Of a stretch of 64,000 bases of DNA, positions 1 to 64,000 are shown piece by piece. The notes beneath the pieces are model-generated. The model did not search any database. It had not been told where the DNA came from and saw only the letters and a list, made by a program, of their open reading frames with translations. Position 1 is the stretch's first letter. Each line of letters begins with the position of its first letter. The position numbers and the translations under genes are program-made. The stretch covers positions 1,116,001 through 1,180,000 of the forward strand of contig NC_057383.1 in NCBI RefSeq assembly GCF_016906535.1, given 5' to 3'. This stretch comes from Rhizoctonia solani. Its lineage: Eukaryota; Basidiomycota; Agaricomycetes; Cantharellales; Ceratobasidiaceae.

Positions 1-2
1 TA

Positions 3-185
3 ATGATACAAGCAGCACAAGGGAGAATGCCATACCCTCAGCAGCCGAGCAATATTAGCGACACCATTTGGTCAATACTTTTAACTTGTTGGGCACACGA
101 CCCGTTAAAGAGACCCAGTATTTCAAACATACACCTCCTCTGGTGCAAGGTGCGTCTCAACGCCATCCTTCAGGCGCTTTATTGA
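3..185 (+). CDS. Protein kinase C-terminal fragment (TKL-like)
   Basis: The reading frame is open from the window edge and ends at 183-185. It shows the end of a kinase catalytic domain: a segment ending in CW, then a HDPLKRPS stretch matching the subdomain XI pattern CW..DP..RPS, where the conserved Arg supports the C-lobe. No catalytic loop or start is visible because the gene begins outside the window. Such degenerate tyrosine-kinase-like kinases are abundant in Agaricomycetes. It may be unrelated to the SNF5-like exons just downstream: a possible 39-bp intron (150-188) would link them, but the phase does not fit. Whether the gene is intact cannot be judged. Confidence 0.6.
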   Translation: MIQAAQGRMPYPQQPSNISDTIWSILLTCWAHDPLKRPSISNIHLLWCKVRLNAILQALY

Positions 186-191
186 TAGCGC

Positions 192-828
192 TCGAATCAA
201 CCAATCGCTTGTCACCAAAGGATAACTCCGGGGAGTTTGGCGATCTATTACAGCCACTCGCAAGTCGCGACGACGGAAGAATGAAAAACGGAGATTATTG
301 GGCCCCTAAATTACCTGGGGTTATGCAAAATGATAGCCGGTGGGCATATGATCGTACCGAACCGGGAGAACGGCTGATATGCAAGGTATAAACTACCGCG
401 AACAAGATACACCTCTTGATTATTCTGAAATGATAATAATGTATGTTCATACACTACGTGCTGTGTACTAGTGCTCTTACTTATTTTGCAGGGGGTTCGG
501 GTGCCTAGTTGGATCTTGGAAGCTCTTGCCACTGTCCGACAACGATATGCTAATGATCGTATAGATATCATTCTTAAGGCTTGGCCTTCATTCGGGGAGG
601 AAGCGCCTGCATTTAGGCTCAAGTGCCTCGACTGCCCAGGAATGGTACGTTTTAACGCGACACACCTCTTATTGTGGCACTCACCCTTTTCCCTTAGCTC
701 TACAATCTTGGACCTGGCCAAACGCTATCAAACTTTGAGATCACCTGAAGAACCGCACGCACCGAGCCAATGTCAACAAGCGTATTATTACTGAAGTGTC
801 CGGTCTAATGCAAACCACAACACTGTAA
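192..828 (+). pseudogene. SNF5/SFH1-like C-terminal segment with frameshift
   Basis: Three exons are supported: up to 385, 492-644 and 698-828, joined by introns 386-491 and 645-697 with matching phases. The protein contains RVPSWILEAL, then KCLDCPG, then GPGQTLSNFE, then LKNRTHRANVNKR. That is a C-x2-C...H-x5-H finger like the one at the C-terminus of fungal SNF5/SMARCB1-type chromatin remodelling subunits. One base is missing near 742: TTTGAGATCACCTGAAG should encode F-E-I-H-L-K but gives a stop at 746. With one base restored the frame runs to TAA near 826-828. The SNF5 repeat domain is not seen, so this is a fragment or the end of a gene whose start I cannot place. The family call rests on recall of the finger pattern. 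Confidence 0.45.
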
Positions 829-1215
829 CACCTGTTCAATCTGGTCAGGCTGTGCCTTCATTTCGCCACTGTAGCGTCACTCCAAAATCGTTACGGGAAC
901 TCCCCTATAACCTTTACAGCAGACGATATGCAATGTACTCCTGTCGTTTAGACCAGCGATTATTGGAGCCCTTTCCGTGCCACTTTTCATACTAATGTCG
1001 TAGTGGCTGCTTTTGTAATACCCGTTCAGAACCCGCATTCAAAATCAAAACAATACGTGTTAAACCAAACCCAAAACAACAGACAAAAAGCATGCAGTAC
1101 AGTGATGAAACAAATATTAAGAGATGTCAGAAATCGATAAGCCCTAAGTCCAAAAGAAATCTACTCTAAACAATCCCCCCCTCACCCCACACATCCAATC
1201 GCGTTAAACACACAT
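829..1215. other. Intergenic, no gene seen
   Basis: AT-rich spacer between the SNF5-like fragment and the convergent coiled-coil gene. No open frame or RNA gene is supported. Confidence 0.6.
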
Positions 1216-4117
1216 CTACTTGTCTCCATCGAAAAACTTAACCAACTGTGAAATCGGAACCTTACCACGTCCAGCACCTGGCAAAGGTTTACTACCCGCA
1301 TCCTTCCCAGCGGCACCCTTTCGTCTAATCACTAACGGATCTACGAACTTAGGTTCTCCCAAACGAGGTGTAAGGACCTTCCCTCGCACGTCTTCCCAAT
1401 CTTCCGTTTGAGCATAGACAGACGCCAACCCACCGTCAGTACTCGAGCTGACTGCTCTTCGTAGCCTGTTGGAGCCCGAAGCGGGTGATGGGGAAGGTGG
1501 TGGTTGAGGCGCGGTGCTGTACGTAGACTGGGAGCGACTTCGACCTGAAGAAGAGGAGGGAGAAGACACTGAATGTGGAGCGGTGGTAAACACGGCTGTT
1601 TGTGTAGGTAAAGAAGCAGGTCGTTGGTTGTCGTCTCCACCGGAGAGGGCGACAGTGTACCGTTTGCGAGGTGTAGGGGATACAGATTCGGCGCGTTGTC
1701 CACGTGATGACTGACCAAGAGGTGTTTCATCCCTTTCTTTTTGTTTCTCTTTGTCAATTGACAGCGGAGCAGTTGCTGAAAGTGTTAATGTGCTGTTGGA
1801 TGCGCCAGGGGGCATAGGGAACTGAGCCGCCGTAGCTGAAAGAGGTGACACAGATTGTCCGTTGGCAGTATAATCTCCAGTAGGATAAGGAAGTCGAGAA
1901 CGCGGTCCTCCAGGTGGACTCTGAGGCTGACCTCCGTTGGCTGAAGAAACGCGATCCAAAGGAGGTGGTGGTGTAAAGTCCTTGGCGGCAGAGGGAACCA
2001 CAGACTTGAAATCTCTAGAGCTCGAACCGGACGCACGAGGGGAAGTCAACGACGCTCGACCAGCAGACTCGGACAACGGCGAACCAAAAGAAGACGTGCT
2101 CGCCGACGTAGATGGCGCTGGAGGCAATGGCTGTCGAACGGCCATTGGAGTAACCACTTCAGCAACGCTCGGGCGCACGTCAATACCGTCCTCTTCGACA
2201 GAACCAAGGGAAATAACAGACGTACGAACTGCGGCAGCATTGGACAATTCTCCGTTGAGCGCACTCAGAGCGGTTGCATAAGAGCTTGCACTTGTGGAAG
2301 ACATTGCCCGCATACGAGCCGAGTCCGCATCGGATGGCTGGGCCCGTCGGGCAGGTGTGGCGGGAGGGTTGATCAAGAAGGGTTGGGGTTGGGGCTGGGG
2401 TTGAGCTTGAGGTGGTGGCGGCGGTGGAGCTGGGGGAGGAATAGACTCGCGCAAAGTTTCCATATTACGCCTAATATCCTGAATTCCCGTTTTGAGAGCA
2501 GCAATTTCCTTTCCTACTGCATCGGACTTGGCTTCTTTATCTACCAAGTACCTGTCCCTCCAGACCCGTTAGTACTCGACATTAATATAATGCACGCCAC
2601 TGCTCACCGCTCTACATCTTTCATACGCTCCTCAAGAGCACGCACATGACCCACTGTCCATTTTTCGAGTTTCTCAAAGCGGCGAGCGACAGTGAGCAAT
2701 GTTAAAGCGACATCCAGCGCGCCTGCTGGTGTGAACTGAGCATACAGCGGAGGAGCGTCATCATTAGTCGTAGTGGTGGTAATAGTTGTGGCAGTCCGCC
2801 GGTCTTTTTCCTTTTCCCTCTCTGCGACCTTGTCTTTATCTTCTACAGGACTAAACTTCTTGTCTTTCTCTAAGTGAGGCAGCCTTTCAGGTGAAACGTT
2901 GGGAGAACGTCCGCCCAAGGGTGTACCAGCACTTGATAGACCAATTGCTCAGGGCTTGTCTGGGCGCGAGCGGGCTGAAGTGGACTAGGAGCAGGACTGG
3001 GAGTGGCACGGCTGACAAAGGGGAGGGAACTCTTGCTAGGGGTACTCATATAAGCGCCATCGGTACTCAATCGGGTTCCAAAAAAGTCTCCATTAATACG
3101 GCCTCCGCCTTGAGCCTCGATTTCGCGAGCAAGTTGTTCGTGAGGCATGATAGGTTTGGGCGAGTAGGTCTGTTGTCGTTCGGGTGAAGAGGACAAAGTG
3201 CCAGACATGAACTGATTGTCGTTGATCGGGGAAGCTGCCAAGCGAGAAGCAGCGGCCATGGCAAGCAAAGTGGGGTCGGTCGAACGAATTCCAGGTGTAG
3301 CAGGCCAATCAATACTCTTCTTTCCCTTGTCCTTTTCCCGTTCCTTTTCCTGCTTCCTTGCCTCGGCCACGATCTGCTGGGAGGGTGTCAAGTCCTTTTC
3401 CTTGGTCGGCGTCAACTTGGATTTAGCCATTTCCCACCAACTACTCTCTCCCTCTTTAGTCCCTTCGCGCTTTGGCGACGCCACCGGCGAGAGACTCATC
3501 CCTCGGGTAGGCGTAACAGGTCTTCCCAATTGTGCCCGTTCCATTATGCGTTGCTGCTGTTCCCGCTCCTTGGCCCGTTGAGCAAGTGTTGCTTCTTCCA
3601 CCTTTCGCCTCGCCTCGGCCTCTTCCGTTAAAATTCTCTCGGCTTCTCGCCTCGAAGCTTCGCGTGACCGCTCTGCCTCGGCTTCAATCTCAGCATCGCT
3701 CATTCGCGGTTTGTTCTGGTGCGAGTCGGCAAACAGCGCGTTGACGCGCGTGGCAAACGAGCTCGCAAAGCGGTTCATGCCTGGAGACGAAGACATTGGA
3801 CTCGACGCGATGGCTGGGCGCTCTCCCCATGGTGTTTCCTCCTCATCCTCAATCTCTGGGTCCATACTCCTGTCAAAGGCCGAGGTCCCACGTAACGGTG
3901 ACGTCGAGCGACGAGGTGGAATAGGCTGGGGTTTTGAACGGTTACTCTCGAGCGAGATAGTATCCATATCAGGTAAGCCAAGCGGCGCAGGTGGGGGGAT
4001 GGGTGGGAGAAGTGTACCAGAGGGATTCGCCAACCTTAGCTTGTTGGCAAACGGCGAAGGAGGCGCCTGGTTAGCGGACAGGGACCCCGCCGAGCGATGA
4101 GAACCCCCAAACGACAT
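1216..4117 (-). CDS. Large low-complexity coiled-coil protein
   Basis: Two exons: 4117-2608 and 2551-1216, with a 56-bp intron (2552-2607, GTGAGC...CTAAC...ACAG). The model gives about 948 residues. The N-terminal third is Pro/Ser-rich. Residues about 135-190 are a charged Glu/Arg/Ala coiled coil. A second helical segment spans the splice site (ARRFEKLEKWTVGHVRALEE, then KEAKSDAVGKEIAALKTGIQ). A long Ser/Pro/Gln-rich linker follows, and the end is a more conserved-looking basic segment finishing SQLVKFFDGDK. I do not recognise the family; a cytoskeletal or scaffold role is a guess. One base is missing near 2941 (SPEQL to GLSSAGTP): exon 1 is 1510 bases and needs 1511 to match the splice phase. 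The start is the first Met of the open frame. Confidence 0.7.
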
Positions 4118-4784
4118 CGCGATAGACTATAGGTTCTGGAAACGTGTGAGTCTGGTATTGAACAACCTGTATTGAATACTGGTCCCTACGAGCGAGGATT
4201 CCCTTCTTCTTATATTCAACAGATACCCAAATCAATTGTTACTTACTATTGTCTCATGTCAGCATATATTTCATGTACAGCGGATACAATTACACACCTT
4301 GCGAGTGGTCCAAATCCCGCACATTAATATTAGACCAAGTCCGAAGATAGGGGTCGGGAGCAAAACGAGATCACCGAGGTTTGTCGAACATCCACGTGAC
4401 CGTGAACGGCAAATTACCTCATAGTACTTTTAGCCAAATTTGGGACAGAAACTGATCAGCCACCAGTATGTCAAGCAAACCGGACACTATACATGTCTGA
4501 TAGACAGAACCAACGCATAATTACTAATATATATAGGGGGCTACGATCATCTGATGGAGCCTCAATCAAATGTGGGGTCTGAAACTCTGGAATGTGATAC
4601 ACCAAATGATATTACGACAATTCAACAAAATGATATATCAAGCATGTACAGAATCCCTCTTCTCTTGACTCGATCCTATTCTCCATACCCCATCAAAATA
4701 GTCCATCATTTTTGGGAGCCGGAACCCAATAGCTTTTAACCGAACCTATTCCCGAGCAAATAAACCTCAGTATCAACCACACAG
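4118..4784. other. Intergenic, no gene seen
   Basis: Upstream region of the coiled-coil gene and 3' flank of the first seven-transmembrane gene. AT-rich, with short spurious open frames only. Confidence 0.6.
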
Positions 4785-6631
4785 TTAAGTAGGTAAACGT
4801 ACGCATATAAACATGTTGACCGCAATACCTACAATCGAGTACACCCATACAGATAATATTACCGCCAACGCATGTAGTGTAGGACTGTGCCATGCCATTA
4901 GCCCCACTTCATTCCTTAACCAAGGCCACTTACTTGATATTGACCCTCGCATCAGTCGCTGCCCATATCCACGACCCGGCAGCAGCACCAAGGCAAAACC
5001 CGGTCGCGATGAATTGCAACATAGCCGAGTCTACATGCCGTTTAGCCAAGCCAAAAACCAAAGGGTTAGAAAAAAAAGAACTCACAGAAGGCAGTCTGCA
5101 GCTTTTTGGCCGTCTTGCCTCCAGGGTCGTGCACCCTCTCCTGAGCTTGTGCATCTTGGTACTCGGGGGCTAAGGATGCAGCACTGGTAGGAGTCGTCTG
5201 TTCACTTCCCGAGGTGCGCGAACTTGGGGGATGTAATGAGGAAATGGGGCCGAGAGCTTCTAGCTGAAGATCCGGGACCCAAAGTTTCCTCTCAATTGTT
5301 CGATGAAGGGTATATAGGAGCCAAACAGCACTAGGGGTAAAGAACACAAAGCACAAGGTGTACCAGGCTTCTCGTTGCAAGATCAGCGCCAATTATTAGA
5401 GAACTACGAAACAGAATCCACTGACCTCCAGTTGTAGCAGCGTTTCTCACAAACGCAGCTCTAGACTCTAGTATCTTCCCAAGAAGGGGCTTGGAGATGA
5501 CAAGTGTCTGGTTCCACAAGGACTGGTCAATGCCACCAGATTTCCACTGTCGACTGAGAATATTGAGATTATCCACCACATCAAACTCGAGAAGCAGCAT
5601 GTCGTGCCAGGCTATTTGGGACTGTGCAGATGTGATAACCTATTGGTCGTTGAGGATCAAATTCAGGTTGACGAACAGCCCGACGTACTTGAGCAACCAA
5701 AAGCGCGAGCGGAAGACCATAACATAACGCATTCAAGAAAGCTAATTTGGCGGTAAGCTATGGTCCACATAATAGGGAAAGGAAAGGGTGGTGTACCAGG
5801 GTGAACGAGAACTTGGCCTATGCCGGCATAATTTGGGCTGATAAGCAACTGCGGAAGCAGCGTTGCTGCGACCGTATTGATGAGCTCAGCATCGTGGCCA
5901 CGTCAACCCACATTAACTCACCATAGAAAGTTCCAAAAGCACTAATCCACATTCCGGACCCATCGAAAATGAAGATAAACCCATACCTGAAAACCGAAGC
6001 ATTGGTACGAAGCAAGCCTACCTCTGGAAGCTAGGGGACTCACCAAAAGAACAAGCCAGTTTCAGGTGCGAGTCTTGTGCGATGTTTATAAGTTATATAA
6101 TTCTTATACGTTCGGTGAGCGATATCAGCAAGGCGAACGGAAGAAAGGCTCACAATCCAAATGTACGGCTGCATCAACAAAGCGAAGATTCCATTAAACA
6201 GCAAAAACATCATCAGAGCGTTCGGAACGATATATGGTACACCACCTAGCCAGTGATAAAATGAACGGTTCGGTTGCCGCCCAGAAAAACAACATTCCGA
6301 GACAATTCCACTTACTTGAATGATCATACTGCAGCCTAACAAACCAATAGGGACTCGAATCGCCAAGCTTGTGTCGAGCGCCAACCATATAAATACAAAC
6401 AAAGTTTAGAATCAGATTACTACGATCGCATGCATACGTTCAGCACATGCGAAAAACAATAAATCAAACACAACAGACTTACAAGGCATTCACAATCGAC
6501 CCAAGACCCAACATCCAGAAAAACCAACCCGCTTTTTCGGGGAGAACATTGCCGAGCAGAGTGGCTGCGTACTCGTATGGGGACTCTCCGGGCGGGGCTA
6601 GGATTAGGAGTTGTTCCAGAAATGAGCTCAT
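4785..6631 (-). CDS. Seven-transmembrane protein, tandem paralogue 1
   Basis: Eleven exons, all splice phases consistent: 6631-6483, 6419-6316, 6245-6154, 6102-6044, 5986-5922, 5865-5797, 5741-5689, 5639-5426, 5370-5086, 5030-4934, 4884-4785. The product is 428 residues. Hydrophobic segments, in order: AGWFFWMLGLGSIVNAF into NLILNFVCIYMVG, VPYIVPNALMMFLLFNGIF, YGFIFIFDGSGMWISAFG, FLNALCYGLPLALLVAQVV, WYTLCFVFFTPSAVWLLY, LQFIATGFCLGAAAGSWIW and LHALAVILSVWVYSIVG. That is seven segments with a polar Ser/Thr/Gln loop between 5 and 6. The exon-by-exon counterpart lies next door at 7449-9751 on the same strand, so this is a local duplication. The topology resembles a GPCR, but I recognise no receptor signature; function unknown. 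Confidence 0.8.
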
Positions 6632-7448
6632 TGTATCGACATGGCCGCTCGCTCACGTTGCTCTCTCGGACTGAGTTTGCCTCTGGGTTAGCGGAGTCCC
6701 GATATTCGAATTCGTGCTCAGGAACGGAGCGATTCGGATCATCCACGGACCTGAGCGCTTACCCCTGCCGATCCCCTCATTTCAATTCGGCTCCCCCCTT
6801 CATTTCGTCGATCATGCAGACAAGCTCAACCTTTTTGACGTCGGCTAATATATTAGTTATAAATATTACAATTTAACCGAGGGAGCGATTTCGGCATATC
6901 CCATGGCTACAACTCAAATACAAAGCTGCAGGGCACAAAAAAAAGGTCCTGGATGCGACCGATGCTTCCGTCTTGTAACTTATGAGTGATCGAGCCGACA
7001 TCACCATTCGATCGTGACAATATTCCGCCATCTTCCCTCAACCCTACCACCGAATTACTGCCCCCTTGCTCCCTCCACGCATGCATCGGATATTGAATAC
7101 CCGGTTGCACAGTAAGTTATTCTCAATCACTCAGAAAAGAAGTTGGACGTACATCTAATCAAAACCTAGATAATCACTACCTTGCGATGTGTTTGAGGGA
7201 TCGCCAACTCGACATCAGACACTAGAACACAATAACGTGGCAACCCCTTCACTTCGATAGTAAACGCATGACCAATAGCGTCATTTAAGTTGTGATATGT
7301 ATTCTCATTGGTACATAGTACTATAGCGTACACGGCACATAACGAGGATTAGCCAACACCAAAAGGGAAAACCACCTTGCATATAATCAGGTAAAGTAAC
7401 AGAAAATCCGTGATAACAAGACATAAATTACAATCCGAAAAAAGGGAC
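6632..7448. other. Intergenic, no gene seen
   Basis: Promoter region of paralogue 1 and 3' flank of paralogue 2. No supported gene. Confidence 0.6.
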
Positions 7449-9751
7449 TCATCGCTTCGACCACTCGACATCATCCAAGGCTTTGATCTTGGCCGGATCA
7501 TCCGCAAAATGAGCGCTACTCAAACTATAAGCGCTCTCCATATCGCCCTGACCGTCGTATGGTTGCCTTCCACCCGAGGTGACGTCAACCGCATGGTCAG
7601 AACCAGAAGATCGGTGGCCGGGGTCATCCACGACTACATGCGTTGTGGTGTGGGCCACAATGTATACCGGTTTTCGCTCCAGCTCGGACCGAGTGTGGGA
7701 TTGGGAGGATGAGGCATGTGATGCTTTTATTGCTGAGAGGGGCATATTGTTTCCGCTAGTTGAGGAATCGTCGGGGCGCCGAGTCCGGATCTATAGAGGG
7801 AGTAAATACGAAGCATGTGAATATGGAGCAATGCCATATCGTACCAAGATGAAGAGATTGACCAAGCACCCGACAATCACATAGACCCAGATCGTGAGCA
7901 AGATGGCGAGTGCGTGAAGCGTCGGACTGCACAACCCTACAGTATCAGCAAATAAACCTATATTTCATCCATCCATCCACGCACTTGACAATCAACCGTC
8001 CGGCATCCGCAGCTATCCACAGCCACGAACCCGAAGCGACACCCAGACAGAAGAAAGTAGCCGCAAATTGCAAACTGGCAGTCACTATGCCCAAGACACC
8101 ATGTCATCAGATTTCTATACTTGGCGTGCGATTAATCAAAGGAACTTACACAGTGCTCGTTTAAGCGGCTTGATGCTATCATCATTGTTTTGCCCGGCTT
8201 GACTATTTGTCGTCCAATTCGCACCCACAGCTCCCGGGGTGTTGGGTTGCTTGTAAGGAGCATTGGTCGCGGCCTGGCGTCCTTGAGAAAACGGCGCGAA
8301 ACTCGACCTCGGCTGAGCGTCCCGAACGCAGTCGGGTGGGGCTGTTGAATCGGGAGACCGTTGGAACTCGTCGGAGGCGGGGCGTGTGGTGTGACCCGGC
8401 GGGTACGTTGGTTGATCGTGTCCCTGATGACCCAAAGTAGCCAAACGGCAGTAGGCGTGAACAAGACGATGCAAAGTAAGTACCATGCCCCGCCTAAGCG
8501 AGCAGATTAGCGAGTTGGCCGCGGGTAGGAGCGAATTGGGCTTACATGTCCATGCGTTCTTCTGGAACGCGACCTGACTCTTGTCTTTTTGTATCAAGAA
8601 CAGCGTGCCCATGTCGTCAGCCCGGGCGGCCAATGCTCTATCCAAGTCATGTGTAGCGCTTTGGGCCCATTGTCCGGCAAGCATTTTGAGTAGATCAATA
8701 AGACCGAATTGAGTGTGCACAAGGTCGCTCCACGCGATAGCCGAGTAGGTTGATGTAATCACCTGCGTCAAAGCCAGTCCAGATGGAGGCATGAAACATA
8801 GCACATTCAAGGTGATCGGGTGAAGGAGAAACCCTCGGAGGGCGGAGTGGGATGAAGGAGTGACGGTAAAGAGCTTGGGGAGCAGTGTCGCATACAGTGT
8901 ACCAAAGGCGCTGGTCCACATCCCAGTCGCGTCCCAGATGAAAACAAAGCCATACCAAAAGTACATGCGGCTGAGACAGGATCCCGTGAGCTCAGCTCTG
9001 ACTGTGAATGTGGGCTAGAAGAGGCTCACCTTGTCAACTGGAGACTCGGCGTGTGGTAGGCGAAATAGTTTAACCAAATGTACGGCTAAACACGCGTGAT
9101 TAGCTGATTAGCGCTGCGATATCAACCGTGGCGAAAGTTGGCTTGCCTGCATGAGCAACATAAATATCAAGTTCCAAAACAAGAACATGGTCAATGCGTT
9201 GGGCATGATGTAGGGTACGCCACTGTCGGCGGCGGTCAACTAACGCGCTCTGCAAGTTGTCCGGGATGCTTACCTAGAATGGCCATATCTACAATACCAA
9301 TCAGCGATCGCATATGATTGTAACATGGGGCCTACGTACCTTAATCGGAAAAACCAGAGGCCGACCCCGGTCCCGGCCTGGGATCGTTTCCACATTACAA
9401 TGAAACATGCGATGGTTGAGATGAGGTTACTGTCCCCTGTCGTCAACCATCCACTCTCGGCAAAAAGGCAGAACACATATCAAGCTTACATGGCTGCCAC
9501 TATCCCAGAGGCGATGATGTTCACAAAGTACCAGTCTGGCTTGGGAGGTATGATCGTAGCTGAGACGGGTGTCCCAGTCAGCTGTCTGCTGGCTTTTACG
9601 ATGGGGAACGACTTACCAACGAAATCGGCCGCATATGTATATGGATTAGACCCCTGAGGGCTATCGCACATCGACCGCAGATGAGCATCAGAGCAGTGGA
9701 CATATGTCTATCTACTTACGCCGACAAGATAATACTATCAACGAACGACAT
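7449..9751 (-). CDS. Seven-transmembrane protein, tandem paralogue 2
   Basis: Twelve exons: 9751-9720, 9660-9617, 9559-9490, 9429-9340, 9288-9274 (15 bp), 9222-9147, 9085-9030, 8970-8546, 8493-8152, 8084-7985, 7926-7810, 7755-7449, about 557 residues. It aligns with paralogue 1 along its length (SGVPYIMPNALTMF, MQPYIWLNYF, YGFVFIWDATGMW, WYLLCIVLFTPTAVW, LQFAATFFCLG, PTLHALAILLTIWVY). Unlike paralogue 1 it has an extra micro-exon, a GC-AG intron (9086-9146) and a hydrophilic Ser/His/Asp-rich tail of about 100 residues after segment 7. Exon 9 is the weak point. The better donor (8149) would need one extra base; the donor used (T, then GTGTAA at 8151) keeps the frame but changes the loop sequence. 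Function unknown. Confidence 0.72.
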
Positions 9752-10274
9752 GGCCAGGAAAACAAGCGGGAAGGCAGAAGAAAAAAAACCCAGGTCTCAC
9801 GAGTTTAAACCGCCAGACTCAAACTCAAGCGAAGCGATGAGTTGAGCCTAGAAGCAAAAAGATGCAACGTCTCTCCAGGGCATCCTGCATCCTGCCATGG
9901 CCTTCCATATATACCTCGGTTTTGCGGAGTCAGCCACCCGAGCTGTGGATTCGCCATTTCCATCCGATCATCTCGTTACTCATCCGGTTCCCTGTCAAAG
10001 CCGGCTCACCGGTTTATTCTGTCTAGAATCGGGGAAGAACGTAATTGCTGGCGATCACACGCCGGACAAATTTCATTACTCGTTTTGGGTATATAGAACG
10101 GACATTTGTGCAAGACAGGGTTGGCTAAGGACAATAGATTATGCACATCAACATTTATATCTTCTGGGATGTCAGTGAGACGATAAGACTCGTAAGAAGC
10201 ATATGCTTCGTTAGGATTGCCTGTGAACGGGGGATTCCGGTTTTGCTCCACATGGTTGTCACATTGGAAACGGC
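9752..10274. other. Intergenic, no gene seen
   Basis: Promoter of paralogue 2 and 3' flank of GWT1. Short open frames here are shadows or chance. Confidence 0.6.
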
Positions 10275-12580
10275 TTATATCATGGATAATATGCGTCGTC
10301 CCCGGAATGCCCAGGCACAAAGAGAGAACGCGAACGTATACCCAAAGAGGACGAGCATAGCTTGGCCGTCGGGGACGTACATTGTCCGAATCGTCATGTT
10401 CACCAGCCCGGTCGCAATATTTGCCTAATATAGTTAGTCGAGCTGTCCGTCATTTTTCCGTGATGACCTGCTGAAATTTACAACGCACCACTAGAAAAAG
10501 TGCCAACCCATTCAAATTAACGGCTTCCAGGAGCCCAGAGGTGCCACTATCGTTTGGACCGTTCCGAATTGAATCAGATCCGCCAGGCAACTTGAAACTT
10601 GGAGCAAACCCCTTAGGGCTCGAGCCTCGCAGCCGATCCGATGCCGCCGGTTGGCTCCGTGGCGAGCCTCCCCATATGCCCTCTAACAAGACATACCCAA
10701 CCAGAAATGTGGTGTTGAACGCCGTCACCCATAGCACATACATCGTATTCGCCTAGCCATTTCATATCCCGAAATTGTCGAAAAAAGTTAATCAATGATA
10801 CCGACCGTCGGTTCTTCCGATTAGATTTCAAACCCGAAGGAACAAGCTAAATTGTACGAACCAGTCTTCGTGACACGCCTTGAGCTCCGCTGCCACTTAG
10901 CGCACCAGCCAAGTAGAACAGTGTCCACCATACAATGGCATAGCTGCAGAGTTCCACTGCTGCCTTGCCACGTTTACGAGGTTGATCTTCGGTGGTGTAA
11001 TGGAGCGTCAGGGTGGGCTTCTTTCGGGGTTCGTCGTCATCCGATGAATCTGGTGTTGCAGGTCTCCGACCCATGTGTAGGTCACGATCGACTTGTGGAC
11101 GAATGGGGGATGGCGCGCGAGATGGAGTTCGGGAAGGAGCAGCCGAATTGTCTTTGGAGGCGATGTCTGATACCGCACGTCGGAAATGGGTTGGCGATGG
11201 GGGGAGAATGAGTGTTCCGATGGCCATTCCGAGCAGATGAATAGACAAGTAGCCTAGTTTAATGATAATGGGCACCACTACATCCATCGCATTCGTTTAA
11301 CTCACCTACAAAGCTTACGATTCCCTCCTTGTTCTGGTCAAACAAGTTGGTCCGGTTATTTCCGAGCGCCCAGTCTTGGAGAGAAGTATTGGTAAGGAGA
11401 GTCTGGTGGACTGCGAAAATAGGTTATTCAAGGATAAACAATGTCCCACAAGGAGATTACCCAATGTGAGAACCAGTCCTAAAAGTGATAGAGGTGCGTA
11501 TACGATGAGGGGGTGAAACATGACAGATAACGGAGGGAGCAAGGCAAGAGTAATGAAGAAATTCCAGTGCACCCCATACTCTGTTACGTGCTCCTACAAA
11601 CAAATGAAATGTAGGTCTCATTCGATTCATTTGGGTATAACTTACTGGGTACTCCGTTCCCTTGACCGCCAGGACTCGTAATAGGCCAAGCACTAACAAT
11701 GGGATAACCTTCTTAGACGCAGCAAGGACCTTTGGAAGGACTGGATTTTTCAATAATCCCGGATTCTTGATAACAGGAACAGCAGACACAACGCCCTGGG
11801 AAAATACAAACGAGCCTACTCCAAGGTCCATCTATGTGTACATTCGTCGGTTCAAGCTACTTTTTTTTCGAAAGAGAGGGGTTACACGTACCACAGAGAC
11901 ACCCCGTGATTCGCACTTGCTTAGTGCTCGGGGGAAAACAGGAAAGTCGACAGCAAGGATAGCGATAATGGTCATTAGCATCATGTGTGCCCTGTATGTC
12001 GTGAGTGCCGGAAGGGGCGGGACATGGATGGTGTTGGAAGTTGGTGCCTTTGGAAACGCCGATTGACGGGGAGTTGGCGTCAGGTTCGGAGTAGGAGTTA
12101 CGTATATGGAAGAATGTTCGGTACGAGTGGGAGTAGGGGATGGCGAAGGAGAGCGGGTTACAGATGGAGACGGAGGTGGAAGTAAAGAACCTTGGGCTGG
12201 CGAAGGCAACGGTGGGAGTGCTCGGTGGATCGCAAAGGCGGGTAACAGCAACAGGAAGGTCAGAGAAAGAGGATGATTCGCGAAAAGTGTGAGACTAAGT
12301 ACGAGTGGAACAATAAGCAAGAGATATTCCGCTGAGAGTTCCATAAGACGGCTCCCAGAGCCAGTAGACAGACGTGACGGGAAGGCAACTCGGGATTGCA
12401 GAGTGAAATATAGAGCAACAGATGCCTAAAGGTTTTCACATAGAATTGATGAACGATATTCGGTACGGTACTTGCAAGAGAACATACCAATGCGACAGTG
12501 GATATTGCATTAATGTGATAGACAGTCGAGCCATTATTACCAGAGACAAAGTCTTCTTTTTCTTGTTTGTAGGTGGTCAT
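10275..12580 (-). CDS. GWT1: GPI-anchored wall transfer protein 1 (inositol acyltransferase)
   Basis: Eight exons with fully consistent phases: 12580-12488, 12425-11892, 11831-11646, 11593-11461, 11410-11306, 11253-10862, 10752-10489, 10424-10275. The product is 618 residues. GWT1/PIG-W acylates the inositol ring of GlcN-PI in the ER, an early step of GPI-anchor synthesis needed for wall mannoproteins. Family marks: N-terminal [15 protein letters not shown], the [20 protein letters not shown] helix, [45 protein letters not shown] and the [13 protein letters not shown] helix. The many hydrophobic segments fit the family's polytopic topology. Two Pro/Ser-rich loops (about residues 85-150 and in exon 6) make it longer than the yeast protein. 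The start Met is chosen because [11 protein letters not shown] matches the family N-terminus. Confidence 0.95.
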
Positions 12581-13219
12581 TATTAGATATAAGGCCCTGT
12601 TAAAGTCAGTGGTCACGGCCGGCGCGGTTCAGAGTTGCGAAAGCACACCTCTTGGGACGAAACCACGTTGTTCAAGCTGTAACCACCCAATCCCACGTGC
12701 GCAACAACCAAGCTTGCTATCCCTGTAAAAGACCCCTTCACTCCCAGATAATAAGTCAAACAAACCGCTAGTTTAGAGACAAGGAACGCGTCAAGTTATC
12801 CACAGGATTAGTCGTAGTTGAGACCAAGTGCTATTTTGGAAGTTAGGTAGTGCAATATGTTTACGTAATCCAATATCTTCCTCGTGACGTCGCTTTGCTT
12901 GATAAGTCCATCCATGACTCCATGAATGAGAGTGGAGGTTGCACCGAGTTTATTCTTCCCGAACTGCTTTACGATGTATTCAAGGTATGAAGTGCGTGAA
13001 ACATGTCGGGCTACCTGACACAGCCTTTTAGCATGTTGAGCGGAGGGCCCATCTAGCTCAATGCTGTCTCGTTAATAAAACATGGTCCTCGTACGCCAGG
13101 GTCCGCCTCTATGAATGGATACAAGTATATACATGGCATAAAGGGGCCAAAAAGCGAGTAAGCACTATTCTCTTTTTAGTTTGATTTGGTAGAGGTGCCA
13201 CTAACTTGCGCCCGAATAG
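12581..13219. other. Intergenic plus unresolved 5' end of the LRR gene
   Basis: Promoter side of GWT1. Around 13,090-13,129 a frame reading W-S-S-Y-A-R-V-R-L-Y-E-W-I-Q ends at a GTATAT donor and may be an upstream exon of the following gene. I could not connect it. Confidence 0.4.
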
Positions 13220-14746
13220 GTTTGGACGATTCTGGAAACGCTAGGCAATGCTCCACATCTCGCCTTCCATGTAAAAGTACTGCGTAAGTATGCAGAGATT
13301 CGATTTCACGAGAATAACTTGATTAGAATCTGCCTAGAGCTACGTGATTTCCCAACACATCTGAGCTTCGACGAGCGACATCACATCATAAATCTGGCTA
13401 CTCAGGCGATATCGAATTGTCTAAATCTCAGAAGCTGTTCCTGGACACGCGATGGTAGCTTATCAACCAGTATGATTCAAGAGCTAGCTTCATTGAATTC
13501 ACTGAAGGAGCTCGAAATCAATGCGAAACCCGGTGCATTTGGTGCATGGGTCCCGGAAGACTTGCTTGGGTTCCGAAACCTACAAAGCCTGACACTAATT
13601 ATGCCTGCACGATCGGTTGTGGAGCTCTTGCCTGCCTGGTGTCGCGAAAATAAAGATACCCTCGAAAGTCTTGTGATTATATGCAAGGTAAGCATTTAGG
13701 TCATATCGTCGTAAGATGGCGTTAATTGAGATGGCGAGTTTCAAGTCCGCGCCTTATCCCAATGATGATATCCTGCAAAGCATGCTACCTTCTTTACAAA
13801 ATATACGCCGCCTCCATCTTGCTGGATGCATCAAGGTCACTGAACAGTCGGTCGGAAATATTCTAGCCGACAACTGCCGGATTCAGTCCCTAGCCCTCGA
13901 AACCTGCTCGCCACGTTTTGTGAGTTGACATTTGAACCATAGCCACCAGGTCATGACAAATCTGATTCACTTTAAAGAACATGGGCTTGTTTGCTTCAGA
14001 TTGTGAAGCTCAGAAAAGACTTCGATTCCTCACCTCGATATCACTAACCGTGCCAACTTCGGAGGGGCTGATCAACGTCGGAAATGGTTCGGGAGCATCA
14101 TACTGCTTCTCAAACATTCGCCCCTTGAATCATTCCAACTGTATGCGGGAGGTGGAACCGACGAGTTCATTTCCTACGAGGGTGTTGACCATGAAGCTAT
14201 CAAAGAGCTCATCGATTTGCATGCGTCCACACTGAGACGGATAGGCATCCAACGGCTCATTGTTCCTCTGGAGTCAATGGCCTATGCATGCGAGAAATGC
14301 TCACAGCTAGAGGAGATCTTCGCTACGTTATGTGGCGTCGGCAGAGTAAGTACATCATTCTAATTGTGGCCAAGTCGAAGCGCTAACTAAACGCACGTGG
14401 CCAGGATGCCCTCGCGCAGGCACTGGTTGCCGGGAAGCGCCTTCGAAACGTGCATTTGACCTTAATGACTGACGTAGCTGGAGAGATGCGCCCACTCCAC
14501 CTTCTCACAGCACAGGAGATCTGCCAACACATCGCTCGAAACTGCGGGGACTCGTTACAGCTCATCGGCTCTCAAACCAGGGTCTGGCAGGTGGGTCGGC
14601 TGTGCCAAATGAATCGTTTCAGAGTTTATAGGGCTTTTCCCCCTCCGTAGGTGACCAGGAGCTTTTCTACAGGGCAGACTGTCAGGACACTCGGACCTTA
14701 CAGCGGGCAGCAGATTCCGGAGCAGTTCTTGATGATGAGAGCTTAA
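13220..14746 (+). CDS. F-box/LRR-like protein, 5' end incomplete
   Basis: Exons 13220-13687, 13731-13919, 13978-14345, 14405-14590 and 14651-14746 are in phase. The product has at least 435 residues. The sequence carries leucine-rich-repeat-like strand/helix units (LNSLKELEINAK, FRNLQSLTLIMP, LQNIRRLHLAGC, CRIQSLALETC), the type found in the many F-box/LRR proteins of Agaricomycetes. The opening part (VWTILETLGNAPHLAFHVKVL) looks internal, so an N-terminal F-box exon should lie upstream; I do not see a convincing one. Exon 3 lacks one base near 14,072: it is 368 bases, 369 needed, and the frame changes from TSEGL to DQRRKWFGSII. The AAG (13977) and GAG (13730) acceptors are weaker than usual. 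A role in substrate recognition for ubiquitylation is inferred from the class only. Confidence 0.6.
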
Positions 14747-15183
14747 AGTGGCACATGGCCATCTAACTATAGCAGCAGTATCAATAGAATTGCGTTTCGG
14801 CCCGATCGATGGACATACGCGCTGTCATGGGTGCGGCTACATGGTTAGAAATCTGCTGCTCATCTCGTAACTCGACTTTCTCGGAGCTTTACGCATGATC
14901 GAGACTGCTTTTGATCGTGCATGCCCTGAATAGAAGCGATAGTTACCCAGGTCAGGATCAATTAATCTGAGACGCAAGAGGGGCAATCAACCTCTCCTTT
15001 TATATAAACTATTCAACTAGATACGTCAAATATTGAGCCTATGTACTTCGATACGTGCTACTCTAGAGCTTGTCCATGACGATCGACTTTCCTAGTAAGG
15101 AAAGTCACCTGAGGGGCTTGGTCATCCAAAATTTAATTTGATTTGTCTTCTCGACCACCATTGCCTCCAGACTCGGCAGAATC
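14747..15183. other. Intergenic, no gene seen
   Basis: Spacer between the LRR-like gene and DBP4; holds the DBP4 promoter. Confidence 0.6.
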
Positions 15184-17947
15184 ATGCCTCAACAAAAGAC
15201 TGGCGTGAAAAATCCAAAACCAGGTAAAAAGCCATTATCAAAACAAAAGTCGAAGCGGAATGAGGAAAATGCGAAGCTTGAACAACTGGAGAAATTGGTG
15301 CAAGACTTTGTAGGTGCGAAAACAATTGCCATGCGTTTATATTCGTTAACGTGTATCCCACTACGTGAAGAATGCTGAAGCAGAGTACTCTTTATTCAAT
15401 GACCTGCCTATTTCGAGCGGCACCAAGAAGGGTAAGTCCGTATGCTTACATAGCGAAACCTAGCTCATTCACATCATCAGGTCTTAAAAAGGCATTCTAT
15501 ACGAATATGACCGATATCCAGGCCAAGTCCTTGCCTATGTCTCTCAAAGGCCGTGATGTGCTTGGTGCGGCCAGAACCGGCAGTGGAAAGACTCTCTCGT
15601 TCCTAATACCTGTGCTTGAGATCCTCCATCGACATAAATGGGGACCCCAGGATGGATTAGGAGCCTTAGTGATATCACCTACCCGAGAGTTGGTAAGTTA
15701 CTGCTGTGCAGTACTGTCGGCTATGCTGATTATGCTCAAGGCGATACAAATCTTCGACGTTTTGTGTGCGATTGGTGGATATCACACCTTCTCCGCAGGT
15801 TTAGTTATTGGCGGGAAGAACCTCAAGGATGAGCGTGACCGTCTATCAAGGATGAACATTTTGGTTGCAACGCCTGGGCGACTGCTGCAGCACATGGACC
15901 AGACAGTAGGATTCGAATGCGATAATCTGCAAATACTAGGTGGGTTGCCTAACCCAAATGCATGTGATCATCGTAACCTATATCTCAACAGTCCTCGATG
16001 AGGCGGACCGGATATTGGATATGGGCTTCTCTAAATCTCTCAACGCCATCGTTGGCCACCTCCCAAAAGGCCGCCAAACTCTATTATTCTCCGCAACACA
16101 AACAGATTCCGTCCAGCAGCTCGCTAGACTTAGCCTGCGAGATCCTGTCTATATCGGAGTAACAGAGGACGGCGCAGAAGGGTCTGGGGTTACTCCCAAG
16201 AATCTTGAGCAACATTACGCAATTTGCCCTCTCGATCGTAAACTGGACGCATTATTTGGTTTCATCAAGACTCATCTTCAATCAAAAGCACTCGTGTTCA
16301 TGTCCAGTTGCAAGCAGGTTCGTTTCGTATTCGAAACGTTCTGCAAATTGCACCCTGGCATACCTCTCATGCACCTACACGGGAAGCAAAAGCAAACGAA
16401 ACGCTTGGACATATTTCAGAAATTTGCGTCCTCAAAACATGCTTTCTTGTTTGCTACTGATGTTGCTGCTCGTGGCTTGGATTTTCCGGCCGTTGATTGG
16501 GTGCTCCAGTTGGACGCTCCTGAGGATACCGATACTTACGTCCACCGGGTTGGCCGAACTGCACGCTACGAACGTAAAGGTCAAAGCTTATTATTCCTAT
16601 GCCCTAGCGAGGAAGAAGGCATGGTACCGCGCTCAAAGCCAAGGGAATTGCCATCCAGCCAATCAAAACAAGGAGAGTAAACTTGCATCGCTGGAGAATT
16701 CGTTGCAGAAATTCGCATTTGAGGATCCCGACATCAAGTACCTTGCCCAAAGGGTGAGACTTTGCTGTGGCTATTGTTAGCCAGCTAATCATTCGTATCT
16801 AGGCCTTTATTTCATATGTCAAATCAGTCTACTTGCAAAAAGACAAGTCATTTTTCAACTCGATAAATTGCCTTTGGACGCCTATGCAGCTGCACTTGGC
16901 CTTCCGGGCGCACCAAAAGTTAAATTCATCGACCAAGCGATGGCCAAAAACGGAAGAACGAATCTAGACAAACTCAACTTGCGATTGCCAAGTAGATGCC
17001 GAAGAAACAGTATAGAATCCGGGTCCGAGTCCGAGATGAGGACCAAAGGGATGATGACCTCCAGTGGACGCTCCGCTGAAACACTACCAAACAAAGCACA
17101 GGATGGGAAAGCGGTGGGTCGATCGCAAACAAATAATGCGATATCTAATTCCGTACCCAGGTGCCTATTGTACGAACCAAATACGATCGTATGTTCGAGC
17201 GGAAGAACAAGGTATTCTTTCGAACACTACGCGAAGCTTGTCGATCAAGAGGACACGATGCCGACCAAGACGATGATTTCATTACCTTGAAACGAGCCAA
17301 TCATGATTTGCCTGACGATGAATCTCGCCCAATGCAGCAATCCACGCTTCTCAATAAAGTCGACCACGAGGATATCTCACAACGCAAATTAAAGATAGGA
17401 CAGTCTAAGAGGGCGATGCTAAAATACAAGTCTGGGGGCACGAAACTTGTCTTTGACGATGATGGGGCAGCCCATCCCTTGTACGAAATGCAGGACGATG
17501 CTGTATTTGCACAGGAGGCTGGTGGAGACGTGATCGGTGCAGGAAAGGTATATGTCGACCAAGTGCGTACTAGGATGCGAGACGAAGATGTGCTGGATAA
17601 GCAAGAGGCACGGGAGAAGAAGAAGGAAAAGAAGAGGAAACGCAAAGACCGAGAGCAAGAAGCTGGAGTATGTGCTTTTATGTTTCTTTCTATTGCATCC
17701 AAGCTCATGGGGGTCGATGAATTAGGGAGGAGATGCTACTGTGCTTGGACCAGGTGCCGACGACGACGATGGATACATCTCTCCAGATTTTGATGATTTA
17801 CTGTCCGATGGTGATGAAGATGATTCACCGGTATACCGACCCAACAAGAAAATCAAAGGTCGTGCGAACGTCCCTAAGGAGAATGAACCACGAGACATAG
17901 ATGATGATGAAGCTCTTGCACTTAGAATGCTTCGCGGCGAAGCTTGA
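15184..17947 (+). CDS. DBP4: DEAD-box RNA helicase DBP4 (HCA4/DDX10), frame broken
   Basis: ATP-dependent RNA helicase of the nucleolar SSU processome, needed for U14 snoRNA release during 18S rRNA maturation (family knowledge). Exons: 15184-15313, 15384-15431, 15481-15692, 15741-15939, 15992-16753, 16803-17667, 17726-17947. Motifs seen: Q-motif region [10 protein letters not shown], motif I ARTGSGKT, Ia [80 protein letters not shown]. The DBP4-specific regions [38 protein letters not shown] and [13 protein letters not shown] follow, then an acidic/basic tail. Single bases are missing at two places in exon 5 (near 16,625 and 16,663) and eight in exon 6 (16,855-17,260). With them restored every exon length fits, giving about 815 residues, normal for the family. 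An essential gene is unlikely to be dead, so I suspect consensus errors. Confidence 0.88.
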
Positions 17948-18220
17948 CCGTTTTCTGGCGCATTTATCTGCGGAATCTCTCAGCCGGAACAATTGCACAG
18001 TAATTTCAGATAATTTATGCTTGAATTTGTTTTGGAGACGAGGCGCTCGGTCACATGAACAACCGCCCATTGCTTACAGTGCCATCTCCCGGAACAAGTT
18101 TTTATACCGAATCTGCAAACCTTGGACAACCTACTATATGAGAGTTAGTACACCTGGTATTGCACAGCTTGAATGTCCGCCAATCACATCCCACTAACAA
18201 CCATCACCACGTCAAGCGCG

Positions 18221-20086
18221 ATGACGGGGCCTGAGCTACAAGATAGATCATTAGAAATGTCTGAGACGGATACCACGAATAAGACTGCTAGTAGTCTTCG
18301 CCTGAAACTTGGCATTTCGTTCTTTTTCTTTGGACTTATGAATAATGGTGAGCCGTTTGACTCGTGGCGTGAACTTTGTTCAACTCGGGACCCGTCAGTT
18401 TTGTATGTGGTTATATTGTCGGCAGCCCTAGATCTCGTACCTCCCTCAACTCCCAAGGGAATAATTGCCTTTTGCAACATTGCACCCTCTTTGGTAAATC
18501 AGATCATCGATGCTTGATACGCCAATACCAGGTTTTCAATGACCGTGTTCCATTATGCCATAGATAGCAAAAGTAGGCTGGCCGTACTTCCTTCGAGGCA
18601 AGATCCGATACACTAAACGACTACTAAGTTGCTGTGCACTCAGTGTCACCGGAATGCTCATTGTGGCGGCTTTTGAAACCCTGTCGGCCCGACTCTTGGG
18701 CATCGCGTTTGCGTCTTTCGCCAGTGGCTTGGGAGAGCTTACTTTTCTACAACTCTCAACCACGTATCACCCGAAGAGCGTCGTTGGACATGCAGTTGGA
18801 TATTTTGCCAGCGGCACAGGGGCCGCTGGGCTCGTCGGTGCCGGGCTATGGTGGGAACTCCGAGCACTGGGAGTTCGAGTAGGAGTTGGATTGTCAGCGG
18901 TGAGTCCACAAACGCCAGACTTGTTTGAGCCCATTGTTTTAAATCATTCACCCTAGCTCCTACCGTTTGCCATTCCCCTAACGTATTTCTTCGTGCTTCC
19001 TCCTCCCGGCGATTATACAACTGTTGTCGGCAGCGGAGTTGAATGGAACAATCCAGGGTCCGAATACACAGCACTTCCGGGGGATGATACCGAAGCCGAG
19101 GATAACACGCCCATTGGAGTAGCTTCTGCAGTCAATCCCCTACCGGGGCTTTCGTCTTCCGATAAGTGGCGTCTAGTTCGTCCTCTACTACTGAAATACA
19201 TGCTGCCGTTGTGTGAGTCGTCATCCAACTATGTGTCAATTATCGCTAATACTCATCCTCTTTAGTCTGTGTTTATACTGTATGTTCTCTTTAGTGTTTT
19301 ATTTACCTTGGCTAACATCTGATGCTGGAACAAAGTTCGAATACACCATCAACCAGGTACGTGGAGCGTTGGACTTCCTATGACATACGGTTTAACTCGT
19401 ATCAGGGTATATCTCCAACTCTAGTCTACCCCGTTCCTGATGTGAAAGAACACCCGGTGCTAGGACGGATTGTAAAAACGTTGCGGGATTATTACCCCCT
19501 GTGGCAGGTAGCGTCATGCTATACTTTCATTTCGGTACATCCGATACTCAAATAGTATTCAGTTGATCTACCAAGCTTTCGTGTTTCTTTCTCGATCATC
19601 CATATCCCTGGGCCTACCCGCACTTCCCACTGCGCTTCTTCCCCTTCCGGCAGTCATCCAGGCGGTCATCATGGGAACTCTGGCCCTGGAGTCATCTACC
19701 GGCTTCCTCTCTGGAGGACAACCCGAAACGACAACACAAGGATTCGTTCTCCCAATACTAATGTCACTCATCGCTGTTGAGGGGGTCTGTGGTGGACTTG
19801 CTTAGTGAGTCAGAAAGTGCCTCCCACGTTGCGATGGCTAGGGTTAAATATTGATATCAGTGTCAACGTGTTTTACCGCGTGGGCCAGGATGGCGCTCAA
19901 AGCTCAAGCCTTGACGACCCGCATTCAAGGGAATTGGCTCGACAGGAGCAAGAATTTCGGATTGGGAGCATTGGTTTCGCAGATAGCTCCGGTATTCTGC
20001 TCGCATCATTGATCTCGATGCCGACCGAAGTGAGCCTCTGCCACACGCAGGTGCGACGTGGGAAGCTTTTGTGTAAAGAGCTATGA
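18221..20086 (+). CDS. BTN1: CLN3/battenin family membrane protein
   Basis: Nine in-phase exons: 18221-18347, 18399-18493, 18564-18899, 18957-19212, 19266-19279 (14 bp), 19336-19356 (21 bp), 19406-19507, 19563-19804, 19861-20086. The product is 472 residues. Battenin is a polytopic vacuolar/lysosomal membrane protein of the major-facilitator type, linked in yeast (Btn1/Yhc3) to vacuolar pH and basic amino-acid homeostasis. Signatures: LGISFFFFGLMNNVLYVVIL, then VGWPYFLRGKIRY, then FASGLGELTFLQLSTTY, the EYTINQGISPTL segment split over exons 6 and 7, and FLSRSSISLGLP. The N-terminal tail is short and polar. An alternative start at 18,173 would add 16 residues; I prefer 18,221 without proof. 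No frame defects. Confidence 0.93.
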
Positions 20087-20299
20087 AGTGCAATGCTTAT
20101 CCTATCGCTTATCCCTACAATCGGGTTGCTCTTCATTTGTAGCAAATTTACATCCACGCGTTAGAAACATCTGATAAAATCTCAGTCTGCAGCTGCGTGG
20201 TAGGCACTCCCCCCTCTCTCTTGGAGCTCTAAATACCGTGCCACCAGCTACACAAGCCTCCCTTCTATTGTCGATCCCTGGTGCCACGAACACAGCAAT

Positions 20300-21387
20300 A
20301 TGCGCGGGTCCGACTCTAGTAAGGTTAAGCATGGCATTATGAGTGGTCTGAAACTGGCCACTCATATTTCAATGGCATCTGCGACAACGTCATTCTACAA
20401 TAAGACTGGGGTAGGTGTCTCGAGATACCACAACTGCGCTCCACCTTACGTTGGTTTAGCTTCAACCAGATGATAGCAGTGACGTTCCCGAGACTACTCG
20501 TAGTTTACTTGAGGTAAGTACAGGAAATAACGAGATAATCTACGTAAATTTAATGGCTTCCATGTAGCAAATCGTATCAATCGACGATCTCCAAGAGAAC
20601 GCTCGTCATGCAATGGGCCGAAAAGATCATCAATCAATGAATCAAGACAAGTACTTAGATATCCTCTCCAAATCCCTAGGCCACTTCCGAGACCTCAGAG
20701 GGTTGACTTTCTATGCTGAGGATCTACGATCCATTTGGTCAAACAAAGAAATTCAACAAATGTCCGTCTCAAACATAATTTGGTTCGACAACTGCAATGG
20801 GCATGACAGCTTCTTGCTCTTGCAGCTTTCGTCACCAGCGCTGGAGCGAGATAGGTGGCTCAGGCTGGAACGACGCTCTCGTACCTCGGGTTTCAAGGGA
20901 GCTGTATCACGGATAAGCCCATATATCGGACAGTCCTTTGCCAATAGTCTGGCCACGCTCTCAACAACCTAAATGATCTGATGGCTCACGAAGAGATGGA
21001 ATACGTCCCGCGAGCGATCAGCGATAAACAACGCCGTTGACTTTTGTTTTGGACGTTATCGATGCGGTACATAAGAATTTCCCGGCAGATTCGAGTGCCT
21101 ACGTGAGCCCATACCATATGCATCCGATGTGTATATGCTAATTGTATTTTCACCAGATGTCTGTTGACCGTCTTTACCTTTGGGTGGTGATGGATGCACT
21201 CAATCAATACCATGAACCTACCGCCAAGGATGCCAGCAAGATAGCGGCCCAAAACAACAACCCTTATCGTATACTCAAACCACTTGCCCAGAAGAAAGGC
21301 TGTAGAATGATTGCAGAGAGAATAGGATTACAAGAAGTGATCAAGTTGGATGAATGGGAGCTCGTGGCCGAGTCCGAATACGCATAA
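20300..21387 (+). CDS. Lineage-specific HEYLL-type family protein, member 1
   Basis: Exons 20300-20410, 20460-20513, 20568-21102, 21157-21387, about 310 residues. The pattern shared with members at 22,924 and 25,466 is an acidic, variable N-terminus, a strand reading FLLLQL followed by WLRLERR, then a helical block (LTFVLDVIDAVHKNF) and a basic C-terminus. Exon 3 needs two extra bases (535 present, 537 required). Breaks lie near 20,971 (STT then LNDLMAHEEM) and 21,038 (KQRR then LTFVLDV). No signal peptide or membrane segment. I do not recognise a function; expansion in tandem suggests a fast-evolving accessory family. Confidence 0.55.
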
Positions 21388-22923
21388 ACATAGTGAGTCA
21401 AGGGTGTTACCTAGGCTGCGTATTGATAATTGACAATGTTGACTAGCCATTTGACTCGTGTATGGTGCTTTGAACATGAAACTGCATGAATTGAAGTCTT
21501 CGGATGTGCCAAATAGGCAGTCCCACAGTATGGCGGTGTAAAGTAAAAATAATGACTTTCCTTCGACCAAACTATCTCCTTCGTATCCATGAACATTTCT
21601 GTCGTAATTCTTCTTTAGCCTATGTTTCTGAAATCTCCCAATGTATTGTATCAAAAGATTGTATCAAAAGATATTCGAATGAAAATTTGCCGTTCCATCT
21701 TTTGTTACATGGACCTTCATTAATTCATGCCTGTCTCGTAGAAGAAAATGGATACATGCGCTTACCAATGACTATGTTCGGACACATGCCTGGTTTGAAT
21801 AGTACAGTTCGGTAAGTTATTATTGCTGAGAAACCTTTCGGATAACGAGGCAAGATTAAGATCAACACTAGCTACTCATAAACTTTAAATCTATGGGTTC
21901 TGGAGTTTTCTTGTGTTCAGGCAATCCATGATGAATGTACCTGGACTCTACCGAGAATTAGACACCGAACGAACTGGCTGTTTGAATTAAATCTCGTCGA
22001 TCTGAACAAAGAAGCCTTTATGCTGTAATCTGTTCACTCAAGTAAGAGGAGATGTCATAGGGGAGCGGTGATTAACGTTATAATAATTCTCAGTTTTATC
22101 CGAGCATAAAAAAGTTGCTATCAACATCCAGCAGAATTTTGAGCGCATTGCATATAGAACGCAATACGGTATTCCTCATGAATCATTATCACACTCGCTA
22201 TATATGCTTTCTTTTCATTCTACAGGGGCCTGAAAAATCCCGGAGCGCTCACTCACTCATAAAGGTGAGTGAGTACCTCGGAGCATCAAATATGACGCTT
22301 CGAAGTGCTCGTGGGACGGTGCGAATCTGGTTGGATCTAAGCGAACAGGTCCTCAACCCGAGCACTCTGGAGCGCTTCAGGGGTTTGGAGGTCCCCTTAG
22401 AGTTTATGCCACCTCTGCGAAACCAAACTTGTCAACAGCTCACATATATCCGGGTAATCTTGTGTGAGAATACTCTTATGGCAAGCCGTGAGCTTGCCAA
22501 GAAATTTTATAGAGCTCCCAAAGGCTTGATTGGCGACAGAAACCTCAGTGAACCTGGTGATGACACCTTATTCGCTACGGATGTGACCTGTCTGAACATG
22601 AGAGACCATCACCAAAGCTTCTCTGGTTATTACAGGTCATAAGCCTCCAGACAATAATCATTCGCCATTCCTATAGTAGGAATGATGGAATTGCCCCTAT
22701 CATTCCGGTTTAAATTCCCCGAGCCTCATGGGCACCTGCTGGCACCGGGTCATGTTTCTCAATCCTGTGCTAGGAAGCGCCGTCTTGGGCTATACATACC
22801 CCATCTCTGCTATTTTGATTGTCAAATATTATAGCAACCGTCAACTGCTCGTTCATCCTTCGGAATCGTCTTCCAAAGCCGCTTTACGTGCTATAACACA
22901 GGCACCGAACCCAGTATTTAAGC
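21388..22923. other. Intergenic; unassigned open frame 22115-22642
   Basis: AT-rich. The 175-codon plus-strand frame 22115-22642 (contains TVRIWLDLSEQVLN and VTCLNMRDHHQSFSGYY) has no recognisable domain. It could be a decayed relative of the neighbouring family. A second frame at 21504-21815 is no better. Neither is called as a gene. Confidence 0.35.
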
Positions 22924-24049
22924 ATGGGGAGCAGCCGCCGCACACGGGATATTGGCACCTTCAGGGCGTCTAATACCAACCAGGAGCCTTCCCAGGCCCC
23001 CAACAGGCCATCTAGTGGGGTTGTTGCTGAATGTTTGAAGTCAATGCCGGAATTATGTATGGGTCCAGTTAGATTTATCGAAGAACATACTCCAGTGAGT
23101 CTGAAATCTATTATCTTAGAGATTTTGATGGGTAACGTCTATTATAGGCAGAGATCGATTCTATAATGCTAACCATTCGTAGCTGGCGCGAAAAGTATGA
23201 TCTCAAGTTATTCGAGGATCTTCTAGGCCCAATCAATGACGAAATCATGACGAAAATGAAATATTGGACCCATACATCACCTATACTGATGACGAGAAAT
23301 ACCCACGGAGACCATTTAGACGCACAAAATGCGAGCAAGTCCACTCTAAAATTGTTTTTTCCTAGTTCTTCTGGACACTCCATTTTCCCGGACAAAGGCC
23401 TAGTATGAACGCGAGAGAAGTATGCAAGATGTGGGCGAGCTGTGCTACCAACCACTTCCAGTTAGCCTCATTTCAATGGTTCAAAGATACCGGGGTTGCT
23501 CGACATGAATACCTTCTATTTAAACTACAAAGAGGCGAAAGTACATCCCCTACTCACAAGGTTATGTGGTTGAGACTCGAGCGCCGCCCTAGCGCTAAGG
23601 CGGAGTCGAGCAAGAGAAAGCTAATGGGGAGTCTATGGGGGCAATTCATAGCCGATGACCTCATCACTATATCACCTCGACGCGAGGATTTGCTGCATCT
23701 AGATGGTTCTTCCCTTGAGCAAGCCTCAGCGACCTTCCACGAGAAACTCTCATTGCGCTACTTGCTCGAGGTTCTCAATATAATACATGGAGAGTCCCCA
23801 GAATATCATCTCGCGGGGGTGAGTCCAGGACACTGATTCTTACAGCGTCTGCTAACTATGAAGTTTCAGGCCCACTGTTGGTTCTACGCATCTACTATAG
23901 CTGAAATAGTGACTAAAAAGGTGCGGGTCGTCTGGGAACATGGTAGCATCTCACACTGCGATCACTGGATGTCCAAGAATATAGTCAATCCCGAACAATA
24001 CACTAGGATTATGGATCGCGTGCGTCACTTAAGGGAATATCAAAACTGA
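22924..24049 (+). CDS. Lineage-specific HEYLL-type family protein, member 2
   Basis: Start at MGSSRRTRD. Exon 1 ends near 23095 (EEHTP, then GTGAGT); the next starts near 23,184 (WREKYDLKLFEDLLGPINDE). The core is 23405-23818 (CKMWASCATNHFQLASFQWF, ARHEYLLFKL, VMWLRLERRP, LRYLLEVLNIIHGESPEY), followed by an exon from 23,872 beginning AHCWFYASTIAEIV and ending REYQN at 24049. The HEYLLFKL...WLRLERR and CWFYAS motifs match members 1 and 3. At least one base is missing near 23,255, where the frame moves from INDEI to ENEILDPYITYTDDEKYPRR; the joint near 23,400 is also unresolved. Function unknown. Confidence 0.5.
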
Positions 24050-25465
24050 ACTACCGGCTATGCCCGCAAAGTTATTCAGGTTATAGATCATCTCCATGAC
24101 TGATTTGATTAAAAGATTCCAATATTGTTCTTATTGTCTATTTTTACATATGCATGTATGAGCTTTCAACGACTCCCTTCACTTGTATGCTTTTATGGTT
24201 TCGATGTTGTGTCATGAATATCCTCGCTGTATTCTCGCTGTATTATCCTCACAATATGTATGCGCGCTAGTCCGCGATTGAATTTGAAACTTCGTCTTGA
24301 TTTGCCCGTATTTGATCTCCCTAGTAATTCAAAATTGGGCCGTCATGTTCGTCCAATTGCAGCTGTGATGTCAACCGAGTACCCACAACTGGCCCTCTCG
24401 CAATGCCCGTTCTATAAGATACGATACGCCCAACTCGGAAAGTGCTATTTTCTATACAAATTCAACGAGTACCAGAGTTCCCGAGGTAACTCAGCAAGAA
24501 TGTGTGGTTGAAATTTGGTGCAATGACTGAAATTAAAGCCAGGGCTGTGTCAATGTACCGGTGCAATTGTATCCAATCGCACAGTTACACAGCCCTTGCT
24601 TTAATCGCACCTCAGATTTTTCCTGAGAAGTTTATGATGATTCCCTCAGTTTCAGCTCGCCAAACGGAACCCAGCTCACCTGGGATGAACTTTGTCCACT
24701 CGTCCAAGTCTATCGCACCTCACCAAAGTATTCCTAGGGTGACGTGCAGGTAGCTCATCCATTTTCAGCCATTCTTTCTCGCCCATTGGCTGAGCCGATG
24801 AGCCAGTAAACGAGTTTTCTTCCGTTTCCTTACATCAAAAGCACATGTTTCAATTCGTTTCATGCCATTATCAGCAGACATCGGCGCCAATTCATTGTAA
24901 TAGCAAATTGCACAGAGGTTCCCGAAGGATCATTGACGTGATGACGAACTTAAGTGTACTTAACCATGCCTATCAAGAAACATTGGCCGAATTCGGGGTT
25001 TTTGAGTGCTTTATATTGTAGACAATCTCATATTCACTACAAAACACCGTATGATACAGGAGACACCCGAAGTTTGGACTACACCAGGACTATAGCATAG
25101 TTATGTAAATAAGGCTCTACGACCGGAATGCGGAACAGGTCCGGTATTTGAAGGGCGCTGCCACCACATCAACTTCAAGTTAGCTGTATGGGTCAAACCC
25201 TTTGTGCCACTGGCTTCGCCTACCTCAAGCTGCGAGAAAAGCACCTCCTATCGGCCGCTTAATATCTATCTGATGATTGCTCTTCGTGACCACGTTTCCG
25301 ACCCTCGAGTATCCCGCGTGTTTCGAGCGCCTTGGGTGAATTACAGCCCGGATGACCAGCACCCTTACGTCGTGGCGCAAATCTACTCTACCCCCTCATA
25401 TAGAAGCTCGCATCTACAAGTCCATCCGGTCATGAGCCTTTCACCCTCCTTATCCTGCTATCACT
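24050..25465. other. Intergenic, no gene seen
   Basis: Two short plus-strand frames (24260-24511, 24502-24753) show no domain or splice logic. The rest is AT-rich. Confidence 0.5.
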
Positions 25466-26648
25466 ATGGGTGAAAAAAAGTTGAAGCTCAAGTCGCAAAC
25501 GGTACGGAACGTAGTACTTGGGGCCATTCCCCCTCTAGTGTATTTGCTTAATCCGGAAATTGTAAGTTGCTTACGAGGGTCCCACGTGTTAGTGTTTATT
25601 AAAGAATCATCCTTTCCATAGCGAAACGAATCTATTCCTCAGACTCCAAGCACTGGCGATTCAGATTGGGCACTGGTATGCTTCAGCCATGTGACCCTTT
25701 GGGTTGAATACTCATGATATATCTTTATACTCAGGTTACGCCTGTTACTCCCGCAAAGACTCATGATTTCCCCATTCTTCCCACGCTCACTTCGTCCTCC
25801 TCTCGGGCGCTAGGATCGCTAGTATCCGCATTCAAGGGCATCCCAAACACAGAAACTTGGCCAATGACGTCTCAGACTATAGGGATCTCTCAGATAGATT
25901 GGAGCGAAAAGGAGAGGCGCATATCTGTCCCCATTTCCCATCTTGACAAGGCTTGGGAGGCTCTGCCTGGTTCGGGTGGCTCTGTGAAGTCTTTGGAGTG
26001 GCTCCGGGATAGCCGTGGGGTGGGACACGAAAGTGTCGTGCTTGAGGTTGAGGTTGAGGGTGGACCACATCAAGTTTGGTACATTTGTGTGGAAAGGTAC
26101 CCAGGTACGCATATATACTAGGCATTGCGAGGATAAACCCCTGAAAGCACGCCCTTTGTTCTTCTATCAGACGGAGATTTCGCCACAATATCCCCTACTA
26201 AAGATCGAGTAGTCCGCCCAAATTCGGTAGTCCGTGCTGAGCTAGAGTTCCCCGATCGGCTGTCTTTTTCATATGTTCTTCGTGTGTTGGACATTATTGA
26301 ACGAGCCTCGCCGGGCTACTTCTTGGTTGGAGTAAGTCTATAAATTAGTTTTGAGCCACCCCATTCTAATATTATCATTATCTATAGCCTAACTGCTGGT
26401 TCTTTGCTTCGATTATTGTGGAGATGCTGGATATGGGTAGAGGACCGCATCAGACCAAGGCAGCCCGCTGGATCAGAGGGGGATGCCTCAAGTTGACCGA
26501 TCACTTCATGACTAAAGAATTAAACTACAAACAACATTCTCAAATCGAGCAGCAGGTGAGGGCGTTGCTCTCACGTCCAACGAAGGCAGTAAGGCCAGGC
26601 AATTGGTGCAACATATTATTGACGTGCGGCTCTAGTAACTTCTGGTAA
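25466..26648 (+). CDS. Lineage-specific family protein, member 3 (intact)
   Basis: Five in-phase exons: 25466-25561, 25622-25675, 25735-26104, 26171-26331, 26388-26648, giving 313 residues. The N-terminus is MGEKKLKLKSQTVRNVVLG, with one hydrophobic stretch (AIPPLVYLLNPEI). A Ser/Thr/Pro linker follows, then SVVLEVEVEGGPHQVWYICVE (the equivalent of HEYLLFKL...LRLERR), DFATISPTKD, a helix SYVLRVLDIIERASPGYFLV, and PNCWFFASIIVEML. The same order of blocks occurs in members 1 and 2, and more loosely at 35,913-37,811. This is the cleanest member and should be the reference for the family. No known domain recognised. Confidence 0.65.
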
Positions 26649-27111
26649 GTCAGCCTATTCAGCACGCTCGATATATTGTTTATGAACGAGTCTATTTGCA
26701 GAATTCAAGATTCTGGATGAATACCCTACGATACCCATTACGATCTCTTATTCAAACTTCATGACGTTTATAGCATTTATGATTAATGACTCTCATCGCT
26801 ACTCTTATCCTTCGAACCTTATGGTTGGCATAATCTAGTTTGTATCATGGCATCCTTGTCACAGTCTTTCGGCGCTTTTCCTTTACCGTTCGATTTTATT
26901 GAAGCAACAATTGTGTACTGTATTCGACTGAGTTATTCTTCGTTTAGTGTTGTACTTTTAACTTGTAAATAGTGCATTGAATTTGGGCAAATGTAATCTA
27001 CTATATCCCTACCGATATACAAAGCGACAAGACGGTATCAGGCACCAGCAGAAACAACGGAAAACTATACTTCAAAATGCAAGATAAATTAGAATCCCGT
27101 AGCTCAGACCT
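26649..27111. other. Intergenic between convergent genes
   Basis: AT-rich 3' flanks; nothing else seen. Confidence 0.6.
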
Positions 27112-28779
<1,668 letters not shown>

Positions 28780-31074
28780 GGTGTTATTGTTACTTTTTCA
28801 AAAGGGTTAAAGTGATTTCAGAGAGTCGGGCAAAGGAGGAGATGATGTGTCCAAAGTGCGTTCCCCTGCTCGGACTCTTTATGCGCCTCGTCTACCCCAG
28901 GTTTATGTCATTCTTCCACCCCATGGAGCAGTATTTTTCGAACAAAGTCATCCACCGAAAACTCCCTTCGGCCGTTGTGTCGACCCGTTTATCTCGGTGG
29001 ATTTCGGCGAGAGAGAGGAAAGATAAGAGTGCCGAGCATTATTAAGCGATTTGGCGTTGTGTGCCTATCGCTCGAAACGGCCGAAATTATCTGATAAGAT
29101 GATCATGAATCTCCGTGCTGGCTCCGTGTTATGTAACTCACTTTGTCTTGCTGGGCGTCATCGTTCTTGGACTTGAATCTTGAAAGCCGCTTGAGTAGCC
29201 GTTGCGACCTTATGCAAGCCTTACCTGATGCTATACACCAATCAAAGCATATGATGCCATTCGTAACCAAGTCGACTCGAGTTCTAGAACTTGGGCCATG
29301 GGGACCTGAATTTGGTGGAACAACGTCAATAGGGCGACCGAGCAGAGCACCGTAACAAAAAAAATCCCACGCACGTCTTCCCTAATCGCATGAAAAAGGA
29401 TACGAGTGCCCATTACCCGTCGGCACACTCTCCATTCGTCAAACCTAAAAACAACTCAAACTCGATAGTAATATATAGCCCCAGGCGAAAACGACTCTAT
29501 TTTTTGTTTTTCCAACTGAGGAAATGCGACATATGTCATTCGTTTGTCCTCTGCACATATACAGGCCTATATCGGGAAATAAGAGCTGGCAGAGGGCCCC
29601 ACGTTCTAATTTGTATGCAAAGAGAGACAGACTCGCCTAGTGAAATTCGATAGACTATATCGCCTCATGTACATCTTACCCTCTCATGATCACCCTCTTA
29701 CCCTCCCCATCGAGAGCGCTATATGAAACAAACAGAACATTAGGTAATTAATTCGTCAATCCCGTTCGGCAGAGCCGAGTGGCAACGGGCGCACCCGCCC
29801 TCGAGGCTTTGCCCAAACCCAAAAGAACCACTCGGACCTCGCAGCTACTTTCCTTTTTCTTCGCTCGAGGACCTGGCTCGAGTCTGCCTCTTTTCGCATT
29901 CGAGGACGGTCATTTGACCCCTCTTTCTCTCCCCAAGAAGTTCTGTCGATCGTTTGTCGTTCTTGTTCCGGAGAGCCATTCGCCCTAGCTCCTGTTTTCT
30001 TAATCGATGGAGAGGAAGGAGGGGAGGCATAAAATTTTCAAGAGGTTATAGTTCGAAACCCATACCCGCGCATACAGGCATGCCTCGACCTCGACCTCGA
30101 GAACAGAAATTCTTGGCCTCGTGTTTCCTTTTTTTAATGAAAAAGAAAAGATTGATCGATCCATGTGGGAGATAGACATGTCATATATTCAAGTCGAGGT
30201 ATATTTACAGAGAGACATCCAAGATGTGTTTATAAACGGACTACACACCAGACCTATTTTATACCTCGAGAACTGCACATCAATAAATAACCCCCCCAAA
30301 CAGAGGAAGATCATCACTTTACCCGATTAGGACTTGACAAAGCCGCCCGAAAGAAGTCTCCACCAACAAGTCGGCAAGGGATTTGACTATGCTTTACAAG
30401 GGTGGGTGGAAGGACCCGGTCGTAATTTGCCCTAGTGTTACGGTAGTGGCAAGTCCGTCGCCCATGGGTTCTAGCACATTCACGTTCACATTCGATTTCG
30501 GGGACCAGGTCCTCTTTTTTAGACGGGGAGCGGAAAGACCGCTTGTGATATGTGAACTCGCTCATGGTGGGTTGACGTCGGGATGGGTGACTGACATCGG
30601 AAATGTAAAGTCCTATCTTCTCGCTTCGTAGGTTACATGTTTGTTTTTCTGGACTTGTTCTTCACAAAAGTCTGCACACATAGAGTGCCCTCTGGGCTAT
30701 TCAATACTCCACCCAAGATTGCCGTCTTTGTCTTCCTATTCCGGATCTGGGGACCTTCCACGTCCTCCCTTTCCCCACTCAACAAATTTGAAATCGGGCA
30801 CCACCCCTAAGTAGACGAAATCGCATCACATCACAGGCGGAACGTAGCCGAAAGGAAAGAGGAGTTAATCAAGTTTTTTGCTTTAATTCTACTATATCTT
30901 TTTAACTATTCTTTACACAAAGCACAACAAAAAACGACAGCGGATTTTTTCCCAAATTAATAGGGTGGTTTTGGGGACGGGTAATAGCATAGAGTGTCCA
31001 TAGACATAGATAAAAAAGGGGGAAAACCGACCGGAAGTAGGAAGAAAAAAAGAAAAGTAAGAGGGGGGGGGTAA
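28780..31074. other. Long intergenic stretch, no gene supported
   Basis: Contains the glutamate dehydrogenase promoter and the 3' flank of the PAH gene. Open frames on both strands (for example 29779-29988 and 30383-30631) lack domains, splice sites and start context. A TTCGAAACCC string near 30,050 resembles a tRNA T-arm, but no cloverleaf follows. Confidence 0.5.
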
Positions 31075-31886
31075 TCATGAGCTCCATTCGCCAGCGAGCG
31101 ATACCTGGGGTTGGGATTGAGGCTGAGAGTCGATGGAGAGAGCTTTGAGGTTGAGTGTGCGGGGAAGGGGTGATCCGGAATCTTTAGGGGTTTGAACGCC
31201 CGTGAAAGATTCGACACTAGGTGAGGGTGAAGATTGGACAGATGAGCTGTCGAGTTCTTCATCTAGGTCCTGTTGGGAGAAGGAAGAGTATATAAGATTA
31301 GGTTCAGAGGCTGGGAGTAGGTTGACAAGGACGTACGGAAAGATCATCGCCCACACTGGACCATTCGCCTCTAAAGAAGGACTCAAACTCGGACATGAGT
31401 TCGGAATCATGTTGGAATAGTGCGCAAGTCTTGGTGTACATCTGTCATATGCAATGAGTACGGCCAACAGACCAACAAATAGGGGGGAATACTGACCTCG
31501 GAAACAGCCACCTCACCCCGCTCCACCTCGTTCAAGAGAGACAAAAAGGCGGAGTAGAGATGTGGGGCAGAGCGGGATTTTACGTAGCTGACGAAATCGA
31601 GTGCGGATGGACAGCAAGGCTGCTGGTCCTGGTCGGGCAGAAAGCTGCAGAAGTGATCAAAGAGATCATCATGGGAGGAAAAGATGGCCCGCATGTGGGT
31701 CATAAGATCATCGATATCGATCCTGCAAGGTGGGTTAGCGGGAGAGCAAGTGCAGGTCAAGCAATGCACTGACTGTTGCTTTCGGTACTCGGAGAGGACT
31801 ACGACAAAAGCATCGTATACCCATGGCTCATTGGTGAATGTGTGGCGGACAGTGGAGATGAAGTCGAGTGCGTTGTCGTACTGCAT
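31075..31886 (-). CDS. Short paired-amphipathic-helix (PAH, Sin3-type) protein
   Basis: Four in-phase exons: 31886-31774, 31722-31497, 31441-31337, 31269-31075, 212 residues. The sequence shows PAH-like repeats: NALDFISTVRHTF...VYDAFVVVLSEYRK, DIDDLMTHMRAIFSSHDDLFDHFCSFLPD, and ALDFVSYVKSRS...LYSAFLSLLNEVE with a trailing TCALFQHDSELMSEFESFF. PAH domains bind repressor peptides in Sin3 corepressor complexes. The Sin3 histone-deacetylase interaction region is absent, and the tail is Ser/Pro/Gln-rich. This is therefore a stand-alone PAH protein about one-sixth the length of Sin3. Such short relatives are known in Agaricomycetes; a competitor or adaptor role is inference. No signal peptide. Confidence 0.8.
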
Positions 31887-32575
31887 GGTGCAGGTGCAGG
31901 GAAAGGATAGAGAGAGGAGAGAGAAAGTGGGGCAAGGTGTAAACGTAATCTGGACAACGAGCTGGCGCTGAACAATGACCGATTAAATCGATATACAAAT
32001 GTATATAGGTATTAGTCTAGTCAGGCACAAGCAGTACGAGCAGTAGGTAGTGGTTGGGAATAAGAGAGAGAGAGGAGGACAGAGAGAGTCAAATAAACGA
32101 GGTGGGCTCAGGCAAAGGACCCCGGCAAGACCAGATTCATCAAGCAACGAGGCACGGACCTGCGAGAATGGGATAGGGATCTCGGGCTGATGAACATCAC
32201 GTGATTGGATTAAATAATATTTGTGATAATGCCATATCAGGCCCTGGCGGTAATTTACAATGGGATGCCCAGAGATTTGATGCCTATTGGAATTGTCTCA
32301 GCTGTCGCCATGCCTTTGACACGCGTTTTGGAGGAGACCTGATCTGAGCGGACTGAGTGTTATACGCTTGCACTCTTTGCGACCACACTCTTTACGTCTT
32401 GCCCCTGTGCGATAGGACTTGCGCCTAGTGCGTTACTGACAGCGCCCAAGCTAAGCGCGCAGTAGCGATCATCCGAACGGGTACTGTTCCTCCGGGGATA
32501 AGTCTAGCATTATATCATTCCACTCTCGCTTTTAATCGTCATCACTCCCACTTTCTGTTTCCCACCCAACACACC
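31887..32575. other. Divergent promoter region
   Basis: Lies between the divergently transcribed PAH and NT-C2 genes. No gene seen. Confidence 0.6.
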
Positions 32576-34174
32576 ATGGCCCAGCAGCACATTGGTCTGC
32601 GAGCCCACTTGCGCAACTACTTTGGACGACACGCAACGTTCAGTGTGCAAATCAACATACACGAGCTGACAAATGTCCCCTCGTCACCGGCGACTTTGCG
32701 TGCAGATGGCGGGTCAAGGGTGCTCAGTCATTGGTTAGACGAGACAGCTCCAGCGCAAAGAGTGTTCATTCCGGCTCGGCTGCATCGGCGGATATTGCTG
32801 TCCAGGTCCATCCCCCTTCGCCCCCTATGAACCCAACCACCGGCCGAGGCTCCGTGTCAACGACAGTTTCTCTCAATGATGGCTGGAGCTCACCCAGCGA
32901 GAGCAGCGATAGCAGACACACCTCTCTTCTCCACCCCGATGGCTCTGGTTCCATTGACCAAGGCTCCGACACTGAAGATGCCCAGCGGTCTGTGGCTGCC
33001 AGCACCAACTCTTCCACCGTCCATATGCCCGGCATGGGTCCAGGAAGGGGCCGAACACCCACAGTCGCAATTGCAGACCACACCGTGCGCTGGGACGAAC
33101 TCGTAGAGATGGCCGTCCCCATGGGCATTGTCAAAGAAACCAAGGGGCTCATGCCGGCTGATTTAAAGCTCACAGTCGAACAGGTCAGTATTTATCCTAC
33201 TTGGCCATTACGGCAACTCACCCTCTTTGATCGAAGGTTCCCCAATCACCTGAACATCTCGTTAAACCTAGAGCGGCGCTTGGAGTCGTCCGTATCAACC
33301 TCGCCGAGTATGCAGGCAAAGGTCCTGTTACCCGTCGCTACCTCTTGCGAGAAAGCAAAACGAACGCTACCCTCAAACTCACCATCCAAGTCAAGTGGTT
33401 GTCCGGAGAACAAGGCTATGTCGCGTGAGTACTCGTTACACATCGCGCTGGACGTCTTAGTTAATCCATACGGTATTCTTAGCCCTCCGCTCCAAAAGGC
33501 ACAAATCATGGAAGGCGTCGCAGGTTTGATGTCACATGATCGTATTTTGCCCTCGGGAATGCGCACTCCAAGTAAGTTTACTCTTAATTCCTCTTTTGGG
33601 CCACTCCTGAATTGGTTCCTAGCTCGTGCCGCGGCATCTCCCACCCAGTCCTCCATCTCGCTCGCACCCCACAACACACCAGACCTCTTGTCCGCTCCAG
33701 GTCTCATCGTAAGTTTCTACCTGAGACTCGATTCGGTAGCCGACTAATTAGGATTTTGCAGCGCGGCCGAGCACCTTCCCTAAGTCGTACCCCAACCCTC
33801 TCCCACTCGCTCTCCCATTCGCGCTCTACAAGTCCTCTACCGTCTGAACGAACCGAACAAATCATCGAAGCACTCTTTAATCCCGTCCCAACTACAAATC
33901 CCAACCCTTCTCCATTCGCATACTATGCTCCCGCCAGACCACCGGTGCGAAGAGGAACAGCCAACCCTTCACCCGGTACTTCCGAATTGGGCTCGGGCTG
34001 GTCTATGATCAAAGCCAGGAAGAGGCTCAGGCGAGGGCCATATTGCAGGGCAGCACGGGTTCGAGTGAGGAGGGAGGTGGGTCCGTGCCGAGTGAACTTG
34101 GCCAAGGTGCCCAGGGATCAGGATGGTGGAAGCGAACGTTGGGTAAGAACGTGAGGAGGCCTACGGCTGTCTAG
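32576..34174 (+). CDS. NT-C2 domain protein (EEIG1/EHBP1-like)
   Basis: Exons 32576-33183, 33237-33424, 33483-33571, 33623-33708, 33762-34174, 461 residues after two one-base corrections. The N-terminus (YFGRHATFSVQINIHELTNV, then LVTGDFACRWRVKG) and the later block (GVVRINLAEYAGKGPVTRRY, SKTNATLKLTIQVKWLSG) are the two halves of the N-terminal C2 domain of EEIG1/EHBP1 proteins. They are separated by a Ser-rich insertion. The family links membranes to actin or endocytic traffic. The C-terminus is Ser/Pro-rich and ends WWKRTLGKNVRRPTAV. One C is missing from a C-run near 32,679 (NVP then LVTG) and one base near 33,990. Each exon length then fits its phase exactly. Confidence 0.8.
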
Positions 34175-34670
34175 GTCCCCCTTCGCCAATGTGCCATGTG
34201 TTACATTCAAGAGTTTTGGACCAAGCTCTTCTCTCGTGATTTTTTTGGTCTCCATGATGCTACCTTACACCCCCTAGGTCTATGATATGTTCTTCTCCCG
34301 GGTTTGGAGGGTAATCTGTATATTAGTCATGCATACACACGTATAAGGCTTTTTTTCGTTCGTCGTTAATTCTCTTCTTTCTTTTCTTTTTTTGTCTCGC
34401 CGCTTTCACATTCGTTCTTTTTTCCTTTTCTTTTTTCAATGCTGTGCTGCAATCGACACGATGTATCCGTGACTTGATCTAGTAGATTTTTGGCCGCCAG
34501 TGCAATGGTCGAATAATATATCATATACTCAATGTTGGCGTGTGGTAGATCAGGGTGGTATGATGTCCAATAGCCCAACGGACGATCGCGAACATCCCAT
34601 TCATTCCGATCCCGACTATCACCCAAAGCAATCCGAGTCCCAACGCACCCACTACCAAGTCGCACCCAAA
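34175..34670. other. Intergenic between convergent genes
   Basis: 3' flanks; T-rich. An antisense frame continuing past the ribosomal protein stop has no support. Confidence 0.55.
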
Positions 34671-35022
34671 TCACACCTGCACAACCGGCGCAATACCCCT
34701 TTTCTGCTTGACCAGCATCCTCAACCTCATCCCTTCCTCGCCCAACCTAAAACAGTTGACACCCAAGAGGTACCCGTCCAGTCCTCCGTATTTATCAATC
34801 GTCCTCAGCGCTCGGGTCGTCACGCTCAACTTGACATGGTGCCCAGCGTTTCGGAGAACAGGCGTTTATCTGAACGTTGGGTGTCCATGTTCTCCGTGTC
34901 TTTTTCATCGAGTGAGGGACGTTGTTTCCGTACTGCTTCGTGAGACCTTCGAATAACCCCTGCGAGGCTCGTTTGAATGGGATTCCCGTTGATCGGGAGA
35001 GTGTGGGCAAGGTACCAAACAT
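34671..35022 (-). CDS. Mitochondrial ribosomal protein bL28m
   Basis: Large-subunit protein of the mitochondrial ribosome (bacterial L28 family, yeast Mrpl24). Visible: FKRASQGLFEGLTKQYGNNV, then PHSMKKTRRTWTPNVQI. After a frame change come VTTRALRTIDKYGGLDGYLL and LRMLVKQKRGIAPVV, a very strong L28 match. Two bases are missing, near 34,868 (after QI; NVQIK-RLFSETLGTM) and near 34,842 (ATG then VKLSVTTRAL). The open length 352 plus 2 gives 118 codons ending at the TGA at 34,671-34,673. Fungal homologues are often longer at the C-terminus, so a further exon downstream is possible. Single-exon model from the Met at 35,022. Confidence 0.8.
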
Positions 35023-35912
35023 AATTTACTTATAATATTATGTTATGTACAACTTTTATACCATATAGACGTAATTAACACTCACAACGCACGGCTTGGG
35101 GGGGGGGGACGGGCCCAGAGAATTCGCTAAGAATCAAGAGCAGGGTCTCGTGATGCGTACGTACCGCCGAGCGCTTGAGTTGTCTGTGTGTCCCTTGGTT
35201 CGTATGCTCTTGGGGGACTCATGGATAATTGGTTCCGTGTCAAATTTCGGGCTTGGGTTCCGTAGGTCTGGAGGTTATACACCATGTGTCTTCTTTTCGA
35301 TAGAACACCATTTTTGAATGGATGATGATGCTATAGGATATTGTGCGCTCGGATATCAATAGGTGGCAAACTCTCATTCCACAGTTGTCCCTGCTAAACT
35401 TGGCAGAATCAAGAGTAAGATCGGTCCGATAAGCTCCCAAACCCCCCTCATTCGCATACTTTCCAAATGAGGACTGGACCAACGCAGATCAGCATCCCAA
35501 TACCTTTGTTCTTTGTTCCCTCTCTCTCTCGACTCTCTCTCTCGTCCCCCTTTCATCCATCGAGTGAGGCTTAAATATGCCGAATGTACCGAGTGTGGGT
35601 AAATCTAATAGTTTCTCCTCTCCCTCCATCTGTCCTGGCCTTGTTGTATCCACTATCGATTTCGCTCGTTACGGTCCCATCAAACTTCTTGTAGGTTCTT
35701 CCCCCGTTTAGGTACGTCCGTATATGGGTCGTTCTATATTTGCCACTCACATTCTCTCTGGCATATTCGGGTATATTTTAGGTTCCCATTCGTACGCCGC
35801 AACAAGTTCTGTCTTTCTCCCCCTTGGTCCCATCCTTGTCCTTTGGTGTGTGTACAGAGGGTGTTTAAAAAGCTCCAATTCTTCGTTACCTATGCTTTTT
35901 TCGCCAAACGAG
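35023..35912. other. Divergent intergenic region
   Basis: Upstream of both bL28m and the membrane-protein gene. Contains a run of nine or more G near 35,100 and a CT-rich tract near 35,520. No gene supported. Confidence 0.5.
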
Positions 35913-37811
35913 ATGTCTTTGCCTCATCCTCGATTGCCTGCGCGAACTACAACGTTTGATTATGAAGGGTGGATGCAGGCTCGACAAGAGCACAAGAATC
36001 ACGGTCAGTTGTAATTCACCTCTCCGTTCTTGCCAAGGACTAAGAAACCCTCGTTGATTAGTCGTGTGTCCGCCTCCGCCCAAACCATCACCTCCCAGCA
36101 GTAAGTGGATCTCTCCTTCCTCCGAGTCTTGTCCAAAACAAGGCATAAAACATTTTTTTAACCTTTTAACTCCACCCAGGCACGTTCCTAGCCAATCCGC
36201 GTTGGGACACCGATATCGTCACCTTTTGCAGGTATGTTTTTTATACGCTCACCCCCTATCTTTGAGTTTCTTCATTTACGCCATGCCTTTAATTTCTCAA
36301 GCCATATCACACGAGATCCACACCTCGGCCGCGCCCGCGTTACGCAAATCCAGAACCGCAAGTCTCGCCGAGTTATCCTCGCACGAGTACATCTTGCTTT
36401 TCTTTTCGATCGGGCAGAGGGAGTTTGTCGTTCGTGTGGATGGGTCTGTCAAATCTGGTCCCTTTGAAAGGAGCAAGCTCCGCTTTCGGTGGGCGGGACG
36501 AGGCAGCGTGTGACGGTGTACCATGTCCCTACTCCAGGGGACGCAGCAACAACGACGGCAACAGCACCTTGGTTCGAACAAGATGGGAAACGTGGGTCTG
36601 AACTTGTTGCTTCTTTGACGACTTGGTCGAGCTTGGGCGCATCTGGTGTGAACTTTGTATCTCATCATTTGGCCACTGCTCGTGAGGGCTCGAGGGGCCA
36701 AGGGCCGAGTTTGCATGACGTAGTGAGGCTTGTCGAGACGGTTGTTTTGGAGCGCCCTGCAAGGTGAGTTGCATGTGATTGGGACTTAATGTGGGCCGGG
36801 GTTACTTACCTTTTTTTATGTGACGCCTAATTTTAGCTTTTTCAAGGTGAGTCCGGTCCAGGGTTGGATGTTCTTTATGGGAACTCATTTATACTGTATT
36901 AGGCTGCGTCGAGCTATGTTACATCCCGGTCAACCTTGTTGGTGATTTACAATTGCTTCCCGCACGACTTTGCTTGTTCGTTGGGGGAGGAAGAGGAATT
37001 GGTTCCAGCATCCATGTTGGAAGAGCCCGCGTGGGCCAGTTTGCTGCGGTGGTATTTCCCGTTTACGGCTATCGCACTGGTACTCTACTTCCTTGCCGTA
37101 ATCGTCGTCCATGTCTGGGTCGGGAGACTACTTGCTTCGCCGATAGGAAACCGTGTGCTGGACGCGGCTCAGAGATGTATGCGCGACCCGACTGCACCTG
37201 AATGTGAGCTCCTAAACGTACATGACCCGGCATGGAAAAGTGCACTTCGCCTAATGTTGCATCTTGTATTGGACTTGCCGTTTCCCGTCGGGCTTCTTCA
37301 TACCTGGTTATCATCCCTGGAATTAAGCATGGGAACACTCGTGAAACGGGTATCCACGAGATACCTCAACGAGTCCTTCGAGTCGGGGTGAGATCTCATT
37401 TACCCTTTCCACCGTTTTTCTTTATGCTAAACGCCATTACAGCGAGAACGAAAGAACGGTCAAGACTTGGCTCGGTACCTTTTCAAGACCTTGGTTCAAC
37501 TTTATCGTTGGCTCGTGTCTTGGCTGTGTCGCTGGACTAGGTACGGTTGTCTCCCTCTGATAAGACCCTGCTTGCCCCCTTTTAGACTGAACCCGTATAC
37601 CGCAGCTCTATTTCTCGGCATCCTTCTTGGCCACGGTGTGATCGCCATCCTATTATTTATCCTTTGCGTTATGTTTGGGGTCAATTACTTGCTCCCTGCT
37701 CTAGACGACGGCGAGCCTGCGTCCGAGCAACCCGATGACGGACTTCCGCTCGTGGATCGTCAGTCGCCTGCTGTGTATTCTTCCGAGCCGGGCCCGAGCT
37801 CGAGGGTGTAA
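35913..37811 (+). CDS. Membrane protein with HEYIL-type cytosolic domain
   Basis: Start MSLPHPRLPARTTTFDYEGW. Early exons 35913-36003, 36062-36100, 36180-36231 are in phase. The domain exon from about 36,298 reads SSHEYILLFF...EFVVRVDG; a further block ends SLHDVVRLVETVVLERPA near 36,762. A 10-base-scale exon (FFK) follows near 36,838, then 36,904-37,390 (ASSYVTSRSTLLVIYNC, TM segment FPFTAIALVLYFLAVIVV), 37,442-37,540, and a last exon ending 37,811 with the TM segment LGILLGHGVIAILLFILCV and an acidic tail. The HEYIL/VVRVDG order resembles the lineage family at 20-26 kb, here fused to membrane segments. Frames break near 36,492 (RFRW then GGTRQRV) and at the entry of the domain exon; the last splice is out by one base. 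Function unknown. Confidence 0.5.
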
Positions 37812-38657
37812 CACCGGACTAAAACCCCACCCGCCCTTTGTCTGTTCTTTGAGGTCGGACTTGTGATCTATTCCTTGTATCTAACTATAGGATTCACTTT
37901 CGTTAACCTATTCTTACATAGTAGCTTTATTCTTGTTGTTCGTTGTATACCATTACTACCACTCGGTGTTTTGTAACTATTTGTTGAATGGAGATGCATG
38001 TACCATACTCCAAGTTTTCTCCGTAACCGGCTGCCGTTCTGGCTCGAGCAAATTCCGTCCTCATTGGGGGCCGCAGTACAATAATATAAATTCCGGCGCC
38101 GCATTTGACAAGGAAGCGAGGGCGGGAGTGCCATTGATTGGTTCCGTGGTTAAAGATATCCGGTGTTGTTGATGGTTTGCCAACTCGGGCGGCACCTAAT
38201 CTTTGGTTGGATTATTGTTGATCATGGCTGTGTTGGATCAGTTACCGTGACCTTGAGCAGAGTTGATATTTCTGTGCTCGTCTACCCCCTCAGCGCAAAT
38301 GCACTCTACATTCATTCAGCCCGAGTGAGGACTAATAGCTACGCATGAAACACAACCCCGCAGGAAAGGCCCCTGGGGGTGAGGTCACACCGAATGACAG
38401 GACATCCCGCCCCCGGCTGCGTTGTATATTTGGCTTGGCTGACCTGACTGTCCCTGAGACGCATGAGATCGAATTTGCAATACGGTTGCTATAAGAAAAG
38501 GTTCCAACCGGCAGTTGTTGGACCAGATCTATTCTACCCTCTTAACTTTTTTCTGCGCTCTTGCCACCCTAGGCCTTGCTGCCTCACTCACATTCTCTTT
38601 CACCAACTCAAACACACTCTCTTTAAATCCTTTACAAACAAACTCAACCCAGACAAA
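37812..38657. other. Intergenic with KRE9-like promoter
   Basis: No gene supported. A TATA-like CTATAAGAAAAG lies near 38,490, about 165 bases before the KRE9-like start codon. Confidence 0.45.
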
Positions 38658-39429
38658 ATGCGTGCTTCCATCTTTGTTGCTCTTGCTGCCGCCTTGGCCC
38701 CTGCTGTCTATGCTGGTCCCTACGTGAGTTGGATGATATCCCGTTTGAGAACCAGCTTTCTGATATTATAAATTAGTTTACTGCCCCTGTTGCCGGGACC
38801 ACCTGCACGGCTGGCCAGCCCTGCGTGGTCACATGGCAGGATGATGGCAAGGCCCCCGCTCTGAAAGACTTCGGTGATTGCTCTGTCGGCGTCTACGCTG
38901 GCAGCGCCCAACAACAGTCGTTGATCCAGAACCTTGCTATTACCAACGCACAAACTGCCTCCACTGTTCAGTTTATTCCTGATCCTGCAGCAGGCGAGGA
39001 GTCGACTGCCTACTTCATCAAGATGATCTCGCTCAACACTGCTGACCCAACCAATGCCATGTACAAGGCCACCGCCTACTCGGCCATGTTCGCCCTCAAG
39101 GGCATGACTGGTAAATTCAACTCGGTATGTCCCCACCCCCCCTTTTTTAGCGATTCTCTAAATGTTGACGTTTGCCTGTTTAGACTGTACAGGCTCAGAT
39201 TGCTGGCACCGCTGCTTCTTCTACCGAAGTCATTCCTGGCGGTACTTCCACCACTGCCACCAGCTCCACCAGCTCCAAGATCAGCACCACTCACACCTCG
39301 ACTTCTTCTACTGCTACCGGCACTCCCGCTAGCTCTAACAATGCCGCAACCAACGGCGCCGGCTCTATTGTTGTTGGTATGGGCATGTTTGGTGCTACCG
39401 TGCTCGCTGCTTTCGCCGGGGTCCTCTAA
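38658..39429 (+). CDS. KRE9/KNH1-like GPI-anchored extracellular protein
   Basis: Exons 38658-38723, 38777-39124, 39184-39429, 219 residues, no frame defect. A clear signal peptide (MRASIFVALAAALAPAVYAG) is followed by an N-terminal domain typical of the Kre9/Knh1 (Ser-Thr-rich GPI-anchored membrane protein) family: FTAPVAGTTCTAGQPCVVTW, GVYAGSAQQQSLIQNLA, and a STAYFIKMISLN strand. A Ser/Thr-rich O-glycosylation stalk follows. The C-terminus ends NGAGSIVVGMGMFG...FAGVL, a hydrophobic GPI-attachment signal with a plausible omega site at Asn/Gly. It should act at the cell surface, in line with beta-1,6-glucan or wall assembly in yeast relatives. Its anchor would depend on GPI synthesis, in which the GWT1 product acts. 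Confidence 0.85.
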
Positions 39430-39646
39430 GTTCCATAGGTGTTCAACTTGTGTTATGAATAGGCGGGAACGAAGTCTTGTTGTTACCTAGTTATTGTTTA
39501 CTGTTGAGATCTTGCTGTATCGGATTTAGACTATTTTTATAGTTGCATACCCATATCTGTCCTCGTGCTAATAGCGTGTATGGCTGAGATGAATTTTGCA
39601 ACCACCAATTACATTCTCGTGCTCACTTCCATACAACTCGAGGTGA

Positions 39647-40624
39647 TCAACGGCGGGATTTGCCTTCGAGTTCCGCAGAAAGTCGATCAATTTTCTCGTC
39701 CAAGACTGTTCGCTTTCGTTCCAATCGTCCAAGATACTCTTTGTCGTCCAACTTGGTTAATGGTATGACATACGAAAGTGCGTCGACGATCCTCTCCATG
39801 GCTGGTTTAGGAGCCTGCTTCTCCTCGACCGGTTGGTGGAGTACCGCCACGATGGGGGTAGCTATCGGGATAGAAGTGCCAGTCGTAAGCGACGCCGAGT
39901 CAGAAGCCACTGGTATAGATGGAGTCAAAGGAACAAGTGCAGTCGTCGGAGTCCCCGCAACATATTGGATCCTCTGAACCGCCAATTCGTTGACCGCCAC
40001 CTGCACCAAAGTGCATGCCAAGCCAGCCGTCAACACGCCCGGAACAATAGCTCGTGCACCGCCTAGCCCCTATACTCTCAATAATCATTCACTCCAGTTT
40101 GTCTATCACTCACGTCGCCAGAAATTCAACCCCCCACCAGCGATCGCCCCCGCTACTCCAGTATCCAAAAGCCGGTCCCGTCGAATCATCGCGAGTTCAT
40201 CTTGGTGCTCGTGCGCATATTTTAAATCGTTGAATTGCTTCGAGGTTATTCCCAATCGAGCTCGCCTCTGGGCATATTGCGATGTGTCGAGCGACAGCAC
40301 GAGGGCTGGGCTGACTACGTATTCGCGCAAGGCTGGAACCCGGGAGAGGGGGGGGGGGCGTTGACTTCGGTGCAAAAAGCGCATAAACAGTCGGTTATAA
40401 TGCGTACCGAAAAAAGTAAGCCCTGCGATCCCACTATTGATTCCTGCTGCGAATCCCATGAGAGCGGGAGATTGGGATTTGAAAAGTGCATAGACGGCCC
40501 CGCTCAGGGCACCCGTGCATGCTGAGCGATAAATGTGAACAAATGAGTTTGGTACGCGGGATCAAGTGAACTTACATACCCCGATTGTGCCTAATGACAC
40601 GGTCATTCCTGCCTTTGGATCCAT
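39647..40624 (-). CDS. Glycine-rich (Tim17-like) membrane protein
   Basis: Three in-phase exons: 40624-40576, 40521-40114, 40062-39647, 290 residues. The first 60 residues (VSLGTIGVSCTGALSGAVYA, GFAAGINSGIAGLTFFGTHY) have the small-residue-rich helices seen in Tim17/Tim22/Tim23-type inner-membrane proteins. A basic loop (RRARLGITSKQFNDLKYAHE) follows, then a second Gly/Ala segment (TGVAGAIAGGGLNFW, GARAIVPGVLTAGLACTLVQ), a Thr/Pro linker and a charged C-terminal helix (KLDDKEYLGRLERKRTVLDE). The exon-1 donor is T then GTAAGTTC at 40,575, chosen because it keeps phase. The mitochondrial assignment is inference from composition; the orthology is not recognised. Confidence 0.6.
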
Positions 40625-40806
40625 CGTGGTTGATTAATGGAGAAGAGGATTTGTCAGCTGTGATCGTAGGTTATATTAAACCTGTCATATGTACGGCAAT
40701 ATTGACATCTTAACCAAGAAATCCACAATAACAGTCAATTTTAATGGTCTTTTTCTACTACTTAGCCCCAATCGAAAGTAATCTCTATTCGAATTGTATT
40801 CTACAA

Positions 40807-42171
40807 CTACGCCTTTCCGGGATCAACCAATTCACCCGAGACTTCTTTCGCGACCTCCAGCGCGAGCTCTTCCAACCGGGCAGAGTTCCTTCCTATCAAC
40901 GAAACAGTCACTCCTTTTCCAACGGTCGGGTAGGAGCCCACTTGAATATCTTCAGATTTGACGCGCGCTTGGAGACTGGTTAGATATGGAGCAATATTCG
41001 ATTCAGGTAGTCTAATTGAGTCAAGATAGCATGAATTTAAATGGAATGAATGGATGGCGACGAGTGAGTAAATGCATGGTTCTTGGTTGGCGAAAATTAA
41101 ACTTGCAGCGATAGGACCATTCTACGATATGAACGTTCCGAATCATCAGGGAGAGATAGGAAAGGCACCACTCTGTCAAGGAGTTTTCGGAACAACGAAG
41201 GAACACCCGGAAGGACGTATAGTTTACCCTGTAGTCGTGAAACAGGCTGCCGAATCCATCCACAGAATTTAGAAACCTACTTAGGCTGTAAGGGTAGCTG
41301 AACTCACCACCCATAGGTCTTCGCATACGAACAGCGCTTCTGCTCCTGGCCCCTCGGGGAGGAGCGCCATCCGTTCACGCGCTGTGCGTTGTTCTTGTGT
41401 TTGGTTAAGGGTTTCGGGGCGGTGTTTACTCATTTCATACATTCGTTCTAGAGTCGGTTGGTGTAGCACAAGAGGGTTGTTGAATGCGACTCCCAGAGAC
41501 GCGTATGTGATATCTGGCCCGTATAAGATCGATAATAACTCTCGGATGCATGGTTCAATGGTGCATACCATCATGAGTCGGACCAATTCCACCACTCGTC
41601 ACGACAAAATCATAATTTTTGACCATCCTACGACTGGCCTCCACGCTGAATTTATGACAAGTAAGATCATGGAACCCAATGATAGCCAAGTCGCACTCAC
41701 ATTTCACCCTCATCATCGGCAATAACTTCGATCCGCTTCCTTCAGTATAGTAAGATATACAGATGATATGAATAGCACACCGAAAGCTTACAGCGCAACT
41801 CCCCGCTCAAAACAAAACTTGGCGAAATAATTCGAGTTGGAATCGTGCGTCTTGCCGTTCAGAATTTCGTCACTATGCGGTCCCATCTCATGCCATAGCC
41901 AGCGAAACTAATTTTGTTTGACGTACCCAATAATAAGACATGCAGCCGTCTTGATTGTCTTGGGATTGCCGTCCCCCACCGGAATAGGGGAGATGGGCAG
42001 ACTTATGGGTGCCGAGGGAGGAGGGGTAAGTGTCACACGAGGGGGAGGCGAATTCGACATAAGTCTTTGCTTCTGGTATCTCACGGTACAGGAGGCAGGA
42101 GGAGAACTCAAGATCTGGCGGGTTGGCAGATAAGAATTTCTAAGGAGTGTTTGTAGGGAATTGTAAATCAT
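40807..42171 (-). CDS. MoCF/CinA-type molybdopterin-binding domain protein
   Basis: Multi-exon. The first exon is 42171-41927 with a basic, Ser/Pro-rich N-terminus that may be a mitochondrial presequence. The conserved domain reads TAACLIIGDEILNGKTHDSN, KRIEVIADDEGEI, VTSGGIGPTHDDITY, then ARERMALLPEGP and KLYVLPGVPSLFRKLL. This is the MoaB/MogA/CinA fold (MoCF_biosynth) with its GGIGPTHDD loop. The C-terminal exon has LPESNIAPYLTSLQARVKSE and VGSYPTVGKGVTVSLIG, as in fungal FAD-synthetase-related CinA-like proteins. Donors and acceptors for six introns are visible. The final splice (near 41,095 to 41,020) is unresolved by one base or a missed micro-exon. Enzymatic role in fungi is uncertain; damaged-nucleotide or flavin metabolism is plausible. 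Confidence 0.8.
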
Positions 42172-42848
42172 GGCCGCGACCGGTGGGTATTGGCTAGGGA
42201 TGAATGACGTATGAAACTGTCAAGGTCCTCCCGCTCCCGGATACGTCACGTGTTTCTCGCTCTGTTCTTGAATTTCTTGTTCAAGTTCCGACTTGGACGA
42301 TATTCTATGCTATTATTTATTTGGCCTAGAAGATCGTTGTTCGACTCAGTTCACTATGCGCTAGTGCCGGCCGTTGGAGTCTGAGCTCGTGATTCGGCTT
42401 GTGGTCTGCCTTCCAGGGCTTCTCCGGCGGGTCACTCGCCACTCCGTGCATTCGCTACATCTCGAAGAATAAACTACCCTATAGTTACCGATAGATCCTT
42501 CAAAGACCTGACGAGTTCGGTGTCCAACTGACAGCGAGCCGCACTATCGTAAGCTCAACCGCGTTCCCACCGCCGTCCACTCCAGGACGCAAATACTTGA
42601 TCACCGATTCTCCAAAGCTGCAAGCCGCAGAAACAGTAACCTTCGGTTCTATACGCACGGTCCGAACTCGTCTGAACGTCTCAATCCCTCTATGACCGGG
42701 AACTGCCAGTCCAAGTGCTCGTTATGGACAGGTTTAAATGTAGGACAGCAATTGCTTGTCGGTCCTCATCCCCTCATCGAGAGTTCCTCTCTTGTGTCTT
42801 AACTTACTTACGACCTAAACCACATAATAAACTTCGTCCGTAATCACA
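42172..42848. other. Divergent intergenic region
   Basis: Promoters of the MoCF gene and the acetate-transporter gene; nothing else seen. Confidence 0.6.
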
Positions 42849-43850
42849 ATGTCCGCTCCCATCACTTCTCAAACCCCCGCCGAGTTCAAGTCTAGGGAAT
42901 CCTATGATCGCTCCCAGCCTGGATTTGCCACCTACAGACGCAGAATTGCCAACCCATCTCCTCTGTAAGATCCCGGTTGGATAGTAATCCGTAACTTACT
43001 AATCATTGATTGAAGTGGCTTGTTTGCCTTCGCTCTGACCACTTGGGCAGTTTCGCTCTATGCTGTCCAGACCCGCCATGTCAAGATTGTGAGTTTCATT
43101 ATGAGTGACTATCGAGACGATCACTGAATTTTATGGCAGGCCAACCTCTCCTTGGCACTTGCACTTGCCCTTGGTGGTCTTACCCAACTCTTGGCTGCCA
43201 TGTGGGAGTTCGTGACCGGCAACACTTATGCAGTTACTATGTTTGGTATGCTCTCTGGATTCTATCTCAGCGCAGGAGTAAGTTAGAGCCACTTTGCTCC
43301 GGACCTCTATCGTTAATTGGCATCTGTTAGACGATCTTCTGGGCCGGCAGCGGTATCGAAGATGCTTATGAGGGTACTGGAAGCTGGACCGACGCTCTTG
43401 GTATCTATGTATGTGCCTGTCTTCTCCTATTACGAATAATCTAACGATATTTTATTTCCTTAGTTCTCCGCTTGGTTCATCTGTATGCGCTATTATTCAT
43501 ATGATCCCCCATCTCTTTACTAACGGCCTTTTACAGTCTCTGTCGTCATGCTTGTCGCATCTGTTCGCGCTAGTGTTGTCATGACCACTCTCTGGTCTTC
43601 CATCGTCATGACCATCATGCTCGCTATGATCTCCGCTTTCGTCGAAGAGGTCAAGGTCCAGAAAGCCGCCGGTGCCTTTGGTATCCTTACTTCTGCTATT
43701 GCCGCCTGGGCTGGTGCCGCCGGTATCTGGACTAAGGATCATGCGTAAGTTCCCCCCATCTATTCACCGGTCTGGGGCCTAACAATGCTTGAACTCTCTA
43801 GATTCTTCGATCTCCCCACTGATTCTCACCGCCCTGATGCTGCTGTCTAA
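42849..43850 (+). CDS. GPR1/FUN34/YaaH acetate transporter
   Basis: Seven in-phase exons: 42849-42964, 43016-43088, 43140-43277, 43331-43408, 43464-43482 (19 bp), 43537-43744, 43802-43850, 226 residues. It is a six-helix plasma-membrane channel/transporter for acetate and related anions (yeast Ady2/Ato1). The family motif NPxPLGL appears as ANPSPLGLFAFALTTW. Further helices are LSLALALALGGLTQLLAAMW, GMLSGFYLSAG, FSAWFIFSVVML and FGILTSAIAAWAGAAGIW. Helix 4-5 is split over a 19-bp exon. The N-terminus is polar and cytosolic. The gene is intact, with no frame defect. Substrate specificity cannot be told from sequence. Confidence 0.93.
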
Positions 43851-45013
43851 GGAATGCGCTTTACTCTTTAGGGTTTTTGTATTCTTTTATGATATTTCAC
43901 GAATAATATATTCATGTAATAGCCATACCTTAGTATTAATGGCACCGCTCTTTGAATAATGTTTTAAACAGTATTTTACAACGACGTGCGGGAATAGTAT
44001 GCGAAATTTGATGATCACTAATTGTCAGTGCGATAACACACGTATTTAAGCTGATTCGCAGGCTACGGTCTCGAATTCTGTGGAAATTCAAGTTTCATCT
44101 TCATGGGTCTCCTAGAACTCCAATAACTCAATTATCTATGCTGATTTTGCTAAGAGCACGCATAAAAGTAGCCTTTCGGACCCCAATGGCGATCATAATT
44201 ACGTCTATGCGTTCGTGACCTAACACGGGGCTCGGCCCCAATATGGCTATAAGTGGATTAAAAGGCCTATGCATTAAGTTCAAGATTAGGAATATATGTA
44301 CTCTACCAGATACTCGCAAAGTTAAAATGCACATGAGAAGTGGATTTTAACATCTTGTGCCTCGCGATCGCACATGTGCTTCGATACTATTCATGAGTCG
44401 GAACTTCGTGATATCGATAGTATTGTGCACTTGGATGACTCTTTTATTTCTTTTATTAATTGATCCCGCGCGCTACTTTTTTTCTAGTTTTGACTTTGAA
44501 AAGAAAAGAAAAAAAAACAAGTGGTGTGCATGCAAGTTCAAGACTCAAGCTGGGAGTAAGATAGTTACGGGCTCCAGTAGCTCCATATAAAGTTAGACAT
44601 AACAGCGAGCCAGGATGCATATGCACAAAAATATCTCGCTAATACATGAGATCTAATCGAATGAAAATGGGGTTTGAAGGATGTTGACAAAGGTCAGCTT
44701 CGGGGTCTCGGCTGATGACTACCTAACGCGGATTCGGGTATCTCCCCAACTGCCAGTTTGTACTCTGCATGGTGGCGGCGGTCCTCCCCATGTAAGCGTG
44801 CCTGCACAAATCGGGAGCTTTTAGCGGGCGCTCGTGAGCGTATCAACCTGACTTGTTTATATCATAGCACATCTTGCAGAATTTCGTTTCAACCATTGGT
44901 ATATACTTTACATTTTTTGAAAGAGCTTTGGCTAGAAGGTGTGGGCATATCTTACATGAGTCCAGACCTTTCGTTCAATGAGCAAATATAAATAGGTATA
45001 CACTACGCTATTA
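43851..45013. other. Intergenic, no gene seen
   Basis: AT-rich spacer at the edge of the accessory region. Small frames (44357-44590, 44758-44991) have no support. Confidence 0.55.
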
Positions 45014-46333
45014 CTATCTGCGTCGTGCCCAGAACTCTCCCTCACGCATGGAGTGAGTATAAAAGTACTTCTTCTTCTTCTCGCAATCATCTCGGACTGT
45101 GTCAAATATGGTTCTTATCGAGTCAAAGTTAAAAGATTCGCTAGATTCGACGTTTGATGATAGCTGTCTGGCCAGCATTATTCCTACAGAACACCCCATT
45201 CGTAAGGCTGTTATCATCCCTTGGGATGAGAGGGTCGAACGCGATTGCAGCATCGCCAACAGCACACCATTGACTGTCTTTGTCCCCGTACGGCGATAAA
45301 AACGAGGACCCAGCTGCCGTACATTGCGGATAGCTCATGTTGCTACCTGTCATTGGCCGGTATTCAGTATCAGTGATGATCTTTGATATATGCAGTGTCT
45401 GCGTGCAGTAGATCCATAAACCCATCCAGTCGCCGGGCAACCTTCGCGGGGGCGTCACAGTCATCGGTGTGAAATACGACGACGCGCTTTTGGTCAGAAA
45501 GCTGAGAGCTGTACCACCACCCAGTTTCCGTGGCCTCGATAAGTGTGCGATAGTCTGGATCTACGTCTGTTGACGAAAAGACTGTATAAAATGCGATTAG
45601 ACTATCAAGTCTGACTGTTTTTGCGCCAAGCTAGGAGAGCATCGTCAGAGATCAGTCACACGTGTTCAGAAACGCGAACCCACTTTCTGCGCGACAGTAG
45701 CCTTTCGTCCAGAGGCGTCGATGAGCCACTTCGCGCGCAGAGTATGTTCTTCACCGGATTCAGAACGCACAACAAGTGTCCATCCATTGGAGATCCTCAA
45801 CACTGACTTAAAGTTTGCGTTGATCACCTTGGATGATACTGCGATTCCGTCGCCACAAAGCGAACGCACACAAGTCCGTAGCTGTTCGTCAAATGCAGCA
45901 CGGTTGAGGTGCCATCCTTTACCAAAAGGATTTGTGGTCGCGGGTGTCTCCTGCAAATCCTGAGATTGCCATGCTGATGCGTTTGCCGTGCAGTGTGCAT
46001 GTATGCCTGTTGCTGTGTCTTGTTCTAGGCGCTGTGCGATAGAGGGAGACGGATACTGTAAAAATCGTCTTGACTCTCCGGGCAATGATTCTCCTATCTG
46101 TAGCCCTCGACATCAATAATGGCCTACTAGAAGATTTGGACTTTGCCAACCTTGAAACGGGTTGAATTAGTGTTATCAATAAGCGCGAATGTAGCCTTCG
46201 GCGCTGAGCGCATTAGGGATAAAGTCGTGGCACACCCAGCGATACCGCCTCCGACCACAATAACTGGGACACTGTAAGTGAAAGCAAGGCTGGTTGAGGG
46301 ATACTACACACCACCAAAGTAAGTCTCGTCCAT
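45014..46333 (-). CDS. LodB-like FAD-dependent oxidoreductase, copy 1
   Basis: Start MDETYFGGV at 46,333; first intron begins at 46,307. FAD-binding VPVIVVVGGGIAGCATTLSL follows, then IGESLPGESRRFLQY, SQDLQETPATTNPFGKGWHL, WLIDASGRKATVAQK, LIEATETGWWYSSQL, AVGDAAIAFDPL and the terminal GEFWARRR. This set (GES.P, LQE, GWHL, DA.GR, GWWYS, GDAA..DPLSS.G, FW.RR) is that of the LodB/GoxB and tryptophan-halogenase-like flavoproteins. LodB enzymes modify a peptidyl Trp to build the cysteine tryptophylquinone of LodA oxidases. Compared with copy 2 it has one more deletion near 45,400 and another near 45,225 (DPL then SSQGMITAL). It may therefore be inactive, or suffer consensus errors. It lies about 17 kb from copy 2, same strand. 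Confidence 0.72.
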
Positions 46334-47570
46334 TGAGGTCACCCTCCATTCTGGTGATGGCTGATCATTTATACCCACTTCCTGTAGTGACGTTGTGATT
46401 GACTGAGTTTTTAGCCAATGGAAGCAAACCCATCGATCGCTATTGTGGATCACTATAAAGGTTCTCGGGAGCGTTTGACTAGATGGAATCAAGGCACATG
46501 GCCGAATTATTTTGCTCCGTGCACACACTGCGCTTCTGATCCGAACTTTTGGACTACATATTTTGTGCCCTACATATCACAGAGTGATATTTTTGCATTC
46601 ACCTTTCGAGGTTAGTCTTAAAATAGTGTTTTGAAATAAGAACTCAGTTTCGTATTCATAAGTGGTTCAAGTTCCCCGGAGACGAATAGTCAGATCTGAA
46701 AATAACTTCGTTTGTCTACTTCATTTATCCCAACTTGAATGGTGGATGCCAATATAAGTTTTAGATCCCCTACGAGCGCAACAGAGAATTCGAAACAGTC
46801 GTTATTTGATAATCAAGGCAAAGTACTCGAGTATTAAACAACCAAGCTGTGCGATTGACCTAGGCCTACCAACTACGAATCAGAATGCCACAGCGGGTTT
46901 TCCTGTGTGATGCGTTGAATCTCATCCGGAGCTTGAATTTGTCAGAATATGTGGAAACCTAGGCCCTTGGATCGCGCATGCCTCCGGCCTTTTTTGCACC
47001 CGCGACTATAACCTCGGCTCCAGAGACCACGGGCCAGTACATTGCTTGGTTTCCCCATAGTATCAATATTAAGGTCATTTAGAAAGAACAGACTATAAAT
47101 TAAGGATTTCGAGACAAATTAGGGTAAGGTCAAAAACTCCCCTAACCTTTAGAGTGGCAAGACTGGACCGTCCGTCTATAAGATTTATTTGTAGTTCATG
47201 AGTTGAGCAGACAAAGATTGTTTGAATGTGCTCAATGACTAACCACTTTCGCCGTCGAGTTTCTTGGGTATTCTAGGATTTGGAAAAATCGATTATAAGA
47301 GACTTTATGGGCATAAATTTATTATTTGGGATCCAACGATCTGCAACTTGGCGATATGAGAAAATAAAGAACTCTTCTAGCTACAAATGTTGGCATACAA
47401 TTCGCAGAAAATTCTATCACGTGATTTTTGACAGAAAGAACAGATCGATTCTTGGCATAGCGGCAGCCAACTTGCTGGCTCGTATCTGCGGATTCTCAGG
47501 TAAACGCCCACTAGGATAGCTAGATCACCGAACTCTACTGACTATGGTTTTGAGCTCTTAAATCATAAAG
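46334..47570. other. Intergenic, no gene seen
   Basis: Promoter of flavoenzyme copy 1 and 5' flank of the first regulator. AT-rich; no peptide repeat like that at 60.8 kb was found here. Confidence 0.55.
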
Positions 47571-49659
47571 ATGTCTCGTTCCCATTTCAAACCCGGGCCA
47601 CATCCAAGGAGTTGTTTTACGTGCCGGCAGCGGTGAGTCATCTTCCTCTATCCATTGCGTTAAACTTGAGCTTTGATAAAATACAGGCGGAAGAAGTGCG
47701 ATTTGAGTAGACCTCATTGTGAAAGATGTAAAAAAGGTGGCTTCAAGTGCCTTGGATATGCTGATTGTGGTGCTCGTACAAGCATCCAAGAAGAATGTTC
47801 TAGTGTACTGATCCCTTCTCAGTCACAATATGCGACCATTTTGGACACTTCAATGTCAAATTCTGAGTTCAAAGTAAGATCGGATTGAATCTATCTCGCG
47901 CATAGGCCTTGTGGACTCAGGGTGTTTATTCAAGTTAGCTGGTTTATGCACCGTAGATTTTGGCCTCCAGCCCGCAGGTGTAATTGCGCAACATGCACAC
48001 CAAGATGCAGATGATAATCACGCAAATCACAGTTTTGGTTCTTTGGTTCCCAAAGCACAGGCTGGCATTGGCTACAATGCTTCGTCTACTCTAGAAAGCA
48101 ATGCTTATTCATCGCTGCAAGACTCGGTACAGACAATAACACACTGGGACTCACCACTGCAACAATACTTGGGACCCAGGAGGCTTCTCGAAGTAGTTTC
48201 AGATGAACGAAATCGAAAAGATTATACGAATAATTCTATTCGAGCCTTATGTACATCAATTCCCGCCTCAGTGGATGCGGCGGAGATGATGAGGGAAGGG
48301 CGTTTTGTGTATATTATCAATGATTGTAAGTGATTTTTAATCCTGAATGTTCCGCATGAATATCTCCTGAGTCATAATAATATAGACCAGATGCAGAGGG
48401 TTAAGTATTGGTTCACAATTCCTCCGGCTCCAGTCCGTGACTTAATGATGGACCGGCTAGGAAGATCGAAAGCCATGATTTGGGCAATGTGTTTGTCAGC
48501 GAATTTGTTCAGGGAGCTTGGTAAAAACCCAAACGGATTAGGACTCTTGAACTGTATTGGCTTAATTGATAGCCTGAGGACAAGTTCAGCAGCTATTTCT
48601 ACTGCAGTTCAACACTGCAGGATGCAGCGGACTGTCTCTTGGCCCAGCTCGAAGTAAGCTATTTTCTTGGTTGTTGACTACATGGATTGATTAGTATGTG
48701 TCATCAGTTAGCATTTCTCAGATTCGCCTCAATTGGTGTTATTTCGGGATACACCGTACTTCAAAAGGTGTTACCCAAATTCCTGTACTTGGTAGCAGCC
48801 AACCCAGATCTATACATGGAACATCCCAATGGCAGCCTAGTCGTTTCATTCCCCCACACAATTAGTTCATCACACTACGAACTCAAGCGTTTTCTTATGT
48901 ACGATACCGCCACAGCTCTTATTCTAGGAGTTTCACCTCTGGTAGAATATGGGTACGATGGGGAGTGCAATCCTGTGTCTCATGGGCTCGAGTGGGTACA
49001 TGGAGTACCTGTTGCGCTTGCCGAGGTTATAGCACAAGTCAATTCGTGGAGGGCTGGTTCTAGAGCTCCTCCTCTACATAACTGGGAAATATTGGAAAGA
49101 CGTGTTTTAGACTGGGAGCCACAATCAATCAAATCGGAAACCGATAGTTCTGGGGCCGAGATGGTGGCAAGGCTGGCACTACACGAGGGTTGGAGGCACG
49201 TCGCACTCATTTATATTTATATGGTATGTTATGTATAGCATTATTTTCGTAGAAAACATCTGGATGAATTCAACAGGGCATTTGTGGCGTTTCATCGCAT
49301 GATTTCCGTGTGCAGGCATCGATACAACAAATAGTTAGGCTTGGGAATACTGTGGTGGATCTTCCGATAGGGGTTCATATGTTTATACATTGCGTTGTGG
49401 TGAGCTCAATGCCGGCATTCTATATACCCATTTATTGAATTAAGAATGCATACAGGTAGGGCTTGGAGCCCGGTATGAAAAGCAACGATCGATGGTACGA
49501 GATAAACTCATTTCATTCAAGGGAACCAGAGTCTGGTTCTTTCGCGGATCAGAGTTTAGTCTAGTCCTTGATCATTTATGGCATGGCGCGGGGGCAGGCG
49601 GAGCACCTGTTACTTGGGATGATTATGTGCGATCAAGATGTACAGTACTTCCCATCTGA
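47571..49659 (+). CDS. Zn2Cys6 transcription factor, tandem copy 1
   Basis: Exon 1 47571-47632 and exon 2 47687-47873 encode the Zn2Cys6 cluster with Cys at residues 15, 18, 25, 32, 35 and 42 (CFTCRQRRKKC...CERCKKGGFKC). A Ser/Asn-rich linker follows, then a fungal-specific regulatory domain: VKYWFTIPPAPVRDLMMDRL, FLYLVAANPDLYMEHPNGSL, SPLVEYGYDGECNPVSHGLE, VHGVPVALAEVIAQVNSWRA, EGWRHVALIYIYM. The gene ends DHLWHGAGAGGAPVTWDDYV...TVLPI. Frame breaks are seen at the start of exon 3 and near 48,620 (HC then LQDAADCLLAQLE). It is the first of three tandem, same-strand paralogues between the two flavoenzyme genes. It probably binds DNA as a Gal4-type regulator; targets unknown, local genes likely. 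Confidence 0.82.
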
Positions 49660-52086
49660 GGACAACGGGCATTGCCACATTAGTGCTTTATTTAGCCACA
49701 TGATATTGCTTAGCCACTAGTCATATTACTCTAGGTTAGTTGTATTGTCACACATTATTAGGCTGCGATGCACCTTGGATCAAAGCCTCAAATCGAATTC
49801 AAATGGTTGCAAGATGCTTTTTGGAATAGAGTTAAGGACATATACATTTTTTCTAGGTGAGTTTCAGAACACATACAATGATGGTGAGTAGGGAACGCGT
49901 TTGATATGGGCAGCAATATCCCTCCCTTTTGAGTCTCTCTTTCTGGAGAACGTGAAATTTGCCAGCGGGGACGTAGTCATAATGAATAAGGCCGATTTGA
50001 CAAAATGGGGTCTTGGACAAATCCTACAACAGCGTGCGTATGATACTCAAAAGGAGTTAACGGTATTCATGTACCTTCTTCCTCATCCAAATCCTATCAG
50101 GTGAGACATATTGGGATCTAGGAAGCGATTGGGGTCAAATAGTTCTGGGTCTTCATATATTACCACGTTCCGGCTCATTGCTCTGGGCGAAGCCACACTA
50201 GTTTGGGGAGCACATTATCATTGAATAATAACCAAGAATTCGTCATTCTATAGCTTTCGAGATGCCATTCTACCACGAGCACCAGGCGGGGAGTACGAGA
50301 CACATACACAACTGTACCTTTTTCGATATTTTACCCTCTATAGGTCGTCTTGTGAACACACATGTGGAACACCTATAATCAAAACAAAGTAAGCCCAATA
50401 CCTTATTTGTACTTTCGTATAGTGAAGTAACGCTCAGAGATATTTTATACCATCTCAAGACCTCTGAGATGAGATTTTGGATCTACGGCAGTCGTCCACG
50501 ATCAGACAAGGTCGGAAGCGTATTAGTACCAACGACAGGGTTTTTGGGCTCCCGTAGAGCATTTATCCTTACAGAGACCAATGGAGAGCTCGTTAAGGCG
50601 AGTCTCTTTCTCCTCCACTGTTAAACCTGCGGTCATTCCTTTGCCTTGTAGCAAATAACTCAGAACAGACGGCCCCGCTGTTCCTGCCACCTGGAGTAAG
50701 GGCTAAATGAGAGAGACATCAACCAAATCGGAGATACTCGTACACTACTTGAGATATGGTCCATTCGTAGAGCGACTTGTATGTCCTCTCTTTATGCTCT
50801 CTCCACTCCCGGGCCGCACCTTTTCACTCTGCTCCTGGGAGCCATTTGGGCATATAGTTCAGAAATGGAAAGAGGTTCACAGCAAATCCGATTGCGCTGT
50901 GGTTAAGTGACAACAATCGTATGGTTACCTAAAAGACCACGAATCAGTAGTGAGGTCAAAAGATCTAGCCATGAGACTGATAGTCAATTGCCCATCTTCA
51001 AATGATCTGTCTTGCTTGCTTTTTAGTTGATAGCCATATTCAAGTTGGAGTATTGTGGAGTCGGTTGCACTGGGTTATTTCCGAACACTACAACGAGATA
51101 TACGCAAACTAAATGGACGATTCTTACAGCAAGATTAATTCTCCATGGTCTCTTGGCGCGTTGATTGAGTTATTACCTCCCCCTATCACAAGGCTGTTTA
51201 TCGATCCGTTAAATTGTGTAACCACTCGGGCGTTGAGCCATGTGTTTAATACACAAGATTGGTGGCGCCAAATATCGTCACGACAAGCATAGATAGGCTG
51301 CCGGATAGGTCAAATCTAATAGAATACCACTGAGATTGATGAGCCCCCCAACCAGACTCCAACGTATAATTATAACTCACAGGGCCAGATCCTTGCCGAA
51401 TAGTGGACAAAGACGATTAGGATATATCTCTGAAAGACTTTCAAGGAGATCCAATGCGGCTTTCGAAGAGTTCAGCACAATCATACGTTGATCAAAGACC
51501 TCTAAAAAGATTATACTGACTTGCAGGTTGGGCCGTGGTATTGGTTGTTAGATTCGAGTGTGATTGAACATCGTACTTTTAAGTTAGTCTCAGATATTCA
51601 TAAAATCGAGGTGAATAAACCCATATGATACACAAAAAATTATCGATGATAGGTAGTGATATAGGGGAAGCCGGACGACGAGATATGTGCTTATACGGGA
51701 CCAGTAAAACGGAGGCTGCCAGCGCAAGTAATGCATACAAAATAGTTTACCGATCACTTGCCAATGGAAGCAAGTCAAGCATAGTCATTATTTAATTGGA
51801 CTATATGAGGGGAGGCCAGGGGCGAGTGCCTATAACATCTTCTACTATATTACGTGTATCTTGTACAGATCATTGTGGCGAGGTATTCGGCATCCACGTG
51901 ATGTCCGACTTTGCCAAATAATCACGAGCTGCAAATGACGATGATAATCACTCGTTGACATTATTAACAAGGCGAGTTCCCAGTCTGTATATTCAATTGT
52001 GGTGGAGATGCCAACACCTAATATTCTGGAACACAGCGACGTAAGGTCAAGAGCGCACCTCATATCAACCATTTCAACCTCAGCTT
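49660..52086. other. 2.4-kb intergenic, degenerate
   Basis: AT-rich with scattered stops in all frames. The frames at 49901-50104 and 50707-50910 resemble nothing I can name. It could hold decayed sequence; nothing can be supported. Confidence 0.5.
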
Positions 52087-54131
52087 ATGTCTTCTGCCAA
52101 GCATTCCAGACACGGGCCCCGACCTACAAGGTGTATTACATGTTGGCAGAGGTGAGGCATACCATCAATAAGCCCACACAGCTTTCAAAATTACGGTGCT
52201 TTGGCAGACGAAAGCAATGTGATTCAACCGAGCCAAGTTGCGAAAGGTGTTTGAAAGGTGGTTTCGAATGCCTTGGGTATGGTGATCGCGAGTCACACGC
52301 AAGATTATATCGGAAGGTCCCTTGTGGGCTGATTTCACAATCCCAGCCCATCCATCCTACTCTTCCCATGTTTCCCCCAGATGCTGAGGCAGGTACACAT
52401 ACCAACCCAAGTGATCAGAGATCAACCTGCTTTCTCGGTATTTGACAGGCATTACCGGATCCTGGTACAACCAAAACATCAGGCGATATACAATCCCTGA
52501 ATCATGTGGATGATAGTTTTACGCATTTGTCAACTGGTTGCATTCCTGTGCTCACAGAAAACCGCACCGGAATACACTCTTTGGAGATTTTTAATAGCTC
52601 ATGGCCTCAGAATCAAACCCAACCGACCCCTCGTCGGCGGGCTCCGTTACATGAGACTTCCAGTACCAAGAACTCTTCAGGAACCAAAGCTGATATACAA
52701 TTCGTCATGAGACATATATCCAAATCCATCGAATTCCTGTGTACAGCCATACCACCACCTGTGTTCTCAGCTCAAACACAGGAGAGAGCCGCTTTATTCA
52801 TATGCTCAATGACTGTGAGTAGGGTCACTTTATTCATTTCGAATATTTTGAACTGTGGTCTTTAGATCAGACACAGCGCAGCAGTTTCTTCTTTATGCCG
52901 CCCCCAGCCCAAGCTCGCGTATATATGATGAAGCGACTAAGCAATTCAAGGATAACAAAATGGGCGTTATATTTGGGCGTACGCATATTTGGAGCACTCG
53001 ATCAAGATCGTAGTGATTGGAATACCGGAGGTTACATTGGTTGGATTGATAAATTTGAGCAGAGAATGGTCCATTCTACCATCAAAAACTCGTCTCTGAG
53101 TGATCTAGCGGACCGTTTAATGGCTCAACTCGAAGTGAGCTACCGCTTTTAGTTATTGACTAAGAAGCTAACTCGCACCTTTTACAAGTTGACGTATCTC
53201 GGTTTCATAGCTGCAGGCAGTACTTTGGGGTATCAGTTACTTCAGAAAGCACTACCTGGGTTCCTTCGTTTGGTAGCAGCCGACCCAAACCTTGTTGCGG
53301 AGCAACCCGATGGTGGCCTACTAGTCTCTTTCCCGCGTGCGTTTGGTACTTCCCTACAAGAAATCAAGCGGTTTATTATTTACGACATGGCCACGGGATT
53401 TTTACTAGGAGTTCCACCTCTACTGGAGTATGATTACTATGGCAAGTGCGACCCTGTATCTCATGGATCCGAGTGGATACATGGCGTCCCTGTCCCACTT
53501 GTTGAGATTATATCACAAATTAACTCGTGGAGGGCCGGATTCAAAGTGCCTTTAGATGATTGGCAAATCCTAGAAAGTCGTGTTATGGTTTGGGAGGTAC
53601 AACCACTCCCAATAGAGGACGGTGATTCCAGGATGAACGTAGCAAGACTAGCAATACAAGAAGGCTGGAGGCATGTGGTACTAATTTACATCTATATGGT
53701 ACGCAGGCTATTCTTTCTTACCTTAGAATGGGGCCGAACGTACCTGCCAGGGCATCTGTGGCGTTTCGTCCCATGACTCGCGTGTACAGGCTTCAATAGC
53801 CCAAATAATCCAGTTGGAAGGGATCGTAGCTGGCTTGCCAATTAGCATACATATGCTTATGCATTATGTAGTTGTGAGTTTTGCATACGAACCAATCGAT
53901 CTTGTTTACTATCTTTATCGTACGCAGGCAGGAATGGGTGCACGATATGAACAGCAGCGGTCCATCATCCGACAAAAGCTCGTTTCATTCAAGGGAAAGG
54001 GAGCATGGCTCTTTCAGGGGCCAGAATTTACCCAGATCCTCGATCATTTGTGGCATGGTGCAGGCGCGGGAGGTGCTCCAGTTATGTGGGATGATTATGT
54101 TCAGTCAAGGTGCACGGTAATCCACATATGA
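52087..54131 (+). CDS. Zn2Cys6 transcription factor, tandem copy 2
   Basis: Starts MSSAKHSRHGPRPTRC. The cluster Cys are at residues 16, 19, 26, 33, 36 and 43, split by an intron after WQ-R (donor at 52,152; acceptor before RRKQC near 52,205), exactly where copy 3 is split. The regulatory domain repeats copy 1: FFFMPPPAQARVYMMKRL, GGYIGWIDKFEQRM, LADRLMAQLE, FLRLVAADPNLVAEQPDGGL, GVPPLLEYDYYGKCDPVSHG, EGWRHVVLIYIYM, DHLWHGAGAGGAPVMWDDYV, ending TVIHI. It shares gene order, intron positions and sequence with its neighbours. This is the best-preserved of the three in its long central exon (53156-53699). Confidence 0.85.
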
Positions 54132-54827
54132 AACTGAGCGATTTGATAGTTTTATGCTCCATTCCTGCATATTTATCTCTGTGAACACGTAGGTCGCGGG
54201 CCACACGTGAGCTTAATAACATGGCTCATCAAGCACATGCGATCTTCCGCCCGTTGTTGGCCCCACTCTACTCCCTTTCTATCGCTATTTTGCACTGTGC
54301 CTTTAGTATGCCTTCTCTTATGGATCGTATGTGTTGTGTTCAGACTTTCACGGTCCATCACAGGGCGACCCGATATAGGTATAAATAAGATTTTCAAAAA
54401 AGGTTTGCCAGGGTCGATCGGAAGAGCCATTCTCCTTGTAATTATAGTTGTGATTGGTGATTAACGGAGTTTGATCAGTGTGCCTGTTCTGATATGAAAA
54501 ACCTGATCAATGTTACAACATTTCTCTAGTTGCTTAAGGACATAAAATTGGTTGGAGAGCCGGCTTTATGATATCGGTCCCGACTATGCCGTTATCTATG
54601 TGGATATTCGTAATCATAATTGGGCCGATCTAATCCGGTTACCGGCATTGATTTAACCTGTCACATGATGCGTAATGCGTAATTTCACCGGGGAATATCA
54701 TATACAACAGAGTTCGCGGGCTGACCCACTTATGGCTGGTGCCACGGATGGACAGCTTGTTTTGGAGCCAGATTGGATGAGGACTTCCTTGAACACGCAC
54801 CGATTTTTGGAACTTTGTCTTCGACGA
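54132..54827. other. Intergenic between regulator copies
   Basis: No gene supported; promoter of copy 3. Confidence 0.6.
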
Positions 54828-56903
54828 ATGTCCTCCGCTCAGCAAACTAGACATGGTCCACGTCCCACAAGCTGCCTTACATGCTGGCAGAGGTGAGCCA
54901 GGCCAATTCTAACGCACTCCTTGCTGATGTTGCCCATGGTTAATCATGATTTGATAGGCGAAAGAAATGTGATTTAGCGCAGCCGCGGTGCCAAAGGTGT
55001 CTGAAAGGGGGCTTTGAATGTTTGGGATATGGGACCGTGCGCTACATGAGAGAGCCTATCGAAAGGACTCTCATGTGCCAACCCCGCGATCGCGGCCTAA
55101 TCTTCCTCCTACTTCGTTACAAGAGTCACCGTCTCAGGTGAGGTTTACGACCTTGGATCTCATTGTGATCTGATATTGACACGTTCCCTGATTTCGAATA
55201 GACAGTGGCGGGTTCCGCTACATTCGCGGTACCCGAAAGTAGTCAACATCCGAACAGTGCTAGTTATGGTTCTGCCTCTTCGATTTTGGGAAAGGCAATG
55301 CATTATATGGCGACAAGAAATATGTACGAGGGCTCCGACGATACGCGCTCTCGAGAAGACTTTGACAACACATGGTTGAGCAATCAAAATCGCTTGACCC
55401 CCTATCCGCCTCCCTCGTCACGCAAGCTCCAAACGTGCATAACTCACTTCAGCTGCATCCGTCAGAGGGCCTACCAGAAATCACATGGCCGGATTCCTTG
55501 AATCTTTGTGCGCATCCCTTCCTCCCTCGGTGGTCTCAGCTCATACAATTGGCGAGACGCGTTTTATATATATGGTCAACGAATGTAAGTGAAACCGTTC
55601 CATCTATTCTGTATATGTTGATTCTACGTCTATAGACCAGTTACAGAGGGTCAATTGCTGGTTCATGCCCCCTCCACCTCAGGTCCGGGGAGTCATGATT
55701 GATCAGCTGAGAAGTTCGAAGATGATGATATGGACAGTCTTTCTAGGGTTAAAGCTATTTAAATCCCTCGATCAAGATTCCTGCGATTTGAGATCGAGTG
55801 GAAGTATCGGTTGGATCGACAAACTCGAACAACGGATCACCGTCACCTGCAAGAAATTATCCCTTAAGGAGATGGCAGATCGTCTTATGGCTCAACTCGA
55901 AGTAAGACTCCATTTTCTCTATCTTTCACAACAAGAAATAAGCTAACTCGCTCCATGTTAGTTAACGTTCATTAGTTTTGTGACGGTCGGGGTTCCTTTG
56001 GGATATAGTCTGCTTCGGAAAGCGCTACCGGGGTTTCTTCGTCTTGTAGCAGTCGATCCAAATCTCATCTCAGAACACCCCAACGGGAGTTTGTTTATCT
56101 CTTTCCCGCAAACTTTGGGGATACCCCGGCAAGAACTCAACACATTTATTCTATACGATGCTGCCACAGCGTTTGCACTAGGAGTTCCGTCTCTAGCGGA
56201 GTATGGTTATGATGGGAAATGCGATCCTACATCTCACGGGTATCAATGCGTGCATGGAGTCCCTGTCCCACTTGTCGAAATCATATCGCAAGTCAACTCA
56301 TGGAGAGACGGATCAAGAATAGGTCTGGACGACTGGCAAACTCTGGAGAGTCGCGCGATGGCTTGGCAGGGACAACCTTTGCCCATAGAGGACGAAGATC
56401 CAAAGGTGAATGTTGCAAGGTTGGCAGTCCAAGAAAGTTGGAGATATGTAACTTTGGTTTATCTTTATATGGTATGTTGCTGGTCATTTTGGCCCTCTCC
56501 TAGGATCAACCTGACGTGTTACTAGGGCATGTGTGGTCTTTCCTCCAACGATTCGCGTGTGCGAGCTTCAATTGCGCAAATAGTCAACCTCGAGCGACGT
56601 GTAACCGATATATCAATCAGCATGCATATGCTGATGCATTATGTAGTAGTAAGTTTGGAATACATACTTTGAAATCCAGTTTACTTATCTCCATGCATAG
56701 CTCGGTTTGGGAGCACAACATGAAGAACAGCGAGCTATTATCCGTGAGAGGTTGCTTTCTTTCCAGGGTAGGCGAGTGTGGCTATTCCGTGGACCAGAAT
56801 TCAGTCGGGTCCTTGACCACCTGTGGAACGGTGTGGGTGCAGGAGGTGCACCGTTACTTGGGATGACTATGTCCGGTCGAGGTGTGCAGTTCTTCCTATC
56901 TGA
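54828..56903 (+). CDS. Zn2Cys6 transcription factor, tandem copy 3
   Basis: Starts MSSAQQTRHGPRPTSC. The Cys spacing (16, 19, 26, 33, 36, 43) and intron position match copy 2. The linker region 55,040-55,520 changes frame more than once relative to the paralogues. The central domain is intact: CWFMPPPPQVRGVMIDQLRS, GSIGWIDKLEQRI, FLRLVAVDPNLISEHPNGSL, GVPSLAEYGYDGKCDPTSHG, VHGVPVPLVEIISQVNSWRD. Near the end one base is missing (near 56,852), so that GGAP should continue VTWDDYVRSRC and end VLPI at 56,901-56,903. Role as for copies 1 and 2: putative regulator, perhaps of the flanking flavoenzyme/peptide genes. Confidence 0.8.
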
Positions 56904-57167
56904 AATGCGCAACGCCAGGATCTTTTGTTATTTATTTAGTTTGTTGCTGTCCTATTGTAGCTTAGTAGTCGCGTATAAACTTGAACCATGGACATACCCC
57001 CGTTCGTTTCTGGTGATAACCGGGAGTCGAATCTAGACCAATTGCGCCTTATGCCATGGCAAAGCTCCTTGCATCTGCCCTATATCAAGTCCTATTCAAA
57101 CCCGTGCGAGTCCAAATATTATTGATTCACGTATTGTACTGGCAATTATTTCCAGAGTGCACAGAAT

Positions 57168-57921
57168 CTACGGTGCGATGCGTTCAATCACCCACCCCTC
57201 TTCTCCTGGCTTTCGCAAGTATCGGACACGATCGTGAAGGCGACTGGGTTGGCCTTGCCAGAATTCAATCTCACTAAGGCATGTTAGGAAGAACAATACC
57301 TGACGGCGTCCAAAATGCACTTACTGGGGAACCACTCGCCATCCTCCCCAAAAATCAGGCCGTGGTACTTCGGTACCGTCCAGCCCCTGAAAGCGCTTCT
57401 CGACTTCGGCCAATCGCCGGTCTAGTCGCCGTCTTGACCACGCTACTCTGCGGGCTGGCCCAAGCACCCATACGACTCCCGATCGGACGACTAGAGTAAT
57501 ATTCGTCGCTCTCCCGGCATCAAGTTTTCGACCTTTCCGACGATTCGGACTTGTCGATGAACCTCTCGCCAGTAGAATGCAATCGATGCGTATGGATTGG
57601 CATGTAGTTCATTCGATTTGCGAGATTCGTAGTTTGTATAGAAGACAAATCCGCGTGGATCAGCTTGCTTCAATAGGACGAACCGGGTAGAAGGACCCCT
57701 TCAGCGGAGCAAGTGGAGATTGCCATGGCTTCTGGTTCGTGTACTACCGACTTCTGCGGTTGATCAGGATGAGGAGACGATGCGGCCTTGAACCATTCTT
57801 TGAATTGGTCAATCGGATCAGGGAGCACCGACGAAGGAGACAATCGGGATGGGCTTTTGTATTGAGCATGAGAAGTTACTTTTAATTTCCCAGAGTCATC
57901 GGCAGGGATATCTAGATTCAT
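57168..57921 (-). CDS. PDX3: Pyridoxamine 5'-phosphate oxidase (PNPOx)
   Basis: FMN-dependent oxidation of PNP/PMP to pyridoxal 5'-phosphate. Exons 57921-57325 and 57273-57168. Seen: [118 protein letters not shown] and the C-terminal [19 protein letters not shown]...WVIERIAP. The substrate Arg-His pair and FMN residues appear conserved. Frame breaks occur near 57,690, 57,506 and 57,443 (net gain of two bases mod 3 required, which matches the exon length). An upstream Met at 58,083 would add a possible mitochondrial presequence. It is a housekeeping gene inside the accessory region, so its link to the peptide locus may be accidental. Confidence 0.88.
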
Positions 57922-60748
57922 GTTGTTTAAATGATTTTGAGAAGGTGCAAGGTGCCTGACTAGGGAGAAGAACTGGCGGTACCGTGCAGCAGATGTCGAG
58001 GGAGGTGGAAGGTAAAATCTAGCTAAGCCGTACGAAGATCCCAAGATGACTCGACTAAATCTCATATAAAGGTACAGTACCACTAGAAATTCTTTCCCAT
58101 GGGCCGAAAGAGTCGGATGGGGGAGCTGGGAACTTGAACTTTCTCGCAGTTCTAATCAAGAGAGCGCGTGATCATGAACAATGACGGAGAAAGGTGGCCG
58201 GGATCGTCCGGATCGAGCCTGGCGATCTCACCAGTCACGTGGCTTTTGGAACGCGATCTCGACACGTATCGAAACACGATCGAAGCTTTTGCTGCTTTAT
58301 CTTCTCCGCAGGGATCTGTGTTGCCTCAAGATATAGACTATACAGTGTTTCCGGCTTGAGGTGGACAGTATTAAAATATCATCTATTGGATCATGTCGGG
58401 CGAGCCGCTAGAGCCGGTATACGGTCCCAGGCAGGTGATAGGGCCGAAGGTCATTTCGAATCCTAGTGCTCCTTGAGTAATTTCATTGGTCGTTTTATGC
58501 TTGAGTCGATATTTGCTTGAATACACTGGCCTCAAAGACTCGCTCTATCTATGGAAATGTCATTGACCCTGCGCTAACTTGGACGCACAGTCTTAACCAT
58601 GTCAGATGGCTTCGAAATATCCCCAGTGGATTGGTTGTGGACAACGAGGAGAGAGGACAGAATGTGTGAATAGAGACTTCGAGTAAGTCGCAGGATGACT
58701 CGGAACTGTGACGGATATAAAACTGTGCTGCCTCCCATCCTTCGACCAACCATTGCCGCCGTCGACCCCTTTTCTCTCTATGTTGTATGTATTGTATTTA
58801 GATATTGAAAGATTAGCGAAAATCATCACCAATTTCTATACATCCGCACATGTGATTGTGGTCCGGACCAAACCTCAAAAGTGCGCGGCACGAGGACGAA
58901 AGTCTGATTGTACTTATAGACAAAAGGGATCATCGTAGTCGCCCTGGACCTGGACCGGAAAAGTTGCTCGTGGACAAAATGCAAGAAGAATGCACCACAG
59001 CCTTCCAAGCTGTACAATGGCATATATTATTCTCTCCGCCTGTGGATATAAACCGTGAGAGCGAGCTGCAGTAGCGCATGCACTCCAAACTTAAACATTT
59101 TCCTATAAGTATCAACCAAAGCAGCCTTCAAGACGCCTGTCCCGTATTCAACATATCTATAGAATTCTCGGAATATTGGGAACACAGTGCCGAGCACTCT
59201 AGATCTCATATGATTAAAGCTAAATCCAGGCAGCGTGTCTGCAAGCTCCAACGCTCGACTCAAGGAGTAGCGTCCAGAGTGAGAAGACCGTAGCAGAAAA
59301 TAGGACCCCAAGCCTCATTCCCGTTCTTTCTCATGAATGTCTCTCAATTTTACGTTACTTTATTGCCTCCGGGACTTTACTGGTTTTAGTCACTTATTTC
59401 AAGCTGTCTCATGATCGTGCTGAGGCGCCAACTGCTCCGGCGCATAGATATCAAGGGAGGACGATGACAGCCAATATATTAAATTTTCGCAATTTGGGTA
59501 TCACACCCTTTCAGTCTCCTAGGAGCTATTTACAAGCATATATCCAAAACGCTGTGCATGCGCAAGCTTCCGACACCCGCCCATTAAGGTTAGCCATGTC
59601 TCCAGTTTCTCCAACATTGCAGGGAGCCGAGACCGCCTTCGGAAGTCTGCATATAGTATGGCTTGCCATCGGATAGAGATCTCGTCTTATTCGGGAGCTC
59701 TCTGATTAATTCGCCAACGTGGGACAAGTCACCTGTCAACAGATTACTTTGATGATGTCACATGGGTCTATTCCTTTCAGCAGAATCGTCATCCAAGGCG
59801 AGCCTATCCCCTTTTTGGAGTGCGGAGCATTCTGTTTTACTTCTACGCCACGCAGATAACATGAGGTTTATTGTAGATACGAGGTGGTGCACCAATTCAT
59901 TTGGAAATAGATCAATTCAATAAAATTGTGCTAATGCGATTCCCGCCGAATCTGAATTTGTTTATCCGATCAAAGATACTGTGGGGCTCTTCCAATACTG
60001 ATACAAATCTTATTCAAAGGTCTATCTAAGTTCTCGATATTTTACCTTTCAACGAGGTTGAGAGAGGGATGTTCAATTCCTTGCCAGGTGCATTTGCTCA
60101 GAGTTTTGGGCCCGAAAGTAAGCTCTGAATGCGCAAAAAGAAGTCCTTAGATCTTAAGAGCGCATTCAACCACATAATTGGGGATTTTGAGAGGGAATAA
60201 ATTAAAGTGCCATCAAGAACGCGGAAAGCGTACCCCAATAACACTGAACTCCGCTCGTGGGAGGAATTTACACGCTGGATTAGCCCAATTGATCACATCC
60301 GATGGCACCGGAAAATAGTCGCGCAGCTCTCGTTTAATCCTGTTCTTGCTTCCCTGACCGACTTTACATTTCTTGCCTGGTGGGCATAAATTCACATTGA
60401 GATCTCCCGTGCCTCATTGACTAATTACGGGAATGAAATCAATCTTTGATCGGAGCAACCCCAAATCGCTTCGGGGCCGTCAGCTCTAATTGATACCATC
60501 CCTGACCCCCCTACACGTAGTCTTCCCAGAACAATGGGTTCACAAATGAGGAACCGAAGAAGTTGAATCGGACCAGATGTTAATGGTACCCCATTGCATT
60601 GAGAACTTAGTGATCGCTGAACAGTGTGCAAAGGAATTGGGCACGTTGACGGAGTTACGGCACTGTACTCTGTACGCAACTTGCGTTGCATTGATACCCT
60701 GACTTTGACGCGCGGGACTTGTGACCCAAGCAAAACAGCGAGTCAGGA
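57922..60748. other. Intergenic 2.8 kb upstream of the repeat-peptide gene
   Basis: Short frames only, for example 58168-58359, 59464-59676 and 60207-60389, none with a domain or splice support. The last contains FTRWISPIDHIRWHRKIV and is worth no more than a note. Confidence 0.5.
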
Positions 60749-60756
60749 TATAAAAA
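60749..60756 (+). promoter_or_regulatory. TATA box of the repeat-peptide gene
   Basis: TATAAAAA lies 52 bases before the ATG at 60,808. It is a canonical TATA element at short distance, which suggests an inducible or strongly expressed gene with a short leader. Confidence 0.5.
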
Positions 60757-60807
60757 CAGACCACCGCGGTAGGAGAGACCTCAGATCTAAGCAACTTTCA
60801 AGTAGCC

Positions 60808-61306
60808 ATGAGCATCCTGTCCCAGCAATCTACCTTTGTTGACATCCTCACGGAGGATTTCTTCACCAAACCTACTATGGCTAACATGTGCCCCGGCAGG
60901 CCTTGGTACGTGTACATACCTTAGCTGTGCTAGCATGACTACTGACTATTTCCTGAGAATAGGTGGGATGGCACCACGGAGTCACAAACCCCCGTCGCTG
61001 AAGCACTAACTGAAGATTTCTTCACCAATCCTAGCATGACTAATCTATGCCCCGGCAGGCCTTGGTACGTATATCTTAGCTGGGCTAGTATACTTACTGA
61101 CTAGCCCCTAAAAATAGGTGGGATGGCACCACGGACTCTCAAGTTCCGGTTGTTGAGGCACTAACTGAAGATTTCTTTACCAACCCTACCATGATTAATC
61201 TGTGCCCCGGCAAGCCTTGGTACGTATGCTTTAAATAGATTACCATGCTTACTGATTAGCTCCCGGGAATAGGTGGGACGGCACCGTTGAAGAGTTAGCC
61301 CTCTAA
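60808..61306 (+). CDS. Three-repeat Cys/Trp-Trp peptide, candidate RiPP precursor
   Basis: Four exons: 60808-60905, 60963-61064, 61118-61219, 61273-61306, 111 residues, all in phase and with no frame defect. The protein is a leader (MSILSQQSTFVDI) followed by three copies of a 34-residue unit. The unit pattern is LTEDFFTxPxMxNxCPG[RK]P, then WWDGT, then an acidic/Gln spacer and PVxEA before the next copy; the end is VEELAL. Every intron splits the first W codon (TG then G), so each unit equals one 102-nt symmetric exon. No signal peptide, membrane segment or Kex2 (KR) site is seen, so a cytosolic precursor is expected. The invariant CPGxPWWDG is the likely core or recognition element. The nearest gene downstream is a Trp-related flavoenzyme. 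Alternatives: a small repeat-binding adaptor or unknown structural protein. Family not recognised. Confidence 0.75.
60963..61272 (+). repeat. Two 155-bp exon-plus-intron tandem repeats
   Basis: Exon 2 start (60,963), exon 3 start (61,118) and exon 4 start (61,273) are each 155 bases apart. Not only the 102-nt exons but also the 53-nt introns are alike: GTACGTAT at the 5' end, TACTGA(C/T)TAG branch region, GAATAG or AAATAG at the 3' end. Intron 1 (57 nt) and the second half of exon 1 are a third, older copy. Confidence 0.85.
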
Positions 61307-62346
61307 TTTGGACGAAGGCCTGAATATCTGAATCCTTTGGTACGACTTATCACAGTTCACACAGACTTATATTAATGTCTTGTCCTTTAAAATATAAACA
61401 GGTCAACTATAGATTGGGAGAGAGGTTGCATGGGGTATCTTGGCCAATAGCAACCTAGGACAATTTCTTTTCCAGTCTGCATCGAGGGTGGAGCACATCG
61501 TCTTGAGTTTTGAAATAATGTATGATGATATCATCTCGTATAACGAATATATTGCTGTTGTTGAGTGGATAAAGTAGAGTGGATAGAAGTAGAACATGTC
61601 AATATGTGAGAAAGGACCAAGACCCGCATAATTGAATATATGTAAATAACAGCCGATACCTGTGGTATAAAAGGACAAAGGGAAGAAATGCTCACACGAA
61701 TACGTTTATACTGTGAATCTACTTGATGTTATTCTGCGTGCCAATTAGGGGTTTGAGTGTGCATAGTAGATACTCGCAAGGTGATCCAAGTCATGGACAA
61801 GGGAGAAGGGCTCGCGGTATTCACCAAATCATTCGTACCCTACTAGTAGTTTCGTTTAGTTCAGTCTAGTATGATATATGACTTCAGGCCCACTGAACAT
61901 ATACTCAGATTTCTTATATGCACTCTCGCGGTCCCGTTCTATTTACTTTCTTGGTTGTAGTTCTAGTTCCTCTCTTTCTCGTCTCGATCGCTCGTGTACA
62001 CTGTGACCGGTACATCTTTCTATCTTGTTCGCGCGGCCTGCCCCAGCATTTGCAGTCTAACAACAACATGACTATACTAAGATCCAAAAAAAGTGCCAGG
62101 TAGTGAGAATGTTGGATATTGGATAAAATAGAGATATCCTCAATAAACAGAATAGTTGTGTGGCAATAAACGGCTGGTTTGACTTAATTATATACTTTAA
62201 GACGTTAGCGCGTATGCTTCTTTCCTCCCGCCCGATCGGTGTACGTGCTAGGATTACTACGGATTTTCTTACTGAAAACGTACGCACGTTCAGATACATG
62301 CAGATTTTCATTCAATAGGTAAAAATATGGTACATATAGCGATTTT
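61307..62346. other. Convergent intergenic region
   Basis: 3' flanks of the repeat-peptide gene and flavoenzyme copy 2, which point at each other. AT-rich; frames here are chance. Confidence 0.55.
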
Positions 62347-63676
62347 CTATTTACGCCGCGCCCAGAACTCTCCATCATATATAGAGCGAGCATAATGCAA
62401 TTGCTTCTTCTGCTCGTAATCATCTCGGACCGTGTCAAATATGTTCTTTATCGAGTTAAAGTTAAACGACTCGCGTAACTCTGTGCTTGGCGATAATTGC
62501 CTGGCCAGCATTATACCTACGTGCATCCCATGTGCAAAGCTGTTATCATTCCTTGGTATGAAAGCGGATCGAATGCAATTGCAGCATCGCCAACAGCACA
62601 CCATTGACTGTCTTTGTCCCCGTACGGCGACAAAAACGAGGACCCAGCTGCCGTACATTGCGGATAGCTCATGTTGTTACCTGCCATTGGCCGGTAGTCC
62701 ACATCTGTGATGATCTTCGATACATGCACGTGTCTGCGTGCAGTAGATCCATAAATCCATCCAGTCGCCGGGCAACCTTCGCGGGGGCGTCACAGTCATC
62801 GGTATGGAATACGACAACGCGCTTTTGGTCGGAAAGCTGAGAGCTGTACCACCACCCAGTTTCCGTGGCCTCGACAAGTGTGCGATAGTCTGGATCTACG
62901 TCTGTTGACGAAAAGACTGTATAAAATGCAATTAAACTATCAGCCTTGACTGTCTTTGCGCCAAGCTGGGAGGAGTAGTGTCAAAAATCAAGTGATACGT
63001 GTTCAGAAACGCGAACCCACTTTCTGTGCGACAGTAGCCTTTCGTCCGGACGCATCGATGAGCCACTTTGCGCGCAGAGTATGTTCTTCACCGGATTCAG
63101 AACGTACGACAAGTGTCCACCCATCAGAGTTCCTAAGGACTGACTTGAAGTTTGCGTTAATTAATTTGGATGATGTGGTGCTCCCATTATTGCAAACCGA
63201 ACGAACGTAAGCTCGTAGATCCTCTTCAAATGAGGCACGGTTGATATGCCAGCTTTCACCAGAGGGATCAATGGACGCGGGTGTCTCCTGCAAGTCCCGG
63301 GATTGCCACACAGAGGCATTTACTCTGGAGCGTGTATGAACTCCCTTTGCGATGTTTTGATCTAGACGCTCTGCGATTGAGGGAGATAGATAATGTAAGA
63401 ATCGTCTTGATTCGCCAGGCAGCGACTCTCCAATCTGCAGCTCCCAATATCAGCATATCATTCTTCGATAGAAAACCTAGACTTGGCTCACCTTGAAACG
63501 GGCTGGGTTAGCGTTATCAATAAGCGCAAAGGTGGCATCTGGGGCCGAGCGCATCAGGGACAAGGTCGTAGCACATCCAGCAATTCCGCCCCCAACCACA
63601 ATAACTGGGATACTGTGAGCAAGGGTAAGCTGGATTAAATGATATATTACATACCATCAAAGTCGGTCTGGTCCAT
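62347..63676 (-). CDS. LodB-like FAD-dependent oxidoreductase, copy 2
   Basis: Four exons: 63676-63651, 63612-63492, 63434-63021, 62965-62347, 393 residues after two one-base corrections. FAD fold IPVIVVGGGIAGCATTLSLM, IGESLPGESRRFLHY, SRDLQETPASIDPSGESWHI, WLIDASGRKATVAQK, LVEATETGWWYSSQLSDQK, CAVGDAAIAFDPLSYQGM, ending DGEFWARRK. The family is as for copy 1, and long stretches are the same at DNA level. The GWxWxIP motif of true FADH2 tryptophan halogenases is absent; the form GWWYS is LodB-like. Missing bases near 62,733 (HAD then HVHVSKIITD) and 62,520 (MGC then VGIMLARQL) restore the last exon to 621. It lies about 1 kb from the repeat-peptide gene, tail to tail, making it the best candidate tailoring enzyme. 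Confidence 0.78.
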
Positions 63677-64000
63677 TGAGGTCACCGTCGAACCTAGCAA
63701 TGGCTGATTGTTTATATTCACTTTCTGCGCTGACGTTACGACAGGCTAAGTTTTCGGCCAGTGAGGGCCTAACAACAGCAGTGCGGGGTTATCATGCGAA
63801 CGCTTAGGGCCAGCTAGCCAATCGCGAATGAAGAGCAACACGAGTTCGAGTTAGTTCGCTCCGGTATTCTCCATTTGTGGATATTACACCTTTATTCCCG
63901 ATCAACGTTTAATCGATACCACGAGTTCATCAAAATATGACCGAGGATTTGGGGACGCCCACATACGTCATACCGTTACCTCGTCAATTTATTCTAAATA
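63677..64000. other. Promoter of flavoenzyme copy 2, window edge
   Basis: No gene supported in the last 320 bases. Confidence 0.5.

Follow-up and report, generated by a model that had tools for sequence, protein, structure and literature searches.

The window (the whole stretch of Rhizoctonia solani DNA that was analysed, 64 kb, C14:1116001-1180000) contains a four-exon gene for a short repeat protein and two copies of a LodB/GoxB-type flavoprotein gene (Table 1). Copy 1 lies about 1 kb from the repeat gene and is convergent with it. No repeat gene was found beside copy 2. Fungal transcription factor pieces on the plus strand at about 47.7-56.5 kb of the window look like tandem paralogues. 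A long tetratricopeptide-repeat protein is found at L008 4140-6760, and a Helitron (Helitron_like_N and PIF1-like helicase domains) at L009 4894-9780, about 14.9-19.8 kb past the window end.

Table 1. Positions of the repeat-peptide gene, the flavoprotein copies and neighbouring domains within the window
Feature	Position	Strand	Basis
Gene for the repeat peptide (4 exons; 111-aa product with three C-P-G-[RK]-P-W-W-D-G units)	60808..61306	+	splice-model translation; dN/dS 0.12-0.17
Repeat-gene exons (stop included)	60808-60905, 60963-61064, 61118-61219, 61273-61306	+	
Intron 1, 57 bp, GTACGT...TAG, within first Trp codon of unit 1	60906..60962	+	
Intron 2, 53 bp, GTACGT...TAG, within first Trp codon of unit 2	61065..61117	+	
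Intron 3, 53 bp, GTACGT...TAG, within first Trp codon of unit 3	61220..61272	+	
TATA-like box, ~55 bp 5' of repeat-gene start codon	60749..60756	+	sequence reading only
Copy 1 of the LodB/GoxB-type flavoprotein gene, with two frame breaks; converges on the repeat gene	62347..63676	-	reading frames; comparison with P0001; NCBIfam
LodB/GoxB-type flavoprotein gene, copy 2, broken	45014..46333	-	sequence comparison
Zn_clus, above cut-off	51948-52442	+	
Fungal_trans_2, above cut-off	55962-56522	+	
Fungal_trans_2, below cut-off	48678-49235 and 53153-53773	+	

The first-pass annotation described a 111-residue protein with three near-identical CPGxPWWDG units and no Kex2 site, and splice-model translation bears out both points: x is R or K, and there are no dibasic sites between the repeats or elsewhere in the protein. 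A short N-terminus is followed by three units LTEDFFT(N/K)P(T/S)MxN(L/M)CPG(R/K)PWWDGT, the CPG[RK]PWWDG cores of which vary solely at R/K. Acidic residues predominate (16 D/E vs 4 K/R), and by hydropathy alone the N-terminus is not strongly hydrophobic (top 15-residue mean 0.75). All three introns are in phase 2, each cutting the first Trp codon of a WW pair. The internal exons are symmetric and 102 nt (34 codons) long, so repeat units could be gained or lost without loss of frame. Tandem Repeats Finder reports an array with a 155-bp period at 60856-61285 (83% and 80% matches). A single regular expression with bounded intron length detected the intron-split C-x4-W|W pattern in the 64-kb window at these three sites only. 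Without the intron split, C-x4-WW codons are found at three further window sites, two of which contain stops; the third reads CGATRWW (53296).

For the three pairs of units, dN/dS of the 24-codon core is 0.16, 0.12 and 0.17. Synonymous differences are much the more frequent (pS 0.26-0.47, against pN 0.05-0.09 for non-synonymous ones), so that the repeat is, judged from its codons, a constrained coding gene. In a simple neutral simulation, equally few amino acid changes without a stop arose in 1.5%, 0.11% and 7.5% of runs, so that a single pair would not carry conviction. The aligned introns have 44/58, 37/57 and 36/53 identical columns.

No homologue of the repeat protein was detected in 5.8 billion proteins at E<=1 among 341 candidates, or at E<=10 among 12 candidates for a 70-residue part; such searches depend on shared 5-residue words and cap the length of candidates, and may overlook relatives that are distant or unannotated. 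Since the gene is small and split by introns, its absence from annotated proteomes is unsurprising. Pfam gave four matches, all under cut-off (best BRWD_AD, E 0.0011, 19.1 vs 40 bits), and the PDB gave two (E 1.3 and 2). Within its own genome the query found its own three exon stretches and one further match at E 0.55.

In this assembly copy 1 has two breaks in its reading frame, near 62.73 and 62.52 kb. Its closest proteins are from R. solani, and one of these, P0001 (98% identical; labelled 'partial' in the source and known as a protein alone), is unbroken. Relatives of 372-420 aa occur in other fungi. Among curated families (NCBIfam), P0001 matches GoxB at 1.1e-60 (residues 7-388), LodB at 9e-52, QhpG at 3.2e-29 and CmlS at only 2.6e-7. 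The LodB-like flavoenzyme noted earlier near the repeat is thus present, and curated families place it nearest the CTQ maturases GoxB, LodB and QhpG. The 205.6 bits of P0001 to GoxB do not reach the equivalog cut-off of 400, nor do its 102.1 bits to QhpG reach 240; a bacterial LodB-like protein adjoining LodA scores much the same and is likewise under the 400-bit cut-off (192.5 bits to GoxB, 202.3 to LodB). Because P0001 is under the equivalog cut-off, copy 1 is filed as a relative of LodB/GoxB and not as LodB or GoxB. In an alignment of six fungal and three bacterial proteins, the positions of GxGxxG, GESL, GWWY, HTD, GDxAxxxDPLSxQG and FWxR are common to all. WxWxIP, the motif of flavin-dependent Trp halogenases, was found in none of 16 relatives (9 of 372-420 aa, 7 shorter). 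By fold search, halogenases and maturases could not be told apart.

Copy 2 is 72-89% identical to copy 1, depending on the exon, and the low dS of exon 3 points to gene conversion. Between the copies dN/dS is about 0.17 (including a few codons of intron flank), similar to that of the repeat cores, and both were constrained for much of their history. The annotated relatives of copy 2, P0002 and P0003, are shortened too. In the enzyme tree the bacterial branches are long, and the branching order inside the fungal group was not resolved.

An intact LodA gene that explains the flavoenzyme had been named as grounds for abandoning the idea of a modified repeat peptide. None was found in a search of the whole genome (40.7 Mb, 16 contigs): LodA_N and LodA_C (PF17990, PF18417) gave 0 matches, with matches in a Caulobacter control, though a highly diverged LodA could escape. 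A bacterial LodA query found nothing at E<=10, and the LodB-like protein encoded at the locus of that LodA, used as a control, matches this genome at 2.9e-7. According to PMC4417212, a small number of Agaricomycetes have LodA, with lodB in the opposite orientation and a ferritin-like gene close by. Here the opposite-strand neighbour of copy 1 is the repeat gene; the sole ferritin-like gene found (PF12902) is not on the window's contig and is located on C11 at about 101.7-102.5 kb (L053 about 4.7-5.5 kb).

Two peptide patterns taken from the alignment of fungal enzymes retrieved thirty bacterial loci, a sample that does not cover all LodB-like genes. In 23 of them (L019-L041) the enzyme matches well (E 9e-25 or better), and in 22 of these LodA is upstream on the same strand as the LodB-like gene; the 23rd, L038, is cut by a contig end. 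The LodA profile was seeded by 6 of the 22, in all 6 of which Pfam confirmed LodA_N and LodA_C. No LodA match was obtained in 7/30 loci: L038 and the weak enzyme matches L042, L043 and L045-L048 (E 5e-11 to 7e-4). L044 is the only one of the weaker loci (L042-L048) with a LodA match, at 2.7e-7 only. ORFs of L022 (two), L025, L027 and L043 contain C-x4-WW stretches. In L021 and L028, LodA is about 1100 aa long with a weak N-terminal catalase-like match under cut-off; a fusion of the H2O2-making oxidase with a catalase-like domain is possible.

QhpC (1jmx_G) reads C37-S-D-P-C-W42-W43, or C-x4-W-W, and the fungal C-P-G-[RK]-P-W-W has the same spacing between Cys and WW. The offset was noticed post hoc; since each 34-residue unit has a single Cys and a single WW, chance is estimated to produce a particular offset a few per cent of the time. 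As described in PMC7876137, the CTQ of QhpC is made from Cys37 and Trp43, the latter dihydroxylated by QhpG, and Trp42-Trp43 is modelled at the QhpG FAD. The subunit derived from QhpC has been described as having many acidic residues. The quinone pair of LodA is Cys516 and Trp581, the second W of W580-W581. We think that the second Trp of each WW in the repeat would by analogy be the likeliest enzyme target, because the second W is oxidised in QhpC and LodA and C-x4-W-W occurs three times in an acidic fungal protein. Among the 21 bacterial LodA motifs listed (L021-L041), 18 have Phe before Trp and Cys at x14, and 3 have C-x3-W-W; the L024 motif reads Y-W. At the expected quinone site, 18/21 read F-W-P-A-R-V-P instead of W-W-P. 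Homology between the repeat and the LodA CTQ region was rejected (hhalign 8.07, reached by 92/100 shuffles).

The interpretation pursued here, with a probability of roughly one in three, is that an orphan relative of the CTQ maturases modifies the second Trp in every repeat and that the repeat gene encodes its multi-core precursor. The precursor would be cytosolic, and the convergent LodB/GoxB/QhpG-type flavoprotein, where intact, would be its modifying enzyme. Reduced FAD and O2 would give a flavin hydroperoxide, which would oxidise the indole of the second Trp of each C-x4-W-W, as in QhpG. The nearby Cys may then add, leading to a Cys-Trp (CTQ-like) or a hydroxy-Trp product, three per precursor. 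Some protease would presumably release the cores, which may then serve a biological role. LodB is described as required for CTQ formation in LodA (PMC4417212). LodB and GoxB, according to PMC7876137, act on Trp that is already 7-hydroxylated, GoxB at long range in a model. Direct QhpG-like chemistry is therefore an extrapolation, as the fungal enzyme is nearer GoxB/LodB. The sequenced strain has an enzyme gene that is either broken or mis-assembled, so the pathway may be silent there. Functional coupling is plausible; adjacency in one genome, next to a broken enzyme copy, is weak evidence for it. The modification proposed in the first-pass annotation is partly supported, by the enzyme family, the genome-wide LodA result, the constrained repeat and the QhpC spacing; the lack of homology to the LodA CTQ region and the broken enzyme frame limit that support.

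A slightly likelier explanation than coupling is coincidence: the flavoprotein would be a relic of a LodA/LodB system that lost its oxidase, both copies decaying, and the repeat an unrelated lineage-specific small protein. The frame breaks in both copies, the shortened P0002 and P0003, the genome search for LodA, copy 2 without a repeat gene found beside it and the Helitron 15-20 kb past the window end all fit such decay. The unbroken P0001 from another R. solani record (with its 'partial' label), the 372-420-aa relatives in other fungi and the long constraint on the enzyme copies (dN/dS about 0.17) argue against it. It is rather improbable that the flavoprotein has another substrate, either a small molecule (which it would hydroxylate or halogenate) or another protein, and that the repeat peptide is produced and functions independently of it. 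Small-molecule halogenases and hydroxylases do dominate the fold group, and halogenases rank above QhpG in PDB sequence matches, but the curated families nearest P0001 are GoxB, LodB and QhpG, with CmlS far behind, and WxWxIP is missing in all 16 relatives (7 of them shorter).

MSDIN peptides are cut at Pro by POPB. In each unit of the repeat a Pro is found ten residues before the Pro preceding WW, bracketing a ten-residue stretch (a sequence reading), which would suit a precursor of another type, for example one cut at Pro, with the flavoenzyme incidental or a tailoring step; the repeat protein lacks the MSDIN leader, however, and such a precursor is very unlikely. It is equally unlikely that the repeat ORF encodes no protein, as its lack of detected homologues and of Pfam families above cut-off might suggest: the cores are under purifying selection, and three pairs of splice sites are conserved.

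The Rhizoctonia locus suggests a new kind of modified peptide. If the maturase relative does act on the repeat, a fungus would be making small peptides with protein-derived tryptophylquinone chemistry, which has been characterised in enzymes of bacteria. Fungal RiPP classes number six in the count of PMC7099791 and four in the list given in PMC9233826, beside which this would be one more type. A wider claim, of a fungal family in which a CTQ maturase without an oxidase partner puts tryptophylquinone or Cys-Trp links into free-standing multi-core peptides and so makes redox-active quinone peptides, is doubtful. The locus is named in no title among the matches listed from the fungal RiPP, Rhizoctonia and tryptophylquinone literature, which does not show that it is unpublished, and no literature joining tryptophylquinone, RiPP and fungal was found.

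Among known systems, the borosin precursor is fused to a methyltransferase, unlike the repeat protein with its 111 aa and no Pfam family above cut-off. Amatoxin/MSDIN precursors carry an MSDIN leader, whereas the repeat protein begins MSILS. UstYa (DUF3328) has no match in this genome, the same search being silent in control genomes also. Dikaritins and other Kex2-processed repeat proteins, as presented in PMC7329392, have repeated cores as well, but the repeat protein has neither dibasic sites nor, by hydropathy, a signal-like N-terminus. Bacterial RiPP peptidyl-Trp halogenases such as ChlH of chlorolassin (described in PMC12518702) likewise pair a flavoenzyme with peptidyl Trp, although that enzyme is a bacterial halogenase and the one here is LodB-type without WxWxIP. 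The LodB/GoxB maturases are the best curated families for P0001 over nearly its full length and have motif positions in common with it; the differences are a fungal genome without detected LodA and a score of 205.6 against a 400-bit cut-off. QhpG/QhpC differs in that the fungal enzyme scores 102.1 against the 240-bit QhpG cut-off, QhpC is single-core where the repeat has three cores, and the repeat has no Pfam or PDB match to the QhpC family, yet QhpG too acts on Trp in a small acidic protein, with the same C-x4-W-W spacing as the repeat.
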